Below are positions 1 through 64,000 of a stretch of 64,000 nt of DNA, in pieces; position 1 is the first letter of the stretch; every line of letters starts with the position of its first letter. A program made the position numbers and the translations under genes. The DNA comes from Streptomyces iakyrus (GTDB lineage Bacteria; Actinomycetota; Actinomycetes; Streptomycetales; Streptomycetaceae): assembly GCF_000717055.1 (NCBI RefSeq), contig NZ_JNXI01000017.1, forward strand, positions 1 to 64,000, given 5' to 3'. A model generated the notes under the pieces. That model did no database searches, was not told the origin of the DNA, and was given only the letters and a program-made list of their open reading frames with translations.

Positions 1-1454
1 GTGGGGGTGGGACGGGAGGGGAGCACGTGCAGAGTGAGGGTTACGGCGGCCGGGTCCACCTCGCGCCGGGAGGCGAGCAGGCGGTGGGCTGCCACCGGGT
101 CGTCGCCGGTGTGGGGGTTGCGGGCGTGGGCCGGGAAGTGGTGGCCGGCGATCTCCAGGCGCAGCCGGGTGCCGGCGCGCAGCCGGCGCGTGAGCCGGCC
201 GAGGCCGATGGTGAACTCGGCTGGGCGGCCGACCGGTTCGGCTCGCCGGACGACGCCGACGGCGAGCCGCTCGGCGTTCCCCTCCGGGCTGAGCGCGACG
301 AGCCGGGCGGCCCAGTCCGCGGACGGCGTGTGAGCGGTGGCCCGTAGCCGGGCTCCGGCGGGTCCGACGACGTCGAGCGGACGGGGCAGCGGTGGGGTGA
401 TCAGCACGCACCGGTCGGGGGGTCCGTCGGTCGGGACGGTCAGGTCGTCGGAGCGGACGGGCCGGTCGGGGTCGGCGGTGAACGCTGAGCCGTGGAGCAG
501 CCGCGGCCGTTGTGCGCGCGGAAGGCCGTCGGCGCAGGCGGGCAGCCACAGGTCGGCTCCGCCCAGTGCCAGTGCGCCGTGGCGGCCGGGGGCGAGTTCG
601 CCGGACAGGGCGCGCAGGGCCCAGCGCACGTACAGCTCGCCGAGGTTCAGCCGGTGGGCGGGCCCCGCGTCCGGGCCCGGCGTGGAGCGGAGGCCGTGCC
701 CCCAGGGGCCGAGGAGCAGACGCGCAGAGGGGCCGCCCCAGTCGCGCCACAGGGCGACGGTGTCGTCGGTGAAGTGGTCGTGGTGGCCGCCGACCGCGAG
801 CAAGGGCATCCCGGCATGTGCGGCCCGCGTCACGAGACGCCCACGATCGTGGTGGCGCCACAGATCCGCCCAGGAGGGCAGGCTCCGGCCCAGCCGCTCG
901 GGGAGAGCGGTCAGCGGCAGGTGGGCGAGCAGGCCGGGGTCCGTGGCGAGGGCCTTGTCCAGGGCGCTCTCGTCGGAGTCCGGCCGGTCGCCATGAGCGG
1001 CCCACCATCCGGCGCGCGGGCGCAGCCGCTCCACGCCGGACGCCTCGCGCGCCGTCTCCGCGAGGCCGAGCGCGGGCACGGCCGCGATGACGGCGTCCGG
1101 CCGCGCGTCCCGGGGTGCGTCGAGGGCGAGGACGAGGGCGCAGTGGGCGGCGTAGGAGGCGCCGACGGCCACCAGCCGGCCGTCGCCCCAGGGCTGCCGC
1201 CGGATCCAGCGGGCGGTCGCCGCCCCGTCGGTGGTCTCGTTCGTGAAGGGGTGCCACTCCCCCGGTGACGCGAAGCGGCCCCGCACGTCCTGGACGACGG
1301 CGGCGAACCCCTGGCGGGCCCAGCCGGAGGCTTCGGCCCGGTGCCTGGCGCGGTCGTAGGGAGTGCGGACGAGGACGGCCGGGAAGGGCCCGTCGCCGGC
1401 GGGGAGTCGGACGTCGGTGGCGAGCCCGTCGACGGTCGCGCTGAACGCCGTCAT
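1..1454 (-). CDS. CocE/NonD family hydrolase (X-Pro dipeptidyl-peptidase-like), 3' end outside window
   Basis: An alpha/beta hydrolase of the CocE/X-Pro dipeptidyl-peptidase family, whose members cleave esters or X-Pro peptides. The start ATG at 1454 overlaps the TGA of the upstream gene by 4 bp, so the two are probably translationally coupled. The first 484 codons are visible. The nucleophile motif GASYAAH has Ser100; later come an Asp-containing VGGHHDHFTDD stretch and LGPWGHG with the likely catalytic His, followed by the jelly-roll C-terminal domain usual in the family. It is the last visible gene of the operon behind the 37-residue peptide gene at 2390-2503, so a role in processing or releasing a peptide product is possible; that is inference. 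A plain esterase carried in the operon is the alternative. Confidence 0.85.
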   Translation of the reverse strand, partial: MTAFSATVDGLATDVRLPAGDGPFPAVLVRTPYDRARHRAEASGWARQGFAAVVQDVRGRFASPGEWHPFTNETTDGAATARWIRRQPWGDGRLVAVGASYAAHCALVLALDAPRDARPDAVIAAVPALGLAETAREASGVERLRPRAGWWAAHGDRPDSDESALDKALATDPGLLAHLPLTALPERLGRSLPSWADLWRHHDRGRLVTRAAHAGMPLLAVGGHHDHFTDDTVALWRDWGGPSARLLLGPWGHGLRSTPGPDAGPAHRLNLGELYVRWALRALSGELAPGRHGALALGGADLWLPACADGLPRAQRPRLLHGSAFTADPDRPVRSDDLTVPTDGPPDRCVLITPPLPRPLDVVGPAGARLRATAHTPSADWAARLVALSPEGNAERLAVGVVRRAEPVGRPAEFTIGLGRLTRRLRAGTRLRLEIAGHHFPAHARNPHTGDDPVAAHRLLASRREVDPAAVTLTLHVLPSRPTP

Positions 1455-2299
1455 CCGTCCTGCTTCGGCATCGATGCCACGTCCGGCACCGGCAGGACGG
1501 GGTGTTCGGTGACGGTCAGGGTGCGCAGGTCGACGCGGCGCAGCCGGCGTCGTGCCGGGAGGCCGGCCGTGTGGGGCGCTGCGGTGGCCCACCGGGTGAG
1601 GTCGTCGGCGAGCAGCGCCGCGAGCAGTGTGGCGGCGGGAACGGCGAGCCGGACGGGTGCGCCGAGGGTGCGGGGGCCGGTCCAGTACGCGGCCAGTTCG
1701 CGGTGCGCTGGGGTGGCGGCGAGCCGGCGGGAGCGGATGTGGGCGGAGGTGACGTCTCCGGGGTCGGCTGCGACCGGCTCGACGTAGGCCTGCCAGCCCT
1801 CGCGGTGGCAGCGCAGCCAGGCGACGCCGTGCTCGGGCAGCCGGTCCGCGGTGTCCCACAGCCCGTCGGGCACGGGTCCGTCGAGGCACCACACGACGGC
1901 GGCGGGGGCCGTGGCGAGCAGGTCGTCGAGGCCGGCCGGTGACGTGGTGCCGGCCGGAGCGGTGCGCGGGTCGGCGCCCAGGGCCGTCAGGTGTGCGGCG
2001 AGGGGTCCGGTCAGTACCGGGTCGCCGATGAGCCGGATGTGCCGGCGGTCGGCCGGCCACTCGGCGGGCGGGATGCCGTCCGCCAGGAATCCGGCCTGCT
2101 CGAACCCGCGGACGACGCGGTCGACTTCGGTGTCCGCCCGGTGCGGGGTCTCGTCGCCGGTGAGCCGGGAGAGCAGGAGCCGCTCGTCCGCGTCGCCGGT
2201 CCTGACGGTGAGGAAGTCCCCTTCGGGGGTACGGACGGCGAGACCTCGCCCGGGTACGGCGACGACCTCGGCACCGGGTACGAGTCGGCTGTGGGACAC
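1451..2299 (-). CDS. RRE-containing TOMM-type partner protein (leader-peptide binding, cyclodehydratase E1-like/ocin-ThiF-like)
   Basis: A 282-residue protein. GTG at 2299 is chosen because AGGAGG lies 6 bases upstream; a longer reading frame to 2353 has no such site. The first ~85 residues have the pattern of a PqqD-like RIPP recognition element: a SRLVPGAEVVAVPGRGLAV beta-hairpin, then a helix-turn-helix ending FEQAGFLADG. The rest resembles the E1/ThiF-like part of TOMM F proteins and cyclodehydratase partners (a GLWDTADRL helix, then a segment ending in SRRLAATPAHRELAAYW), but no ATP-binding GxGxxG or zinc cysteines are visible, so it is likely non-catalytic. Such proteins bind a precursor's leader and hand it to a YcaO or other enzyme. 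No YcaO is present in the window; it could lie beyond the left edge. Family assignment is by pattern only. Confidence 0.7.
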   Translation of the reverse strand: MSHSRLVPGAEVVAVPGRGLAVRTPEGDFLTVRTGDADERLLLSRLTGDETPHRADTEVDRVVRGFEQAGFLADGIPPAEWPADRRHIRLIGDPVLTGPLAAHLTALGADPRTAPAGTTSPAGLDDLLATAPAAVVWCLDGPVPDGLWDTADRLPEHGVAWLRCHREGWQAYVEPVAADPGDVTSAHIRSRRLAATPAHRELAAYWTGPRTLGAPVRLAVPAATLLAALLADDLTRWATAAPHTAGLPARRRLRRVDLRTLTVTEHPVLPVPDVASMPKQDG

Positions 2300-2331
2300 G
2301 GCGTTCCTCCTGGCGACGGGCTGGGGACGGG

Positions 2332-2367
2332 CGTGGGCCCGCCCGGAAGGCAACGGGCGGGCCCACG
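2332..2367 (-). terminator. 14-bp perfect hairpin between peptide gene and RRE gene (attenuator-like)
   Basis: Arms 2332-2345 and 2354-2367 are perfectly complementary over 14 bp, almost all G and C, around an 8-base loop. The hairpin lies 23 bases past the stop of the peptide gene and about 30 bases before the GTG of the next gene. There is no T tract. Precursor genes in RiPP operons often carry such a partial terminator so that the peptide is made in excess of its enzymes; that reading here is inference. Confidence 0.75.
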
Positions 2368-2389
2368 TTCGAGGGAGCTGAGCCCTCGC

Positions 2390-2503
2390 TTACTCCTCGG
2401 TGTCCTCGAAGGGGTTCTCGACGAGCGCGTTGGAGTGGGAAGCCGAGTCGTGAGCCAGCTGACCCGGGTCGGCGATCGGCGCGAAGACCTGCTCGTTGTC
2501 CAT
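2390..2503 (-). CDS. 37-residue acidic peptide, candidate RiPP precursor
   Basis: The gene encodes 37 residues starting MDNEQVFAPIADPG, with a middle SASHSNALVE and an end NPFEDTEE. AAGGAGA sits 7 bases before the ATG. It has no Cys and no hydrophobic segment, but has two His (18 and 23), three Ser, one Thr and a strongly acidic C-terminus. It follows a strong promoter with a Zur-like operator and is followed by a hairpin and then an RRE-domain gene. That arrangement is typical of a precursor peptide. I do not recognise the family. The alternatives are a small regulatory or metal-buffering peptide. Confidence 0.65.
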   Translation of the reverse strand: MDNEQVFAPIADPGQLAHDSASHSNALVENPFEDTEE

Positions 2504-2556
2504 GAACTCTCCTTCATCTCAGGGAGATACGGCGTTCGGATGAGCGCCGCGATCAC

Positions 2557-2585
2557 ACGCTAATGAATCTGATTTTCATATTCAA
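2557..2585 (-). promoter_or_regulatory. Promoter for the peptide gene with Zur-like box in the spacer
   Basis: Reading leftward, TTGAAT (2585-2580) and TAGCGT (2562-2557) are separated by exactly 17 bp. The spacer holds TGAATCTGATTTTCA (2564-2578, plus strand), which matches 13 of 15 positions of the Streptomyces Zur operator TGAAAATGATTTTCA as I recall it. The first three bases of the -10 hexamer are also the stop codon of the ATPase gene. The predicted leader to the peptide ATG is about 45-50 bases. Zinc-dependent repression is inferred. Confidence 0.65.
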
Positions 2586-3381
2586 GAGCTGCGATGGGGT
2601 GATCTGGGTAACACACCGGCCATCCCCCTTCCGGATCCTCGCCGACCCGGCCCGCCACCTTGAGGACCTCCGCCAGCAACCCCGGCGTGACGACCTGCTT
2701 CGGCGTCCCGTCGGCCACCACACGGCCCTCGCGCAGGGCGACGATCCGCTCGGCGAACCGGGCCGCGTGGGCCAGGTCGTGCAGCACCATCACCACCGTG
2801 AGCCCGCGCTCCTCGCGCAGGCGCACCACGGTCTGCAGCACGTCGAGTTGGTGGTGCAGGTCCAGGTAGGTGGTCGGCTCGTCGAGCAGCAGGACGCGCG
2901 TGTCCTGGGCGAGCGCCATCGCGAGCCGCACCCGCTGCCGCTCACCCCCCGACAGCGCGTCGACGTCACGGTCGGCCCACTGCTCCACCCCGACATCGCG
3001 CAGAGCCCGCCGCACGACGGGGTCGTCGCCCTCGCGCAGCATGCCGAGCGGCCCGCGTGCCGCGTACCGGCCCTGACGCACGAGGTGACGCACCGTCATG
3101 CCCGGTACGGCCGGGGCGGACTGGTGCAGCAGCGCCACCCTGCGGGCCGTGGCGCGCCTCGACAGCCGGGCGAGGTCGTCCGCACCGAGCAGTACGCGCC
3201 CCGCATCCGGCCGCAGCAGTCCCGCGGCCAGCCGCAGCAGCGTCGACTTGCCGCAGCCGTTCAGGCCGATGAGGGCGGTCAGTTCGCCCGGCCGGACCGT
3301 CATGTCGACGCCCCTCAGCACGGGTCGTCCGGGATAGCCGAAGTGGACCCCCTCGACGTGGATCCCCACGGACTCGGTCAT
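2560..3381 (-). CDS. FecE-type ABC transporter ATP-binding protein (metallophore uptake)
   Basis: The 273-residue ATPase energises import by the two permeases encoded just upstream. Visible motifs are Walker A GLNGCGKST (39-47), a Q-loop in LLHQSAP, the signature LSGGERQRV, Walker B VLLLDEPT and the H-loop VLHDL. This matches FecE/FhuC-type siderophore and cobalamin importers. The ATG at 3381 is chosen because the family N-terminus (VGIHVEGVHFGYPGR) begins directly after it; the longer open frame upstream overlaps the permease gene. The gene follows the permease by 20 bp and ends inside the promoter of the peptide gene. The nature of the cargo is not visible in the ATPase itself. Confidence 0.93.
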   Translation of the reverse strand: MTESVGIHVEGVHFGYPGRPVLRGVDMTVRPGELTALIGLNGCGKSTLLRLAAGLLRPDAGRVLLGADDLARLSRRATARRVALLHQSAPAVPGMTVRHLVRQGRYAARGPLGMLREGDDPVVRRALRDVGVEQWADRDVDALSGGERQRVRLAMALAQDTRVLLLDEPTTYLDLHHQLDVLQTVVRLREERGLTVVMVLHDLAHAARFAERIVALREGRVVADGTPKQVVTPGLLAEVLKVAGRVGEDPEGGWPVCYPDHPIAALEYENQIH

Positions 3382-3401
3382 GCTCTGCCCTTCGGTCGAC
3401 T

Positions 3402-4409
3402 TCAGAACGTACGGCTCGGCGTGCGGCGCACGACGACCAGCAGCAGCGCGGCGCCCAGGCAGGCGGTGAGCGCCCCGACCGGCAACGTGAACCGGCCGGC
3501 GTCCAGCCCGGGTACCGGCAGCCGCGAGGACAACTGCGCGGCGGCGTCCGCCCCGCACACCACGACCGCGCCCACCAGGGCGGCACCGGGAAGGCTCACC
3601 CGCAGGTCCGCGCCGAAGACGGCCACGGCCAGATGCGGAACGAGCAGCCCCACGAAGCCCAGCGCCCCGACGGCGGCCACCGCGCCCGCCGTCAGCGCCA
3701 CCGCGCACAGCAGGGCGAGGGTCCGTGCCGGCCGGACGGACAGGCCGGCCGTGAGGGCGATGTCGTCCCCGCAGCGCAGCAGGGTCAGCGGTCCGGCGAG
3801 CAGCCAGGCCCCGGCCCCCCAGAGGAGCGCCCACGGCCACAGCAGGTGCCAGTGCTGCCACACCCGCCCCTCGGTGGTGCCCACCAACCACTGGACGACG
3901 CTCCCGAGTTCACCCGGCTCCACCAGGAGCACCATGGCGGTGAGGCCGCCGAGCACCGCCGACACCAGCACTCCGTGCACGGCGGTCTGTGCCGGGTCCC
4001 CCCGGCCGCGGCCGGCGAGCAGCCACAGCAGCGCCGCTCCGGCACACCCGCCCGTACAAGCCGCGAGGACGACGGCCAGTGGCGAGTCCCATCCGGCGAG
4101 CCCCAGAGCAGTCGCGGTGACGGCCCCGAGGACCGCGCCCGGCGTCACGCCCGTCACCTCGGGTCCGGCGAGCGGGTTGCGCAAAGCCGACTGGAGGACC
4201 AGCCCCGCCACGGCCAGGCACGCGCCCGCCCCGAGGGACACCAGCAGTCTGGGCAGGCGCAGTTGGAAGAAGATGTGGCGTGCCGTCGCGTCACCGCCGC
4301 CGTTCACGACGTCCCAGACCACGCCCGGGGACATGCCGCGCCCGGCCACCAGTTCCACGCCGGCGCACACGACGGCAAGGGCCGCGAGCGCCATGAAACG
4401 CCGGGTCAC
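3402..4409 (-). CDS. FecCD family metallophore ABC transporter permease (second subunit)
   Basis: A 335-residue BtuC/FecCD-type permease with about nine to ten hydrophobic segments and the family signature LRLPRLLVSLGAGACLAVAG, followed by LQSALRNPLAGPEVTGV. The loop GALGFVGLLVPHLAV is the usual contact for the ATPase. Start GTG at 4409 overlaps the stop of the upstream permease by 4 bp (GTGA). It would form the membrane channel as a heterodimer with the product of 4406-5632. Confidence 0.93.
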   Translation of the reverse strand: MTRRFMALAALAVVCAGVELVAGRGMSPGVVWDVVNGGGDATARHIFFQLRLPRLLVSLGAGACLAVAGLVLQSALRNPLAGPEVTGVTPGAVLGAVTATALGLAGWDSPLAVVLAACTGGCAGAALLWLLAGRGRGDPAQTAVHGVLVSAVLGGLTAMVLLVEPGELGSVVQWLVGTTEGRVWQHWHLLWPWALLWGAGAWLLAGPLTLLRCGDDIALTAGLSVRPARTLALLCAVALTAGAVAAVGALGFVGLLVPHLAVAVFGADLRVSLPGAALVGAVVVCGADAAAQLSSRLPVPGLDAGRFTLPVGALTACLGAALLLVVVRRTPSRTF

Positions 4410-5632
4410 CGTACGTCCTCCGTGCCGGTCGGCCGGGAAGGGGGCGGCTGAGTCCCGCCGGCCCCGGCTTCCTCTCGTCGAGCGTCGTCCGGGGCCGCAC
4501 GGGGGACTTCGTCCGTCACGCCGGATGCGGCCGTCCGTGGGCCGTGCAGCGCCTTGCCCACGCCCGGCGCGGACCGGGCGGCCCGGCCGCGGCCACCCGA
4601 CCGCATCAGAGCGACCCCGGCCGGAACCCCCAGCAGGGCCGTCCAGGCGCCGGCCGGCGTCTCCACGGGTGCCAGCGCCAGCCGGGCCGGGACATCGGCG
4701 ACCGTGACGACGGCGGCACCCCAGGCGGCGGACCACGGAAGCCAGCGCACCGCTCCCGCAGTGGGGTTGAACCACCGGGCGAGGTGCGGGGCGAGGAAAC
4801 CCACCCACGCGACGGGCCCGCACACCGCCGTGACCGGGGCGATCAGCACCACGGCGATGGCCAGCGCGGCGAGCCGCGCCCGGTGGGCGCGCACACCCAG
4901 CGCCTCCGCGTCCTCGTCACCCAGCCGCATCACCGACAGGACCGGCGCACACAGTACGAGGGCGGGAACGGCGACGAGCAGCCACGGCCACAGCCCGGCG
5001 ATGTCGTCCCAGGTCCGGGCGGAGAGGGAGCCGAGCAGGTAGCGGTAGATGAGGTGGAGGTCCAGCTGGTCGGCCATGACCATCAGCACGAGCAGCGCCG
5101 CCTGCAGAGCGGCGGCGACCGCGGCGCCGGTCAGCAGGACGGCGGACGGGCTGCGGCCCAGCCCGGCGGCGAGCAGCGTCAGCCCACCGCCGAGCGCGGC
5201 CCCGCCGATGGCCAGCAAGGGCTGGACGGCGGCAGGCAGGGACAGCGTCAGCACCAGAGGCGCGGCCACCCCCAGTGCGGCCCCGGACGACACACCCAGC
5301 ATCTCCGGCACCGCCAGGGGATTGCGCAGGGCCTCCTGGAGCACCAGTCCGGCCGCCCCGAGACAGGCACCGGCGACGAGCGCCAGCACCAGGCGGGGCA
5401 CGCGGAGTTCGGTGACGACGATCCCGGCGAGGGTGGTGTCCCCGTCCAGCACCGCACCGGCCAGCCGGTGCGGTGGGACGTACGGGGTGCCGAGGCTCAG
5501 CGCGCAGAGCGAGGAGGCCACCAGCAGCACGGCCACCAGGACGGGCTGCCACGTTCGCGCACCGCGCGAGGGCCGCCGCCCGCCTGCCGCGGGACCATCC
5601 GCCGCGGCGGGCAGCGGCAGGGGCGCCCTCAC
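4406..5632 (-). CDS. FecCD family metallophore ABC transporter permease (first subunit)
   Basis: A 408-residue permease related to its downstream neighbour: ELRVPRLVLALVAGACLGAAG, then LQEALRNPLAVPEMLGVSSGAALG, and the ATPase-contact loop GPVAWVGFLAPHLAR. It has a longer hydrophilic C-terminal tail (about 70 residues, rich in Arg, Ala and Pro) than most homologues, ending at the 4-bp overlap with the next gene. The GTG start at 5632 overlaps the stop of the binding-protein gene (GTGA at 5629-5632). Together with 3402-4409 it forms the importer channel. Confidence 0.92.
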   Translation of the reverse strand: MRAPLPLPAAADGPAAGGRRPSRGARTWQPVLVAVLLVASSLCALSLGTPYVPPHRLAGAVLDGDTTLAGIVVTELRVPRLVLALVAGACLGAAGLVLQEALRNPLAVPEMLGVSSGAALGVAAPLVLTLSLPAAVQPLLAIGGAALGGGLTLLAAGLGRSPSAVLLTGAAVAAALQAALLVLMVMADQLDLHLIYRYLLGSLSARTWDDIAGLWPWLLVAVPALVLCAPVLSVMRLGDEDAEALGVRAHRARLAALAIAVVLIAPVTAVCGPVAWVGFLAPHLARWFNPTAGAVRWLPWSAAWGAAVVTVADVPARLALAPVETPAGAWTALLGVPAGVALMRSGGRGRAARSAPGVGKALHGPRTAASGVTDEVPRAAPDDARREEAGAGGTQPPPSRPTGTEDVR

Positions 5633-6606
5633 CGCAGCGCGGCCGTGGCCTCGTCGAGGACGATGCCCAGCGAACGGGTGCCGCGGCCCTTGGCCCACAC
5701 CTCTGAGTCGACCTCGTGGACGTCGCCGTTCTTCACTGCCGGGATCTTGCTCCAGAGGGGGTTCTCGGCCAGCTTCTCCGAGAGCTTGCCGTCCGCGTCG
5801 CCGAAGCTCATCGTCTCGACGAACAGCACGTCGACGTTCCGGGCGAGGATCTCCTCCAGGCTGTAACTTCCCTCGACACCACGGGACTTCCACGGGTACC
5901 GCGCGATCTTCGGGAACAGGCTCGCGGCCACGTCGGCCTCGGGGGTGGCGACGCCGAAGTTCTCGTCACTGCCGTAGATGATGAGCGCGGTCTTGTCACT
6001 CGGCGTCTTCTCGGCCTTGGCGAGCTTGGTGCGGAAGGTTTTCTCGGCCTTCTCGCCTTCGGCGGTGCGGCCGGTCAGGGCGGCGACGTCGCGCAGGTAG
6101 CCGACGCTGTCCTCCCAGGTCTCGGGCTGCATGGGCCAGAAGGTGGTGGCGCCCTTCAGGGCCGGGGCGAGCTTGCCGTGGGTGTCCCCCAGCCCGATGA
6201 CCAGGTCGGGCTTGTGGGAGAGGATCGCCTCCACCTCCGGGGCGATGAATCCGCCGGGGATGACGTCGACCTCCTTGGCCTTCTCCTCCCCCAGGAAGCC
6301 GGGGTGGGAGAGCAGTGCGCTGTTGGTGGCGGTCGGGACGATGCCCAGTTCGGTCAGGATGTCGTCGCACAGCGCGAACAGGCAGACGATGCGCTCGGGT
6401 TCCTTGCTCACGGAGACCTTGACGCCATTCGTGTCGGTCACGTCCGTCGACGCCTTGATGGGTTCGACGGTGACCTCGGTCCTCGCCGCGGGCTTTGCCT
6501 CGTCACTCGCGGGCTCGTCGGGCGACGAGCCGCAGCCGGCCAGCACGGAACCCACCAGCGCTGCGGTGATCCAACTGCGGACGAATCTCGACGGGGAGCG
6601 CAGCAT
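5629..6606 (-). CDS. FecB-type metallophore-binding lipoprotein
   Basis: A 325-residue extracellular binding protein for the adjacent permeases. The signal peptide ends in the lipobox VLAGC with Cys25. After an acidic linker the mature part has the TroA/FecB pattern: KEPERIVCLFALCDDILTELGI at the first lobe, DLVIGLGDTHGKL, and in the second lobe SYSLEEILARNVDVLFVET and a closing GIVLDEATAAL helix. It opens the operon binding protein, permease, permease, ATPase. The family binds Fe(III)-siderophores, heme, cobalamin or other metal chelates; the Zur-like box upstream argues for a zinc-related ligand, which is inference. Confidence 0.93.
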   Translation of the reverse strand: MLRSPSRFVRSWITAALVGSVLAGCGSSPDEPASDEAKPAARTEVTVEPIKASTDVTDTNGVKVSVSKEPERIVCLFALCDDILTELGIVPTATNSALLSHPGFLGEEKAKEVDVIPGGFIAPEVEAILSHKPDLVIGLGDTHGKLAPALKGATTFWPMQPETWEDSVGYLRDVAALTGRTAEGEKAEKTFRTKLAKAEKTPSDKTALIIYGSDENFGVATPEADVAASLFPKIARYPWKSRGVEGSYSLEEILARNVDVLFVETMSFGDADGKLSEKLAENPLWSKIPAVKNGDVHEVDSEVWAKGRGTRSLGIVLDEATAALR

Positions 6607-6653
6607 CGATGCCCTCGCTTCTTCTCAGGTGCCGGGAACTCACCGAACATACA

Positions 6654-6668
6654 TGATAATCGTTTTCA
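6654..6668. promoter_or_regulatory. Zur-like operator in the divergent promoter region
   Basis: TGATAATCGTTTTCA matches 12 of 15 positions of the recalled Zur consensus TGAAAATGATTTTCA and is an imperfect palindrome. It lies between the binding-protein gene (start 6606, leftward) and the propeller gene (start 6692, rightward). It overlaps a GATAAT that could serve as a -10 reading right. It probably controls both directions. This AT-rich stretch stands out in a GC-rich region. Confidence 0.6.
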
Positions 6669-6691
6669 CGAGACACCCTTTGGGAGGACCC

Positions 6692-7891
6692 ATGACCACT
6701 GCCGCACCCGTCCTGCTCGTCTCCGATCACGTGGCCGGGTCCGTCCACGTGCTGACCGTGCCGGACGGCACCGTCACGGGACGCCTCACCGGCCGCCATC
6801 TCTCCGAGCACGCCGGGTTCCTGGCCCTGTCAGAGGGGCGGGTGGCCTGTGTCGACGACCGCCGGGGGGAACTCCTGGTCCTCGACCCCTACGGCGAGCA
6901 GCTCGTGGAACGCGCGGTCCCGGTCGCCGTGCCGGCCGAGCACCTCGCCTGCGACCCGGCCGGGCGCCGGCTGGCCGTGACCACCGGCCTGGGCAAGAAC
7001 ACCGAGCCGTGGTCGGACCTGCTGACGGTCGTCGACCTGGCCACCGACAAGACCGCACGCGTGCGCACCCGGGTCGGTGAGCCGGGCGTGACGGTGCTGG
7101 GCGGCGGCGACCCGCTGGTCGTGCTGCGGCACCGGGAACCCGGGGCGCTGGCCGCACACCGGTTCGCGGATCTCCTCGCGGCTCCGCCCGGCTGCCCCGT
7201 GGCCTCGCCCCACGAGCTCCTGCCGTTGCCCGACGACGGCCACGGCGACGCCCAAGCCCCCGGTGCGGCAGACCTGTTCGTGGCCACCGGCGAGGGTGTG
7301 CACCGGGCCCGGAGGAAGGGCGACACGCTCCTGGCCGAGGCCGTGATCCCGTGGGAGGCGCCCGCCCGGGGGTGGTACCTGCGCCTCGACACCCGGCGGG
7401 CGGCGTTGTGGAGCACACTGCGCGGCGGCGCTCCCGACCCGCTGCGGTGGCCGGAGTGGACCAACCAGGCATGGCACCACGATCTGGAAACGGGTCGCAC
7501 GTCCCTCACGGAGCTCGGCCCCGGACTGGTCTTCCGGCTGGCCCTCGCCCGCAACCACACGGCGTTCACCCGCATCCACCCCGACGGCGACGAGCTGCTC
7601 CTCCTCGGCGCCGACGGCATCGTCCGCCGCACCCCCCTGCCGGCGATGGACGGTGCCCCGCGTCGCGGCGGCACCCCCTGGGAAGGCGTCCAGCGCCGGG
7701 CCGTGGCCGCCTCACCCGGCTCCGACTGGGTCGCCGTCACCCGCGGCGGCCACGGCGAAGTCCACATCGTCGATGCGCGAACGGGCCACGAGGCGGCCCG
7801 TCCGCGGTTGAGCACACCGCTGCATCACGGCGGCCACATGGCCCTGCGCAACCGCACCGACGGCGCCGAGGGCGATCCCGTGGGCCGGTGA
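6692..7891 (+). CDS. Beta-propeller protein, no signal peptide, divergent from metallophore importer
   Basis: A 399-residue protein; GGGAGGACCC precedes the ATG. Repeated strand units such as LLVSDHVAGSVHVLTVPDG, GELLVLDPYGEQ and EVHIVDARTGHEA indicate a WD40/YVTN-like beta-propeller. There is no signal peptide or membrane segment, so it appears cytoplasmic. Near the end is a His-rich turn LSTPLHHGGHMAL that could bind metal. It is transcribed away from the importer operon across a Zur-like box. The zinc chaperone AztD is also a propeller, but AztD is secreted and works with an AztABC importer, so equating them is not justified; the function is unknown. Confidence 0.75.
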   Translation: MTTAAPVLLVSDHVAGSVHVLTVPDGTVTGRLTGRHLSEHAGFLALSEGRVACVDDRRGELLVLDPYGEQLVERAVPVAVPAEHLACDPAGRRLAVTTGLGKNTEPWSDLLTVVDLATDKTARVRTRVGEPGVTVLGGGDPLVVLRHREPGALAAHRFADLLAAPPGCPVASPHELLPLPDDGHGDAQAPGAADLFVATGEGVHRARRKGDTLLAEAVIPWEAPARGWYLRLDTRRAALWSTLRGGAPDPLRWPEWTNQAWHHDLETGRTSLTELGPGLVFRLALARNHTAFTRIHPDGDELLLLGADGIVRRTPLPAMDGAPRRGGTPWEGVQRRAVAASPGSDWVAVTRGGHGEVHIVDARTGHEAARPRLSTPLHHGGHMALRNRTDGAEGDPVGR

Positions 7892-7951
7892 CCGCCGCCG
7901 TACATGCCGATGCGCCAAGAGGCCCCGTCCGCGGGCGACTTGCTCCTCGCC

Positions 7952-8263
7952 TCAGAAACCGGCCATGGACTCGGCGAGCACCCCGCCCAGCGCACCGTAG
8001 ACGCTGCACCGAACGGAGTGCCGTGCTCTCCGCCGCAGGCCGAACCCCACGATGAACGCGACCGCGAAGAGCGCACCGAGGACGAGCGCCACCGCCGGGC
8101 TGTAGACGACGTACACGAAGCACGCGACACCGGCCCAGACCAGGACCGGAAGGAGCGAACCACGCAACACCAGCCAGAGCGTGATTTGTTCCGCACTCGA
8201 CGGGAGCACTCGCTCATGCCACACCTCGATGTGGTTCCCGGTAGCACAGTGCTCAGGGCGCAT
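7952..8263 (-). CDS. Small membrane protein of unknown function
   Basis: Up to 103 residues with two to three hydrophobic segments (LRGSLLPVLVWAGVACFVYVVY, then VALVLGALFAVAFIVGFGL) followed by a basic stretch GLRRRARHSVR. I do not recognise a family. The start is uncertain: 8263 leaves only 19 bp before the divergent MFS gene, so an internal GTG at 8224 or 8209 is possible. It is convergent with the propeller gene. Confidence 0.6.
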   Translation of the reverse strand: MRPEHCATGNHIEVWHERVLPSSAEQITLWLVLRGSLLPVLVWAGVACFVYVVYSPAVALVLGALFAVAFIVGFGLRRRARHSVRCSVYGALGGVLAESMAGF

Positions 8264-8282
8264 GGAGTCATCCCATCACGGC

Positions 8283-9590
8283 ATGATGCTGCCGGTGAAC
8301 CCGAGGAATGACACGTCCGCCCGGCCCCGATCGCGCTGGGGAGTCTTCAGCCGACCGGATTTTCGCCTGCTCTGGGTGGGCGAAACCGTGAGTGGCCTGG
8401 GCAACAGCGTCACCGTGGTGGCCTTGCCGTTGATCGCGGTCGTCGGGCTGGGCGCGGGCTCCACCGCCGTCGGCCTGCTCACGGCGGCGGTGTGGCTGCC
8501 GTGGCTGCTCGTGGGTCTCCCGGTGGGGGCATGGGTGGACCGCAGGCGCAAACGCCCCCTGATGATCGCGTGTGACCTGGCAGCCGCCGCGGCCCTGGTG
8601 AGCGTCCCGGCGGCGGCCTGGCTCGACGCGCTGACCTTTGAGCAACTGGTCGTCGTCGCGTTGGTCTGCGGCACGGCGGCGGTGTGCTTCGACACCGCCT
8701 ACCACTCGTACATCCGCATCGTGCTCGACGGCCGCGACCTCCTGGAGGGCAACGCCAGGTTGCAGGGCAGCGCGGCCGCCACCCAGGTCGCCGGGCCCGG
8801 GGTGGCGGGACTCCTCGCCCAGGCGCTGGGCGCGGTCACCGCGCTCGTGGCCGACGCCGTGACGTTCCTGGTCTCCGCTGTCTGCCTGCGGCGGATCGGC
8901 GTCGTCGAGCCCGACCATGATCCCAGTGCGGAACGCGCCTCTCTCGGGCGGCAGATCGCGGAAGGGCTCCGTTTCGTGGCCCGGGACCGGTACCTGCGGC
9001 CGATGGTCACGTGGGGCGCCGTGGTCAACCTGGCGCTGATGGGCTATCAGGCGGTCCAGGTTGTCTTCCTGGTCCGCACCGTCGGGCTGAACCCCGGCAT
9101 GGTCGGGCTGCTGCTCACCGGTGGCAGCGCCGGCGCCATCGTCGGTGCGCTGATGGCCACCCGTATCAGCCGGCGGTTCGGTACGGCGCGGGGGCTGCTC
9201 CTCCTGCAGCTCGCCACCTCACCGTTCGTGCTGCTGCTGCCGATGACCACGGCGGGGCCGGGGCTGCTGCTGTTCGCGACGGGGGGCTTCCTCGTGGGGC
9301 TCGGCATCTCCGTGGCCAACATCGTGGTCGGCACCTTCCGGCAGACCTACTGCCCACCGCACCTGCTCGGCCGGGTCGTGGCGACCACGATGGTGATCAA
9401 CCACAGCACCATCCCGCTCGGATCCCTGCTGGGCGGCGTGCTCGGCGATGCCGTCGGGTACCGGCCGGCCATGTGGATCATGACCGGTGTCGTCGCGCCG
9501 TCGTGGCTCATCCTCGCCCTGAGCCCGATGCGCCGTATGCGTGATCTTCCGCAGGTCCACAAGCCGGATCAGGCGCACGTCGAGGGCTGA
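8283..9590 (+). CDS. MFS transporter, MFS_3/enterobactin-exporter (EntS)-like group
   Basis: About 435 residues with twelve hydrophobic segments. The N-terminus FSRPDFRLLWVGETVSGLGNSVTVVALPLI is characteristic of the EntS/macrolide-efflux branch of the major facilitator family, and the loop VGAWVDRRRKRPLMI carries the family's D-R-R cytoplasmic motif. These proteins export small molecules by proton exchange. ATG 8283 is taken as start; GTG 8295 is also possible. It lies close to the metallophore locus, and export of a metallophore is conceivable, but nothing in the sequence shows it. Confidence 0.85.
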   Translation: MMLPVNPRNDTSARPRSRWGVFSRPDFRLLWVGETVSGLGNSVTVVALPLIAVVGLGAGSTAVGLLTAAVWLPWLLVGLPVGAWVDRRRKRPLMIACDLAAAAALVSVPAAAWLDALTFEQLVVVALVCGTAAVCFDTAYHSYIRIVLDGRDLLEGNARLQGSAAATQVAGPGVAGLLAQALGAVTALVADAVTFLVSAVCLRRIGVVEPDHDPSAERASLGRQIAEGLRFVARDRYLRPMVTWGAVVNLALMGYQAVQVVFLVRTVGLNPGMVGLLLTGGSAGAIVGALMATRISRRFGTARGLLLLQLATSPFVLLLPMTTAGPGLLLFATGGFLVGLGISVANIVVGTFRQTYCPPHLLGRVVATTMVINHSTIPLGSLLGGVLGDAVGYRPAMWIMTGVVAPSWLILALSPMRRMRDLPQVHKPDQAHVEG

Positions 9591-9659
9591 TGCCGTGGCA
9601 CGAGGCTCCTGGCCAGGAATCCGTTTGTCTGTGCACCACCCACCGCCCATCCTGCTGGG

Positions 9660-10523
9660 ATGCGCTTCTCCATCAACATCCCCAACTTCGGGGACTTCGC
9701 GGACCCGCGGAACGTCGCGAAAATCGCGGCCGCGGCCGAACAGGCCGGCTGGGACGGGCTCTTCGTCTGGGACCATGTGCTGCACCGGCATCACCAAGGG
9801 CGTCCCTTCGGAGACCCCTGGATGCTGCTGACGGCGGCCGCACTGGCGACCTCACGCATCCGGCTGGGCACCCTGCTGACGCCGGTCCCCCGTTACCGTC
9901 CGCAGCAACTCGCCCGCCAGGTCGCCACCCTGGACCACCTCAGCGGCGGCCGGGTGACCTTCGCCGCAGGTCTGGGCGGTCCCGTCGAGGACGAGTACCG
10001 CAGTTTCGGCGACACCGCAGACCCGCGTCTGCTCGCCGAGCGCCTGGACGAGGGGCTGGAGCTGCTGCTGCGCTTCTGGACCGGCGGGCCGGTGAACCAC
10101 CACGGCCGGCACTACGAAGCAGAGAACGTGACGCTGCTGCCCGCCACCGTGCAACAGCCAGGCCCGCCCGTGTGGATCGGCGGGTTCTGGCCACGCCGCC
10201 CACCCATGCGGCGGGCGGCCCGCTGGGACGGCGCGGTACCGCTCTTCGAGACGGCCCGGCACGGTCACGTACCCGATGTGGCCGAAGTCCGGGAACTGGC
10301 CGGCTACCTGCGCGACCACCGGCAGGCCGGCTGCGAGCGCCCCTTCGAGCTGGTCCTGGGCGGCGCCACACCCCCGGACGCGGCCCAGGCCGGGGACGTC
10401 ATCGGTCCCCTGCGTGACGCGGGTGCCACCTGGTGGGACGAGCGGCAGATCCAGACCGGCCCCGATCTGGACCGACTGGCGCCGGTGCTGCGCCGCATTG
10501 AGGCCGGCCCGCCGGACCTCTAG
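9660..10523 (+). CDS. LLM-class flavin-dependent oxidoreductase
   Basis: A 287-residue luciferase-like monooxygenase or F420/FMN-dependent oxidoreductase. It starts MRFSINIPNFGDFADP, with the typical AAAAEQAGWDGLFVWDH helix and strand, a central SGGRVTFAAGLGG loop for phosphate of the flavin, and PPVWIGGFWPR in the later barrel strand. The length is a little short for the family (usually 290-340), lacking part of the variable insertion. It stands alone downstream of the MFS gene. The substrate cannot be predicted. Confidence 0.85.
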   Translation: MRFSINIPNFGDFADPRNVAKIAAAAEQAGWDGLFVWDHVLHRHHQGRPFGDPWMLLTAAALATSRIRLGTLLTPVPRYRPQQLARQVATLDHLSGGRVTFAAGLGGPVEDEYRSFGDTADPRLLAERLDEGLELLLRFWTGGPVNHHGRHYEAENVTLLPATVQQPGPPVWIGGFWPRRPPMRRAARWDGAVPLFETARHGHVPDVAEVRELAGYLRDHRQAGCERPFELVLGGATPPDAAQAGDVIGPLRDAGATWWDERQIQTGPDLDRLAPVLRRIEAGPPDL

Positions 10524-10546
10524 GTATCCCGGACGGCCTCGTGGCC

Positions 10547-11179
10547 TCAGTCAGCGAGCGCGAGAGCCAGTACCTTCCGCAGGTCCTCCGGCTCGCGGTA
10601 GTGCAGACCCGTCATGCCCAGCGCGACGGCGGCCTCGATGTTCTCCAGCCGGTCGTCGACGAAGAGGCATCGCTCGACGGCGGTCTCCGCCCGCTCGGCG
10701 GCGATCTCATAGATCTCGCGGTCGGGCTTGGCCACTCCGACCCGGGCGCTGCTGACGACATGGTGCGCGAGGTCGGACAGCCCCAGGGATGCGAGGTCGC
10801 TCTCCAACTCCAGGGTCGCGTTGGTCACCAGGACGAGCGGCATGTGTTCCCGTATCCGGCGAAGCATCGTGACCACCACTTCGTCAGCCCGGAAAGGCGC
10901 CTCGGCCAGCGCCGTCCCCAGCTCACGGGCCTGAGGCTCCGAGACCTCACCGAGGAGACCCCGCACGATGGTCTCGACCCACTGCTCCTTGCCGATCTTT
11001 CCGAGGAGCAGCGGCAGGTCCGTCTCCGGGGCGTAGGCCACCCGTGTGGTGGTCCCCTCGGCCAGTCCGGCCAGCTGTTCCAGCCTCGCCAGTCGGGTCA
11101 GGTCATAGAACCGGATCACGTTGTCGAGGTCGCACAGCACCGCGTCGAACGGCCTGCCGGAGGTTTTGATCAGCGTCAT
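10547..11179 (-). CDS. HAD family hydrolase
   Basis: A 210-residue haloacid-dehalogenase-fold hydrolase. Motif I is FDAVLCDLDNV with the nucleophile and acid Asp pair, motif II is LVLVTNATLEL, motif III includes VGVAKPDREIY, and motif IV is CLFVDDRLENIEAA. This is the pattern of subfamily IA phosphatases and epoxide-hydrolase N-terminal-like HADs. It is convergent with the flavin oxidoreductase, separated by 23 bp. The substrate is unknown. Confidence 0.88.
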   Translation of the reverse strand: MTLIKTSGRPFDAVLCDLDNVIRFYDLTRLARLEQLAGLAEGTTTRVAYAPETDLPLLLGKIGKEQWVETIVRGLLGEVSEPQARELGTALAEAPFRADEVVVTMLRRIREHMPLVLVTNATLELESDLASLGLSDLAHHVVSSARVGVAKPDREIYEIAAERAETAVERCLFVDDRLENIEAAVALGMTGLHYREPEDLRKVLALALAD

Positions 11180-11219
11180 GGCCCCTGAATAGCACGGGAA
11201 CTCACACCGGCCGCCCGGC

Positions 11220-12053
11220 TCAGCGGAACAAGTGGGCGTTCTCCGCGGCCCACTGGCGGAACGGCCTGGCCGGGGAACCAGTGACCCGCGCTACCGTGTC
11301 GCGCACTGCCAGCAGTTCGTCATTGACGTCTCCGCCCGTGACGTCGAGCACCGCATCCGCGGCCTCCTCCCCGAAGACCGCGGCCATGCGGCCACGAGCC
11401 TCCTGCCGGCTGATCTCGATGAACGGGACATCCCGTCCGAGCACTGCCGCGATGGCCTCGACCTGCTGCCGGGCGGTCACCGGCTCCGGACCGGTCAGGG
11501 CGTACGTCCGCCCCCGGTGGCCCGGTTCGGTCAGCGCGGCACGCGCCACCGACGCGATGTCCGCGGGGTGGATCGTGGGCAGCCCGGTGTCCGCGTACGG
11601 CGCGCGGACCGCCACCCGGTCGCGAATCGGCCCGGCCCACATCAACGCGTTCGAGGCGAACTGCGTCGGCCGCAGGACCGTCCAGGCCATGCCGCTGTCC
11701 TCAAGCAGCCGTTCGACGGCCAGGTTCTCACCGGCAGGGCCCAGGTGCGGATGGGTCTGGACGGTGATGGACGACACCAGCACCACGTGCTCCACACCCG
11801 CCCGCCGGGCCGCCGCGACGATGTCCGCGTCCGGGCCCGTACGCGACGGGAGGAACATCGAGCGCACCCCGTCCAGAGCGGGCTTCAACGTCTCCCCCTT
11901 CGCGAAGTCCCCCTCCACCACCTCAGCTTCCCCGAAGAACGCCGCCCGTGCAGCGTCACGGGTGAACGCCCTCACCGGCCCCGCACCGCATGCCTGCAAC
12001 TCCCGCAGCAGCACACTGCCGATATGCCCGGTGGCTCCGGTCACGAGGATCAT
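11220..12053 (-). CDS. NmrA-like NAD(P)-binding protein (atypical SDR)
   Basis: About 277 residues. The N-terminal MILVTGATGHIGSVLLREL is the NAD(P)-binding GxxGxxG motif of the atypical SDR/NmrA group. Further on are MFLPSRTGPDADIVAAARRAGVEHVVLVSS and a RGRTYALTGPEPVTARQQVEAIA segment common to this family (quinone-reductase or redox-sensing relatives). ATG 12053 is preferred over GTG 12059 by ribosome-site spacing. A promoter with a 19-bp spacer lies directly upstream, suggesting control by a MerR-type activator. Confidence 0.85.
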   Translation of the reverse strand: MILVTGATGHIGSVLLRELQACGAGPVRAFTRDAARAAFFGEAEVVEGDFAKGETLKPALDGVRSMFLPSRTGPDADIVAAARRAGVEHVVLVSSITVQTHPHLGPAGENLAVERLLEDSGMAWTVLRPTQFASNALMWAGPIRDRVAVRAPYADTGLPTIHPADIASVARAALTEPGHRGRTYALTGPEPVTARQQVEAIAAVLGRDVPFIEISRQEARGRMAAVFGEEAADAVLDVTGGDVNDELLAVRDTVARVTGSPARPFRQWAAENAHLFR

Positions 12054-12091
12054 GAGCACGTTCTCCCGCCGTCAGAGATCAACTACGGGAC

Positions 12092-12122
12092 ACGCTAGAA
12101 GCTCAATCGGACTTAAGGTCAA
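12092..12122 (-). promoter_or_regulatory. MerR-type promoter (19-bp spacer) for the NmrA-like gene
   Basis: Reading leftward, TTGACC (12122-12117) and TAGCGT (12097-12092) are 19 bp apart. MerR-family regulators activate promoters with this over-long spacer by untwisting the DNA. The spacer carries a partly symmetric CTTAAG...TTGAGCTT sequence. No MerR gene is present in the window. Confidence 0.45.
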
Positions 12123-12126
12123 GGGC

Positions 12127-13014
12127 ATGACCTGGACCGAGCGCACCGTGATACGCGAGGGTGTCCGCATCGCCTGCCGCGACTGGGGCGGCGCGGGACC
12201 CCCGGTCGTGCTGCTGCACGGGCTGGCCGGCCACGCGGGCGAATGGGATGCCCTCGCCGGGGACCTCAGCCCCCGCTACCGGGTCGTCGCCGTCGACCAG
12301 CGCGGGCACGGCGCGAGCGAACGCCGGCCGCGCGATGTCTCCCGCGCCGCGTACGTCGCCGACACCGTCGCCGTCATCGGACAACTCCGCCTGCACCAAC
12401 CGGTGCTGGCAGGGCAGTCGCTGGGCGGGCACACCGCCCTGCTCACCGCCGCGGCGCACCCCGGCCTGCTGCGCGGGCTCGTCCTCGTCGAGGCGGGCCC
12501 GCGCCGTGCCGATCCGAACGTGCAGGCCGAGATCGGCGCGATGTTCGACGCGTGGCCGACGCCGTTCCCCTCGCGCCGCGCCGCCGTGGAGTTCTTCGGC
12601 GGCGGTGCGGTCGGCGAAGGCTGGGCGGGCGGGCTGGAGGAGCGCGACGGGGGCTGGTGGCCACGGTTCGATCGTGACGTGATGGTCGAAGCGCTGACCG
12701 AGAACACTCGGCGTTCCTTCTGGGACGAGTGGGCGAGCATCACGTGCCCGACGCTGGTCGTCCTGGGCCAGTCCGGCATCGTTCCCCCGCACGAGACGGA
12801 GTCCATGCTGCAACAGCGCCCGGAGACAGTGGCGTTGAGCGTCCCCGGCGCGGGGCACGACGTACACCTGGAGCGCCCCGAGGTGCTGCGGCAGGTGCTC
12901 AGGGCGTTCCTCGGACAGGTCCGGTCCCCGGGAAGAAGTCGGCACCCTGGACGTACGCCATCGCCTCGGTCCACTTCGGGTCGCGCAGGCGGCGTTCCAT
13001 CTCCTCCGGGCTGA
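12127..13014 (+). CDS. Alpha/beta hydrolase
   Basis: A 295-residue hydrolase: oxyanion loop VVLLHGLAGHAGEWD, nucleophile elbow LAGQSLGGHTALL, acid region CPTLVVLGQSGIVPP and catalytic His in VPGAGHDVHLERPE. After the fold ends at about residue 260 (LRAFLGQV) the frame runs on for 35 residues of Arg/Ser/Pro-rich sequence. That tail is antisense to the 3' end of the convergent VOC gene, a 116-bp overlap. It starts very near the divergent NmrA-like promoter. The substrate is unknown. Confidence 0.87.
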   Translation: MTWTERTVIREGVRIACRDWGGAGPPVVLLHGLAGHAGEWDALAGDLSPRYRVVAVDQRGHGASERRPRDVSRAAYVADTVAVIGQLRLHQPVLAGQSLGGHTALLTAAAHPGLLRGLVLVEAGPRRADPNVQAEIGAMFDAWPTPFPSRRAAVEFFGGGAVGEGWAGGLEERDGGWWPRFDRDVMVEALTENTRRSFWDEWASITCPTLVVLGQSGIVPPHETESMLQQRPETVALSVPGAGHDVHLERPEVLRQVLRAFLGQVRSPGRSRHPGRTPSPRSTSGRAGGVPSPPG

Positions 13015-13402
13015 CGTCCTCCACCCGCGTCTGGAGCCACCACAGGTTGCCCAGCGGGTCGCGCACCCGCCCGATCCGGTCGCCGAAGAAAAGATGCGTC
13101 ACCTCGGTCACCGACGTGCCGCCCGCCGCGACGGCCCTGCGGTGCGCGGCGTCGGCGTCCTCGACGTAGAGACGCAGGAAGGCCGGCGTCGGCGGCCAGT
13201 TGGGCGGTGCGTCGAAGGGCATGACGACCGAGTCTCCGATCCGCACCTCCGCGTGTCCGATCCGGCCGTCCTCCCCGACGACCCGCGCGATCTCCTCCGC
13301 GCCGAACGCCTCCTTCAGATAGTCGATCAGCCCGGCCGTGTCGCGCGAGATGATCCAAGGCGTGACGGTGTGGTAGCCGTCCGGGATCGGTTGTACGCTC
13401 AT
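12899..13402 (-). CDS. VOC family protein (PhnB/glyoxalase-like)
   Basis: A 167-residue vicinal-oxygen-chelate protein of the PhnB-like type. It begins MSVQPIPDGYHTVTPWIISRDTAGLIDYLKEAFGAEE and has FGDRIGRVRDPLGNLWWLQTRVEDV near the end, with the second betaalphabetabetabeta module between. C-terminal VSPEEMERRL is common in this group. The exact reaction is not predictable. Its 3' end overlaps the convergent hydrolase frame. Confidence 0.88.
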   Translation of the reverse strand: MSVQPIPDGYHTVTPWIISRDTAGLIDYLKEAFGAEEIARVVGEDGRIGHAEVRIGDSVVMPFDAPPNWPPTPAFLRLYVEDADAAHRRAVAAGGTSVTEVTHLFFGDRIGRVRDPLGNLWWLQTRVEDVSPEEMERRLRDPKWTEAMAYVQGADFFPGTGPVRGTP

Positions 13403-13499
13403 CCGCTTTCCTCCCGACTGTGTGCTGCTCCTCCCGAAGCTACGGGGGCTGTAGGTCAGATCCTGTCCTATGGGCTCCTGGGAAATGATGGGCGGCGCC

Positions 13500-15926
13500 T
13501 CAGTCGGCGGGCAGTGCCTGCTCCGCCCAGATGATCTTGCCGTTGGGTATCTGACGGGTACCCCAGCCCTGGGTGAGCTGGGCGACGAGCAGCAGTCCGC
13601 GTCCGCCTTCGTCGAAGGTGCGGGCCCGGCGCAGGTGGGGCGCGGTCGTGCTGCCGTCCGAGACTTCGCAGATGAGGGTGCGGTCGTAGATCAGTCTGAG
13701 CACGACGGGAGGGCGGCCGTACCGGATGGCGTTGGTCACCAGTTCGCTGACGACCAGCTCGGTGACGAACGCGGCCTCGTCCAGGCCCCATCCGGACAGT
13801 TGCCGGCAGGCGGCTTTGCGCATCTCGGCGACCGCGGCGGGGTCCTGCGTCACGGGCCAGGTCGCCACATGGGACGCGTCGAGAGCCCGCGTCCTCGCCA
13901 CGAGGAGCGCCACGTCGTCGGAGGGACGGTCCGCGAGGAGAGTGCTCAGCAGGTCGTCACAGGTGGCCTCCAGATCATGTGCCGGCCGCCCCAGCACCAC
14001 GCGCATGGCGGCGATCCCCTCGTCGATGTCCCGGCCGCGGTTCTCCACGAGCCCGTCCGTGTAGAGGACGAGGAGACTGCCCTCGGCGAGCTCCAGCTCG
14101 GTCGATTCGAAGGGCAGGCCGCCCAGTCCGAGAGGCGGCCCCGCCGGGACTTCGAGGAACTCGACGGTGCCGTCGGGCCTCACGAGGGCGGGCACAGGGT
14201 GGCCGGCCCGCGCGACGGTGCAGTGCCGGGAGACCGGGTCGTAGACGGCGTACAGACAGGTGGCGCCGATGTCGCCGTCGATCGGTGCCATGGTGTCCGC
14301 CCCGCCTGCCAGACGGTTGACGAGGTCGTCGAGGTGGGTCAGCAACTCGTCGGGAGGCAGGTCGACGTCCGCCAGGGTGCGTACGGCGGTGCGCAGCCGC
14401 CCCATGGTCGCCGAGGCCTGGATGCCGTGGCCCACGACGTCACCGACGACCAGGGCGACCCGGGCACCGGAGAGCGGTATGACGTCGAACCAGTCGCCGC
14501 CCACCCCTGCGCGGGCACTGGCGGGCAGGTAGCGGGAGGCGACGTCCAGGGCTGCCTGCTCGGGCAGTTGCTGCGGCAGGAGGCTCTTCTGCAAGGTGAG
14601 GGAGGTGTCACGCTCGCGGGTGTAGCGCCGGGCGTTGTCGATGCAGACGGCGGCGCGGGCGGTGATCTCCTGACCCAGCAGCAGGTCGTCCTGTTCGAAG
14701 CGCTGGGGCCGCCGATGGCGGGAGAACGTGGCCACGCCCAGGGTGAGACCACGTGCGCGCATGGGTACCGCCAGCACCGAGTGGAATCCGAACTGCCGCA
14801 TACGTGCGGCCCGTTGCGGGGCCGTCCGGTCGAGGTCCGCCAGTGCGGCGGGTGTGATGTGCTCGATGACCGGCCGGCCTTCCGCCAGACAGCGGGCCGC
14901 TGTGGAACGCTCCGGGTAGTTCGCCACCGTCCCGTACGGCACCACGGCTTCGGGGCAGCCCTCCAGAACCGACTGGGAGGCGACCCGGCGCATCATCACC
15001 GGACCATGCGGAGGGCCTTCCGGTGGGTCCTCGCCCCCTTCGATCGACGGCAGGAGATCGACCGTGACGAAGTCCGCGAACCGGGGGACGGCCACGTCGG
15101 CGAGTTCCTGGGCGGTACGGGGCAGGTCCAGTGTGCTGCCGATCCGCAGGCTGGCGTCGTCGACCAGGACCAGCCGCTGCCGCGAGAGGTACTGCTCCGT
15201 CACGTCGTGCGCCGACAGCAGGACGCCTTCGAGCCGCCCGCCGGAGTCGCGCACGGGCACCAGGGAGACCGACCACACGCTCTCCCGCTCATGGCCGGCG
15301 AGGTGCAGCGCGGCTCCGAGCTCCTGGGGCCGACCCGTCCGCAGCGCGGTGCGCATGCCCTCCTCGGTCCGCTCGCTCTCCGGGTCGAGGACGATCTCCG
15401 TCACCCGGAGACCGCGCATCTCCGCCTCGGACAAGCCCATCACACGTTCCATGTCCCCGTTCGCCCAGCGCAACCGCAGGCCGGTGTCGTACAGGGCCAT
15501 GGTGTAGGGGGCCTGCGCGAAGCTGCGCCGCACGAACGCGTCGTCCTGCGGCGTGGGTGCCGGCCGGGTCACCGGGGCGACCAGGAGCCAGTCCTCGCCT
15601 CCGGCGCTCTCCCGGCGGTGGGCCAGCAGTCCGAGCGTGAGCCGGTGGCCGTCCCGGTGCAGCAGCGTGGCCGTCCCGCTCCACCTCCGCAGACCGGTCA
15701 GCGCGTCCGGTACGTGGGGGTGAGCGCCGTCGGCGAGAAGCCGGGCACCGCTCGTGCCGATCACGTCCGGGGCCCGGTATCCGAGCAGCCTCCTGGCCCC
15801 TTCGTTCCACGCGGTCACGACACCGTGACCGTCGACGACGGCCCTTGCCGTGGCCGCCTCGTCGATCCGTTCCCGCGACCCGTCGCCCGACGGGCCCCCG
15901 TCCCGGGCGGACGCGGATCCGATCAT
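13500..15926 (-). CDS. SpoIIE family phosphatase with PAS, GAF and HATPase domains
   Basis: About 808 residues. Two PAS-like domains (EAATARAVVDGHGVVTAWNEGA; FAQAPYTMALYDTGLRLRWANG) precede a GAF domain (residues ~240-405, ending RRYTRERDTSLTLQKSLLPQ), a PP2C/SpoIIE phosphatase domain (GGDWFDVIPLSGARVALVVGDVVGHGI; LVLYTDGLVE) and a C-terminal anti-sigma-type ATPase domain (FVTELVVSELVTNAIRYG). One polypeptide thus carries sensing, dephosphorylation of an anti-anti-sigma factor, and an RsbW-like kinase. ATG 15926 is chosen; the frame is open to 16025. It is divergent from the aldehyde dehydrogenase gene. Confidence 0.92.
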   Translation of the reverse strand: MIGSASARDGGPSGDGSRERIDEAATARAVVDGHGVVTAWNEGARRLLGYRAPDVIGTSGARLLADGAHPHVPDALTGLRRWSGTATLLHRDGHRLTLGLLAHRRESAGGEDWLLVAPVTRPAPTPQDDAFVRRSFAQAPYTMALYDTGLRLRWANGDMERVMGLSEAEMRGLRVTEIVLDPESERTEEGMRTALRTGRPQELGAALHLAGHERESVWSVSLVPVRDSGGRLEGVLLSAHDVTEQYLSRQRLVLVDDASLRIGSTLDLPRTAQELADVAVPRFADFVTVDLLPSIEGGEDPPEGPPHGPVMMRRVASQSVLEGCPEAVVPYGTVANYPERSTAARCLAEGRPVIEHITPAALADLDRTAPQRAARMRQFGFHSVLAVPMRARGLTLGVATFSRHRRPQRFEQDDLLLGQEITARAAVCIDNARRYTRERDTSLTLQKSLLPQQLPEQAALDVASRYLPASARAGVGGDWFDVIPLSGARVALVVGDVVGHGIQASATMGRLRTAVRTLADVDLPPDELLTHLDDLVNRLAGGADTMAPIDGDIGATCLYAVYDPVSRHCTVARAGHPVPALVRPDGTVEFLEVPAGPPLGLGGLPFESTELELAEGSLLVLYTDGLVENRGRDIDEGIAAMRVVLGRPAHDLEATCDDLLSTLLADRPSDDVALLVARTRALDASHVATWPVTQDPAAVAEMRKAACRQLSGWGLDEAAFVTELVVSELVTNAIRYGRPPVVLRLIYDRTLICEVSDGSTTAPHLRRARTFDEGGRGLLLVAQLTQGWGTRQIPNGKIIWAEQALPAD

Positions 15927-16134
15927 GATTCCATCCCGCCTCACTCCCGCCTGGGGCCGTCTGCCGGGGAGCGCCCTGAACCCGAGGTGCGCCGCACCTT
16001 CACTTTTTACGACACTGGATATCAAGCGTGACAGATGTGCGCGAACAGGTCCTCATGGCAGGATGGCGGGCCTCGTGGCAGGCCGGCGCCGCACGGCAGG
16101 GCGGCGGCGCGGTCCCGGACGGAGGGTGGCACCC

Positions 16135-17595
16135 ATGGCTGTCATCGGCGAGAGGTGGCCGGACCGGGCCGAGTGGGCCGGGAAGATCTTCAGCTCGGGC
16201 TGGCGCGCGTCCGAGGGCGGCACCCGTCAGGTGATCGAACCGGCCACCGGGGACACTCTGGCCGAGGTCGGCATCGCGTCGCCCGCGGACGTCGCCCGGG
16301 CCGGCGCACGGGCCGCAGCGGCCGCCGGGGAGTGGGCCGCGGCTGCTCCCTCCGACCGTGTCGAGGTGCTGCTCAGGGCGTCCGGCATCCTGCGGGAACG
16401 CAGCGACACCTTCCGCGAGTGGATCGTCCGGGAGTCGGCCGGCGTCCCCGCGAAGGGCGACTACGAGATCGCCGCCGCCCTCGCCCAGCTGAACCACGCC
16501 GTCGGACTCGCCTCGCTGCCCCGGGGTGAGGTTCTGGAGCCGCAGGCCCCCGGCGGCACGAGCCTGGCGTGGCGGGTGCCGCTCGGCGTGATCGGTGTCA
16601 TCAATCCCTGGAACGCTCCGCTCCTGTTCGCCGTGCGCGCGCTGGCACCCGCCCTGGCGCTGGGCAACACCGTGCTGCTCAAGCCCGACCCGCTCACGCC
16701 GGTGTCCGGGGGCGTCCTCGTCGCCCGGCTCTTCGAGGACGCGGGCCTGCCCGACGGGGTGCTGCACGTCCTGCCGGGTGGCGCCGAGACCGGGCAGGCG
16801 GTCGCGGCGGACCCCCACGTCGCCATGATCGCGTTCACCGGCTCCACCGCGGCCGGGCGGGCCGTGGCCCGGGTGGCCGGTGAGGGGCTGAAACGGGTCC
16901 TGCTCGAACTCGGCGGCAAGAACGCGCTCGTCGTGCTCGAGGACGCGGACGTCGAGGCGGCCGCCTTCGCCGGAGCGGTGAGCTCCTTCGGATATCAGGG
17001 GCAGGCGTGCGTAGCCGCCGGCCGCCATCTGGTCCACGCCGATGTGGTCGAGGCGTACACCGACGCGCTGGTCCGGCACGCGCTGGCCCTGCGCGTCGGC
17101 GACCCCCGCGAGGAGGGTGTCGGCATCGGGCCGGTCATCAGCGTGGGGCAGGCCACCAGGGTCGAGCGCATCGTCGACGAGAGCGTGGCGGCCGGGGCGC
17201 GGGTGCTCACGGGCGGCCGACGCGAGGGACTGTTCTACCCGCCCACCGTCCTGGACCGCGTCGACCGGGCCATGCCCGCGTACACGGAGGAGATCTTCGG
17301 TCCCGTCGCCCCCGTGCTGCCCTTCCACAGCGAGGCGGAGGCCGTCGAGATCGCCAACGACACCGCGTACGGTCTTGCGGCCGCCGTGCACTCCGGCTCC
17401 GTGCCGCGGGCCACCGCCGTGGCCGAGCGGCTGCGCACCGGCATGGTCCACATCAACGACGTCTGCGCCAAGGACGCGGCGAACGCCCCCTTCGGGGGCA
17501 TGGGCGTCTCCGGCAACGGCTCCCGCATCGGCGGCACGGCCAGCCTGGAGCAGTTCACGCAGTGGCGCTGGATGACGGCACCGGGACCGTCGTGA
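16135..17595 (+). CDS. Aldehyde dehydrogenase (NAD(P)+)
   Basis: A 486-residue ALDH-superfamily enzyme oxidising an aldehyde to the acid. Seen are VIGVINPWNAPLLF, the cofactor-binding IAFTGSTAAGRAV, the general-base ELGGKNALVVLEDAD, the nucleophile Cys in YQGQACVAAGR, and the closing EIFGPVAPVLPF. It resembles benzaldehyde/vanillin dehydrogenases most by pattern (NDVCAKDAANAPFGGMG). The substrate remains uncertain. The following stress-protein gene is 87 bp away and may be co-transcribed. Confidence 0.92.
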   Translation: MAVIGERWPDRAEWAGKIFSSGWRASEGGTRQVIEPATGDTLAEVGIASPADVARAGARAAAAAGEWAAAAPSDRVEVLLRASGILRERSDTFREWIVRESAGVPAKGDYEIAAALAQLNHAVGLASLPRGEVLEPQAPGGTSLAWRVPLGVIGVINPWNAPLLFAVRALAPALALGNTVLLKPDPLTPVSGGVLVARLFEDAGLPDGVLHVLPGGAETGQAVAADPHVAMIAFTGSTAAGRAVARVAGEGLKRVLLELGGKNALVVLEDADVEAAAFAGAVSSFGYQGQACVAAGRHLVHADVVEAYTDALVRHALALRVGDPREEGVGIGPVISVGQATRVERIVDESVAAGARVLTGGRREGLFYPPTVLDRVDRAMPAYTEEIFGPVAPVLPFHSEAEAVEIANDTAYGLAAAVHSGSVPRATAVAERLRTGMVHINDVCAKDAANAPFGGMGVSGNGSRIGGTASLEQFTQWRWMTAPGPS

Positions 17596-17682
17596 CCCCG
17601 GGCGCGGTCCGCCACGCGGCAGGTCCCACGGTCGCCCGCGCGGGAACGGGCCGGGGTCCCTCCACGAGGAAGGAGTGCCGCC

Positions 17683-18603
17683 ATGACGAAGCCGGTGGTG
17701 GTGGGAGTCGACGGTTCACCGTCGAGTCTGGACGCGGTGGGGGCGGCAAGCCATGAGGCCGCGATCCGTGGTGCGGAGCTGCGGCTGGTGCATGCCTTCG
17801 GGCGGTCGTCCTCGCACCTGCCGGCCGGCGGGCCGCCGTGGAATCCGGCCGGGGCAGGGGTGCGGGAACTGCTCGACGGCACACTGGCGGCAGCCGAGCG
17901 GCGGGCCCACGACGTGGCACCGCAGGTGGACGTCACCCGTGACGTCACCGTGGGCGAGCCCCTGGTGGTGCTGGAGATCGCCTCCCGCACGGCCTCCCTC
18001 GTGGTGGTCGGCAGCCGGGGCCTGGGCGCTTTCAGCAGCCTGCTGCTGGGCTCCGTGTCCGGGCACCTCGCCGCGCACGGCCGCTGCCCCGTGCTGGTGG
18101 TGCGGGGGCGCCCCGCCCCGGCGGGCCCCGTCCTGCTGGCGGTCGACGACTCGCCCGCCTCCGAGGAAGCCATCCGTTTCGCCTTCGCCGAGGCGTCCCT
18201 GCGCGGCGCGGACCTCACGGCGCTGCACGTGTGCCGGACAGGGAGTCCGGATGTCTACGACGGCCCGGCAGATCCCCCCTTCGTCACCTACGACGAAACC
18301 CACCTGCTGGAGCACGCCGAGCGCGTCCTCGACGCGGCGCTCGCCGGTCCCCGGGGCAGGCACCCGGACGTCCCGGTGGTGCGAAGGCCGGTGGCCGGCC
18401 GGGTGCGGCACAGCCTCATCGACGCAAGCGCGGACGCGCAGCTGCTCGTCGTCGGAGCACGCGGGCGGGGCGGCTTCAGGGGCCTGCTCCTGGGCTCAGT
18501 CAGCCAGGCCGTTCTGCACCATGCGCGGTGCCCGGTCGCTGTGGTCCGTCACCGGGGCGAGGGCCCGGCGACGGCGGAGGGCGGTGAAGGTGATCACCCG
18601 TAG
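17683..18603 (+). CDS. Universal stress protein, tandem UspA domains
   Basis: A 306-residue protein of two Usp domains. Domain one starts VVVGVDGSPSSLDAV and ends VVGSRGLGAFSSLLLGSVSGHLAAHGRCPVLVV; domain two starts LLAVDDSPASEEAI and ends VVGARGRGGFRGLLLGSVSQAVLHHARCPVAVV. Both carry the ATP-binding G-x2-G-x9-G(S/T) motif. Such proteins are induced under hypoxia, stationary phase or redox stress in actinobacteria. GAAGGAG-like AGGAAGGAG precedes the ATG. The next gene, a PAS-SpoIIE phosphatase, follows in the same direction. Confidence 0.93.
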   Translation: MTKPVVVGVDGSPSSLDAVGAASHEAAIRGAELRLVHAFGRSSSHLPAGGPPWNPAGAGVRELLDGTLAAAERRAHDVAPQVDVTRDVTVGEPLVVLEIASRTASLVVVGSRGLGAFSSLLLGSVSGHLAAHGRCPVLVVRGRPAPAGPVLLAVDDSPASEEAIRFAFAEASLRGADLTALHVCRTGSPDVYDGPADPPFVTYDETHLLEHAERVLDAALAGPRGRHPDVPVVRRPVAGRVRHSLIDASADAQLLVVGARGRGGFRGLLLGSVSQAVLHHARCPVAVVRHRGEGPATAEGGEGDHP

Positions 18604-18636
18604 ACTGCAACAGGAAGCCGCGCCCGCGGGCGCGTG

Positions 18637-19872
18637 ATGACGGTGGACATCGACTTCACGGCCTTCTTCGACACCACGCCGAGCCCGTATCTGGTTCTGG
18701 ATACGGACCTGGTGATCCGCTACGTCAACCCGGCATACCTGCACACGACCGGCCGGACCAGCGGTGACCTGATCGGAAAGCACTTCTTCGATGCCCTGCC
18801 GCCGCGCCCCGGCACCCCCGACGACCCGCAGCAGAACGTGAAGGCCTCACTGAGCCGGGCCCTGGACAGCGGGAAGCCGGACGTCCTGGTGCTCCAGCGC
18901 TACGACATCCCCGCCCCCGGCCGCCTGGAAGGGTTCGAGGAGCGATGGTGGTCGAAGATCCACACTCCGCTTCCCGGCCCGGACGGCAGGGTGAAGTGGA
19001 TCGTCCAGCGGGCCGAGGACGTCACCGCCTTCTTCCACCCGGGCCGGGCCGGCCGGCTCGGGGAGGACTTCACGACGCGGGAGAAGGGCCTGGCGGCCGA
19101 GCTGTACGCGCGCACGGACGAACTGCACCGGCTGAACCGGGAGCTGCTCCAGGCCCACGCCCGGGAGCGGCAGGTCGCGGTCACGCTGCAGGAGGCCATG
19201 CTCTCCGCACCCGATCTGAACCGCCACGACAACATCGCCGTGCGGTACCTGCCGGCGACGACCTCCTTGAACGTCTGCGGTGACTGGTACGACGTCGTCG
19301 ACCTACCGCCCGACCGCTATGCCGCGGCCGTCGGGGACGTCGTCGGCCACGGCCTGCACGCAGCGGCGGTCATGGGCATGCTGCGCAGCGCCCTGAGCGC
19401 CGTCATCCGGGCCATTCCCAGCCCCGCGCAAGCGCTGGAGGTCCTCGGCCTGTACGCCAGGTCCGTGGACGGCGCGATGGCGGCGACGGCGGTCAAGGTG
19501 CTCATCGACACCCGCAGCAGGCTGATCATCTACAGCAACGCCGGGCACCCGCCGCCCGTCCTGCTGCACCGGGACGGAACCTGCGAGCTGCTCGACAAAG
19601 CCACCGACCCGCCCCTCGGCGCACGCGAGCACCATGTCCCCCGCCCCCAGGCCGGCCTCACCTACACGCCGGGCGACACCCTCGTGCTCTACACCGACGG
19701 GCTCATCGAACGCCGCGACGAGGACATCGACGCCGGTCTGGCACGGCTGACCGCGGCTCTGCGCGCGGACCGCGCGCTGCGGCCCGGCCAGCTGGCCGAC
19801 GGCCTGCTGGCCCGCCTCGACGTCACCGAAGGCGCCCCGGACGACATCGCCCTGATCGTGATCCGCTTGTAG
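18637..19872 (+). CDS. PAS domain-containing SpoIIE family phosphatase
   Basis: A 411-residue PP2C-type serine phosphatase. A PAS domain (FTAFFDTTPSPYLVLDTDLVIRYVNPAYL; residues ~5-125) is followed by a helical linker (YARTDELHRLNRELLQAHARERQVAVTLQEAML) and the phosphatase domain (CGDWYDVVDLPPDRYAAAVGDVVGHGL, LVLYTDGLIERRDEDID, DDIALIVIRL) with the metal-binding Asp residues. It would dephosphorylate an anti-anti-sigma factor in response to the PAS input. ATG 18637 is preceded immediately by a GTG. It lies 33 bp after the stress-protein gene. Confidence 0.92.
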   Translation: MTVDIDFTAFFDTTPSPYLVLDTDLVIRYVNPAYLHTTGRTSGDLIGKHFFDALPPRPGTPDDPQQNVKASLSRALDSGKPDVLVLQRYDIPAPGRLEGFEERWWSKIHTPLPGPDGRVKWIVQRAEDVTAFFHPGRAGRLGEDFTTREKGLAAELYARTDELHRLNRELLQAHARERQVAVTLQEAMLSAPDLNRHDNIAVRYLPATTSLNVCGDWYDVVDLPPDRYAAAVGDVVGHGLHAAAVMGMLRSALSAVIRAIPSPAQALEVLGLYARSVDGAMAATAVKVLIDTRSRLIIYSNAGHPPPVLLHRDGTCELLDKATDPPLGAREHHVPRPQAGLTYTPGDTLVLYTDGLIERRDEDIDAGLARLTAALRADRALRPGQLADGLLARLDVTEGAPDDIALIVIRL

Positions 19873-20012
19873 TCCGGCGCGAGGGGCTAACCCGCTGCGC
19901 GGCTCGTGGTGCGGGGCGGGCCTGGTCGGTTCGGGGTGACCGATGGTCACATTCGGGTTCCTCCACGGTCCGGGACGGTCCTGAACACGCCATTCCGTGG
20001 TGCAGTCGGGAC

Positions 20013-20384
20013 ATGGCCTCACCGTCCACGGATGACCAGGAATCCTCGACGCCGTCCCGGCGCGAACGCCCCTCCCTGCTCACCGACATCGCCGTCGCCC
20101 TGCTGCTCCTGGCCGCGGACGCCGTCATCGTCGTCGTCGCCGGGCTGCTGCTCCTCGCGGTCGGCCTGGGAACCGCGCCGTCACCACGCTCCTCCCCCAC
20201 CCCGCGCTCCCGGGACACCCCGGCTGTGACCTGGCTCATCATCTGGGGCGCTCCGGTCCTGGCGGCAGCGGGCGCCTTCGTGCACGCCCGTCTGAAGATG
20301 TCCGTCACCGCCGTAGTGCAGGGCCTGTTCACCCTCGCCTGCCTCGTCCTGGCCGTCGCGTGGACGCGCATGCTGCTGTCGTGA
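20013..20384 (+). CDS. Small membrane protein of unknown function
   Basis: A 123-residue protein. A polar N-terminus (MASPSTDDQESSTPSRRERPS) is followed by four hydrophobic stretches in two pairs: LLTDIAVALLLLAADAVIVVVAGLLLLAV, then TWLIIWGAPVLAAAGAFV and VQGLFTLACLVLAVAWTRMLL, joined by a Ser/Pro-rich loop. No family is recognised. It stands alone, with a short perfect palindrome GTGACC-GAT-GGTCAC about 65 bases upstream (19936-19950). Confidence 0.7.
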   Translation: MASPSTDDQESSTPSRRERPSLLTDIAVALLLLAADAVIVVVAGLLLLAVGLGTAPSPRSSPTPRSRDTPAVTWLIIWGAPVLAAAGAFVHARLKMSVTAVVQGLFTLACLVLAVAWTRMLLS

Positions 20385-20620
20385 CGCCTGCGCTGGTCGC
20401 ACCCGGCGGTCCCACCGCGCCGTGGCAGGGGAAGGGCCGCTTCGACCTCCCCAGGTGTCGCAGCCCTTCCCCGTCCAGCGGCAAGCGGATACCCCCGAAT
20501 GCGGATCCCACGCCTCACTGCCCCCGGCGCCGGCGCCGGCGCCGGACCAAGATCGATTGTCAGTGGTGGGTGAGAAGGTAAGAACATCCAACCGGGACAC
20601 CGGAACAAGGGGGAGTTGTG

Positions 20621-21661
20621 ATGTCCGGAAGCCAGAACTACATCAATCACGTCGCTCTAGTGCTCGATGCCAGCTCTTCCATGGCGCACCTGAGCCGCAA
20701 GGTCGTCGAGGTCGCCGACCAGCAGACCGCGTATCTGGCCCGCCGGTCCAAGGAACTGGACCAGGAAACCCGCGTCACGGTGTACGTCTTCGCCGACAAG
20801 GTGCAGTGCGTCATCTACGACAAGGACGTGCTGCGCATGCCGTCGCTGAAGCAGCTGTACCGGACGGGCGGCATGACGGCCCTCCTGGCGGCCGCGCTGA
20901 AGTCACAGCACGAGCTGGCTCAGACGGCCCAGCTGTACGGCGACCACAGCTTCCTGACGTTCGTGCTGACCGACGGGCAGGAGAACGCCAGTCACCGCTG
21001 CCCTGATGCCCCGGCCAGGGATCCCCGGGAACTGGTCGAGGCCGTGGCCCGGATGATCGAGACCCAGCAGGACAACTGGACGCTGGCCGTCCTGGTGCCC
21101 GACCAGATGGGCAAGCGGGAGGCCATGCAGTGCGGATTCCCCAGGGACAACATCGCCATCTGGGACGCCACGAGCACGCAGGGCCTGGAGGAGGCCGGGC
21201 AGGTCATCCGGCAGGCCACCGAGAATTTCATGATGGGCCGCACCCAGGGTATCCGGGGGTCGCGCGCGGTGTTCTCCACCGGTGCGGAAGCGGTCAACCA
21301 GGACACCATCAAGGCGGCCGGCCTCACGCCGGTCGATCCGTCGAAGTACCAGCTGATACCGGTGGCCCGCGACGCGGCCATCAGGGAGTGGGTCACCGAG
21401 TGCGGGCACACCTACCGGACCGGTGCGGCGTTCTACCAGCTGAGCAAGTCGGAGAAGATCCAGGCACAGAAGCAGATCGCGGTGCTGGAGAAGAAGACGG
21501 ACCGCGTGTACACGGGGCCCGCGGCGCGGAGCCTGCTCGGCCTGCCCGACGCGGAAGCCCGCGTCAAGCCGGACCACAATGACCACTTCACCATCTTCGT
21601 GCAGAGCACCAGCGTCAACCGGAAGCTCGTACCGAACACGCGGCTGCTGCTGATGCTCTGA
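20621..21661 (+). CDS. vWA domain-containing protein
   Basis: A 346-residue cytoplasmic protein with an N-terminal von Willebrand factor A domain: HVALVLDASSSMAHL is a full MIDAS DxSxS motif, with Thr in TGGMTALL and Asp in VLTDGQENAS completing the metal site. The C-terminal ~150 residues (TQGIRGSRAVFSTGAEAVNQ..., EKIQAQKQIAVLEKKTDRVYTGPAARSLLGLPD) are of unknown type. Similar proteins occur in phages and their hosts, but no phage genes are nearby. GGGGGAG precedes the ATG. Upstream at 20523-20546 is a short CGGCGC repeat. Confidence 0.85.
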   Translation: MSGSQNYINHVALVLDASSSMAHLSRKVVEVADQQTAYLARRSKELDQETRVTVYVFADKVQCVIYDKDVLRMPSLKQLYRTGGMTALLAAALKSQHELAQTAQLYGDHSFLTFVLTDGQENASHRCPDAPARDPRELVEAVARMIETQQDNWTLAVLVPDQMGKREAMQCGFPRDNIAIWDATSTQGLEEAGQVIRQATENFMMGRTQGIRGSRAVFSTGAEAVNQDTIKAAGLTPVDPSKYQLIPVARDAAIREWVTECGHTYRTGAAFYQLSKSEKIQAQKQIAVLEKKTDRVYTGPAARSLLGLPDAEARVKPDHNDHFTIFVQSTSVNRKLVPNTRLLLML

Positions 21662-21714
21662 CCTGTCGAGAAGACGATGGCGTGCCGGAGGCCTCGCCGC
21701 CCCCGGCACCCCGC

Positions 21715-22764
21715 CTAGAGCCCGAGTTCACGCTCGCCGAGAGGAGTGAAGAAGCGCTCGACATCGGACTCGGTGACCTCGTCCAGAGTCTTCGGCGACC
21801 AGCGCGGCCGGCGGTCCTTGTCGACGACCTGGGCGCGGATTCCCTCGACCAGGTCGGGCATGTCGAGGGCTGCGCAGGAGACGCGGTACTCCTGGTTCAG
21901 AACCGGCTCCAGCGACCCGAGTGTCCGGGCGCGGCGCAGGGAGGCGAGGGTGACCTTGAGGGCGGTCGGCGACTTGGCCAGCAGGGTCTCCGCGGCCTCC
22001 TTGGCGGCCGGGTCGCCGTGCGCGAGCAGCCGACGCACGATCTCCTCGACGGTGTCGGCGGCGTAGCAGTCGTCGATCCAGTCGCGCCGGGCGGCCAGGA
22101 CGCCCTGGGGAGGTGTCCCCACATGGCCGTCCAGGGCCTCCTCCACGGGCAGCACGGCCAGGGCGCCGAGAGATTCCGGCAGCACGGCGGCCGGCACGTA
22201 GTGGTCCGCGAGCCCGCACAACAGCGCATCAGCAGCACCGATCTGAGCGCCCGTCAGGGCGATGTGCGTGCCCAGCTCCCCGGGGGCCTGGGCGAGCAGA
22301 CGGGTGCCGCCCACGTCCGGCACGAAACCGATGCCGGTCTCGGGCATGGCGACCCGGGACCGCTCGGTGACGACACGGACGCTGCCGTGCGCCGAGACAC
22401 CGACGCCGCCGCCCATCACGATGCCGTCCATCACGGCGACGTAGGGCTTGGTGTAACGGGCGATGCGGGCGTTGAGGCGGTATTCGTCGCGCCAGAACGC
22501 GGCGGAAGCCGTGCCGTCGCCGTCACGGGCGTCGTCGTGGATGGCACGGATGTCGCCGCCGGCGCACAGGCCCCGCTCCCCCGCGCCGGTGATGACGACG
22601 GTCTCCACGGCGGTGTTCCGCTCCCACTCGGTGAGGGCTTCGTCGATGCGGCGGACCATGGTGTGCGTCAAGGCGTTGAGGGCCCGCGGCCGGTTGAGCG
22701 TGATGTGGGCGGCACGCCCGCTGGTGTGGAAGAGGACGGGTTCGGGTTCCTCGGCTCCGCTCAC
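21715..22764 (-). CDS. Enoyl-CoA hydratase/isomerase family protein, 3-hydroxyisobutyryl-CoA hydrolase type
   Basis: A 349-residue crotonase-fold enzyme. The oxyanion-hole segments GLCAGGDIRAIHDD and DGIVMGGGVGVSAHG and the MPETGIGFVPDVGGT motif with Glu and Asp match 3-hydroxyisobutyryl-CoA hydrolase of valine breakdown better than ordinary enoyl-CoA hydratases, as does the length of ~350 and the tail RPRWSPKTLDEVTESDVERFF. It would release 3-hydroxyisobutyrate from its CoA thioester. No other valine-pathway genes are adjacent. Confidence 0.9.
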   Translation of the reverse strand: MSGAEEPEPVLFHTSGRAAHITLNRPRALNALTHTMVRRIDEALTEWERNTAVETVVITGAGERGLCAGGDIRAIHDDARDGDGTASAAFWRDEYRLNARIARYTKPYVAVMDGIVMGGGVGVSAHGSVRVVTERSRVAMPETGIGFVPDVGGTRLLAQAPGELGTHIALTGAQIGAADALLCGLADHYVPAAVLPESLGALAVLPVEEALDGHVGTPPQGVLAARRDWIDDCYAADTVEEIVRRLLAHGDPAAKEAAETLLAKSPTALKVTLASLRRARTLGSLEPVLNQEYRVSCAALDMPDLVEGIRAQVVDKDRRPRWSPKTLDEVTESDVERFFTPLGERELGL

Positions 22765-22946
22765 CGGAACTCCTCCCCCAGGCCCTGGGCCACGATGACG
22801 CGCATGACTGTCGATTCCTTTCCCATCACGTGGAGGCCATCAGGTCGCTCGCTGCCGTCGCCGGATCACCTGCCACCGCGGACCCTACGGTGCGCTGATG
22901 ACCGGGCGTGGCAGGGGGTCCCGCCCCTGGTCCGCGAGCCGTCACC

Positions 22947-23639
22947 TCACCGGTCGGGTCCGGCGCTCCGCACCGACGGGCGGAGAATCATGAGGGAGTC
23001 TTCCGGGGTCGCCACCATGGCGAAGGGGAACCGGTCGAGGTCCAGGCAGAGCGAGACGTCGTCGGGGTGGACGCCCTGCCGTACACCCTCCGTCAGCTCG
23101 GCGGCGGCGCGCGACGCAGCAGCACGCCGGAGGAAGTCGGTCGCCGCCGTCCCTGTCCCGGTGGCCCTCAGGGCGATGTACTGGGCGCACGCAAGGTCTT
23201 CCTCGGCCTGCCCGCCCTCGCCGGTGACCAGGAACGTGACGCGGTCGCACCCGCGCGTCCGCAGGACCCGGGCCGTGGCCTCCGCCACCACGAAGCCGGC
23301 GCACAGCACCAGCGACGCCTCCCTGACCGCGAGGGCGCCGACCGTCCCCGCCGTCGTCTTCTGCACGACGGTCCGCCCGGCGAGGTCGGCAGAGCGCAGC
23401 AGTCCCGGTGAGTTGACGGCATCGAACCCGGGCGCGGGCGGACCGTCCTTGAGCGCCACCCAGTCGGGGTGACGTGCCTTGAGCGCCAGGGCGTCCTCCG
23501 GCGACTCCGCGAGAACGATCTTCTCCGCCCCTCGTGCGAAGGCCCAGGCGGCCACCGTGAAGGCACGCATGACGTCGACCACGACGGCCACGGACGGGGC
23601 TTCGGCAAGTTCCGGTATGCCAAGGAACCGAGTCTCCAT
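22947..23639 (-). CDS. ComB-like 2-phosphosulfolactate phosphatase family protein
   Basis: About 230 residues. The pattern [28 protein letters not shown], then [16 protein letters not shown] and [14 protein letters not shown] matches the ComB family, which in methanogens removes phosphate from 2-phosphosulfolactate during coenzyme M synthesis. Streptomyces do not make coenzyme M by that route as far as is known, so the bacterial role is unclear. ATG 23639 gives the family N-terminus; a TTG at 23657 is also open. No ComA or ComC gene is adjacent. Confidence 0.8.
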
Positions 23640-23788
23640 CGGGCCATGATCGCTCAAGCCCTTCCCGCCGCGCTTGGAAGCGCAGAACAGGTCGGCGTCA
23701 CGGACGACCGGGCGGGCGGTCAGCGAGCTGCACGTGTGCGCTACATTTTGCCTCTCCTTGATCTCTACGCTTCGGAGTTGGCAATCCC

Positions 23789-24211
23789 ATGAGCGACATC
23801 GTCAATGGACTCGGGCGGGCCACCGCGTACGGCGGTCTGGGACTGGTCCTGTTGCTCCTCGGCATCGTCCTGGTGGACGTGCTGACGCCTGGAAAGCTCG
23901 GGCGGCAGATCTGGGAACAGCGCAACCGCAACGCGGCCACGGTCCTCAGCTCCGCGCTGCTCGGCATCGGCGGCATCGTGTTCACGTCGATATGGACGAC
24001 GTACGAGGACTTCGGCAAGGGGCTGGTCTCGACCGCGGCGTTCGGGCTGCTGGGACTGGTGATGATGGCGGTGGCGTTCCTGCTGGTGGACCTGGTCACG
24101 CCGGGCCGCCTGGGGGCGACGCTGGTCGAGACGGAGCCTCATCCCGCGGTCTGGGTGACGGCCTCGTGCAACCTCGCCGTGTCGGCCGTCATCGCGGCGT
24201 CCATCGCCTGA
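23789..24211 (+). CDS. DUF350 family membrane protein
   Basis: A 140-residue protein with four transmembrane segments in two similar halves: [50 protein letters not shown] and [55 protein letters not shown]. The repeated VDxLTPGxLG motif is the hallmark of DUF350. The function is not established. It lies 94 bp before the arginine deiminase gene in the same direction, but with no evident coupling. Confidence 0.88.
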
Positions 24212-24305
24212 AGCGCTGACGGGGTAACTCTCGCAACACAGTGAACGCACAGGCACAGTTCCACCTCTTGTAGGGCGGAAGCCCCCCAACTGAGAGGAAC
24301 GTGCC

Positions 24306-26288
24306 GTGCGTTCACCGAGACCTGTACGTTCGCGCCTGTACCCGGCCGGGTCGGTGGTACTGGCCATGGCTGCCGCCGGATCCGTGCTGGCCGGGCCGGT
24401 CGGCTCCGCCTTCGCCGCCGACACAGGCGTACGCGCCGATCTGCGGGCGGACGTGAACCGCGACGGACGCGTCGATGTCACCGGTGGCAGCGACAAGACG
24501 GGTGAGGACGCCTGGTCCGTCGACCGCGGAGCCGTGGTCCTGCCCAACATCGATGACGACTCCAAGCGGTGCCCGGTGACCGCGCCCGACGGCGAGCCCC
24601 TGACCGACGCCAAGCTGGCCGCCTGCAACGACGGCTCCGACACGAAGGTCAACGGCACCGAGGACGCGGCCGACCTCGCCCGGGTCCGTTCCGTGCCCCT
24701 GCCCGGCCTCCCCGCGAACGCCACGGGCAGTCTGAAGCTGGCCACGGGCGGCAAGCACGCGCACCTTTTCCTCCAGCGCGCCGGCAGGTGGGTCCCGGTG
24801 ACGTCCGCGACCCGGCTGACGGCCGCCGAGTTGCGCTCCGGTGTGGAGTTCGGCGTCGAGGCCACCGACGTCGTCCGCGACACCGCGACGTGGGACGGCC
24901 GAGCGGTGGTCCGGCTGACGGTGACGTCCGGTCAGAAGTCCACCTCCGACGCCGTGACCCTGCGCGTAGCGCCGCTGCTGACTCAGCACCACCTTCAGGA
25001 CACCCAGCAGGTGATGGTGTCCAAGGTCCAGGGCGACGGCCCGGACAGCCGTCTCCAGCGGGAGTTCGTCGCCGCTCTCGAGAAGGAGGTCAAGAAGGCC
25101 GGGGTCACGACGCCTCTGGTCACCTTCGAGAAGTACGCCGACCGCTGGGCCCAGGACTTCGTCGAACCGGCCTACGTCAGCATGACCGGGCCGGGCGGAC
25201 AGCGGCAGGTGATGCGCGTGATGCTGCGTTCCGCGCAACCGGACCGGGATGCGGGCCGGGAGCTGTTCGAGCGGATGCGCGGCCGGGACATCGGTGTCGT
25301 GCAGGTGACCGACGGGGCGGAGCCCGACGACTGGTCGCTGAACTCCATGGGGAACCTGGAGACCATCCCGCCCTACGCGCACGGCGGGCGTTCCTTCCCG
25401 GCCGGGCGGATCATCATGGGCGAGCGCAAGGACAGCGGGGCGCGCCCGTCGAAGGTGATGCGGACGATGCTCAGGGCGCAGGGGTTGCAGGACCCGCTGC
25501 TGCTGGACACCTCCTGGCTGGGCGTGGGCCACGTCGACGAGTTCGTGCAGTTCCTGCCCGCCGACACCCCGCGCGGCTGGCGCATCGGCATCGCCGACCC
25601 GAAGGCGGGTCTGCAACTGCTGCGCGACACCCAGCGCGACGGCCACGGCAGGACGAAGATGTTCTCCGTGCCGGGGCGCAGTGGCACGCCGGCCCCCAAG
25701 GAGACCATCGACCAGGCGCTCGCCTCCCGTCACCTGGTGGCCGACAACGAGATGGCGGCGCGGCGCATCGCGGCCAACCTGGAGATCCTCAAGCGCGAGA
25801 CCGGGGTCACCGACGAGGAGATCGTGCGGGTCCCCGCGCTGTACACCCGTGACTCGGAGGCTCTGACCGCCGACGGCCAGGAGGTTCCCGTGCCGCGTCT
25901 GACGCGCATGGGCGCCGGTTCCGACCTCGTGGACAGCCTCCGGGAGCAGGGCCAGCAGAAGTGGCTCGCGGAGAATCCCGCCCCCGGTGCGGCGGCTCCG
26001 GCGACGGTGACGACCAGCGCCTACGTGCCCGGTGCGGTCAACGGCGTGCTCCTGGGGCGCGACCGCTACCTCGCGCCCCGCCAGTGGGGACCCGTCATCG
26101 GCGGCAAGGACATCTTCACGGAAGCCGTCACCGCCGTCTACCAGCGGGTCGGACTGAAGGTCTCGTACATCGACGACTGGTACACGTACCACCTCGGTAT
26201 GGGTGAGGTGCACTGCGGCACCAACACCCTGCGCGACGCGACGGCCGCGTGGTGGCAGCGCCCGGTGGCCGACCGCAACGGGGCGTAG
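24306..26288 (+). CDS. Secreted protein-arginine deiminase (PAD) family enzyme
   Basis: A 660-residue protein with a Sec signal peptide (start GTG 24306 after GAGAGGAA; cleavage near AFA-ADT, residue 38). The PAD catalytic core is intact: Asp284 in RWAQDFVEPAYV, His409 and Asp411 in GHVDEFVQFLP, and the nucleophile Cys637 in GEVHCGTNTLRD. These correspond to Asp350, His471, Asp473 and Cys645 of human PAD4. An N-terminal Asp-rich stretch (RADVNRDGRVDV) looks like a dockerin or EF-hand calcium loop, fitting a calcium-dependent enzyme. It should convert peptidyl-arginine to citrulline outside the cell. A hairpin follows the stop. Confidence 0.9.
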   Translation: MRSPRPVRSRLYPAGSVVLAMAAAGSVLAGPVGSAFAADTGVRADLRADVNRDGRVDVTGGSDKTGEDAWSVDRGAVVLPNIDDDSKRCPVTAPDGEPLTDAKLAACNDGSDTKVNGTEDAADLARVRSVPLPGLPANATGSLKLATGGKHAHLFLQRAGRWVPVTSATRLTAAELRSGVEFGVEATDVVRDTATWDGRAVVRLTVTSGQKSTSDAVTLRVAPLLTQHHLQDTQQVMVSKVQGDGPDSRLQREFVAALEKEVKKAGVTTPLVTFEKYADRWAQDFVEPAYVSMTGPGGQRQVMRVMLRSAQPDRDAGRELFERMRGRDIGVVQVTDGAEPDDWSLNSMGNLETIPPYAHGGRSFPAGRIIMGERKDSGARPSKVMRTMLRAQGLQDPLLLDTSWLGVGHVDEFVQFLPADTPRGWRIGIADPKAGLQLLRDTQRDGHGRTKMFSVPGRSGTPAPKETIDQALASRHLVADNEMAARRIAANLEILKRETGVTDEEIVRVPALYTRDSEALTADGQEVPVPRLTRMGAGSDLVDSLREQGQQKWLAENPAPGAAAPATVTTSAYVPGAVNGVLLGRDRYLAPRQWGPVIGGKDIFTEAVTAVYQRVGLKVSYIDDWYTYHLGMGEVHCGTNTLRDATAAWWQRPVADRNGA

Positions 26289-26316
26289 GCAGCGGGTGGT
26301 TGCCGGCCGCGGCTGC

Positions 26317-26350
26317 GGGGCCCGTCGTACTGCTGGTCGTGACGGGCCCC
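26317..26350 (+). terminator. Hairpin after the PAD gene
   Basis: Arms GGGGCCCGTC (26317-26326) and GACGGGCCCC (26341-26350) pair perfectly over 10 bp, 28 bases past the stop of the PAD gene. Confidence 0.65.
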
Positions 26351-26431
26351 CGGCGAACCTGGTCCTTCGCCCGCTCGAAGAGGAAAAGCAGCGGCTCGGC
26401 CTTGCGGATTCCACCGCCGGGCCGCGCCGGA

Positions 26432-26950
26432 TCAGTGCCCGGCCGCCGCCTTCACCAGGGCGACCGCCACACCGATCGCCGCGTCCGCCAGGCCCGCCAC
26501 CGTCGCCGCCAGGGCGCCGCCTCCCATGCGCAGGCCGCCCAGACAGCCCCACAGGAAAAGGGAGAGGACGCCCACCCCCGCAGCCGTCAGCAGCGCGGCG
26601 TGCAAGGACAGGGCGTCCAGCGCGGCCAGGGCGATCAGTACGGCCGGGCCCACGGCGCAGGACAGCAGGGGACTGCTGACGTACAGCATGCGGCGCAGCT
26701 CGGGGCCGGTGGCCAGCCGGCGGTGGACCGTGCGGTGGGCCTGCTGGTCGGCGACGAACGCCGCGAGCCACAGCCCCAGTGCGGTCGTCAGGACCGTGGC
26801 GACGGCGCCGAGGGAACCCACGTCGCCGAGGGACAGTCCGACGACGACGGCGATCATCGTGATGGTCGCGTAGATCCGCTCCTTGAGACGGTCCGCCAGT
26901 ACGGCGGCCTCCGTTCCGGGCGGCACATCCGCTCGCCGGTCGTCCGCCAC
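26432..26950 (-). CDS. Multi-pass membrane protein of unknown function
   Basis: A 172-residue protein with about five hydrophobic segments (YATITMIAVVVGLSLGDVGSLGAVATVLTTALGLWLAAFV; MLYVSSPLLSCAVGPAVLIALAALDAL; AALLTAAGVGVLSLFLWGCLGGL; LAATVAGLADAAIGVAVALVKAAAGH) after a short acidic/basic N-terminus. A basic loop HRTVHRRLATGPELRR follows the second segment. I do not recognise a named family. It is convergent with the PAD gene and divergent from the propeller-like gene at 27194. Confidence 0.75.
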   Translation of the reverse strand: MADDRRADVPPGTEAAVLADRLKERIYATITMIAVVVGLSLGDVGSLGAVATVLTTALGLWLAAFVADQQAHRTVHRRLATGPELRRMLYVSSPLLSCAVGPAVLIALAALDALSLHAALLTAAGVGVLSLFLWGCLGGLRMGGGALAATVAGLADAAIGVAVALVKAAAGH

Positions 26951-27193
26951 CTGATGCCCCTCACCTGTCCCGGGACGCGGGTCCCTCGTCCCCGTTCGGT
27001 CGTCGCGGCACCCGCGCTGTGCCCACGCCGGTCACGGCTCCCAGCATGCCTCCCGCCGTCGCCCGCGGCCGGTAACGCCGCAGCTGCGTCGGGGTGGTGG
27101 AGCCAATCCTCCGCGTGATGTGGCCGTGTGACGTCTGTTCAGCAGAGGTGAACCGCCCTAAGGTGAGCGACCTTCGCGTTCTGGGGAGGTCTC

Positions 27194-28243
27194 GTGAACG
27201 GGCTTCGCGCGGTCGTCGTCTGCCTCGTGATCGCGTGTGCCGCGGTGGTGTCGCCCGCCTCGGCCGTGGCGCCGGGCTGGTCGGCGCTGCCCGTGCCGGC
27301 GGCGGCCCCTCCGGTGACGGTGTCCGACCTCGCCGCCCGCGGGCCGGGCGAGGCGTGGGCGACCGGGTACGAGCACGCCACCGACGGGCTGAGGCCCCTG
27401 GTGTACCGGTGGGACGGCACGGCGTGGAGCCGGGACACCGGCTTCCCCGGAGCCGGCGAAGCGGGCTGGCTCGGCAAGGTGCAGTTCGTCGGCGACGAGA
27501 TGTGGACCTTGTACAACCGCTCGGGTTCGGGCGCGATTCTGCGCCGGGCGGCGGAAGGCTGGAGCACCGTCCCGCTGCCGCAGCCCCTGTGGACCTACCA
27601 GGACTTCGCCGCCGTGCCGGGTGCCGCGTGGGTGGTGGGAGAGGACGACACCGGGCTGAAGGTGCTGCACTACGACCGCTCGGGCTGGACCGCGCAGTCC
27701 GTGCCCGACGATGTCCGGTACGTCATGGGGATCACCGCACGCTCCGCCGCCGACGCATGGGCCTGGGGGGACACCAGCACCGGGACGACCGTGCTGCGCT
27801 GGAACGGCACGACGTGGCGGGACGCGAAGGTGCCGCTGCCGCCGGACAGCAACGTGCACACGGTCCTGCCCGAACCGTCCGGCCGGGTCACCGTCGGCGG
27901 CAGTCAGTACACCGACGGCGCGGCCCGCACCTATCTGACGACCTGGAACGGGCACACCTGGCGCACCACGTACCCGCCGCTGGGCGACACCCACACCGAG
28001 GCCATGGTGCGCGGCCCGGACGGCGCGCTGTGGCTGCCGGTGCGCAGCGACCTCGCGTTCCGGTCGAAGTACGCGCGGGTGGACGGCCCCCGCACCACCT
28101 TCTCCTACGGCCCCGAACGCACGAACGCGATCGACGTCAGACCTCGGGCACTGGCGAGGGCCGGGTCCTCGCTGCTGTCCTTCGGGACCGTCGAGATCTA
28201 CGGCTCCAGACCCAACCTGATGAGTGAGCGGCTGGGAGGCTGA
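27194..28243 (+). CDS. Secreted propeller-like protein (first of tandem pair)
   Basis: A 349-residue protein, GTG start after GGGGAGG. The signal peptide (MNGLRAVVVCLVIACAAVVSPASA) is followed by repeats of the type GEAWATGY...YRWDGTAWSRD, DAWAWGD...LRWNGTTWRDAKVP and TTWNGHTWRTTYPP. The repeating W-x-G and WDG-W units suggest a beta-propeller or Kelch-like fold, probably exported. No catalytic motif is seen. It has a sequence-related neighbour 2 bp downstream. Confidence 0.8.
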   Translation: MNGLRAVVVCLVIACAAVVSPASAVAPGWSALPVPAAAPPVTVSDLAARGPGEAWATGYEHATDGLRPLVYRWDGTAWSRDTGFPGAGEAGWLGKVQFVGDEMWTLYNRSGSGAILRRAAEGWSTVPLPQPLWTYQDFAAVPGAAWVVGEDDTGLKVLHYDRSGWTAQSVPDDVRYVMGITARSAADAWAWGDTSTGTTVLRWNGTTWRDAKVPLPPDSNVHTVLPEPSGRVTVGGSQYTDGAARTYLTTWNGHTWRTTYPPLGDTHTEAMVRGPDGALWLPVRSDLAFRSKYARVDGPRTTFSYGPERTNAIDVRPRALARAGSSLLSFGTVEIYGSRPNLMSERLGG

Positions 28244-28245
28244 CC

Positions 28246-29355
28246 ATGGCACGCAGACTGTTCGTCGCGGCCCTCGCCGTCGCCATGACGGTCATGGCCG
28301 GCATGAGCCCGGCCGGGGCGGACACCACGTCCTGGCAGCACGTTCCGGTCCCGGCGCAGGTACGTCCGCAGGCCGGCCTGAACGAGGCCGTGGCGTTCGG
28401 GCCGGACCGGGCCTGGGCGGTGGGTGCCGACGCCGTCGGCCGCGAGGCGCCGGGCTTCCCGCTGGTGCTGCGCTGGGACGGAACGGCGTGGCAGCGCCAG
28501 GACCTGCCCGGGATCCGCTGGCAGGGGGAACTGCTGTCCGTCGCCGGGACCTCACCGGCCGCCCTCTGGGCGGTCGGCCGCGATACGGCGGGCGGTGCCC
28601 GCCTGCTCCGCTTCGACGGCGTCGCCTGGTCCGAGAGCCGGCCGCCGCGGGGTGTGGTGGCGACCAGGGTCGTGACCGGCGGCGGCGAGACCTGGCTGAT
28701 CGGTTCGCGGGACGGCGCCCAGGTGCTGCTCCGCTTGGACGGGCGCGCCTGGCAGGACGTGCCGGCACCGCCGGGAGCCGTGTACGGCCTGCACGTCCTC
28801 GCGGCCGACGACGTCTGGGCCGCGGGCGAAACCGCCTCGGGTGCGGCCGTGTCGCACTGGGACGGGCAGGCGTGGCAGCAGACGATCGTGGACGGGTTCC
28901 CGCGGTCGGCCGTGGGCAGTGTGCTGGCGGTCTCGCCCACGGAGGTGTGGGCGGGTGGCACGGCCGGGTTCGTCGGCGGCCCGGTGGGGCGGCCGATTCC
29001 GCCCCTGCTGGTCCGCTGGGACGGGCAGGCGTGGAACCGGGTGACGGTGCCCACCGACTTCGGCGGCATCACGTCCCTGGCGCCCGGCGCGTCCGGCGAG
29101 CTGGGCTGGGTCTCGGTGGCCCGCTCGCAGAAGTGGGGCCCGCCGGGCAGCACTCCCCCGTGGGTCCCCGGGCCGGACTTCCTCGCCTGGAACGGCCGGT
29201 CGTTCACCGGGTACGACGAACCGGCGGTGGCCGGCGAGGGCGACTCGAGGAGCCTGCGGCTGGCGCCGGTGCCGGGCACGGCGACGGTGTGGTCGGTCGG
29301 CCGCGCCGACGGCCCCGAGGGCACCTTCGCTCCTCGCATCCTGCGGTACGGCTGA
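28246..29355 (+). CDS. Secreted propeller-like protein (second of tandem pair)
   Basis: A 369-residue protein starting 2 bp after its paralogue's stop. The signal peptide MARRLFVAALAVAMTVMAGMSPAGA is followed by six or seven units such as DRAWAVGADAVG...LRWDGTAWQRQDLPG, AALWAVGRDTAG...LRFDGVAWSE, LRLDGRAWQDVPAPP and VRWDGQAWNRVTVP. The shared unit and order show that the pair arose by tandem duplication. The role is unknown; extracellular binding is a guess. Confidence 0.8.
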   Translation: MARRLFVAALAVAMTVMAGMSPAGADTTSWQHVPVPAQVRPQAGLNEAVAFGPDRAWAVGADAVGREAPGFPLVLRWDGTAWQRQDLPGIRWQGELLSVAGTSPAALWAVGRDTAGGARLLRFDGVAWSESRPPRGVVATRVVTGGGETWLIGSRDGAQVLLRLDGRAWQDVPAPPGAVYGLHVLAADDVWAAGETASGAAVSHWDGQAWQQTIVDGFPRSAVGSVLAVSPTEVWAGGTAGFVGGPVGRPIPPLLVRWDGQAWNRVTVPTDFGGITSLAPGASGELGWVSVARSQKWGPPGSTPPWVPGPDFLAWNGRSFTGYDEPAVAGEGDSRSLRLAPVPGTATVWSVGRADGPEGTFAPRILRYG

Positions 29356-29388
29356 GTGGCCGGGCCGAGCAGTCGACGCGGGTGTCCC

Positions 29389-29766
29389 TCAGTGGCGGAC
29401 CAGACAGAACGGGTGCCCCGCCGGGTCGGCATAGATCCGCCAACTCCGCCCGTCCGCACCGGCGTCCAGCACATTCGCTCCCTGGGCCAGCACCTCCTCT
29501 TCGGCGCGGTCCAGGTCCGTGACTCCGAAGTCGAGGTGGAACTGCTGCGGTCCGGCCGGGTCGGGCCACGCGGGCGGCCGGTAGGGCGTCACCCGCTGGA
29601 AGGCCAGGACGAGACCGGACGCCGTGTGCAGCGTCGCCCAGGCGTCGCTCAGCGCCCACCGCCAGTCCGGCTGGTTGACGGTGCCACCGAGAAGCGACCG
29701 GTAGAACCCGGCCAGTTCCATCGGTTCGGGGCAATCCAGCACCACGCACTGCACGTCAGCGATCAT
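29389..29766 (-). CDS. VOC family protein (Glyoxalase_6-like)
   Basis: A 125-residue vicinal-oxygen-chelate protein: MIADVQCVVLDCPEPMELAGFYRSLLGG at the start, QQFHLDFGVTDLDRAEEEVLAQGANVLD in the second half and YADPAGHPFCLVRH at the end, the usual signature of the Glyoxalase_6 group. Activity unknown. Convergent with the second propeller gene and downstream of the liv terminator. Confidence 0.85.
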   Translation of the reverse strand: MIADVQCVVLDCPEPMELAGFYRSLLGGTVNQPDWRWALSDAWATLHTASGLVLAFQRVTPYRPPAWPDPAGPQQFHLDFGVTDLDRAEEEVLAQGANVLDAGADGRSWRIYADPAGHPFCLVRH

Positions 29767-29784
29767 GGCCCGATCCTAGGCGGA

Positions 29785-29815
29785 GCTCTTCGCCTGCTCT
29801 CGGCAGGTCGAAGAG
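29785..29815 (-). terminator. Hairpin downstream of the liv operon
   Basis: GCTCTTCG-CCTGC (29785-29797) pairs with GCAGG-T-CGAAGAGC (29802-29815) as a 13-bp stem with one bulged base and a short loop. It lies 30 bases past the stop of the binding-protein gene. Confidence 0.6.
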
Positions 29816-29845
29816 CCGCCACCTGGTGAGACCGGGCCCTGATCG

Positions 29846-31129
29846 TCACCCGGTCCGAGAAGCGAGGTACTGCTCGACGCCCGGCGCGGTGTGGGCGTCT
29901 TCCACGTTCACCGCGGCTCCCACCGCCTTGGCGTCCGGCTTGTGCACGTACGTCGAGGTGTTCGCGGGTTGCGCCTTGTCGGAGAAGTTCTGCGCGGTGC
30001 CGAGGCCGACGTCGACCCTGGACTGCGAGCGGTGGGCCTTGACCACGTCCTCGCGGGCCAGACTGCCGTTCTCACAGGCCTTCTTCAGGTCCGTGCCCAT
30101 CAGCTGAGCGGCGTTGTAGCCGGAGAGCACGCCGGAGTCGACGAGGGAGTCCGGGTACTTCTTCTTGTAGGCGGCGACCATCTTGCGCACCCCGGCCAGG
30201 TCGGAGCTGACCGCGGGTGCGGCGCTGACCACGTTCAGCAGGGCCGCAAGGGCGGGGGCGGCCGGGGTCTTCATCAGCTGCGGGGCGTAGCCGGGGGCGC
30301 TGCTGACGACGGGAACCTTCAGGCCCCGGGAGGCCGCGACGCCGACCAGGGAAGCCGTCTGGGCCGGTCCCGCGCTGATCAGGATCGCTTTGACGCCTTC
30401 CTTGCGCAGGGCCGAGACCTGTGCGGACAGGTCGGTGTCCGTAGCCTTGATCTTCTGTCCGGCCAGCTTGAGGCCCGCCTTCTTCGCGGCCCAGCGCGAG
30501 CCCTCCAGCGCGTTCGCGCCGTAGTCGCCCTCGAAGTAGACGTGGCCGATCGTGTCGCCCTTGGCGATTCCCTTGGTGCGGGTGAGGAAGTCGACCGCGG
30601 CGATCATGTCGATGTCGTAGGTGGTGCCCAGGACCTGGACCGCGTCGCGGTCGAGCAGGGAGGCGGCCCAGGCCTGCGGGAAGGTGAGCACCTTGTCCCG
30701 CTCGATGTCGTCGAGCAGCGCGGCCATCACGGGCGAACCGATGACCTGGGGCAGTGCCACGACGTCCTGGGAGAGGTCGGCGTAGGCGGTGACGGCCTTC
30801 TGGACGTCGTAGCCGTGGTCCTTGACGACGATCTCGACGCGCCGGTCGCAGATGCCGCCGCGGGCGTTGACCTCGTCCGCCCACATCTGCTGGGCCTGCA
30901 CGATGCTCTTGCCGAGGGTGGCGTAGGGGCCGGTGAGGTCCGTCAGGGCACCGAGTCTGATGGTCTCGCCGGTCACTCCGGGGCCGGTCTTGATGCCGTC
31001 GGCACCGTCGGCGGTGCTCCCCGGGGAGCCGGCTTTGGAGCTGCATCCGGTGCCTGCGAGCAGCAGGGCCGCGAGGGCGGTGGCCAGAAGCGTTCTGGTG
31101 CGTGGTGCGGTGTGGTGCGTGTGCTTCAC
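29846..31129 (-). CDS. Branched-chain amino acid-type ABC transporter substrate-binding lipoprotein (LivK-like)
   Basis: A 427-residue periplasmic-binding-protein type I (LivK) lipoprotein. The GTG start at 31129 has AAGGAG upstream and overlaps the stop of the LivM gene (GTGA). The signal peptide ends at LLLAGTGC. The mature chain has the family landmarks ETIRLGALTDLTGPYATLGKSIVQAQQMWADEVNARGGI and HVYFEGDYGANALEG. Unusually for such operons it is encoded last. Ligands of this family range from branched-chain amino acids to amides, urea and aromatics; the actual one is not predictable. Confidence 0.9.
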   Translation of the reverse strand: MKHTHHTAPRTRTLLATALAALLLAGTGCSSKAGSPGSTADGADGIKTGPGVTGETIRLGALTDLTGPYATLGKSIVQAQQMWADEVNARGGICDRRVEIVVKDHGYDVQKAVTAYADLSQDVVALPQVIGSPVMAALLDDIERDKVLTFPQAWAASLLDRDAVQVLGTTYDIDMIAAVDFLTRTKGIAKGDTIGHVYFEGDYGANALEGSRWAAKKAGLKLAGQKIKATDTDLSAQVSALRKEGVKAILISAGPAQTASLVGVAASRGLKVPVVSSAPGYAPQLMKTPAAPALAALLNVVSAAPAVSSDLAGVRKMVAAYKKKYPDSLVDSGVLSGYNAAQLMGTDLKKACENGSLAREDVVKAHRSQSRVDVGLGTAQNFSDKAQPANTSTYVHKPDAKAVGAAVNVEDAHTAPGVEQYLASRTG

Positions 31130-32265
31130 GGGGTGGGCTCCTTGGCTCGTGCGGCGGACGTGGGCGGCTGGGACGGGGCGGTGGTACCGGAGGGCGGCGG
31201 GGCGGCCCGGCGGCTGCGCAGGCGTGCGCGCAGGCGGCGGGCCAGGCCGTGCAGGCCGTCGGGGGTGAAGAGGAGGATGAGGACGATCGCCGCTCCGTAG
31301 AGGTAGCGGGCGGCCTCGGTGGGTCCGATCGTGCCGTCGGTGGTGCCAGGTGCGGCCACCAGCGGAAGTTGGTCGGCGTAGCGGGTCATCAGCAGGGGCA
31401 GCGCGGTGACGAAGACGGCGCCCGCGGTGGCTCCGGCCACCGATCCCAGCCCGCCGATGACGATCATGGCGAGGTAGTCGACCGACAGCACGAGGCCGAA
31501 GTAGTCGGGCACGACGCGGCGGAAGGAGAGGGCGAGCAGCACTCCGGCCAGGCCCGCGTACATCGACGACACCACGAAGGCCGCCGAGCGGTAGCGGGAG
31601 ACGTTCACGCCCATCACGGCGGCCGCGGTCTCGCTGTCGCGCAGCGCCACCAGGGCGCGTCCCGGACGGCCGCGGAGGATGCCGCGGGCGGTGAACCAGG
31701 TGACCGCGAACAGCCCGAGTCCCAGGTACCAGAGCCGTTCCTCGGCGCCGAACGGGACGCCCAGCAGGGTCAGTTCGGAGTCCGTGGAGAAGGAGAAGCC
31801 GCCCACTTCCAGCGGCGGCACCGAGCGGCCGTTGAAGCCGCCGGTGACGGAGTCGGCGGTCAGCAGGACGTGGTGGCCGAGGAAGACCAGCGCCAGGGTG
31901 GCGACGCCCAGGTAGATGCCGCGCACCCGGCCGGCGACGGGGCTGAAGAGCCCGCCGGCCGCCCCCGCGAGCAGCACCGCCAGCACGGCGGCCACGGCCG
32001 TGGGCAGGCCGGGCCCGGGCTCGCCGGCCAGCCATACGTAGCCGTAGGCGCCCACGGCCAGGAAGAAGGCGTGGCCGAGGGAGAGTTGGCCCGCCGTGCC
32101 GGACAGCAGGCCCAGACCCACCGCGCCGACGGCGGCCGCCATCGAGAACAGTCCGATGCGCAGCCAGAACGCGTCGAGGTAGAAGGGCAGCGCGCACAGG
32201 ACGGTGACGACCGCGAGGGCCCGGCCCATCCGGATCGCGCGGGCGCGCGGGAGTCGCTCAGACAC
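31126..32265 (-). CDS. Branched-chain amino acid-type ABC transporter permease (LivM-like)
   Basis: A 379-residue permease with about ten hydrophobic segments: ALPFYLDAFWLRIGLFSMAAAVGAVGLGLLSGTAGQLSLGHAFFLAVGAYGYV is the classic LivM N-terminus, and GVNVSRYRSAAFVVSSMYAGLAG plus YLAMIVIGGLGSVAG are conserved. A charged C-terminal tail (LRARLRSRRAAPPP) ends at the overlap with the next gene. The GTG start overlaps the LivH stop by 8 bp. Confidence 0.92.
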   Translation of the reverse strand: MSERLPRARAIRMGRALAVVTVLCALPFYLDAFWLRIGLFSMAAAVGAVGLGLLSGTAGQLSLGHAFFLAVGAYGYVWLAGEPGPGLPTAVAAVLAVLLAGAAGGLFSPVAGRVRGIYLGVATLALVFLGHHVLLTADSVTGGFNGRSVPPLEVGGFSFSTDSELTLLGVPFGAEERLWYLGLGLFAVTWFTARGILRGRPGRALVALRDSETAAAVMGVNVSRYRSAAFVVSSMYAGLAGVLLALSFRRVVPDYFGLVLSVDYLAMIVIGGLGSVAGATAGAVFVTALPLLMTRYADQLPLVAAPGTTDGTIGPTEAARYLYGAAIVLILLFTPDGLHGLARRLRARLRSRRAAPPPSGTTAPSQPPTSAARAKEPTP

Positions 32266-33157
32266 GGACCGCCGCCTTCCCGCCGAACAGCCCGGTCGGC
32301 CGCACCAGCAGCACCAGCACCATCACCGCGTAGGGGGCGACGTCCCCGAACCCCTCGCCCAGGACGTGCAGATCGGACTGGTAGCCCGCGACGAGCGCCT
32401 CGGTCATGCCGATCAGCAGACTGCCCGCGAGGGCGCCGGGCGGGGAGGCCATGCCACCGAGGATGGCCGCCGGGAACGCCTTCAGGGCGATCTGCCCGGT
32501 CGTGCGCTCCAGGCCGGGTGCGGGGAACGCGGCGAGGAAGACCGCGGCCAGGGCGGCCAGCGCTCCGGCCAGGCACCAGGCCAGCATGCGGACCCTCACC
32601 AGCCGTACGCCCATCAGGGACGCCGCCTCGACGTCCTCGGCCGAGGCGCGCAGCGACAGGCCCCACGTGGTGTACCGGAACAGGGCGAAGACACCGGCGA
32701 TGACCACGGCGGAGACCACGATCGCGGCGATACGGCTGTCCGCGACGGTCACCGGTCCGAGCCCGCTGACCGAGTCGCCCCAGGGGTCGCCCAGCGAGAG
32801 CAGATCGCCGCCGATGCGCCGCGACAGGTCGGTGACGATGAGGATGTCGACGCCGATGGTGACGATGGTCTGCACATGGGCGGTGTGCGGGTCGGGGCCG
32901 CCGCCTGCCTGGAGCAGGAAGCGGTCCATGGCTCCGGCCACGGCCGCCGTCACCAGGACGGACACGGCGAGTGCCCCGGCGAAGCCGAGGTCGTCGTGGA
33001 GTACGGCGGTGAGGTAGCCGCCGAGCAGGAGCAGGGAGCCGTGGGCGAAGTTCATGACGCCGGACGCCTTGAAGATGATGACGAAGCCGAGGGCGACGAG
33101 GGCGTAGACCGCGCCCAGGGCGAGGCCGTTGAACACGTTGTCGAGGAGGGAGGTCAT
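32258..33157 (-). CDS. Branched-chain amino acid-type ABC transporter permease (LivH-like)
   Basis: A 299-residue permease, ATG at 33157 in a 4-bp ATGA overlap with the LivG gene. It begins LLDNVFNGLALGAVYALVALGFVIIFKASGVMNFAHGSLLLLGGY, typical of LivH, and has LRASAEDVEAASLMGV and FPAAILGGMASPPGALAGSLLIGMTEAL. It pairs with LivM to form the channel. Confidence 0.93.
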   Translation of the reverse strand: MTSLLDNVFNGLALGAVYALVALGFVIIFKASGVMNFAHGSLLLLGGYLTAVLHDDLGFAGALAVSVLVTAAVAGAMDRFLLQAGGGPDPHTAHVQTIVTIGVDILIVTDLSRRIGGDLLSLGDPWGDSVSGLGPVTVADSRIAAIVVSAVVIAGVFALFRYTTWGLSLRASAEDVEAASLMGVRLVRVRMLAWCLAGALAALAAVFLAAFPAPGLERTTGQIALKAFPAAILGGMASPPGALAGSLLIGMTEALVAGYQSDLHVLGEGFGDVAPYAVMVLVLLVRPTGLFGGKAAVRV

Positions 33158-33954
33158 GCCGCGTCCTCCTGCCCGGCGCCGGTGCCGAGGTAGGCGCGCA
33201 GCACCTCGGGGTCGCTGCGGACCTCGTCCGGGGTGCCGTGCGCGATACGGCGGCCGAAGTCGAGGACGGTGACCTCGTCGGCGAGCCGCATCACCAGGCC
33301 CATGTCGTGCTCGACCAGGACGACGGACAGGCCGAGTTCGGCCCGCACGGTGTGCACGACCTCGACCGTGCGGGCGCGTTCGGCCGCGTTCATCCCGGCG
33401 ACCGGTTCGTCCAGCAACAGCACGCTGGGCTCCAGGCAGAGGGCGCGGGCGAACTCCACGCGTTTGCGGTCGCCGTAGGAGAGCAGGTCGACAGGAATGT
33501 CGAAGTGCCCTGCGAGACCGGTGAGTTCGGCGATCTCGCGGGCCCGGTCGAGGTGTTCGCGCTGTTCGCGCCGTGCCTGCGGCAGGCGCAGCGCGTTTGC
33601 GGCGAATCCGGAGCGGGACAGGGCGTGGCGGCCGAGCATCAGGTTGTCGGCGACCGTGCCCTGGGTGGTGACGATGTTCTGGAAGGTGCGGGCCATGCCG
33701 AGGGCGGCGATGCGGTGGGGCGCCAGCCGGGTCAGGTCGGCGTCCCCCAGCCGTACGGTGCCCGTGGCCGGGCGGCACAGGCCCGACAGCACGTTGAAGC
33801 AGGTGGACTTGCCCGCCCCGTTGGGTCCTATCAGGGCGTGGACGGAGCCCGGGGCGACGGTGAACGACACCGCGTCCAGGGCGGTGAGTCCGGCGAAGCG
33901 GACCGTCACGTCCGTGACGGTGAGTTCGGGCGGTGCGGTGGTGCGGACGGTCAC
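33154..33954 (-). CDS. Branched-chain amino acid-type ABC transporter ATPase (LivG-like)
   Basis: A 266-residue ATPase: Walker A GPNGAGKST, the LivG-specific GMARTFQNI, signature LLSYGDRKRVEFARAL, Walker B VLLLDEPVAGMN and VLVEHDMGLVM. The signature LSYGDRK instead of LSGGQ is usual for LivG. GTG at 33954 overlaps the LivF stop by 4 bp. Confidence 0.94.
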   Translation of the reverse strand: MTVRTTAPPELTVTDVTVRFAGLTALDAVSFTVAPGSVHALIGPNGAGKSTCFNVLSGLCRPATGTVRLGDADLTRLAPHRIAALGMARTFQNIVTTQGTVADNLMLGRHALSRSGFAANALRLPQARREQREHLDRAREIAELTGLAGHFDIPVDLLSYGDRKRVEFARALCLEPSVLLLDEPVAGMNAAERARTVEVVHTVRAELGLSVVLVEHDMGLVMRLADEVTVLDFGRRIAHGTPDEVRSDPEVLRAYLGTGAGQEDAA

Positions 33955-34772
33955 GCGGCTCCCTGCCCCTCGGTGGTTCCGGCTCTCTGCGCGGTCTCGG
34001 TCCCTGTGCCGTCGGTCTCGCCCAGGTACAGGCGCTTCACGGCGTCCGTGCGGGCGAGTTCGTCGGCGGGTCCGGAGAGCCGGACCTCGCCGACCTCCAG
34101 GACGTGGGCGGTGTCGGCGAGGGACAGCGCCATGCCCGCGTTCTGCTCGACGAGCAGCACGGCGGTGCCTTGCGCGTTGATCTCGCGGACGACCTCGGCG
34201 ATCCGGTACACCATCTGCGGGGCCAGACCCAGGGAGGGCTCGTCGAGCAGGAGCAGCCGGGGCGCGGCCATGAGGGCCCGGCCGATGGCGAGCATCTGCT
34301 GCTCGCCGCCCGAGAGCAGCCCCGCCGCCTGCCGGGTGCGTTCGGCGAGACGCGGGAAGAGCGTGAAGACCCGCTCCCGGGCCTCGGCGACCTGGTCGGG
34401 GCGGCGCCGCCCGAGGCCGAGGCCGCCGGAGCGCAGGTTCTCGTCGACGGTGAGCCCGGCGAAGACCCGGCGCCCTTCGGGGACCTGGACGACCCCGGCG
34501 CGCACGGCGGCGACCGGGTCGCGTCCGTCGAGGTCCGTCGTGCCGTAGCGGATACGGCCCGCCGTGACCGCGCCGCGGTGCAGGCGCAGGGTGCCCGACA
34601 CCGCCCGCAGCAGGGTCGTCTTGCCCGCGCCGTTGGCGCCGAGCAGGGCCACGACCGTGCCGTGCGGGACGGTCAGCGACACGCAGCGCAGGGCGGACAG
34701 GGCGCGCCCGTAGGTCACGTCGAGACCCTCGACGTGCAGGGCGGGCTCGTCGTCCGGTGGTGCTTCGGGCAT
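33951..34772 (-). CDS. Branched-chain amino acid-type ABC transporter ATPase (LivF-like)
   Basis: A 273-residue ATPase and first gene of the liv operon. Walker A LGANGAGKTT, VQVPEGRRVFAGLTVDENL (LivF-specific), signature LLSGGEQQMLAIGRAL, Walker B LLLLDEPSLGLAP. ATG 34772 is preferred over the adjacent GTG 34775 because GAGGAG is then 5 bases away. It lies 241 bp downstream of a PucR-type regulator that may control the operon. Confidence 0.93.
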   Translation of the reverse strand: MPEAPPDDEPALHVEGLDVTYGRALSALRCVSLTVPHGTVVALLGANGAGKTTLLRAVSGTLRLHRGAVTAGRIRYGTTDLDGRDPVAAVRAGVVQVPEGRRVFAGLTVDENLRSGGLGLGRRRPDQVAEARERVFTLFPRLAERTRQAAGLLSGGEQQMLAIGRALMAAPRLLLLDEPSLGLAPQMVYRIAEVVREINAQGTAVLLVEQNAGMALSLADTAHVLEVGEVRLSGPADELARTDAVKRLYLGETDGTGTETAQRAGTTEGQGAA

Positions 34773-35013
34773 CACGGCTCCTCGGATCCGTGCCGTCGGG
34801 CACGGGTGCTTCGGGGGAAGGGCAGCTCACGACAGCACGGGCGCGGGCAGGCGGTACAGGTGTTCGGGCCGGGTGGCTGCGTGGTCCCAGCGGGGACCGG
34901 CGGGGATTGTGCGGCTGCCCAGGGGCGGGAGCGGCGCGGCGCGGGCGGATGCCGGGCAGGGGTGCACTCCGCAGCTGCCCGGCGGAGGGCTCGGCGTGCG
35001 GGTCTCCGGTGCT

Positions 35014-36282
35014 TCAGCCGCGCAGCAGCCGGCGGGCCGTCAGGGCGAGGCTGATCTCCACCACGTCGTGCGGGCGGGACAGGGAGCGGCCGATGAGCTG
35101 TTCGCAGCGGCGCAGCCGGTTCAGGACGGTGTTGCGGTGGCAGTAGAGCCGTTCGCCGGCCCGCTGGGCGGAACCCTCGCAGGCGAACCAGGCGACCAGG
35201 GTGTCCAGCAGGACGTCCCGGTCGGCCGGTTCCAGGCGCAGCAGGGGGCCGAGCACCCGCTCGGTGAGGGTGGCGCCGAGCTCGGGGCAGGAGACGACCA
35301 GCGCCTCGGGCAGATGCTCGGTGAGCCGGACCGTGCCGCCGTCGGGCGGGCAGATGCTCAGGGCCAGGTCGGCCAGGCGCCGGGCGTCGCCGACGGCGGC
35401 GAGTCCCGTCACGGCACTGCCGACGCCGATCCGGCGGCCCGCGGGTCGGTCGGTGGGCAGAGCCAGTGCGGCGACGGGGTCCCGGTCGGCCTCGCCTGTT
35501 CCCTCGTCGCCGACCAGGACGATGCCGTGGTCCGCCTCCACTCCTGCGTGCCAGTAGGCGTTCCGGCCGGGCGGGAGGTCCTGCGGCGGGCCCCCGGCGA
35601 CCGCGACGACGACGTACCGGCCGTGCTCCGGCAGGCCCAGTCGCTCGGCCGTCTCGGGAAGGTCCGCGATCCGGCTCGTGCCGTCCAGGAGGGCCGCTGC
35701 CAGCAGGCGCACCCTGTTCTCGCGCCGCCAGGCGAGCTGCCGCTCGGCCTGCCGGTAGGCGTCCGCCACGAGGGTGCAGTGCTCGTCGACGAAGTTCCAC
35801 ACGTCGGTGGCCACGTGCACGAGCAGCCGGGTGTCCTCGGGCTCCGAGCGGGTGGTCTCCTCGACCAGCCGCTGCCACACCAGGGACCCGCCCAGCCGGA
35901 ACGCGTGCAGCAGGGCGTCCAGCGGCAGTCCCTGCTCGGCGCGGGTGACGCCGATCCGCCAGGTGCAGCGGTGGGCGGCCTCGCGGGTGCCGCGCGGGTC
36001 GAGCAGCGATGTCACGCTGTGCCGCAGCGAGCGGTAGACCTCCTGCCAGGTGGCGGCGTGGTCGTTCTCCAGCGCCGTCCGGTACGCCGGTTCCTGTTCG
36101 CGCAGGACCGCCAGCAGCCGGTCGGTCAGATCCGGCAGGTCGTCGAGCAGGATGCGGGCGGCGCGGTGCAGAACGCGCAGGGCGTCGGCGTCGATCAGCG
36201 ACCGGATGCGCCGGGACCGCGGCTGCGGGACGGGTGTCGGCCCGGCGCGGAACGTCGTACGTGTGCGTGCGGCAGGATGCAT
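35014..36282 (-). CDS. PucR family transcriptional regulator
   Basis: A 422-residue regulator. ATG 36282 has GGGAGGACC upstream. The N-terminal ~200 residues form a helical sensor region (LPDLTDRLLAVLREQEPAYRTAL; GLPLDALLHAFRLGG, common in PucR/CdaR relatives), a GGDEF-like middle follows (VVAVAGGPPQDLPPG...), and the C-terminal CdaR-type helix-turn-helix reads LLDTLVAWFACEGSAQRAGERLYCHRNTVLNRLRRCEQLIG. Such proteins respond to nitrogen or carbon compounds. Its position just upstream of and co-directional with the liv genes suggests it regulates that importer. Confidence 0.88.
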   Translation of the reverse strand: MHPAARTRTTFRAGPTPVPQPRSRRIRSLIDADALRVLHRAARILLDDLPDLTDRLLAVLREQEPAYRTALENDHAATWQEVYRSLRHSVTSLLDPRGTREAAHRCTWRIGVTRAEQGLPLDALLHAFRLGGSLVWQRLVEETTRSEPEDTRLLVHVATDVWNFVDEHCTLVADAYRQAERQLAWRRENRVRLLAAALLDGTSRIADLPETAERLGLPEHGRYVVVAVAGGPPQDLPPGRNAYWHAGVEADHGIVLVGDEGTGEADRDPVAALALPTDRPAGRRIGVGSAVTGLAAVGDARRLADLALSICPPDGGTVRLTEHLPEALVVSCPELGATLTERVLGPLLRLEPADRDVLLDTLVAWFACEGSAQRAGERLYCHRNTVLNRLRRCEQLIGRSLSRPHDVVEISLALTARRLLRG

Positions 36283-36469
36283 GGCGGTCCTCCCCCGGCT
36301 TCGGTCCCACGGCGGCCCGGTGCCGTCCGGGCGCAGCGGCGTCCGGCGGGTGCGCTGCCCGTTCGGCGTCGTCACCCGCGTAGTGCTGCTTCGAAGAATG
36401 GCATACCGTCCGGTCGGTCCCCAGGGTCGTGCGGCGTCTTCTCCGTGCGGGCGCCGAGATTTTCCGGGT

Positions 36470-38503
36470 TCAGCGGTGCTCTTGGTCGACCATGCGGGCC
36501 AGCTCGACGCGGGAGCGCACGCCGAGGGCGGCGAAGACGTTCCTCAGGTGGTAGTCGACGGTGCGGGTGCTGACCGCGAGCCGCTGGGCCACCTCCCTGT
36601 TGGTGGCGCCCTCGGCCACGTGGCGTGCGATGCGCAGTTGCTGCGGCGTCAGCCGTGCGAGTCCCGCGGCCGGCTCCTTCCCGGACGCGGCTCCGTTGGC
36701 GCGCAGCTCGCCGCGGGTCTGGTCGGCCCAGGCGCCGGCGCCGCAGCGTTCGAAGGCGACCAGGGCGGCGCCGAGCCTGCCACGGGCCTCCCGCAGCCGT
36801 CGGCGGCGCCGCAGCCACCGGCCGTACAGAAGCTCGGTCCGCGCCCGCTCGAAGTCGCCCCCCGACCCGTCGTGCAGGGCGAGCGCCCGCAGGTAGAGGT
36901 CGTCGGCCTCGCGGTCGTCCGCGGCGAGCAGGGCCCGGCAGCGCGCGAGCTGGGCCGACGCGTGCGGATCGGCGCCGAAGTCGGCCCAGCCGGCGAGGTC
37001 GCCGACCGGGCCCCGGGCGTCCTCCGGCTGCCCGGCGAGTACCGCGGCCTCGACGAAGCAGGGCACGGCCAGCATCCAGACGGCGAAGTGACCACGCCGG
37101 GGTCCGGGGCCGACGAGCGGGCCGAGCCGGTCGGCGGCGTCCAGGGGGCGGCCGCGGGCCAGGTCGGCACGGGCGGTGGCCCACTCGGCCAGGGTCGCCG
37201 CCTGGGCCAGGCCGTGGCGGCGGGCGGTGGCCAGGGCGGCCGAGGCGTATCCGGCGACCGCGGCGGTGTCCCCCTCGATCGACGCGGCCAGGGCGAGCAG
37301 CGCGTGGTGGCTCGCCGCGGTGTTGCGATGGCCGGCCAGCAGCGCCGCGCGCACGCCCTCCTCCGCGTGGGCGCGCGCCTGCGCGTGGCGGCCGGCGCGC
37401 AGCTCGCCGTAGGCCAAGTACTCCAGGGCCCGCGCCTCGGAGGCGACGCACTCCGCGTTGCGGGCGACCGCGAGGGCACGCGCCCCCGCGGCGCGGGCGG
37501 CGTGGACGTCGCCGAGCAGCAGCGCCGCCGACGCGGCGCGCAGCAGCCGCTCCGGCGGGTCGTCGTGGCGCACGCGGCTCAGTACGCGCCGCAGCGGCCC
37601 GGCGGCGTGCTCCGGCCGCCGGGCCAGCAGGGCGCGCATGCCGTCGCGGTAGTCCCGGAAGAAAGGGTCGCGGCCCCGTCCCCACCCGGAACCGCGCAGC
37701 TCCGGCCGCCCGGCCCCGACGGGAGGGGCGGAGAGACCCGCGGCGCCGCGCGACGGCGACCCACCGTCGGCTCGGTCCGTCGCCGGGGGGTGGCCCTCCG
37801 GGCCGGATACCGGAACGCCGCCGCCAGGGCAGGACACCGGGGCGCTGCCGTTCTCGCCGACCGTCTGGACACTCCCGCGCAGGCCGGACGCCAGGGCGTC
37901 GCCATCCGGGCCGGACACCGAAGCCCTGCGGTCCGGGCCGGACACCGGAACGCCGCCGCCCACGCCGGTCGTCGCAGCGCTGCCGTCCGGGCCAGAGGCC
38001 GGAACGTCGCCGCCCAGGCCGGACGCCAGGGCGTCGCCGTTCAAGGCAGACACCGGCGCTTCGCCGTCCACCCCAGTCGTCGGACCGGTGCCGCCCCCGC
38101 CCGTCGTCGGACCGCTGCCACCCCCGCCGGTCGTCGGGGCGCTGCGGTCGTAAGCCGGTTCTCCGGCTGGGGCGGTGTCCCGGACGGCGCACCCGCCCGT
38201 CGGCCCCGGCGGGTCCGTGTCGTCGAGGGCGGTCAGACAGGCCGTGACGTCGCCCGACGCCCAGGCGGCGTCCGCCGCGCAGAGGCGTGCGGCCTCGGCC
38301 CCGTCCGGGGCACCGGCGGCGAGCAGGGACGCGGCCAGCAACAGGGTCTCGCGCGCGTCGTCCACCGGGCCGTCGAACAACTGCCGTCGGCCTCGCGTGA
38401 GTTCGGCGTGGCCGCGGTCCTCGGCGGACGACCGGGCGGCGTCCCGGCCGTACCGGCTCCCCACGCGGGGAGCCGTCCGCACCCTGCTCCTGTCTCCGGT
38501 CAC
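36470..38503 (-). CDS. LuxR family transcriptional regulator with repeat-rich insert
   Basis: About 677 residues. The C-terminus is a LuxR/GerE helix-turn-helix: LTPQQLRIARHVAEGATNREVAQRLAVSTRTVDYHLRNVFAALGVRSRVELARMV. The middle is TPR-like helical repeats (FRDYRDGMRALLARRPEHAAGPLRRVLSR and following). No AAA/NB-ARC ATPase domain is present, unlike full LAL regulators. Between ~residue 100 and 250 is a Gly/Ser/Asp/Thr-rich, low-complexity insert with repeated GPTTGGGG and GDALASGL units. The start is uncertain: GTG 38503 is proposed, the frame is open to 38644, and no clear ribosome site is seen. Confidence 0.82.
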   Translation of the reverse strand: MTGDRSRVRTAPRVGSRYGRDAARSSAEDRGHAELTRGRRQLFDGPVDDARETLLLAASLLAAGAPDGAEAARLCAADAAWASGDVTACLTALDDTDPPGPTGGCAVRDTAPAGEPAYDRSAPTTGGGGSGPTTGGGGTGPTTGVDGEAPVSALNGDALASGLGGDVPASGPDGSAATTGVGGGVPVSGPDRRASVSGPDGDALASGLRGSVQTVGENGSAPVSCPGGGVPVSGPEGHPPATDRADGGSPSRGAAGLSAPPVGAGRPELRGSGWGRGRDPFFRDYRDGMRALLARRPEHAAGPLRRVLSRVRHDDPPERLLRAASAALLLGDVHAARAAGARALAVARNAECVASEARALEYLAYGELRAGRHAQARAHAEEGVRAALLAGHRNTAASHHALLALAASIEGDTAAVAGYASAALATARRHGLAQAATLAEWATARADLARGRPLDAADRLGPLVGPGPRRGHFAVWMLAVPCFVEAAVLAGQPEDARGPVGDLAGWADFGADPHASAQLARCRALLAADDREADDLYLRALALHDGSGGDFERARTELLYGRWLRRRRRLREARGRLGAALVAFERCGAGAWADQTRGELRANGAASGKEPAAGLARLTPQQLRIARHVAEGATNREVAQRLAVSTRTVDYHLRNVFAALGVRSRVELARMVDQEHR
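37780..38150 (-). repeat. Degenerate in-frame repeats within the LuxR regulator gene
   Basis: The segment encodes imperfect repeats. Near 38085-38150 the unit GPTTGGGG occurs three times. The unit with GDALASGL occurs twice, near 38020-38050 and 37877-37907, about 144 bp (48 codons) apart and nearly identical in DNA. Related VPVSGPD/VPASGPDG units lie between. Both DNA and protein repeat in phase, pointing to expansion by slippage or unequal exchange. Confidence 0.75.
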
Positions 38504-38664
38504 CCAACGGAGGTTACTCGTGCGTAAGGAAGACCGGAAGGTTGAAGTCCGCGCGTCCCAGCGGGCAAACCCACCGCCCACCTGCGCATTGACCGGGCCT
38601 GGCCGCGTCACGCGTTGTGCCCCGGCCCAATGGCCGGCCCTCACGCCTGTGCCCCGGCACGGCG

Positions 38665-38699
38665 CCGGCGGCGGACGCGTCGAACGCGTCCGCCGCCGG
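38665..38699 (-). terminator. 16-bp perfect hairpin after the cutinase gene
   Basis: Arms 38665-38680 and 38684-38699 pair over 16 bp, all but a few G/C, around a 3-base loop, 14 bases past the stop of the cutinase gene. It is a very strong terminator-like structure. Confidence 0.8.
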
Positions 38700-38712
38700 G
38701 CCCCTCACTGGG

Positions 38713-39654
38713 TCAGGAACCATGGGGGCAGTTGCCCCGGTACTCCTCGATGGTCAGGCTCGGCCGGGGCAGCGGGCACAGGAACTGCTCGTAGCGGGTG
38801 TCATTGTCGATGAACCGCTTGAGCCAGGAAATGCTGTACTTCGCGATCGTCGTGTTCGACGAGTTGGGCGTGAAGTGCGTCGCCGAGTTCAGCTCCAGGT
38901 AGCCCCGGTCCAGCGAGGAGGACAGGCTCGTGTAGAAGGGCTCGGAGTGGGAGGAGACGGGGGCGATGGTGTCTCCGTCGGCTCCGAAGATCAGGGTCGG
39001 CGTGGTGACCTCGGGCCAGGTCTTGTCGAGGTTCCACGGGGTCAGCGGGATCGCCGCCTGGAGGGCCGGACGCGACTTGGCGGCCTCCAGGCTGCCGCCG
39101 CCACCCATCGAGTGGCCCAGGACGCCGAGGCGTGAGGCGTCGACGCGACCGCGCACCGAGCTGCGCTCGGTGAGGTAGTCCAGGGCGGCCAGCAGCTGGC
39201 GGCCGCGGGAGTCGGGCTGATCGAGCGTGGTGAGGGTGTCGATGGTGAACACCACGAATCCCTGCGAGGCCAAACGCGGTCCGAGCCAGGCGATGGACGA
39301 CTCGTAGGCGGTGTAGCCGGGCGAGATGGCCACCGCACCGAAGGTGCCGTCACTGGTGCTCGTCGGATAGTAGATCGTGCCGCCGCCGAATCCGGTGACG
39401 GACAGCGAGGAGACGGACGTCTGCGACACGGCGTACGGACCGCGAGCCGCCTCGATGGTGGCGGTGGTGGGAGCCGGGCCGCGCTCGTAGGGGTTGTCGG
39501 CGGCGTGGGCGCCCGGGCCGGTCAGGGTTCCGAGGGCGACGGCGAGGACTAGGGCCGCAGCGGCACCGGCCAGGCGTCCGGCCCGGTGCCCGGATCGGCG
39601 GCCGAGGGTGTCACCAGTACGGGTGGATGAGCCGGTGTGGGGATGGAGATGCAC
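38713..39654 (-). CDS. Secreted cutinase / polyester (PET) hydrolase-like
   Basis: A 313-residue alpha/beta hydrolase of the type I polyester-hydrolase group (leaf-branch compost cutinase and Thermobifida cutinases). A signal peptide ends at AHA-ADNPY (residue ~52). The catalytic triad is Ser182 ([10 protein letters not shown]), Asp228 ([19 protein letters not shown]) and His260 ([10 protein letters not shown]). The substrate-binding residues Tyr114 (SPGYTAYE), Met183 and Trp207 ([10 protein letters not shown]) and the C-terminal disulfide pair Cys293/Cys309 are all present. It would hydrolyse cutin or synthetic esters outside the cell. GTG 39654 is chosen, following GAGAGGA at ~10 bases. PET activity is a family-based inference. 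Confidence 0.92.
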
Positions 39655-39690
39655 GACGAGTCGTCCTCTCTGTCGTGGCGGGTGGCCGTT

Positions 39691-39731
39691 CGCGGGCACG
39701 CGGGACCTGGGGCGTCCGCCGCGTGCCCGCG
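39691..39731. promoter_or_regulatory. 13-bp perfect inverted repeat upstream of the cutinase gene
   Basis: Arms CGCGGGCACGCGG (39691-39703) and CCGCGTGCCCGCG (39719-39731) are perfect complements with a 15-base loop, ending 37 bases before the GTG of the cutinase gene. It could be a leader hairpin, an operator or a terminator of read-through from the right. No promoter hexamers are clear. Confidence 0.5.
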
Positions 39732-39849
39732 GTGGGCACCGCCGTCGGGCTGGCCGTGCCACTGTCGGGGACCGGCCACCGCACGGGGACCGGCAAAGTC
39801 ACCGGTCTCCTACGGCCGCCGGGTCAGCCGGTCTCATACGGACACCACG

Positions 39850-40180
39850 TCAGCGGGCGGTACCTCCCACGCCGTCCACGGCGAGGCTGAAGCCGATCAG
39901 CACCACGCCCGTGGTACGCCCGAGCACACGGCGGAGCGGGGCCTGTGCAGGACCGGCCCGGCCTTGGACAGCAGGAACACGTAGCCGCCCAGCCGGACGA
40001 GGGTGAGGGCGGCGTGGAGGAGGACGAGGAGCGTCATGCCCAGGCGGCGGGCAGTTGAGGCGGGGCCGGCGTGGGCAGCAGGCCGGCACAAGACGGCGAT
40101 CTTCGGATTGAGGATGGTGCTGACCAGGCCCGTCCGCCAGGGCTGCCGGCGACCTGACCGGTCTTCGGCCTGCACTCCCG
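39850..40180 (-). pseudogene. LysE/RhtB family translocator remnant (frameshifted, N-terminus missing)
   Basis: One frame reads TGLVSTILNPKIAVL (from 40133) and LLVLLHAALTLVRLGGYVFLLSKAGPVLHRPR, the second half of a LysE-type exporter. Near 39935 the homology jumps to another frame, RVLGRTTGVVLIGFSLAVDGV, which is the usual C-terminus. The conserved FFLAFLPQF part is scrambled and the N-terminal third with the PGP motif is absent. It is a decayed gene. Confidence 0.75.
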
Positions 40181-40327
40181 CCAGGAGTGAGGCGCCGCCG
40201 CTCACCGTCGGCCGGACAACGGGCCTACCCGGCAGGGAACCCGGCGTGGCTGCTGCCCGTTGCCGATCGACGGTGAGCGGTCCAGCGTGAGTGGGTGGCC
40301 GCCCTCTCACGCGTGACGCGGCATGCG

Positions 40328-40891
40328 TCAGTCCACGATCACCTCCGCACGCCCGGCCGGGGCCCGCTCGGCGAGCACACCGCCGAAGTTCCCTTCGACC
40401 TCCGCCTTCTCCGCCGCGTTCGGGTACGGGTTGGTGCACGAAATGCCCGCGGTGGAGCCGGACATCAGGCTGGAGCACGGTCCGGGCTTGCGATCCGGCA
40501 GACCCAGGATGTGCCCGAGTTCGTGCGACGAGATACGGATCGTGTCGTAGCCCTGGTCGACTGCCTGGCGTCCGATGTACACGGTGCCGTTGCCGAGGGT
40601 GGTGGGCAGGGCGCGCGGCCAGCCGTTGTCCGCGAGGACCCGGATGTTCGCTCGTTGCCCGGCTGCGACCGGCCGCAGTTCGACGGCGTCGACGCTCTCG
40701 TTCCAGATCGCCGCGCCCCGGTTGACGGCGCTCTTGAACTCCGCGGAGCCGCTGGCGTCATAGGTCAGGACGCGGGCGGCGAGCGGGGCTTCCGCGGCCC
40801 GGGGGGCGGCGGCCGCAGCCTGGCCGGCCGTCAGGGACAAGGACACCAGACAGGCGGTGGCGATACCGCCGGTCAGCATTCGGACGTGCAT
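40328..40891 (-). CDS. Snapalysin family secreted zinc metalloprotease
   Basis: A 187-residue secreted protease. The signal peptide reads MLTGGIATACLVSLSLTAGQAAAA; the catalytic motif ISSHELGHILGLPDRKPGPC is the HExxHxxGxxD zinc site of snapalysin (small neutral protease, SnpA), with the fifth ligand Asp in place of the usual third His or Glu. Length and the closing Cys-containing loop (CSSLMSGSTAGISCTNPYPN) agree with the family. A LysR regulator that often flanks snpA is not found here. Confidence 0.93.
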   Translation of the reverse strand: MHVRMLTGGIATACLVSLSLTAGQAAAAAPRAAEAPLAARVLTYDASGSAEFKSAVNRGAAIWNESVDAVELRPVAAGQRANIRVLADNGWPRALPTTLGNGTVYIGRQAVDQGYDTIRISSHELGHILGLPDRKPGPCSSLMSGSTAGISCTNPYPNAAEKAEVEGNFGGVLAERAPAGRAEVIVD

Positions 40892-41072
40892 GATCGACCT
40901 CCTTGTGGGGAAAGGGCAGTCGTGCTCATGACATTCTGTTGCCCCATGCCCGGCAAGGTCGCCACCGAATCCGGCAAACGGCCTAAGCGGAGCCTCCCCG
41001 GGTGTCGGGCCGTCAGGCGGCGGTCGCGACCGAGACGCCGATGGCGATGAACAGCCAGCCGGTGCTCAGCTC

Positions 41073-41663
41073 CTAGCGGCGGCGCACGTCCGGCCTGTCG
41101 AGCAGGGCCCGCAGCCGGGCGGCGACGACGACGAGGGCGAACCAGTAGGCGACGCCGATGACGACGTCCAGCAGGCCCAGGAGGAAGATCTGCCGCGCCA
41201 GGGATCCGTCGCCGTCGGCGAACTGAGGGAGGACGCTGAGGAAGAACAGGGCGGCCTTGGGGTTGAGCACATTGGTGAGGAACCCCTGGGAGAAGCCGGA
41301 CCGGAAGCGTCCCCGCACGGGCCCGCCCTCGTGCGGGGCGGGGGACGCGACCTCGTTCCCGGTGCGCCTCTCCCGGGCGGCCCGGCGGGCTGCGAGCACG
41401 GCCCGCACGCCCAGGTACACCAGGTAGGCCGCGCCCAGCAGTCTGATCCCGTCGTACACCGCGGGTGAGCGGGTGGCGATCGCCGAGAGGCCGGCCGCCG
41501 CGGCCAGCATGTGCACGCACAGCCCGGTCTGGGCGCCCAGTGCCGCGGCTCTGCCTTTCGAGGGGTCCTCGGCCGCCGATCTGACGACCACGAGGAAATC
41601 GGGGCCCGGCACCAGGTACGCCACCAGCACGACCCCCAGGAAACCGACCAGGTCGACCGTCAT
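41073..41663 (-). CDS. LysE family translocator, truncated by an in-frame amber codon
   Basis: A 196-residue exporter protein: VGFLGVVLVAYLVPGPDFLVVVRSA holds the PGP motif, followed by FSQGFLTNVLNPKAALFFLSVLPQF and LLGLLDVVIGVAYWFALVVVAARLRALL. The frame stops at TAG (41073-41075) after DVRRR. Reading on in the same frame gives ELSTGWLFIAIGVSVATAA and then TGA at 41013-41015, which is the expected last helix of a LysE protein. So a nonsense change has probably removed ~20 residues. ATG 41663 is taken as start. Confidence 0.8.
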   Translation of the reverse strand: MTVDLVGFLGVVLVAYLVPGPDFLVVVRSAAEDPSKGRAAALGAQTGLCVHMLAAAAGLSAIATRSPAVYDGIRLLGAAYLVYLGVRAVLAARRAARERRTGNEVASPAPHEGGPVRGRFRSGFSQGFLTNVLNPKAALFFLSVLPQFADGDGSLARQIFLLGLLDVVIGVAYWFALVVVAARLRALLDRPDVRRR

Positions 41664-41897
41664 CCGCCCTCCACTCCCGCGCCTGCGAAATCGCCCGTAG
41701 CCGGCGCCCGTTGGCACCTCCGTGCGAAAGGCCGCCGAGCCGGCGGCACCGTCGGGTACCCCCTTAGGGGCCGCCCGGACAGCGGACGGCTCAACGAGGG
41801 TGGACCGGTGCCCGGGAAGGTGTGCTCGTCCTGGCGGAGGTCTTGCACCGGTACCTGGACGCCGCGGGCATCCCCCGCTGACGGCGGTGGAACGCCC

Positions 41898-42212
41898 TCA
41901 AGACAAGGCGCGCGCGGGCGGTCCTAGCCCGCCGCCCGCCTCTCGGCCCCGGGCAGCGGCGGGAGCGTCGTCCCGTGGATCCACGCGTGTCGGCGGCGCC
42001 GACTGCTCGTACACCCAGGTGGTGGTGCTCGCCTTCGTCGTCCGGGTCAGCAGACGTCCTCCCGCGACGACCGCGTACGCCGACGGCGTGGTGACCGAGC
42101 GCTGGTACGACGCCTTGTCGGCGGGCCGGTCGTTGCACGGGTACCACGACGGCGCCCCGATCGGCTGGCTGGCCACCAGCGCCCCGTCCTCCGGCTCCTC
42201 CCAGCCGCCCAC
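41898..42212 (-). pseudogene. M1 family metallopeptidase fragment
   Basis: The translated stretch VASQPIGAPSWYPCNDRPADKASYQRSVTTPSAYAVVAGGRLL...TTTWVYEQ (about 42190-42010) is a recognisable piece of the N-terminal domain of M1 aminopeptidases, including the PCND segment. The zinc-binding HExxH domain and the protein's ends are absent on both sides, and the similarity stops abruptly after VYEQ. It is a deletion remnant. Confidence 0.7.
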
Positions 42213-42299
42213 AGACCGTTGACGGCCGCCTGCCGGGGGGAGATGGGAGAAGGCCAGGGTTTGATGAAGGGTCAGCGGGCATCCCGGCCCAGCTCAGGC

Positions 42300-42869
42300 T
42301 CACTGACGCTTCACGCGGTGGCGGAGGTAGACGACTCGCGCGTTGTAGGTGCGGGTTTCGACGAGCTCCAGATCCACCCGGCGCTCGTCCCGGGGGAAGA
42401 ACGGAATGCCGCCTCCGACGAGCACCGGGTAGACCATCGCCCGGTACTCGTCGATCAGACCCGCCGCGGCCGCCTCGGCGGCGAGCGTCGCGCCGCCGAT
42501 CGCGATCTCGCCCTCCCCCGGCTCGGCCCGCAACCGCTCGATCTCCTCCGCCACACTGCCGGAGGCCAGGCGGGCATGGCCCTGTACCGAGGACAGCGTG
42601 GTGGAGAACACCACTTTCGGAAGCGGATTCCAGAGCCCGGCCCATTCGAGCGTCGCTTCGTCGAGCGAGGGGTCCTGGTCGTCGACGGTCTCCCAGTACA
42701 GCATCGTCTCGTACAGCCGTCGTCCCAGCAGGTGGACGTCGACCTGCCGGATCTCCTCGATCCAGAAGCGGAAGACGTCGTCGCCGGGCTCCGTCCAGCC
42801 GAAGTCGCCGTCCGGTCCCACGATGTAGCCGTCCAGTGAGACGCCCATCGAATAGGTCACGCTGCGCAT
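42300..42869 (-). CDS. Dihydrofolate reductase family protein (RibD C-terminal-like)
   Basis: A 189-residue protein of the RibD-C/YyaP type: VTYSMGVSLDGYIVGPDGDFGWTEP at the start, LLGRRLYETMLYWE, PKVVFSTTLSSVQGHARLASGSVAEEIERLRAEPGEGEIAIGGATLAAEAAAAGLIDEY, and a closing strand. The fold binds NADPH; the substrate of this branch is not known. A well-formed gene in a zone of gene remnants. Confidence 0.9.
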   Translation of the reverse strand: MRSVTYSMGVSLDGYIVGPDGDFGWTEPGDDVFRFWIEEIRQVDVHLLGRRLYETMLYWETVDDQDPSLDEATLEWAGLWNPLPKVVFSTTLSSVQGHARLASGSVAEEIERLRAEPGEGEIAIGGATLAAEAAAAGLIDEYRAMVYPVLVGGGIPFFPRDERRVDLELVETRTYNARVVYLRHRVKRQ

Positions 42870-42948
42870 CTGAAGACCTCCTCAGTGGCGAGTTCGACCC
42901 TATGGGGCGCACTCCGCCTACGACGCCTGTCTCGCCATCGGCCATTGT

Positions 42949-42980
42949 TGGTGCAGTCGTCGACGGTGGCGACTGCACCA
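42949..42980 (-). terminator. 11-bp perfect hairpin after the MreB-like gene
   Basis: TGGTGCAGTCG (42949-42959) pairs with CGACTGCACCA (42970-42980) around a 10-base loop, 55 bases past the stop of the MreB-like gene. Confidence 0.6.
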
Positions 42981-43034
42981 CGCCCCCGGACGTCACCGTC
43001 ATCTCCGGTGCAGCTTCGCCGGGGACGGAGTCGG

Positions 43035-43859
43035 TCAACGGGGGTCTGCGATGGGAGGGAGGCCCGCCCGGGCCGAGGGGTGGGTGTGGGCGGATTGCAG
43101 GAGCCGTGCGGCGCCGCGGACGGCCGCTGTGTGCGGGGCCGGGACGATGTGCAGCGGTGCCTTCAGGCGAGCGGTGAGGGGCTGGGTGATCTCGGGGCGC
43201 AGGGCTCCCCCGCCGGCCACGAGGATGCCGCGCCGCAGGGCGCCGGCGGTGAGCGAGATGCGGTCGTCGCGGCGGATCGCGGTCAGCATCGCGACCACCG
43301 CGTCGACGATCTGCTCGGGCGCGGTCACCGCGTCGAGGTCGCTGGTCCCCAGAGCCGTGCGGTGCGCGTCGGTGACGGCGCCGTCGCACAGCAGCACCAC
43401 CTCGGTGAGATGGGCGCCGACGTCCAGCACCACCAGCGGCCGGGACATGTCCGCGTCCGCGGCCAGGGCGATGCACCGGGCGCTGGGCACGGTCAGGACG
43501 CTGCGGGGCCGCAGCACCTCAACCGCGGCGCGGGCACGGGCCCGGTAGGCGACGCCGTCCACGACGGGAGTGGTCACGATGACCAGGGGGCGGGCGAAGC
43601 GGGGCAGCCGGTCGCCGAGCAGGCGCTGAAGCATCCGGGAACACCCTGGGGTGTCGATGATGGTGCCGCGCTGGACGAGGTGGACCGCGCCCGCCCCGGG
43701 AAAGGTGACCGTGGGGACATCGACGACCGTGCCCTGGCCTGCGAGCCAGACGCGGGTGCGGGCACTGCCCATGTCCAGGGCGATGCCGCGGCAGCGCCGA
43801 CACGGCGTCCCCGGCCGGGGACGGGCCCGGGCGCCGGACAGGTCCTGAGTACCGGTCAC
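43035..43859 (-). CDS. Short MreB-like actin-fold protein
   Basis: A 274-residue member of the MreB/actin family. Phosphate-1 is seen in ALDMGSARTRVWLAGQGTVV, phosphate-2 in LVVLDVGAHLTEVVLL, and the adenosine motif in GILVAGGGALRPEI. It is about 70 residues shorter than canonical MreB (~340). A few cysteines lie in the N-terminus (PCRRCRG). The GTG start overlaps the stop of the TraR/DksA gene by 4 bp. Streptomyces have such short MreB-like proteins besides MreB and Mbl; polymerisation is unproven. The arrangement resembles, as I recall, the S. coelicolor SCO6160-6166 region. Confidence 0.82.
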   Translation of the reverse strand: MTGTQDLSGARARPRPGTPCRRCRGIALDMGSARTRVWLAGQGTVVDVPTVTFPGAGAVHLVQRGTIIDTPGCSRMLQRLLGDRLPRFARPLVIVTTPVVDGVAYRARARAAVEVLRPRSVLTVPSARCIALAADADMSRPLVVLDVGAHLTEVVLLCDGAVTDAHRTALGTSDLDAVTAPEQIVDAVVAMLTAIRRDDRISLTAGALRRGILVAGGGALRPEITQPLTARLKAPLHIVPAPHTAAVRGAARLLQSAHTHPSARAGLPPIADPR

Positions 43860-44230
43860 GGCTGTGCCTCCTTGACCTGCTGGCAGCGGGCGCAGTAGCG
43901 GGCCTGCGGCACGATCATGAGCCGTTCGCGTTCGATCGGGCGCCGGCACAGGTGGCAGGCGCCGTACGAGCCTTCGTTCATGCGGCTGAGGGCCGCTTCG
44001 ACGTCATTGAGGACCATGCGGGCGGAGGCGGCGAGTTTGACGCGGACCTCGATCTGCGCGGCGGCCCGCTGCCGGAGCCGGTCCTCGGCCCGGGAGGTGA
44101 CCGGCCCACCGAGCAGGCGCAGTTGCTCCTGGCGGAAGAGGCGCTGCTCGTGGAGGTTCTCGCGCAGCGCGGCGAGGTCCTCGGCCGACAGGTGCGTCGT
44201 GCTCTCTTCGACGGTCTGGTGGTTCACCAC
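43856..44230 (-). CDS. TraR/DksA family zinc-finger protein
   Basis: A 124-residue protein: a helical coiled-coil part (EDLAALRENLHEQRLFRQEQLRLL ... AEDRLRQRAAAQIEVRVKLAASARMVLNDVEAALSRMNEG) and a four-cysteine zinc finger (YGACHLCRRPIERERLMIVPQARYCARC). Such proteins enter the RNA-polymerase secondary channel and alter initiation, often with ppGpp. The first codon is GTG 44230 or 44227. Co-directional and overlapping with the MreB-like gene; a second TraR/DksA gene lies 43 bp upstream. Confidence 0.9.
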   Translation of the reverse strand: MVNHQTVEESTTHLSAEDLAALRENLHEQRLFRQEQLRLLGGPVTSRAEDRLRQRAAAQIEVRVKLAASARMVLNDVEAALSRMNEGSYGACHLCRRPIERERLMIVPQARYCARCQQVKEAQP

Positions 44231-44273
44231 ATCACCCCTTTGCGGCAGGGCCTAAAGGTCGGTAAGGGCGGGA

Positions 44274-44585
44274 TCAGGCCGTGCGGCGCCGGCAGGCGAC
44301 GCAGTGGCGGGTGTAGGGCAGGATTTCGAGCCGCTCTGCGGGAACGGGCTTCGCGCAGCCCACGCAGATGCCGTAGGTGCCGTCGTCGATGCGGGTGAAG
44401 GCTTCCTCGATCTCTTGCAGCACCCCCTCCATCGCGGTCTTCTGCGCGGACAGCAGGTGATCGTCCGAGCCGCGCTCGGTCTCATCGAGGGCACGCAGCT
44501 GGGCCAGCCGGGTGGCGCGGGCGTGTTCCAGGCGCCGGCGGGCCTCGTGCGGGTGGGGCTCGGCCCGGGTGGCGTCGAGCGGCAT
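44274..44585 (-). CDS. TraR/DksA family zinc-finger protein (second)
   Basis: A 103-residue paralogue: helical part HEARRRLEHARATRLAQLRALDETERGSDDHLLSAQKTAMEGVLQEIEEAFTRIDDG and zinc finger YGICVGCAKPVPAERLEILPYTRHCVAC with four cysteines. ATG 44585 is taken because AAAGGA is 7 bases upstream; longer frames lack such a site. It is the first gene of the TraR/DksA-MreB-like transcription unit. A 13-bp hairpin and an inverted repeat lie upstream. Confidence 0.9.
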   Translation of the reverse strand: MPLDATRAEPHPHEARRRLEHARATRLAQLRALDETERGSDDHLLSAQKTAMEGVLQEIEEAFTRIDDGTYGICVGCAKPVPAERLEILPYTRHCVACRRRTA

Positions 44586-44948
44586 GGTCGGTCCTTTCTC
44601 GGCGGCGGACGCGGATGCGCGGGCGGTCATGCTCGGCGGGCGGCCCGGCGGGTGGCCGGGCCGCCCGTCCGCTGCCGGGTGGTCGTGTGAGCTCCAGCCT
44701 GGCCCGGTCCGCGGCGGATGCCCATCGGGCGCGGGCCCCATGTGCACCGGTGCGAGGGACCCATGCGGCCGCGCCATGGGTGGTGCGCGCCCGGGGAAAT
44801 GGGGGTCAGGTCCCATTTACGGGGCGCCTGGGGAGGGGGCAGCCTGGCCACAGGCTTGCTCAAGCGCCCGGCCCGCGAACGCGGTGGGCTCCGCGATGCC
44901 CGACAGTGGAGGTGAGACAGAGTTCGTAGAAGGGGAGGCGCGGGGACG
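44586..44948. other. 363-bp divergent intergenic region with two inverted repeats
   Basis: No coding potential is convincing. A 13-bp perfect hairpin (CGGGCGGCCCGGC at 44637-44649 with its complement at 44655-44667) lies in the leader of the TraR/DksA gene. A second repeat, AAATGGG (44797-44803) and CCCATTT (44812-44818), spaced by 8 bases, lies about 130 bases before the kinase gene; it is AT-richer than its surroundings and could be an operator. A GGGACC and a GGTCCC half also occur nearby. Confidence 0.6.
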
Positions 44949-45902
44949 GTGTCCTTGTTCTGGCGGATCTTCGCGCTCAACGCCGTGGTGCTGGGCGCGG
45001 CCACGGCCCTGCTGCTGTGGGCTCCGGTGACCGTCTCGGTGCCGGTGCTGCTGACCGAGGCGGTGATCCTGGTCGGCGGTCTGGCCGTGATGCTCGTCGC
45101 GAACGCCGCGCTGCTGCGGCTCGGTCTGGCCCCGCTGGACCGGCTCACGAAGCTGATGACCACCGTGGACCTGCTGCGTCCAGGCCAGCGCCTGCCCGCT
45201 TCCGGGGCCGGCGGGGTCGCAGAGCTGATCCGTACCTTCAACGCCATGCTGGAACGGCTGGAGCAGGAACGGGCCGCCAGCAGCGCCCGGGCCCTGCTGG
45301 CCCAGGAGGCGGAACGCCGGCGCATCGCCCAGGAGCTGCACGACGAGGTCGGCCAGAGCATGACCGCGATTTTGCTGGGGCTCAAGCGCTCCGCGGACGA
45401 CGTACCGGAGCCGCAGCGCAGGGAGTTGCAGGAACTGCAGGAGATCACCCGGGCCAGCCTGGACGAGGTGCGCCGCCTGGTGCGCCGGCTGCGGCCCGGC
45501 GTGCTGGACGATCTGGGCCTGGTCAGCGCGCTGACCTCGCTCAGCGAGGACTTCGCCACCCATACCGGGCTGCTGGTCACGCGCCGCTTCGACACCGACC
45601 TGCCCCCGCTGGCCCCGGAGACGGAGCTGGTCCTCTACCGTGTCGCGCAGGAGTCACTGACCAACGTCGCCCGCCACGCGGACGCCGGGCGGGTCACCGT
45701 CGCGCTGCGCCGTGCCGACGACGGCGTGGTGCTGACCGTGACCGACGACGGCAGCGGCATCGAGGCACCCCGCGAGGGCGCCGGCATCCGCGGCATGCGC
45801 GAGCGGGCCCTGCTCGTCGGGGGCCGCCTCGACATCACCCCGGCACCCCGGGCCGGCACCCGGGTCCGGCTCACCGCGCCGCTCGCAAGGAAGCAGCTCT
45901 GA
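44949..45902 (+). CDS. Sensor histidine kinase (NarL-type partner, HAMP)
   Basis: A 317-residue membrane kinase. Two N-terminal membrane segments (LFWRIFALNAVVLGAATALLLWA; VPVLLTEAVILVGGLAVMLVANAALL) are followed by a HAMP domain (LAPLDRLTKLMTTVDLLRPGQ), the HisKA_3 phosphoacceptor helix RRIAQELHDEVGQSMTAILLGLKR with the phosphorylated His, and the ATPase domain (YRVAQESLTNVARHADAGRV; DDGSGI; GIRGMRERALLVGG). The extracellular loop is only a few residues, so the signal is probably sensed in the membrane or cytoplasm. GTG start, 2 bp before the regulator gene. Confidence 0.92.
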   Translation: MSLFWRIFALNAVVLGAATALLLWAPVTVSVPVLLTEAVILVGGLAVMLVANAALLRLGLAPLDRLTKLMTTVDLLRPGQRLPASGAGGVAELIRTFNAMLERLEQERAASSARALLAQEAERRRIAQELHDEVGQSMTAILLGLKRSADDVPEPQRRELQELQEITRASLDEVRRLVRRLRPGVLDDLGLVSALTSLSEDFATHTGLLVTRRFDTDLPPLAPETELVLYRVAQESLTNVARHADAGRVTVALRRADDGVVLTVTDDGSGIEAPREGAGIRGMRERALLVGGRLDITPAPRAGTRVRLTAPLARKQL

Positions 45903-45904
45903 CC

Positions 45905-46588
45905 ATGCCCGACACGGCCATGCCCGCTCCCGCGGAGTCCAGCACGATCCGCATCCTGCTCGCCGACGACCACGCGCTGGTCCGCCGCGGCGTGCGGCTC
46001 ATCCTCGACCAGCAACCGGACCTCGAGGTGGTCGCCGAGGCCGGTGACGGGGCCGAGGCCATCGAGCTGGCCCGCACCCGCGATGTCGACCTGGCCGTGC
46101 TCGACATCGCCATGCCGCGCCTGACCGGTCTGCAGGCCGCCCGCGAACTGGCCGCTGTGAGGCCGGACCTGCGGATCCTGATGCTCACCATGCACGACAA
46201 CGAGCAGTACTTCTTCCAGGCTTTGAAGGCCGGCGCGAGCGGGTATGTGCTGAAGTCGGTGGCCGACCGCGACCTGGTCGCCGCCTGCCGGGCCGCGATG
46301 CGGGACGAGCCCTTCCTGTACCCGGGCGCGGTGACCGCCCTGATCCGGAACTACCTGGACCGGGCCCGCCGCGGCCAGGAAGACCCGGACCGGATCCTCA
46401 CCCCCCGTGAGGAGGAGGTCCTCAAGCTGGTCGCCGAGGGCCACTCGTCCAAGGAGATCGCCGACCTGCTGTTCATCAGCATCAAGACCGTCCAGCGCCA
46501 CCGCGCCAACCTGCTCCAGAAACTCGGCCTGCGCGACCGTCTCGACCTCACCCGTTATGCGATCCGCGCCGGACTGATCGAGCCCTGA
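45905..46588 (+). CDS. NarL/LuxR-type response regulator
   Basis: A 227-residue regulator paired with the upstream kinase. The receiver domain holds IRILLADDHALVRRG (acidic pair), DLAVLDIAMPRL with the phosphorylated Asp, LTMHDNEQY and GYVLKSVAD with the conserved Lys. The C-terminal GerE domain reads LTPREEEVLKLVAEGHSSKEIADLLFISIKTVQRHRANLLQKLGL. It may act on the TraR/DksA or SecDF genes on either side; that is inference from position. Confidence 0.94.
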   Translation: MPDTAMPAPAESSTIRILLADDHALVRRGVRLILDQQPDLEVVAEAGDGAEAIELARTRDVDLAVLDIAMPRLTGLQAARELAAVRPDLRILMLTMHDNEQYFFQALKAGASGYVLKSVADRDLVAACRAAMRDEPFLYPGAVTALIRNYLDRARRGQEDPDRILTPREEEVLKLVAEGHSSKEIADLLFISIKTVQRHRANLLQKLGLRDRLDLTRYAIRAGLIEP

Positions 46589-46632
46589 CCGGAGGCCGGC
46601 CCGGCCGGCACGCCACGACGAGAGGGGGGACG

Positions 46633-47049
46633 GTGCCATACAGCGCGCGCACGGCGCCCGGCGTCGGCAGCGCCCGATCCCCCCACCGGATCGCGGCGCT
46701 GCCGGCGGTCCTTGTCCTCGTGGTGCTCGCCGCGCTCGGCATCGCCGCCCCGGCGCCCGGCACAGCGGGCGCGGGGGTGCCGGCAGCGCCCGCGGCGGCG
46801 GCCCCTCAGCGGTACGACGAGACGCGCGCCGGCGACGGATGCGACGCCGTCCGGGCGGCCATCCGGCACGAGCAGCACAGCGAGCACCCGGGCCCGCGCG
46901 GACACTTCGGCGTCTGCGGCCGGAGTGCCGACGTCGCCCCAGGCGGGGTTCCGGGCCCACCGCAGGTTCCGAGCCGGCACCTGCCCTGCTCGCAGCCGCC
47001 CGCGGACCAGGAGCAGGGGCGTGCGCCCCCGGTGTCCTCCGGCACCTGA
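46633..47049 (+). CDS. Hypothetical exported or membrane-anchored protein
   Basis: A 138-residue frame with GTG start after AGAGGGGGGA. One N-terminal hydrophobic segment (IAALPAVLVLVVLAALGIAAPAPG) could be a signal or anchor, followed by Ala/Pro-rich sequence and two Cys. I recognise no family. It sits in the gap between the response regulator and SecDF, where codon bias is compatible with coding, but it may be spurious. Confidence 0.45.
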   Translation: MPYSARTAPGVGSARSPHRIAALPAVLVLVVLAALGIAAPAPGTAGAGVPAAPAAAAPQRYDETRAGDGCDAVRAAIRHEQHSEHPGPRGHFGVCGRSADVAPGGVPGPPQVPSRHLPCSQPPADQEQGRAPPVSSGT

Positions 47050-47131
47050 CGCTCCGTCCCCTTCACATCCCGACCCGCCCCGCCGCGGCCCGCGCCGGCC
47101 GCTGCCGAGGTGTGCCTGCCGGAGGTTCCCG

Positions 47132-49394
<2,263 letters not shown>

Positions 49395-49405
<11 letters not shown>

Positions 49406-50639
49406 GCCGGTCCAGCGCGGCCAGGACGGGGGCCACACCGTCCTCCCCGGCCAGGCCGCGGGCCAGTTCCCGGGCCCGGTCGCGGTGCCGGGGCTCGCCC
49501 GTGGCGCGGCGCAGCGCGGGGGCGAGTGTGCCGGCGGTCAGGCGCCGCAGGGGGACGGCGCACGGGGCCGTCCCCAGGGCGACCAGGCGCGCCGCCCAGA
49601 AGCCGCCGTCGAACTGCACCGGCACCGGGATCGTGGGGACGCCCGCGCGCAGGACGGCGGCGGTGGTGCCGGCTCCGGCATGGTGGACGACGGCGGCCGT
49701 GCGGGGGAACAGCAGGGCGTGCGGCACGTCGCCCACGGTGATCACGTCGTCGTCGCTGTGGGCGGTGAGGCCCGCCCAGCCCTGCTGGACGATGCCGCGC
49801 AGTCCCGCCGCCCGCAGCGCGCGCACGATCTCGGCGCTGAGGTGACCGGGGTCCGGCACCGTCGCGCTGCCCAGTCCGACGAACACCGGCGGGGGCCCGG
49901 CGGCCAGGAACTCCTCGACTTCGCCGGGCAGGGTGCGGGTGTCGTGCGGCCACCAGTACCCGGCGATGTCCAGCCCGGGGCGCCAGTCCCCGGGGCGGGG
50001 CACCACCCGTTCGCTGAATCCGTGCAGCACGGGCCAGTGGGCCCGCTCGTGGGCCCGGCGGCTCGCGGAGGGACTGCGCAGGGCCATGCCGTGCCGGGTG
50101 CGCAGCCGGTGCATGGCCTGGGTGAAGACCCGGTCGACGGCGGAGATGACGGCCCGTCCGCCCAGGTGGTTGCCCAGCGTGCCGAGCGAGCGTCCGCCGA
50201 GCATGGGCGCGCCGAACTCGCGTGTCGGATGCTGGGGTTGGAGGAACAGGCCCAGACTGGGCAGGTGCAGCCCCTCGGCGATGGCACGGCCCAGCGGGGC
50301 CACGGCTCCGGCGGCCAGGACGACGTCTGCGCCGCGGGCCGCCTGGACGAGGGAGTCGGTCATCTCCTCGGCGGCGGACCGGGCCATCGACGCCGCTCGC
50401 AGCAGCTTGCCGAGGCCGGTGGTGCTGGCGTGCAGCCCTCGGCCGCGGTCGGAGTGGGACACGGCGTGCGGGTCGACCGGGGTCGGATGGAAGCGCACCC
50501 CCGATCCGGCTGCCAGGGGTTCGAACAGGCCGTGGGTGGCGAGCGTGACCTCGTGCCCGCTCCGCGCCAGCCCCGCGCCGAGCCCGGTGTACGGCGCGAC
50601 GTCGCCGCGCGATCCAGCCGTCATGATCACCACGCGCAT
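49395..50639 (-). CDS. Glycosyltransferase (MGT/UGT-like, GT1 family)
   Basis: A 414-residue GT-B glycosyltransferase. It begins MRVVIMTAGSRGDVAPYTGLGAGLARSGHEVTLATH, the usual acceptor-domain start of GT1 enzymes for sterols, macrolides and lipids, and its donor-binding motif is VHHAGAGTTAAVLRAGVPTIPVPVQFDGGFWAARL. Also seen are PPVFVGLGSATVPDP and ITVGDVPHALLFPRTAAVV. The acceptor is not predictable; there are no antibiotic-synthesis genes around it. Confidence 0.92.
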
Positions 50640-50733
50640 GGGTCCAGTGTGGACCGGCCGCGCGAGCGGCACACGGCGCATGACCGCACGTGGACGAAAT
50701 TCGCCGGTGCGGGTGCCTTCCGGCCGGTTGTGC

Positions 50734-52225
50734 TCACGGCGGGCCGGTGTCCAGTGCGCCGAGGAGCCGGGTGGCGGCCTGGCGCAGGCGCGGGGAGGCG
50801 TCCTCGGTGAGAGCCTCCAGCCGGCCGCGGGCCGTCTCGCTGCCCGGGGGGCAGTGAACCTCCGGCCTGCGTCCAGCGTTCGAGACCGAGGACGGCTTCG
50901 TAGCGGACCGGTTCGTGCGGGTCGTCGAGGCGGCACAGGAAGCGCCGTACGTCGTGGCGGGCGTGCTCGTCGGCCGGGTCGTCGCCGTCGAGCAGGGACA
51001 GTGCGGCGGCCAGGACTTCGCCGGACGGGGCGTTGTCCGCGAGGCGGCGCAGGTCGGGCAGGGCCTGGGTGAGGCCGTCGAGCGCGTTGCGTGTGCGCCA
51101 GGTGTACCGGCCGTCGGTGGCCAGATGGTCAGTCAGGGCCCAGGCCACGGGGTGGCGCTCCCAGGGGCGGAGGCCGTTCTCGACGAGTGTCTCCAGGCCG
51201 TCGAGCACGCCCCCGCGGAGCACGTCGTCGGGGTCGTCCAGGAGGGACAGCAGGAGCCACACCGCGTCCCAGCGGCCGGCGTTCCCTACGGCGGTGGCCG
51301 CGGCGGCCCGGGTGTGGGGGGAGAGCGTCTTGTCGGTCAGGGCCGCGCGGAGATGCGGGGCGGCCGTGCCGGGGTCCACGGCGCCCAGGGCACGTGCGGC
51401 CGAGGGTCCGGCGACGGGATCGCGCAGCCACCGCACGGCGGCGTCGGCCACGCGGTCGGCGCCCAGCCCTTTCAGCCCCCGCAGCAGTCCTGCGGCGGCC
51501 TCGGGGTGCTCCTCGGTGCGCAGGGCGGCGTCCAGCTTGTCCTGCACCTGATCTTGTTCCACGTGGAACAGGCGCCGGGCGGCCTGGATCCGTACCGCGG
51601 GCGACGGGTCGTGGAGCCCTGTGAGCAGGGAGTCGAGGAGTTGCCGGGTGCACCGTTCCGGCAGCCATTCCAGGGCACGCGCGCGGGCGGCACCCGTGCC
51701 CCGGCGGGCCGTGCGCATGACTTCCGCCCGTACGGCCGGGTCCTCTCCGCAGGTGTGCAGCAGGGTCCGGGCCCGCCCCCATACGGCGGGGTCCGGGTCA
51801 CCGAGCAGGGCGGCCAGGGCGGTGACGTCCCCGGGCACGCCCAGGGCCGACAGCCCGTCCAGGGCGTTGATCCGGACGTGGTGGTCCGGATCGGACAGCA
51901 GGCGGGAGAAGGCCCGGGTGACGGCGGGCCCGCCGAGTCCGAGCCGGGTGGCGGCGACCGAGGCCCTGCGCCGCACGTCCCGGTCCGCGTCGCCCATCAG
52001 GACGGGCAGCGCCTCTTCGCCGGCCTCCGGGACGCCGAGCCGGCCCAGGCCCAGGGCGGCGGCCGCGCGCACGGCCGGGTCGGGGTCGTCGGCCGCTTCG
52101 GCGAGCACGCGGGCGTGCTCGGCCCGGCCGATCCTCCCCAGCCCCTTCAACGCCGCGGCACGCCGCTCCGGATCCGGCTGCGCCGACTCCCGCAGGAGAA
52201 AGGCGATCTGATGGTCCTCTCCCAT
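50734..52225 (-). CDS. HEAT-repeat protein with probable single-base frameshift
   Basis: A helical-repeat protein of ~496 residues (with one base corrected) made of PBS-lyase/HEAT units: PERRAAALKGLGRIGRAEHARVLAEAADDPDPAVRAAAALGLGRLG, then many DPDPAV...A repeats. The frame as given leaves the HEAT pattern after LERWTQAGGSLPPG, at a run of six G on the plus strand (50846-50851). Removing one base restores SETARGRLEALTEDASPRLRQAATRLLGALDTGPP and a stop at 50734-50736; uncorrected, the frame runs on into the next gene to 50627. Either sequencing error or a true mutation. The ATG at 52225 begins MGEDHQIAFLLRES. Partner proteins are unknown. Confidence 0.8.
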
Positions 52226-52276
52226 GAACACCCCTGCACAGTCAGACCGTCGGGGGGAGCGAAGGTTGCCCGCGTC

Positions 52277-52311
52277 CCGGGTGCTCCACCACATCGTGGT
52301 GGAGCACCCGG
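52277..52311 (-). terminator. 16-bp perfect hairpin after the serine protease gene
   Basis: Arms 52277-52292 (CCGGGTGCTCCACCAC) and 52296-52311 pair perfectly around a 3-base loop, 20 bases past the stop of the protease gene and before the HEAT-repeat gene. Confidence 0.85.
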
Positions 52312-52330
52312 CTCCCGGTGGGACGGTGGA

Positions 52331-53338
52331 TCAGGACGACTGGGCGCTCTGGTACAGGTTCTGGGCGTCCGTGCCGAAGTACGGGCCGTACATGGAGTTC
52401 GGGAAGAAGTTGTACTTGAAGCTGTTCACCGAGGACTGCAGGCCGGTCCCGGTTGCCTCGCTGAACTGGGTGAACCAGGGGCCTCCGCTGGAGCCGCCGG
52501 TCATGTTGCAGGTCAGACCGTGGTCATTGGAGAGCAGGAAGTCGCGGGTCGTGGTGCCGCTGCAGTAGATGAACTTCTCGCCGTCGTACGGCGCCGCGGC
52601 CGGGAAGCCGAAGGAGTACATGGCCTTGTTGTAGCCGGTGTTGAAGGCCAGGCCCTGCCCGCCGACGACGTCGGTGAGCCTCTTCCCGTCCAGCGGGGCG
52701 ACCACGGCCGCGCCGATGTCGTAGTTGATGTCCTCACTGGCCGTCCACTGCGGCGTGGACAGGGTCTTGGACGCGGCCCAGGTGCCGTACGGGCGCTGAC
52801 CGTCGTGGTAGCCGGGTACGAAGACCCAGTTGGTGTGCCAGGCGCCCTGCATCTTCACGCAGTGGCCCGCGGTGATCACGGTGCTCTTGTTGGCGCTGGT
52901 GACGGCGTTGCCGGAGCAGGACGCGGTGCGGCCCTGGTAGCTGAAGAACACCCGCCCCGCGGTCTTGGTCACCGCTCCCCCGCCGGACCAGGGTCCGCCG
53001 CCGTGCGGGAAGGCCTGGGGGCCCGCGGCCGAGGCGGGCGCGCTGGGGGCGACGACCTTCGCCCTGCCCGTGCGCAGCGCCGGCGCCCGTACGTCGGAGC
53101 GGTCGACGGAGAGGAGGTCGAGCGGGGTGGCCTCGCGCATCCGCTGCGGGGTCCAGAAGGCCAGGGCGCGTTCCCGCGCCAAGAGGGTCGTCGTGCCGGG
53201 GTCCGGTGCGGCGCTCGCCGGTGCGGCGGTGACGCCGGTCGCCAGGAGTGCGGCGATGCCGGCGAGCGCGCCGAGGACGGAGCGGCGGACGGGGGTGCCG
53301 CCGCCGGACGGGCGGGGGCTGCGGGGTCGGCCTATCAC
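52331..53338 (-). CDS. Secreted trypsin-like serine protease (S1 family)
   Basis: A 335-residue secreted protein. GTG 53338 follows AAGGAGA; the signal peptide contains RRSVLGALAGIAALLATGVTAAPASA. A propeptide-like region precedes the protease domain, in which His (STVITAGHCV), Asp (NYDIGAAVVA) and Ser (TGGSSGGPWF) form the triad. Two cysteine pairs (CSGNAV...AGHC; IYCSG...LTCN) fit S1 peptidases. It resembles the glutamyl-endopeptidase or V8-like type. It is probably active in the medium or at the cell surface. Confidence 0.92.
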   Translation of the reverse strand: MIGRPRSPRPSGGGTPVRRSVLGALAGIAALLATGVTAAPASAAPDPGTTTLLARERALAFWTPQRMREATPLDLLSVDRSDVRAPALRTGRAKVVAPSAPASAAGPQAFPHGGGPWSGGGAVTKTAGRVFFSYQGRTASCSGNAVTSANKSTVITAGHCVKMQGAWHTNWVFVPGYHDGQRPYGTWAASKTLSTPQWTASEDINYDIGAAVVAPLDGKRLTDVVGGQGLAFNTGYNKAMYSFGFPAAAPYDGEKFIYCSGTTTRDFLLSNDHGLTCNMTGGSSGGPWFTQFSEATGTGLQSSVNSFKYNFFPNSMYGPYFGTDAQNLYQSAQSS

Positions 53339-53520
53339 GCGGTCTCCTTCTGCTGTGGGGGCCGGGCGGCGGGAAGCCTCCACCCGGTCAGGCAGGGGTG
53401 TCACTGCGGACGGTCAGGGGGCAGCGTGCCACCGGGAGGCCGATTTGGACAGGTGCATGTCATGACGTTGGCCGAAACCGCACGCACTCCCCACGTGGAA
53501 CGGGACATGCGGACACAGAA

Positions 53521-53550
53521 GAACCCGGCCTCACGGGGGAGACCGGGTTC
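53521..53550 (-). terminator. Hairpin after the SRPBCC gene
   Basis: GAACCCGG (53521-53528) pairs with CCGGGTTC (53543-53550) around a 14-base loop, 18 bases past the stop of the SRPBCC gene. Confidence 0.55.
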
Positions 53551-53568
53551 GGGAGTGCGCGGCTGGTG

Positions 53569-54054
53569 TCAGAGGATGGGGCCGGAGCCGCTCGGGCCGC
53601 CCGGCTGGACGCGCCCGCGCCAGGCGCCGGATTCGACTCCGCGCTCCTCGATGTACTGCTTGAAGCGCTTCATGTCGCCCTTCACCCGGCGGTCGATGGT
53701 GCCCATCATGTCCCCGGCCTTCTCCACGGCTCCGCTGGGCTCGATGTCCATGACGAGCTCCACCCTGGTGTGGGTGTCGTCGAGGCGCTCGAAGCGGACG
53801 GAGCCCCTCTGGTGCGTGTCTCCGCTGGTCGTGCGCCATGTGACCCGCTCGTCGGCCAGCTGGTCGACGATCTCGGTGTCGAATTCGCGCCGTACCCCAC
53901 CGATCTTGGTCGTCCAGTGGTTGTGGCGGTCGTCCAGCTGCCTGACCTCCTCGACGCCCTCCATGAAGTTCGGGAACTCCTCGAACTGCGTCCACTGGTT
54001 GTAGGCGGTGTGGACGGGGACGTCGACTTCCACGGTTTCCTTGATGGTGCTCAT
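53569..54054 (-). CDS. SRPBCC family protein (polyketide cyclase/dehydrase-like)
   Basis: A 161-residue START/SRPBCC-fold protein: STIKETVEVDVPVHTAYNQWTQFEEFPNFMEGVEEVRQLDDRHNHW, then IGGVRREFDTEIVDQLADERVTW and a C-terminal amphipathic helix. This is the COQ10/YtfP-like stress-associated group common in actinobacteria. ATG 54054 is chosen because GGAGG lies 7 bases upstream, while ATG 54060 is too close. Ligand unknown. Confidence 0.9.
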   Translation of the reverse strand: MSTIKETVEVDVPVHTAYNQWTQFEEFPNFMEGVEEVRQLDDRHNHWTTKIGGVRREFDTEIVDQLADERVTWRTTSGDTHQRGSVRFERLDDTHTRVELVMDIEPSGAVEKAGDMMGTIDRRVKGDMKRFKQYIEERGVESGAWRGRVQPGGPSGSGPIL

Positions 54055-54222
54055 CTGCATGCCTCCGTATTCTCACCGTTCGACTGCGGGAGGCCCATCG
54101 GCCCACACAGGTCCGGGCCCGTGCGGGACGAGTACCCGGGATGCTCGGCTTGCCACATCGGATGTGATCAGCGAGCGGCACAAGTGGAGGTGCAGATGAG
54201 CTGTGCCGGGCGTACGACGGGA

Positions 54223-54510
54223 TCAGAACCGGTCGTGCTGTTGCGGCTGCCCGTACGCCTGGCCGCTCGGGCCGTTCGTGCTCTGGGTCTGGAGCTGCTC
54301 CGCCTGCTCCTTGGTCACCTTCTGTTCCGCTCCGCAGAAGGTGCACTGCGTCAGGTACTTCGTGGAGATCGGGAACAGCGGGACGAAGAACAGGGTGAAC
54401 TTCGTGATGCGCTTCCTGAGCGTGTGAGCGGCGGGGTTCCCGCACTGGCCGCACACCAGCGTCAGTATCGCCAGCTGGTAGAGGTAGCCCTTGGTGCCGA
54501 AGATGATCAC
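54223..54510 (-). CDS. Small zinc-ribbon protein
   Basis: A 95-residue protein starting at GTG 54510 (VIIFGTKGYLYQLAILTLVCGQCGNPAAHTL), with GGAAGGA upstream. Two CxxC pairs (CGQC and CTFC) about 35 residues apart would bind one zinc, and between them lies a hydrophobic RITKFTLFFVPLFPISTKYL. The C-terminus is Gln-rich (AEQLQTQSTNGPSGQAYGQPQQ). This is the zinc-ribbon_15-type protein widespread in Streptomyces; function unknown. Confidence 0.85.
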   Translation of the reverse strand: MIIFGTKGYLYQLAILTLVCGQCGNPAAHTLRKRITKFTLFFVPLFPISTKYLTQCTFCGAEQKVTKEQAEQLQTQSTNGPSGQAYGQPQQHDRF

Positions 54511-54678
54511 GTGTTCGGTCCTTCCCGGTCGGATCTTCATCCAGTGTCCTGCATCGCGGGCACACCGGGGGTTCTGGCCCCTCGTTCGTGTGGAGAGCGC
54601 GGCACGGGCTGGTCCGGTCGGGTGACGGCGGGGACGCCAACGGTCCGGAGGGCCCGCAGCCTGCGCAGCCGAAGCGCG

Positions 54679-54714
54679 CACGGCCCGGGCCGCGTGAGGG
54701 CGGCCCGGGCTGTG
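54679..54714 (-). terminator. 15-bp hairpin after phosphoglucomutase gene
   Basis: Arms 54679-54693 and 54700-54714 pair over 15 bp with one G-U, around a 6-base loop, 13 bases past the stop of the phosphoglucomutase gene. Confidence 0.75.
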
Positions 54715-54727
54715 CCGTGCCGGGGTG

Positions 54728-56368
<1,641 letters not shown>

Positions 56369-56422
56369 GGGCCCGCTCCTCCGTAAGGGTTGATCGTTCG
56401 CTTGCGGTCTCATCCTTCCTCG

Positions 56423-56543
56423 TCACCGTGGTGCCGCGCGAGAGGGGCACCACGGTGAGGGGCGGATGTGCGCCGGCCCACGGAGGAGAGGGTGGTCCGG
56501 GGCACGGGGAGGCGGCGCCACGGACCACCGGGACCCCCGGTGG
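56423..56543. terminator. Cluster of overlapping hairpins between pgm and the Ala-rich gene
   Basis: Three inverted repeats: TCACCGTGGTGCC (56423-56435) with 56446-56458, 13 bp perfect; GGTGGTCCG (56491-56499) with CGGACCACC (56521-56529); and CCACCGGG (56525-56532) with CCCGGTGG (56536-56543). The last two share bases and cannot form together. Likely terminators of the gene at 56598-57029. Confidence 0.55.
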
Positions 56544-56597
56544 CGCGCCGCGCCGCCTGCTTCCCTCGTGCCGGCACGTCCATCGCGCCGGCCGTAC

Positions 56598-57029
56598 TCA
56601 GATCCGCCCGCCGGTGAGCCGGGTGAGGGGGCCGTGCGCGCCGCGTTCGGCACGGCGGCCGACGGCGTAGGACGCCGCGCTCAGGGCGGTCAGGCCCGCT
56701 CCGACCCCCGCGGCCACGAGCTTGCGGTGGGCGATGACCGTCCAGGCCGTCTTCGCCGTGGTGGCGACGTGCCCGGAGGCCGTGACGACCGCCTGGCGGC
56801 CCGCCTCGACGCCCCTGGCCGCGGTCTGTGCGGCCGCCTTCGCCGTCTCGGTGGAGCGCTCCGCGCCGGACTTGGCGGCTGACGCGGCCTCACCGGCCTT
56901 GCCCGCGGCGCCCTTCGCCGCCTGGGACGCCGACGCGGTGGCCTTGTCGGCCGTGCCGCGGGCCTTGGACTCGGCGGTCCGTACGGTGGTCGTCGCCTTC
57001 TGATTCGCGCGCTTGTTCTCTTCAGTCAT
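56598..57029 (-). CDS. Alanine-rich stress-type helical protein with C-terminal hydrophobic segment
   Basis: A 143-residue protein. The N-terminal ~90 residues are Ala/Lys/Glu/Thr-rich repeats (ADKATASASQAAKGAAGKAGEAASAAKSGAERSTETAKAAAQTAARG), reminiscent of LEA-like or apolipoprotein-like amphipathic helices. A C-terminal segment KLVAAGVGAGLTALSAASYAVGRRAERG could span the membrane. ATG 57029 begins MTEENKRANQK. It may be a desiccation or envelope-stress protein; that is only a suggestion from composition. Confidence 0.75.
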   Translation of the reverse strand: MTEENKRANQKATTTVRTAESKARGTADKATASASQAAKGAAGKAGEAASAAKSGAERSTETAKAAAQTAARGVEAGRQAVVTASGHVATTAKTAWTVIAHRKLVAAGVGAGLTALSAASYAVGRRAERGAHGPLTRLTGGRI

Positions 57030-57169
57030 GGACACCGACTTGCCTCTGACTCCGGCGGCAAACACATTCGGTCGCGCACCGACCGGGCGGAGGTGTGCCT
57101 GGGCACCGCGTCGGAGGGGTAGGCGCACTACACAGGCAAGCGTCATCACCACAGGAAGGAAGGTGCGTC

Positions 57170-57319
57170 ATGGCCGGAATGCTGAATCGCATCAAGGAGT
57201 TCGCCAAGAGCCCGCAGGGACGGCGGGCCGCGGAACAGGCACGCCGGGCCGCGGCCGACCCCCGCAAGCGGGCCCAGGCCCAGCGTCTGCTCGGCAAGCT
57301 CAGGGGCCGCGGCCACTGA
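57170..57319 (+). CDS. 49-residue basic small protein
   Basis: The peptide MAGMLNRIKEFAKSPQGRR is followed by AAEQARRAAADPRKRAQAQRL and LGKLRGRGH; ATG at 57170 has GGAAGGAAGG upstream. It is Arg/Ala/Lys-rich and predicted wholly helical. The strong ribosome site supports expression. A nucleic-acid-binding role is possible from charge; otherwise unknown. Confidence 0.7.
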   Translation: MAGMLNRIKEFAKSPQGRRAAEQARRAAADPRKRAQAQRLLGKLRGRGH

Positions 57320-57428
57320 CGGGGGCGCCCGTTCCTCCCGGTATCCAACTTCTCTTCCCTACAGGTGTGTTCATGTCCGGCTTGGGCACTTGAGCCGCAC
57401 CACACACACCTGAGAAGGAGCTGATTCG

Positions 57429-58304
57429 ATGGGCAGGGCGGGAAACGGCAGGCGGGTCTGTGCCTTAGGCGTCGCCGGAGCCCTGGCGGGGACGGTGCTG
57501 GTCGGTTGCGGCGACGACGGTGACTCGGGCGACGGCGCGCAGGGCACCTCGGCGTCATCGAGCGCCGGCGCCCGGGAGCAGGGCACCCAGGCGGTGCGGT
57601 CGGCCTACGACAGGACGGCCGAGGAGGACACCGCCAAGGTGAAGCTGCGGGTGCAGACCTCGGCCCAGGGCGCCTCGCAGACCGCGAACGGGCAGGGCGT
57701 GGTGGACCTGGACGACGGCGACAGCGTCATGACGCTCACGGTGCAGGGACAGCGGATCGAGCAACGGGTGGTCGACCAGGTCCTCTACCAGAGGATGCCC
57801 AAGGGGCAGGCGCCCGGCGGTAAGCCCTGGATCAAGATCGACCTGGGAAAGGTCGCCGCGCAGCAGGGCACCGGCGACCAGCCCATGAGCGATCCGGCGC
57901 AGTCCGCGGCGTACGCCAAGGCGATCACCGACAAGGACGTGACCGAGAAGGGCACGGCCACGGTCAACGGTGTGGAGACCACGCATTACCGCGTCTCCGT
58001 CGACGTCGCCGAGCTGCCGAACGGCGACACCCTGCGCAAGCAGGTCGGCCCGACCCTGCCGATGGACGTCTGGCTGGACGACGAGGGGCGGATGCGCCGT
58101 CAGCAGATCGACATGACCGTCAAGGCCCCGGAGGCGACGCAGCGGTCCTCCTCCGACGCCTCGTCCGCGCCCGAGAAGGTCACGGTGCGCACGGTCATGG
58201 ACTTCACCGACTTCGGTACCGAGGTGGAGGCGGACGAGCCGCCGGCCGGACAGGTCACCGACATGACCGGCAAGGCTCTGGAGCAGGGCAAGCGGCAGAG
58301 CTGA
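57429..58304 (+). CDS. LppX/LprAFG-like lipoprotein
   Basis: A 291-residue lipoprotein: signal GVAGALAGTVLVGC (lipobox LVGC, Cys27), then an acidic Ser-rich linker (GDDGDSGDGAQGTSASSSAGA) and a beta-rich domain with KVKLRVQTSAQGASQTANGQGVVDLDDGDSVMTLTVQGQRIEQRVVDQVLYQRMP and VNGVETTHYRVSVDV. The pattern matches LppX-type lipid-shuttle lipoproteins. GAGAAGGAG lies upstream of the ATG. A related lipoprotein is at 61882. Confidence 0.85.
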   Translation: MGRAGNGRRVCALGVAGALAGTVLVGCGDDGDSGDGAQGTSASSSAGAREQGTQAVRSAYDRTAEEDTAKVKLRVQTSAQGASQTANGQGVVDLDDGDSVMTLTVQGQRIEQRVVDQVLYQRMPKGQAPGGKPWIKIDLGKVAAQQGTGDQPMSDPAQSAAYAKAITDKDVTEKGTATVNGVETTHYRVSVDVAELPNGDTLRKQVGPTLPMDVWLDDEGRMRRQQIDMTVKAPEATQRSSSDASSAPEKVTVRTVMDFTDFGTEVEADEPPAGQVTDMTGKALEQGKRQS

Positions 58305-58309
58305 CCGGG

Positions 58310-59260
58310 TCACCCCACCGCATGGCCGCGGAGGCGTCGTACGAGGTCGTCCGCGGCCTGCGGCCACTCGGGGTGCTCGAAGGCGAAGCCCGCTTCCAGC
58401 AGGCGGCCGGGGACGACACGGCGGCTCTTGAGCAGCAGTTCGGTGTCCGAGCGCAGGACGAACGCGCCGAGTTCCGCCATCCAGCGGGTCGCGGGCAGGC
58501 CGACGGGGACGCCGGACGCGGCCCGCAGGGCCCGCATGAAGGCGCGCTGCGGCACGGGGCCCGGGGCGGCGAGGTTGACCGGGCCCTCGATGTCGTCCCG
58601 GGCGACGAGGAACTCGACCGCCCGGACGAAATCCCGGTCGTGGATCCAGGACACGTACTGGGCGCCACCGGCGACCGGGCCGCCGAGACCCAGCCGGGCC
58701 AGGCGCAGCAGGACGTCGAAGACTCCTCCGCGGTCCGGGCTCATCACCATGGCGGCGCGCAAAGCCACCTTCCGGGTGTGCGGGGTGTCCGCGGCCTCCA
58801 GCTCGCGCTCCCAGGCCTTGGCGATGTCGATGCTGTACCCCCAGTAGCCGGGGACATCGGGTTCGGTGCCGCCGATCACGCCGGTGGCCTCGTCGTTGGC
58901 CGCGTCGAAGCGGTGCGCGTAGACGGTGGCGGTGCTCATCTGCAGCCAGAGCCGGGGCGGTTCGCTCGCCGCGGCGACGGCCTCGCCCACGACCCGGGCG
59001 GAGTGGACCCGCGAGTCCATCATCTGCCGGAGGTTGGCGGGTGTGTAGCGGCAGTTCACGCTCCGGCCGGCCAGGTTGACCACGACATCACAGCCGTCGA
59101 TCTCGGCCGCCCAGGGCCCCTGGGTCGCGCCGTCCCACCGCACTTCCCCTGGCCCGGCGGGGTGCCTGCTGAGCACCACGACGTCATGTCCGGCAGCTCT
59201 CAGCGCGCGCTTCAGGACCGTGCCGACCTGTCCGGTGCCACCGGGCATCACGAACTTCAT
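58310..59260 (-). CDS. TIGR01777-type NAD-dependent epimerase/dehydratase
   Basis: A 316-residue extended-SDR protein: MKFVMPGGTGQVGTVLKRAL binds the dinucleotide, DVVVNLAGRSVNCRYTPANLRQMMDSRVHSARVVGEAV is the TIGR01777 signature, and SWIHDRDFVRAVEFLVARDDIEGPVNLAAPGPVPQRAFMRALR follows. ATG 59260 has GGGGGAGA upstream. Substrate unknown. Its promoter carries a palindrome of the TetR-operator type. Confidence 0.88.
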   Translation of the reverse strand: MKFVMPGGTGQVGTVLKRALRAAGHDVVVLSRHPAGPGEVRWDGATQGPWAAEIDGCDVVVNLAGRSVNCRYTPANLRQMMDSRVHSARVVGEAVAAASEPPRLWLQMSTATVYAHRFDAANDEATGVIGGTEPDVPGYWGYSIDIAKAWERELEAADTPHTRKVALRAAMVMSPDRGGVFDVLLRLARLGLGGPVAGGAQYVSWIHDRDFVRAVEFLVARDDIEGPVNLAAPGPVPQRAFMRALRAASGVPVGLPATRWMAELGAFVLRSDTELLLKSRRVVPGRLLEAGFAFEHPEWPQAADDLVRRLRGHAVG

Positions 59261-59289
59261 GAAGGTCTCCCCCTCGATGTGTGAGTACG

Positions 59290-59318
59290 ACCCTAGCTCA
59301 CATTTGAACGTGTTCAAA
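59290..59318 (-). promoter_or_regulatory. Promoter and TetR-like operator in front of the epimerase gene
   Basis: Reading leftward, TTGAAC (59317-59312) and TAGGGT (59295-59290) are 16 bp apart. The -35 is part of a perfect palindrome TTTGAAC-GT-GTTCAAA (59303-59318) of the kind bound by TetR-family repressors. The same site lies 58 bases before the MhuD-like gene and might affect both. No TetR gene is in the window. Confidence 0.6.
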
Positions 59319-59375
59319 ACCTTGGGAGAGGCGGGCTTTAACCTGCGCAGATCCGCCATCGGGCAAGATGGGGCC

Positions 59376-59702
59376 ATGAGCGTAGTCAAGATCAACGTGC
59401 TGACCGTGCCCGCCGAGCAGCGGGAGACGCTGGAGAAGCGGTTCGCCTCCCGTGCGCACGCCGTGGAGAACTCCGACGGGTTCGAGTGGTTCGAGCTGCT
59501 CCGCCCGGTGGAGGGCACCGACACCTACCTCGTGTACACCCGGTGGCGTGACGAGGAGTCGTTCCAGGCCTGGATGGAAGGGCCCATGAAGACCGCGCAC
59601 CAGGGCGGCGGCGAGGGCGGCGAGCGGCCGAAGCCGGCGGCGAGCGGCTCGACGCTGTGGTCCTTCGAGGTGGTGCAGCAGGCCGGGCCGAAGGAGGCCT
59701 GA
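59376..59702 (+). CDS. MhuD-like heme-degrading monooxygenase
   Basis: A 108-residue ferredoxin-like-fold (ABM) protein closely similar in pattern to mycobacterial MhuD: MSVVKINVLTVPAEQRETLEKRFASRAHAVENSDGFEWFELLRPVEG. The three heme-site residues of MhuD fall at the same positions: Asn7, Trp66 and the heme-ligand His75 (AWMEGPMKTAHQG). MhuD opens heme to mycobilin and releases iron. It stands divergent from the epimerase with a shared promoter region. No heme importer is adjacent. Confidence 0.85.
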   Translation: MSVVKINVLTVPAEQRETLEKRFASRAHAVENSDGFEWFELLRPVEGTDTYLVYTRWRDEESFQAWMEGPMKTAHQGGGEGGERPKPAASGSTLWSFEVVQQAGPKEA

Positions 59703-59719
59703 CCGACGGCGTGACGTAC

Positions 59720-59752
59720 GAGGGCCCCCATGCCGCGCGCATGGGGGCCCTC
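59720..59752. terminator. 14-bp perfect bidirectional terminator hairpin
   Basis: GAGGGCCCCCATGC (59720-59733) and its complement at 59739-59752 surround a 5-base loop. It lies between the convergent MhuD-like gene (ends 59702) and lipid kinase gene (ends 59783). Confidence 0.85.
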
Positions 59753-59782
59753 GGCGTCTCGTGGGGCGTCGTGCGGCGGCGC

Positions 59783-61135
59783 TCAGCTCCGGCGGGAACG
59801 CGTGGGCACGGCGGTGCGGCCGACCGCGGCCGCCAGTTTGCGCAGGCGGCGCCAGTCGAGCCGTGGGGGCGCCTCGGGCACTCCGGGCCGGTTGCGGGGC
59901 ACCCGCACCCGCAGGGCGCGGCGAGCGATGCGGCAGTGGACGGGTGCGGGCAGGGTGAGCGCCTCGCCGTCGAGGCCGACCTCCAGCTGCGGCTCGTCGG
60001 CGTCGACGACGACGCGCTGGGCGGTGAGCACGGTGAGCCCTTCCGGGCGCGGCGACAGCAGGAGTTCGGCCGCTTCCACGGCACTGTCCACGCGGACGGC
60101 GAGCACGCCCAGCCGCCCGGAGTTGAGCCGCTCGCGGCGGCCGAATCCGAAGGGGTCGTCCATGCGGTAGGCGTTGTTGCTGACCAGGATCGCCTGCGGG
60201 TCGGAGACGATGATGCCGTCGGCGGTGGCCGTCAGACGCGGGCCGCTCTGCCGGGTGAGCAGTTCCGGCAGCCGCTCCAGGGCCGCGCCCACCTTGTCCT
60301 CGCGGTAGCCGGGGCTCTGGACGACGGCCCCGTACACGCCGAACGAGGCGTTGTTGACGAACGGGCGGTCGTCGGCGAACCCGAGGTCGACGCGGAGTTC
60401 GACGCCGTCGGTGAGGGCGTCGAGGCAGGTGGAGGGGTCGTCCCGGTCCAGGCCCAGGTCCATGGCGAAGTGGTTGCGCGTGCCGGCGGCGATGACGAGG
60501 AACGGCAGGCCGTGTTCGGCGGCGACGGCGGCGACCAGCGCCTGGGTGCCGTCCCCGCCCGCGACGCCCAGGAGGTCCGCTCCGTCGGCCACGGCGGCTT
60601 TGGCCAGGGCGGTGACGTCCTGGTGCTGGTCCGGGTCGAGCAGGACGACCCGGGCGCCGAGCGACTCGGCCTTCTCCCGCAGGTTGAACTTCTCGACCTT
60701 GCCGCCGCCGGAGCGCGGGTTGAGCAGCAGGAAGGGGTGCAGCGGCGGCGGCGTGCGGTACTCCTTGACCCGCACGGACCGCAGGCCCGTGCTGCGCAGG
60801 GCGTAGCGGCCGCTCCAGACCGCCCCGCACCACAGGAGCAGGGACAGGACGACCACCCACAGCAGGTTCGCCGCGGCGAAGGCCGTGATGAGGCCGGCGG
60901 GCGCGACGACGGCCAGCGCGGCCGACGCGATGCGGACCACTCCCCGCCGTGACAGGACCCACCAGAGCGCGGCCGCGGTCAGGGCGAGTCCCGCGAGGCC
61001 CGCCACGAGCAGGAGCAGCCCTCGCAGACCGCCGGAGACGAGCGGCAGCAGGGCCGCCAGGGCGGCCGCGGCCAGGGCACCCCTGGCCGCCCATCTCTGC
61101 CGGCGGTGAAACCGCTCGTCCATCGCCGATCCCAT
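59783..61135 (-). CDS. Diacylglycerol kinase family lipid kinase with N-terminal membrane domain
   Basis: A 450-residue protein. ATG 61135 follows GGAGGGACGAG. An N-terminal membrane domain of about four segments (GALAAAALAALLPLVSGGLRGLLLLVAGLAGLALTAAALWWV; VVAPAGLITAFAAANLLWVVVLSLLLWCGAVW) precedes a DAGK catalytic domain: FLLLNPRSGGGKVEKF, GVAGGDGTQALVAAVAAEHGLPFLVIAAGTRNHFAMDLGL and FVNNASFGVYG. It phosphorylates a lipid or sphingoid substrate using ATP. The fused membrane domain is an actinobacterial variant. Confidence 0.9.
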   Translation of the reverse strand: MGSAMDERFHRRQRWAARGALAAAALAALLPLVSGGLRGLLLLVAGLAGLALTAAALWWVLSRRGVVRIASAALAVVAPAGLITAFAAANLLWVVVLSLLLWCGAVWSGRYALRSTGLRSVRVKEYRTPPPLHPFLLLNPRSGGGKVEKFNLREKAESLGARVVLLDPDQHQDVTALAKAAVADGADLLGVAGGDGTQALVAAVAAEHGLPFLVIAAGTRNHFAMDLGLDRDDPSTCLDALTDGVELRVDLGFADDRPFVNNASFGVYGAVVQSPGYREDKVGAALERLPELLTRQSGPRLTATADGIIVSDPQAILVSNNAYRMDDPFGFGRRERLNSGRLGVLAVRVDSAVEAAELLLSPRPEGLTVLTAQRVVVDADEPQLEVGLDGEALTLPAPVHCRIARRALRVRVPRNRPGVPEAPPRLDWRRLRKLAAAVGRTAVPTRSRRS

Positions 61136-61405
61136 CTCGTCCCTCCGCTCGAAGGCCGGCGCGGGCGGATCCCCGAGACCGCGCCCGGCCGTGACCATGG
61201 TGCCCGCCGACCTGCCGGCTTCGCCACTGCCGTCCTGGATGGCTCCCCCGCCGCGGGGCACGTGAGACGCGCAGATCCATCGGGACGGAGCCATCGGTAG
61301 CGTACGCGGCCTCGTGAGCGCGGTTCCGGGCGCCGGGGGCCTGGCCTCGGCTCGGGAACCGCAACTCGGTGGCGTTCGGCGTGAAGATCAGGAAGGCTCG
61401 CGCGC

Positions 61406-61789
61406 ATGGTCTCTGTGGTGCAGAACGTGGCGATCGACTGTGCGGATGCCTACGGGCTGGCCCGCTTCTGGAGCAGGGTGACCGGCCGTCCGCTGCATCC
61501 GGAGGACAGACCGGGTGACCGGGAGACCCAGGTGATGCTCGCGGAGGGGCCGGTGCTGTACTTCAACCAGGTCCCCGAGGCCAAGACGGTCAAGAACCGG
61601 ATCCATCTGTGCCTGCGCCCCGAGACCTCGCGCGACCAGGAGGTGGACCGGCTGCTGGGCCTCGGCGCCACCTTCGTCGCCGACCACCGCAACCCCGACG
61701 GTTCGGGCTGGGCGGTTCTCGCCGATCCCGAGGGCAACGAGTTCTGCGTCCTGCGCAGTGCGTCCGACCGAGCCGCCATGGGCTCCTGA
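61406..61789 (+). CDS. VOC family protein (Glyoxalase_6-like)
   Basis: A 127-residue protein: VQNVAIDCADAYGLARFWSRVTGRPLHPED, IHLCLRPETSRDQEVDRLLGLGATFVADH and VLADPEGNEFCVL are typical of Glyoxalase_6 proteins. Related in design to the VOC protein at 29389. Function unknown. Confidence 0.87.
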   Translation: MVSVVQNVAIDCADAYGLARFWSRVTGRPLHPEDRPGDRETQVMLAEGPVLYFNQVPEAKTVKNRIHLCLRPETSRDQEVDRLLGLGATFVADHRNPDGSGWAVLADPEGNEFCVLRSASDRAAMGS

Positions 61790-61881
61790 CCACCCGGTGG
61801 AGAAAAGCCCCGGCCCGTCGGGAGACCGGCGGGTAAGCTCCCCTGCTGATCATCGGCCGACACGAACAACAGGGGGGCTCC

Positions 61882-62568
61882 GTGCGGGCCATGGCCACCG
61901 TGACGACGACCGCGCTCTGCCTGCTGGCGGCGGCCCTGGCCGGGTGCGGAGCCGGCGGCACCGGCGAGGACAGAACCGCCGGCGACATCCTCGACGAGGC
62001 CAACGCGACGATGCGGAAGCTGAGTTCCGTCACCGTCGACATCACCAACCGCACCACGAGCGGCGGCACGGTCACCAGCCACCTGGTGACAGATCTGGAC
62101 GGCCGATGCAGGTCCAGGACCACCTGGTCCGGCGGCGGCGTCCTGGAGCAGATCCGGCTGGGCACGACCGACTACGTCCGTCCGAACCGGGCCTACTTGC
62201 AGAAGTGGAAGAAGAAGCCGGGCGTCACCGGCGAGCAGAGGCTGTGGGTGAAGACGCCCGTCGACCCGGCCTCCCCGGGCGGCGACGGACTCACCTCCTG
62301 CGAACGGCCCTTCGACTCCTTCGGTACGGCGAAGAAGGGCGGCTCCACCCGCGTCGGAGACACCAGGGCCGTCGAGGTCATCGTGACCGACAAGGCGGAC
62401 AAGGAAGGGACGTACACCTTCTACGTCGCCGAGGAAGGCGAGCCGTACCTGCTGAAGACGGTGTACAAGAGCGGCGCGCAACGCACCACCACGTCGTTCA
62501 GCGGTTTCGACGAGCCGCTGAACGTGCGGGCGCCGAAGCCGGGCGAGGTGCTGAGCGCCGGGGGCTGA
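61882..62568 (+). CDS. LppX-like lipoprotein (second, shorter)
   Basis: A 228-residue lipoprotein, GTG start after AGGGGGG. Signal TTTALCLLAAALAGC (lipobox ALAGC), then DRTAGDILDEANATMRKLSSVTVDITNRTTSGGTVTSHLVTDLDGRCRSRTTW and EVIVTDKADKEGTYTFYVAEEGEPYLLKTVYKSG. The architecture follows the LppX/LprG type, as in 57429-58304, though similarity between the two is limited. It may carry a lipid. Confidence 0.8.
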   Translation: MRAMATVTTTALCLLAAALAGCGAGGTGEDRTAGDILDEANATMRKLSSVTVDITNRTTSGGTVTSHLVTDLDGRCRSRTTWSGGGVLEQIRLGTTDYVRPNRAYLQKWKKKPGVTGEQRLWVKTPVDPASPGGDGLTSCERPFDSFGTAKKGGSTRVGDTRAVEVIVTDKADKEGTYTFYVAEEGEPYLLKTVYKSGAQRTTTSFSGFDEPLNVRAPKPGEVLSAGG

Positions 62569-62707
62569 ACACCCGCGGGACGGCAGCGCTTTCCGTTGGA
62601 ATCCGGGCGTCAGCCGCCCGACTGGGACGAATCGTCACACCAGGGCTTGACGGGGTGGAGCCGGGCTCGGCCTACTGGAAGGCGCAGCCGGCCGAGTCGG
62701 GGGTCTG

Positions 62708-63091
62708 ATGGTGCGGCGACGTGGGGCAGCGGCGGTGGGTCTGGTGGCCTGCCTGCTGATGCTGCTGCACCTCGTCACCCCGGGGCTCGTGGACGAGGCG
62801 CGCTCCGCGGTGCCGGTCACGATGGCGGACACGACGAAGCCGGGCGTGGCCCCGAGCGCCGGGGCCGAAGGGGCCGAGGAGCCCTGTCCGTGCGAGGAGG
62901 AGCCGTCCGGGCGGCAGCTCGCGGCGCGGACGCCGCGGGCGGCGGGGGCGACCGGGACGAGCACGGTGGTGACCGGGGCGGCCGTGCCGGGCGGGAGTGG
63001 TGCGCACCTGCGTGCGGCGGGAGCGCCTCCGTGTCCGGTGGCGGTCGGATCCGCCCCGAGTACCGCCCGGTTGCAGACGTTCCGCTGCTGA
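62708..63091 (+). CDS. Hypothetical exported protein
   Basis: A 127-residue protein. An N-terminal hydrophobic stretch (AAAVGLVACLLMLLHLVTPGLV) resembles a signal or anchor. The remainder is Ala/Gly-rich with EPCPCEEEPSG and ends LQTFRC, an ending I have seen on Streptomyces hypothetical proteins. No clear ribosome site. Moderate coding evidence only. Confidence 0.55.
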   Translation: MVRRRGAAAVGLVACLLMLLHLVTPGLVDEARSAVPVTMADTTKPGVAPSAGAEGAEEPCPCEEEPSGRQLAARTPRAAGATGTSTVVTGAAVPGGSGAHLRAAGAPPCPVAVGSAPSTARLQTFRC

Positions 63092-63206
63092 GTGACGGCA
63101 GTACCGACCAGGGCCTGCGCCGTGCGGCCCGAGTACTGCCTGGTGCCGGTACGCGGTGATGTGCAGGCCTTCATGTGTCCCCATCCCGATGACACAGGAG
63201 GCAGAG

Positions 63207-64000
63207 TTGCCTGGAAAGCGCGTTCTCGTTCTGAGGCCGGACGAACTCGGCCCCAACGACAAGAAGATGTGGCGGGAGATCCGGACGGAGTCCGGCGCCC
63301 CGGCGAACCCCTTTCTCGACCCGGTGTTCACCGCGGCCGTGGGGCAGGTCAGGCCGGCTGCCCGAGTGGCGGTGCTGCAGGACGACGGCTCCCCCGTGGG
63401 GTTCTTCCCGTACGAGGCCGGGGTGCTGGGGCGGGGCCGGGCCATCGGGCTGGGGGTGTCCGACAGTCAGGGGGCCGTGCTGCGCCCCGGGGTACGGCTG
63501 GACGCCCGCCGGCTGTTACGGGTCTGCGGGCTGGCGTCCTGGGAGTTCGACAACCTCGAAGCCGGCCAGGAGGCGTTCGCGCCGCACGCGGTCGAGGAGC
63601 TCGCCTCCCCGGTCGTCGACATCGGCGACGGTTTCGAGGCGTACGCGCGACGGCTGCGGGCGCAGTCGCCGGGCTTCCTGAGACAGACCCTGGCCAAGGA
63701 GCGCAAGCTGGCCCGGCAGGTCGGCGAGGTGCGCTTCGTGTACGACGCCGGGGACCCCGGCGCGCTGCGGGCTCTGATGGAGTGGAAGTCGGCACAATAT
63801 CGGCGGACCGGACGGCGGGACCGGTTCGCCCAGGAGTGGATCACCCGGTTGGTGGGGCTGCTCGGGAGGAGCGAGGACCCGGAGTGCCGCGGGGTGCTGT
63901 CCGTGCTGTACGCCGCGGACCGGCCGGTGGCCGCGCACTTCGGGCTGCGGTCGCGCACGGTGCTGTCCTGGTGGTTCCCGGCCTACGACCGCGCGTACGC
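63207..64000 (+). CDS. GNAT family / CelD-BcsL-like acyltransferase, 3' end outside window
   Basis: The first 264 codons of a protein of the BioF2/CelD-like GNAT group often tied to exopolysaccharide synthesis. TTG 63207 is chosen since GGAGG is 6 bases upstream. Seen are TESGAPANPFLDPVFTAAVGQVRPAARVAVLQDDGSPVGFFPYE, DNLEAGQEAFAPHAVEELASPVVDIGDGFEAYARRLRAQSPGFLRQTLAKERKLARQVGEVRFVYDA and the central ALRALMEWKSAQYRRTGRRDRF, with the acetyl-CoA-binding part beginning at the window's edge. The acceptor is unknown. Confidence 0.85.
   Translation, partial: MPGKRVLVLRPDELGPNDKKMWREIRTESGAPANPFLDPVFTAAVGQVRPAARVAVLQDDGSPVGFFPYEAGVLGRGRAIGLGVSDSQGAVLRPGVRLDARRLLRVCGLASWEFDNLEAGQEAFAPHAVEELASPVVDIGDGFEAYARRLRAQSPGFLRQTLAKERKLARQVGEVRFVYDAGDPGALRALMEWKSAQYRRTGRRDRFAQEWITRLVGLLGRSEDPECRGVLSVLYAADRPVAAHFGLRSRTVLSWWFPAYDRAY

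Follow-up and report, generated by a model that had tools for sequence, protein, structure and literature searches.

From its gene content, the locus at the start of the window (the 64,000-nucleotide stretch analyzed here) is a streptamidine (ami) biosynthetic cluster in a Streptomyces. It carries a precursor gene of the streptamidine family and two conserved Zur-type boxes, and our best reading, to which we give a probability of roughly 0.6, is that ami specifies a Zur-repressed zinc-acquisition RiPP. Since a predicted zinc-shortage switch lies ahead of nearly every family member examined, the peptide probably helps zinc acquisition. Streptamidine itself was published in 2021 with its biological role stated as unknown (Russell et al., PMC8442711). 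The main text of that paper does not mention Zur or Zur control and our literature searches found no report of Zur control of the streptamidine family; judging from the boxes, Zur-type regulation of ami is what appears new.

Gene content of the ami locus

The 37-residue peptide encoded by amiA (2390..2503, minus strand) was considered precursor-like in the initial annotation, and it matches the NCBIfam model NF040714 at 64.5 bits (cut-off 40; 6.2e-18), which identifies it as a predicted streptamidine-family RiPP precursor. Its core is HDSASH and its follower SNALVENPF. Among the 68 loci found with the model, core position 2 is variable and the follower is invariant; conservation was counted on these loci only, the pattern-fetched loci (core and follower fixed) being excluded as circular, and two genomes with short matches below the cut-off (G577 and G649) were left out of the locus set. 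The model for streptamidine-related repeats, NF040715, matched 3 of 396 genomes, none above its cut-off.

In Pfam and NCBIfam searches and by comparison with other loci, amiA is flanked by amiF1–F4, amiB and the incomplete amiC in the ami order. The FecBCD-type importer proposed at 2560-6606 is borne out by four minus-strand genes: amiF4 (2560..3381; FecE-type ATPase, ABC_tran 1.1e-32), amiF3 (3402..4409; FecCD permease, 2.2e-67), amiF2 (4406..5632, start codon chosen by eye; FecCD permease, 4.3e-68 on 4406-5629) and amiF1 (5629..6606; FecB-type substrate-binding protein, Peripla_BP_2 1.1e-17). The predicted RRE/E1-like partner of YcaO, amiB (1451..2299, minus strand, start codon by eye), remains a weak RRE call, scoring 21.7 bits against TIGR03882 with a cut-off of 36.9; its homologs occupy the equivalent position in other ami loci. 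The adjacent amiC (1..1454, minus strand) encodes a CocE/NonD (S15-type) hydrolase and predicted leader peptidase (CocE_NonD, TIGR00976, 7.6e-57; Peptidase_S15 2.8e-36). The CocE family assignment stands, but the gene is incomplete, because the first base of the window is base 1 of contig C17 and falls within amiC, whose 3′ end is missing.

The initial annotation had suggested looking leftward for YcaO or dehydrogenase genes, and these were found in the same genome at the end of contig C28, which holds the YcaO gene amiD, the dehydrogenase gene amiE and the exporter genes amiT1/T2. The contiguity of C17 and C28 rests on a 19-nt end overlap (by eye) and on gene order in relatives. Beside amiT2 in this genome lie a Zur-type paralog (fur2) and a ZigA-like gene. 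The anticipated co-occurrence of precursor, RRE-like protein and importer, together with the hydrolase, is kept across dozens of genomes; ami clusters occur in 50 of the 392 genomes of the window's genus, and streptamidine-type clusters have been reported in over 230 species (PMC8442711).

Zur-type boxes at two ami promoters

Both Zur-like boxes noted earlier were recovered by sequence match and conservation. Box 1 (TGAAAATCAGATTCA; 2564-2578, minus strand), the likely amiA operator, lies within the 3′ end of amiF4, and box 2 (6654-6668; minus-strand reading TGAAAACGATTATCA) lies between amiF1 and amiX. Each has two mismatches relative to TGAAAATGATTTTCA, a level that only seven sites across the genome (9.13 Mb) reach, and each is one mismatch off the 15-bp Zur box tGaNNatSatNNtCa when compared by eye. 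Ami-like boxes also precede znuA, znuB/C-type, L33-L31 and zigA-like genes in this genome; near two of its seven best boxes no zinc target was identified, and the genes around one three-mismatch site (L025) have no established link to zinc.

A Zur-type 15-mer with at most three mismatches is present in 106 of 113 distinct amiA upstream sequences, including that of S. albidoflavus, the producer species; the remaining seven have no box at this threshold, Jiangella being among them. Two loci were dropped during the upstream scans, L150 because its upstream stretch was too short and L184 because its peptide could not be parsed. At the amiX/amiF1 promoter a second box was found in 47 of 51 loci.

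One alternative explains the boxes as AT-rich palindromes that arose by chance, or as a conserved promoter part read by another Fur-family protein. The boxes do adjoin promoter elements that would be conserved in any case, and a Zur-type paralog gene lies nearby both in this genome and in two fetched loci. Against chance, the amiA-upstream box occurs in 61 of 68 loci as compared with 5 of 6800 mononucleotide shuffles, which is more than chance, and the reversed control gave no match in 1.08 Mb (L084, L095, L123 and L124, under 9 kb, not included). As to another regulator, the stretches fetched for 67 other loci, which reach at most about 10.5 kb downstream of amiA and would miss farther copies, contain a Zur-type paralog in just 2 cases; such a gene cannot account for the remaining loci, and we rejected fur2 as a general explanation. 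We consider this alternative as a whole very improbable.

The placement of box 1 is that expected of a repressor site, since it adjoins a −10-like element: the box lies immediately 5′ of such an element in 94 of 121 boxed loci (TANNNT), here the likely amiA −10 element TAGCGT (2557..2562, minus strand). A possible −35 element, TTGAAT (2580..2585, minus strand), stands at 17-nt spacing from TAGCGT; a TTG-like sequence at this position was seen in just 27 of 121 loci. In 47 of the 49 loci with amiF4 directly upstream, the amiA box overlaps the amiF4 end. Deletion of amiF1–F4 was reported to abolish the streptamidine product (PMC8442711), and because the amiA box overlaps the end of amiF4, this loss may reflect removal of the amiA promoter.

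The search for boxes was extended to more distant AmiD relatives, in 17 of 18 genomes that lack an NF040714 match. At least one box with at most three mismatches was present in 11 of these 17 loci (14 sites in all; reversed control 0). The precursor was recognized in none of the 17 and some of the 14 sites lie away from ami-like promoters, and as support for Zur control these boxes are only suggestive.

AmiX is AztD-like in fold

The propeller gene called at 6692-7891 in the initial annotation, amiX (6692..7891, plus strand), encodes a product with no Pfam or NCBIfam match at E 0.1. The propeller assignment is nevertheless upheld by its AlphaFold2 model (pLDDT 93.1), which matches beta-propellers, the top structural match being AztD, a zinc chaperone. 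On the model, AmiX is AztD-like in fold only. We tried and could not demonstrate sequence homology between the two: the AztD family model NF038015 (cut-off 400 bits) is absent from the matches of 34 AmiX homologs at E 1, and HHalign of AmiX (L228 left out for a wrong frame) against Streptomyces AztD gave nothing significant. AmiX residues H40, H84 and H184 are invariant and AztD zinc site 1 consists of three pore histidines, HHalign giving no significant residue alignment between them. Visual inspection of AmiX shows no obvious signal peptide, and the protein looks cytosolic.

A zinc-acquisition model and its alternatives

Export and metallophore-type import genes are present at ami and, judging from the boxes, may be under zinc control. 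When zinc is plentiful, Zn-Zur would occupy the box before the amiA −10 element and the amiX/amiF1 box, and both promoters would be repressed. When zinc is short, AmiA would be produced and then modified by AmiB–AmiD–AmiE, AmiC would cleave off the leader, AmiT1/T2 would export the peptide, and AmiF1–F4 would import the peptide carrying zinc. AmiX, an AztD-like and cytosolic-looking propeller, would then accept or buffer the metal. In the peptide product, which we infer to be a zinc-binding metallophore, the conserved core histidines (H-x-S-A-x-H) would serve as zinc ligands, and the isolated hexapeptide is possibly a fragment of the true chelator.

Counting against this model are the negative published metal binding and the normal look of the ∆amiD mutant (PMC8442711), the boxless loci, the scarcity of TTG-like −35 elements, the two best boxes and the L025 site with no evident link to zinc, the missing sequence-level match between AmiX and AztD, and the likeness of AmiF1 to iron-siderophore binding proteins. 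The published results bear on a second alternative, in which the cluster is Zur-controlled and the peptide is a zinc-starvation signal or competition compound rather than a zinc carrier, the importer taking up the peptide itself or the metallophores of other strains. Russell et al. did not detect streptamidine binding to zinc or to any of six other metals, saw a normal-looking ∆amiD mutant in metal starvation, and suggested signaling or development (PMC8442711); variation at core position 2 beside an invariant follower also fits such a role. The FecBCDE-type importer, the dedicated exporter pair, the AztD-like propeller and the box at the importer/propeller promoter, however, point to a metal uptake cycle, and we regard a signal or competition role as unlikely while well short of negligible.

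A third alternative is an iron siderophore-type cluster, in which the FecBCD importer brings in iron and the boxes serve an iron regulator. The PDB matches of AmiF1 are siderophore-binding proteins, matches from which its substrate choice is not readable, and Russell et al. termed amiF1–F4 iron transporters. The published CAS assay on streptamidine was negative, though (PMC8442711), and boxes matching the ami ones stand at znuA, L33-L31 and zigA-like genes. We rejected iron control because none of the 12 matches to an iron-box consensus in the genome lies at ami, nor anywhere on C17 or C28, and hold this alternative to be very improbable.

The initial annotation had regarded a RiPP zincophore as new. 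The RiPP parts and Zur-type boxes it relied on stand, but the RiPP family was already characterized as streptamidine, with a negative published binding test (PMC8442711), and the zincophore role is our interpretation. Under the zinc-acquisition reading we tentatively propose, at somewhat less than even odds, that streptamidine-type peptides would be the first zincophores of ribosomal origin, with a longer or oxidized AmiA product of zinc starvation as zinc ligand, the hexapeptide as its breakdown fragment and AmiX as intracellular zinc receiver. The conserved Zur box makes zinc starvation a concrete condition in which to seek product, phenotype and metal complex; confirmation would establish a new ribosomal zincophore class and a reason for the importer in the cluster.

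Comparison with known systems

The ami cluster of S. albidoflavus J1074 shares with this genome the precursor family, the core H-x-S-A-x-H and genes amiF1–F4, A, B, C, D, E, T1, T2 and X. Its core is HLSATH rather than HDSASH, and this genome, unlike J1074, has the extra Zur-type paralog and ZigA-like gene beside amiT2. Both Zur-type boxes are present in S. albidoflavus NRRL B-1271, the strain examined, which is conspecific with J1074. Methanobactin, a RiPP copper chelator, is likewise a ribosomal peptide serving as metallophore, but differs from ami in metal, precursor and enzymes. The Zur-controlled aztABCD genes encode a zinc importer with chaperone AztD (PMC6689063), whose propeller fold AmiX shares; in contrast to AztD, AmiX falls outside the family model, has no signal peptide evident by eye and is paired with a FecBCDE-type importer. 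Finally, at the coelibactin-type zincophore cluster of S. coelicolor, Zur binds the SCO7676 and SCO7681/7682 promoters (PMC5472717), a control resembling that proposed for ami, whereas coelibactin is a putative non-ribosomal peptide (PMC3430247).

The ami locus spans two contigs

The importer, small peptide, RRE-like protein, hydrolase and divergent propeller claimed in the initial annotation are all present at positions 1-7891, the likeness to RREs being weak. On the minus strand lie amiF1-F4, encoding a FecBCDE-type importer, amiA, encoding a 37-residue peptide (MDNEQVFAPIADPGQLAHDSASHSNALVENPFEDTEE), amiB, encoding a weakly RRE/cyclodehydratase-like protein, and amiC, encoding a CocE-type hydrolase and running off base 1 of contig C17, which the window opens; the propeller gene amiX lies divergently on the plus strand. 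AmiA matches the NCBIfam model NF040714 ('streptamidine family RiPP'), scoring 64.5 bits where the cut-off is 40, and it is near certain that the locus belongs to the streptamidine family.

The genome (9.13 Mb in 181 contigs) holds three YcaO genes. One of them, on contig C28, begins 43 bases short of the contig end and is followed by genes for a SagB-like dehydrogenase and two ABC exporters. The YcaO and dehydrogenase genes sought to the left of the window are thus both found at the end of C28. The first 19 bases of C17 are identical, as compared by eye, to the last 19 of C28, and the ami gene order across the two contigs matches that of relatives with unbroken contigs, in which the proposed linkage of peptide, RRE gene and importer is kept. 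From the genes on C28, the overlap and the order in relatives we infer that C28 and C17 together carry a streptamidine cluster of the kind described in PMC8442711, where the genes are called amiF1-F4, A, B, C, D, E, T1, T2 and X.

Convergent with the exporter genes, beside amiT2 (L074:6205-7905 in the fetched C28 stretch), are two genes, one for a Fur-family regulator that is a paralogue of Zur type, the other for a ZigA-like COG0523 GTPase. The best PDB matches of the regulator are 7vo0 and 3mwm (1e-30; S. coelicolor Zur) and FurB 2o03 (2e-29); the match to 3eyy (Nur) is far weaker (1e-8). The GTPase scores 515.9 bits, below the ZigA cut-off of 600, and its gene has its own Zur-type box at C28:82664. 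Homologues of zigA (at least 60% identity) occur near ami in six of 67 other fetched loci.

Zur-type and iron boxes in the genome

PMC5472717 gives the S. coelicolor Zur binding site as tGaNNatSatNNtCa. Scanning the genome for TGAAAATGATTTTCA with up to three mismatches returned 25 places, and the reversed-pattern control returned one per strand. The neighbours identified are two znuA genes, an L33-L31 pair, the zigA-like gene and divergently arranged znuB/znuC-type genes; two further matches are the ami boxes. Seven places have at most two mismatches, and at two of these (L013 and L018) no target was identified among the neighbours scanned. The neighbours of one three-mismatch site (L025) have no known zinc link, and some other matches fall within reading frames. 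Elsewhere in the genome, one stretch (L240, G000:C7:205500-215500) contains an AztD gene scoring 484 bits and another, AztD-like gene that stays below the cut-off (57.6 bits), near a Zur box at znuB/C-type genes.

Matches to an iron-box consensus occur at 12 places. Among the sequences in the rest of the genome that resemble amiF4 most at the DNA level, three of the top four have such a match at a distance of approximately 0.2 to 2.5 kb, but none of the 12 is on C17 or C28, which favours zinc over iron as the metal sensed at ami.

The box is conserved at ami promoters

NF040714 was positive in 50 of 392 genomes of the genus, the window's own included, and in 21 of 394 of the class, 18 of them above cut-off. 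With G577 and G649 excluded, whose hits were short and fell below the cut-off, this gave 67 loci plus the window. In 61 of these 68 loci the 130 nt ahead of amiA contain a box with up to three mismatches, compared with five of 6800 shuffled upstreams, and a box is found at the amiX/amiF1 promoter in 47 of 51. Sixty-four loci are 9 kb or longer and add up to 1.08 Mb. They contain 101 such sites within the two ami promoters and 10 outside them, whereas the reversed pattern gives none; in 57 of the 64, the best site of the locus belongs to one of these promoters. The 10 outside sites divide as follows: four are at zigA-like genes (L098, L107, L125, L135), one adjoins a weak zigA-like match (L133), two are at the importer (L131, L140) and three are without an identified target (L080, L083, L102). 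Per column, the boxes carry 1.30 and 1.67 bits of information and the flanks 0.27-0.56.

Named genomes, searched independently for precursors of the HLSATH type, yielded 64 stretches, 62 of them usable. Sixty of the 62 have the box, in Streptomyces, Nocardiopsis, Prauserella, Microbacterium, Paenarthrobacter, Nocardioides and others; those without it are Jiangella (six mismatches) and one of two Cryobacterium (four). Merging the overlapping sets reduced 130 loci to 113 distinct upstreams, 106 of them boxed, with 14 of the 15 groups of the named set represented (one is a metagenome bin known only to family).

In L239 (G027) an aztD gene lies approximately 1.1 kb from the ami cluster, and the region also has a Zur-type box (L239:5075). 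L141 (G753) is a remnant in which the amiA frame is interrupted, amiC and amiD were not found, and exporter and importer-like genes are left together with a perfect Zur box. G468, a 3.5 Mb genome, has three ami places (L137, L138, L139), which may be an assembly artefact; L139, near a contig end, is without a box and has only an amiX fragment beside amiA.

AmiD also has more remote relatives, at 29-55% identity, in 18 genomes, 17 of which were retrieved. Of these 17 stretches, 16 have a FecCD-type match and 11 a Zur-type site, versus none with a reversed-control site. Since the precursors of these relatives were not identified, the sites there are only a lead.

Position of the box in the amiA promoter

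A TANNNT −10-like element begins one base past the box in 94 of 121 boxed loci and fits one further base along in 19; a TTG-like −35 is present in only 27. The window's amiA promoter reads TTGAAT, 17 nt, TAGCGT. At this position a bound repressor would block the amiA promoter. The end of amiF4 overlaps the box in 47 of the 49 loci with amiF4 directly upstream. One hypothesis is therefore that the amiF1-F4 deletion of PMC8442711, after which production was lost, also took out the amiA promoter.

Conservation of the precursor

The 68 model-found loci comprise 34 distinct units, the G753 frame being interrupted. No variation occurs at S3, at H6 or in the follower residues SNALV and NPF, a count biased toward conservation because a model of the same motif was used to find the loci. 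H1 is present in 32 of 34 units, and core position 2 is variably L, A, D, H or Q. That the follower is better conserved than the core would suit a role as recognition sequence or, equally, a product extending beyond the hexapeptide.

Relation to known streptamidine

On these sequence comparisons, Zur very likely controls the streptamidine family. The word 'Zur' is absent from the main text of PMC8442711, and no such link was found in the open-licence literature searched, judged mostly from listings. Streptamidine as isolated in PMC8442711 carries an N-terminal amidine on the core HLSATH. That paper tested seven metals, zinc among them, and detected binding of none; it also saw no phenotype in a ∆amiD strain under metal starvation, and it calls the biological role of streptamidine unknown. 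Against that one negative binding assay, carriage of zinc by the mature peptide appears to us the most likely function. S. albidoflavus NRRL B-1271, a strain of the same species as the streptamidine producer J1074, likewise has boxes at amiA (one mismatch) and at amiX/amiF1 (three).
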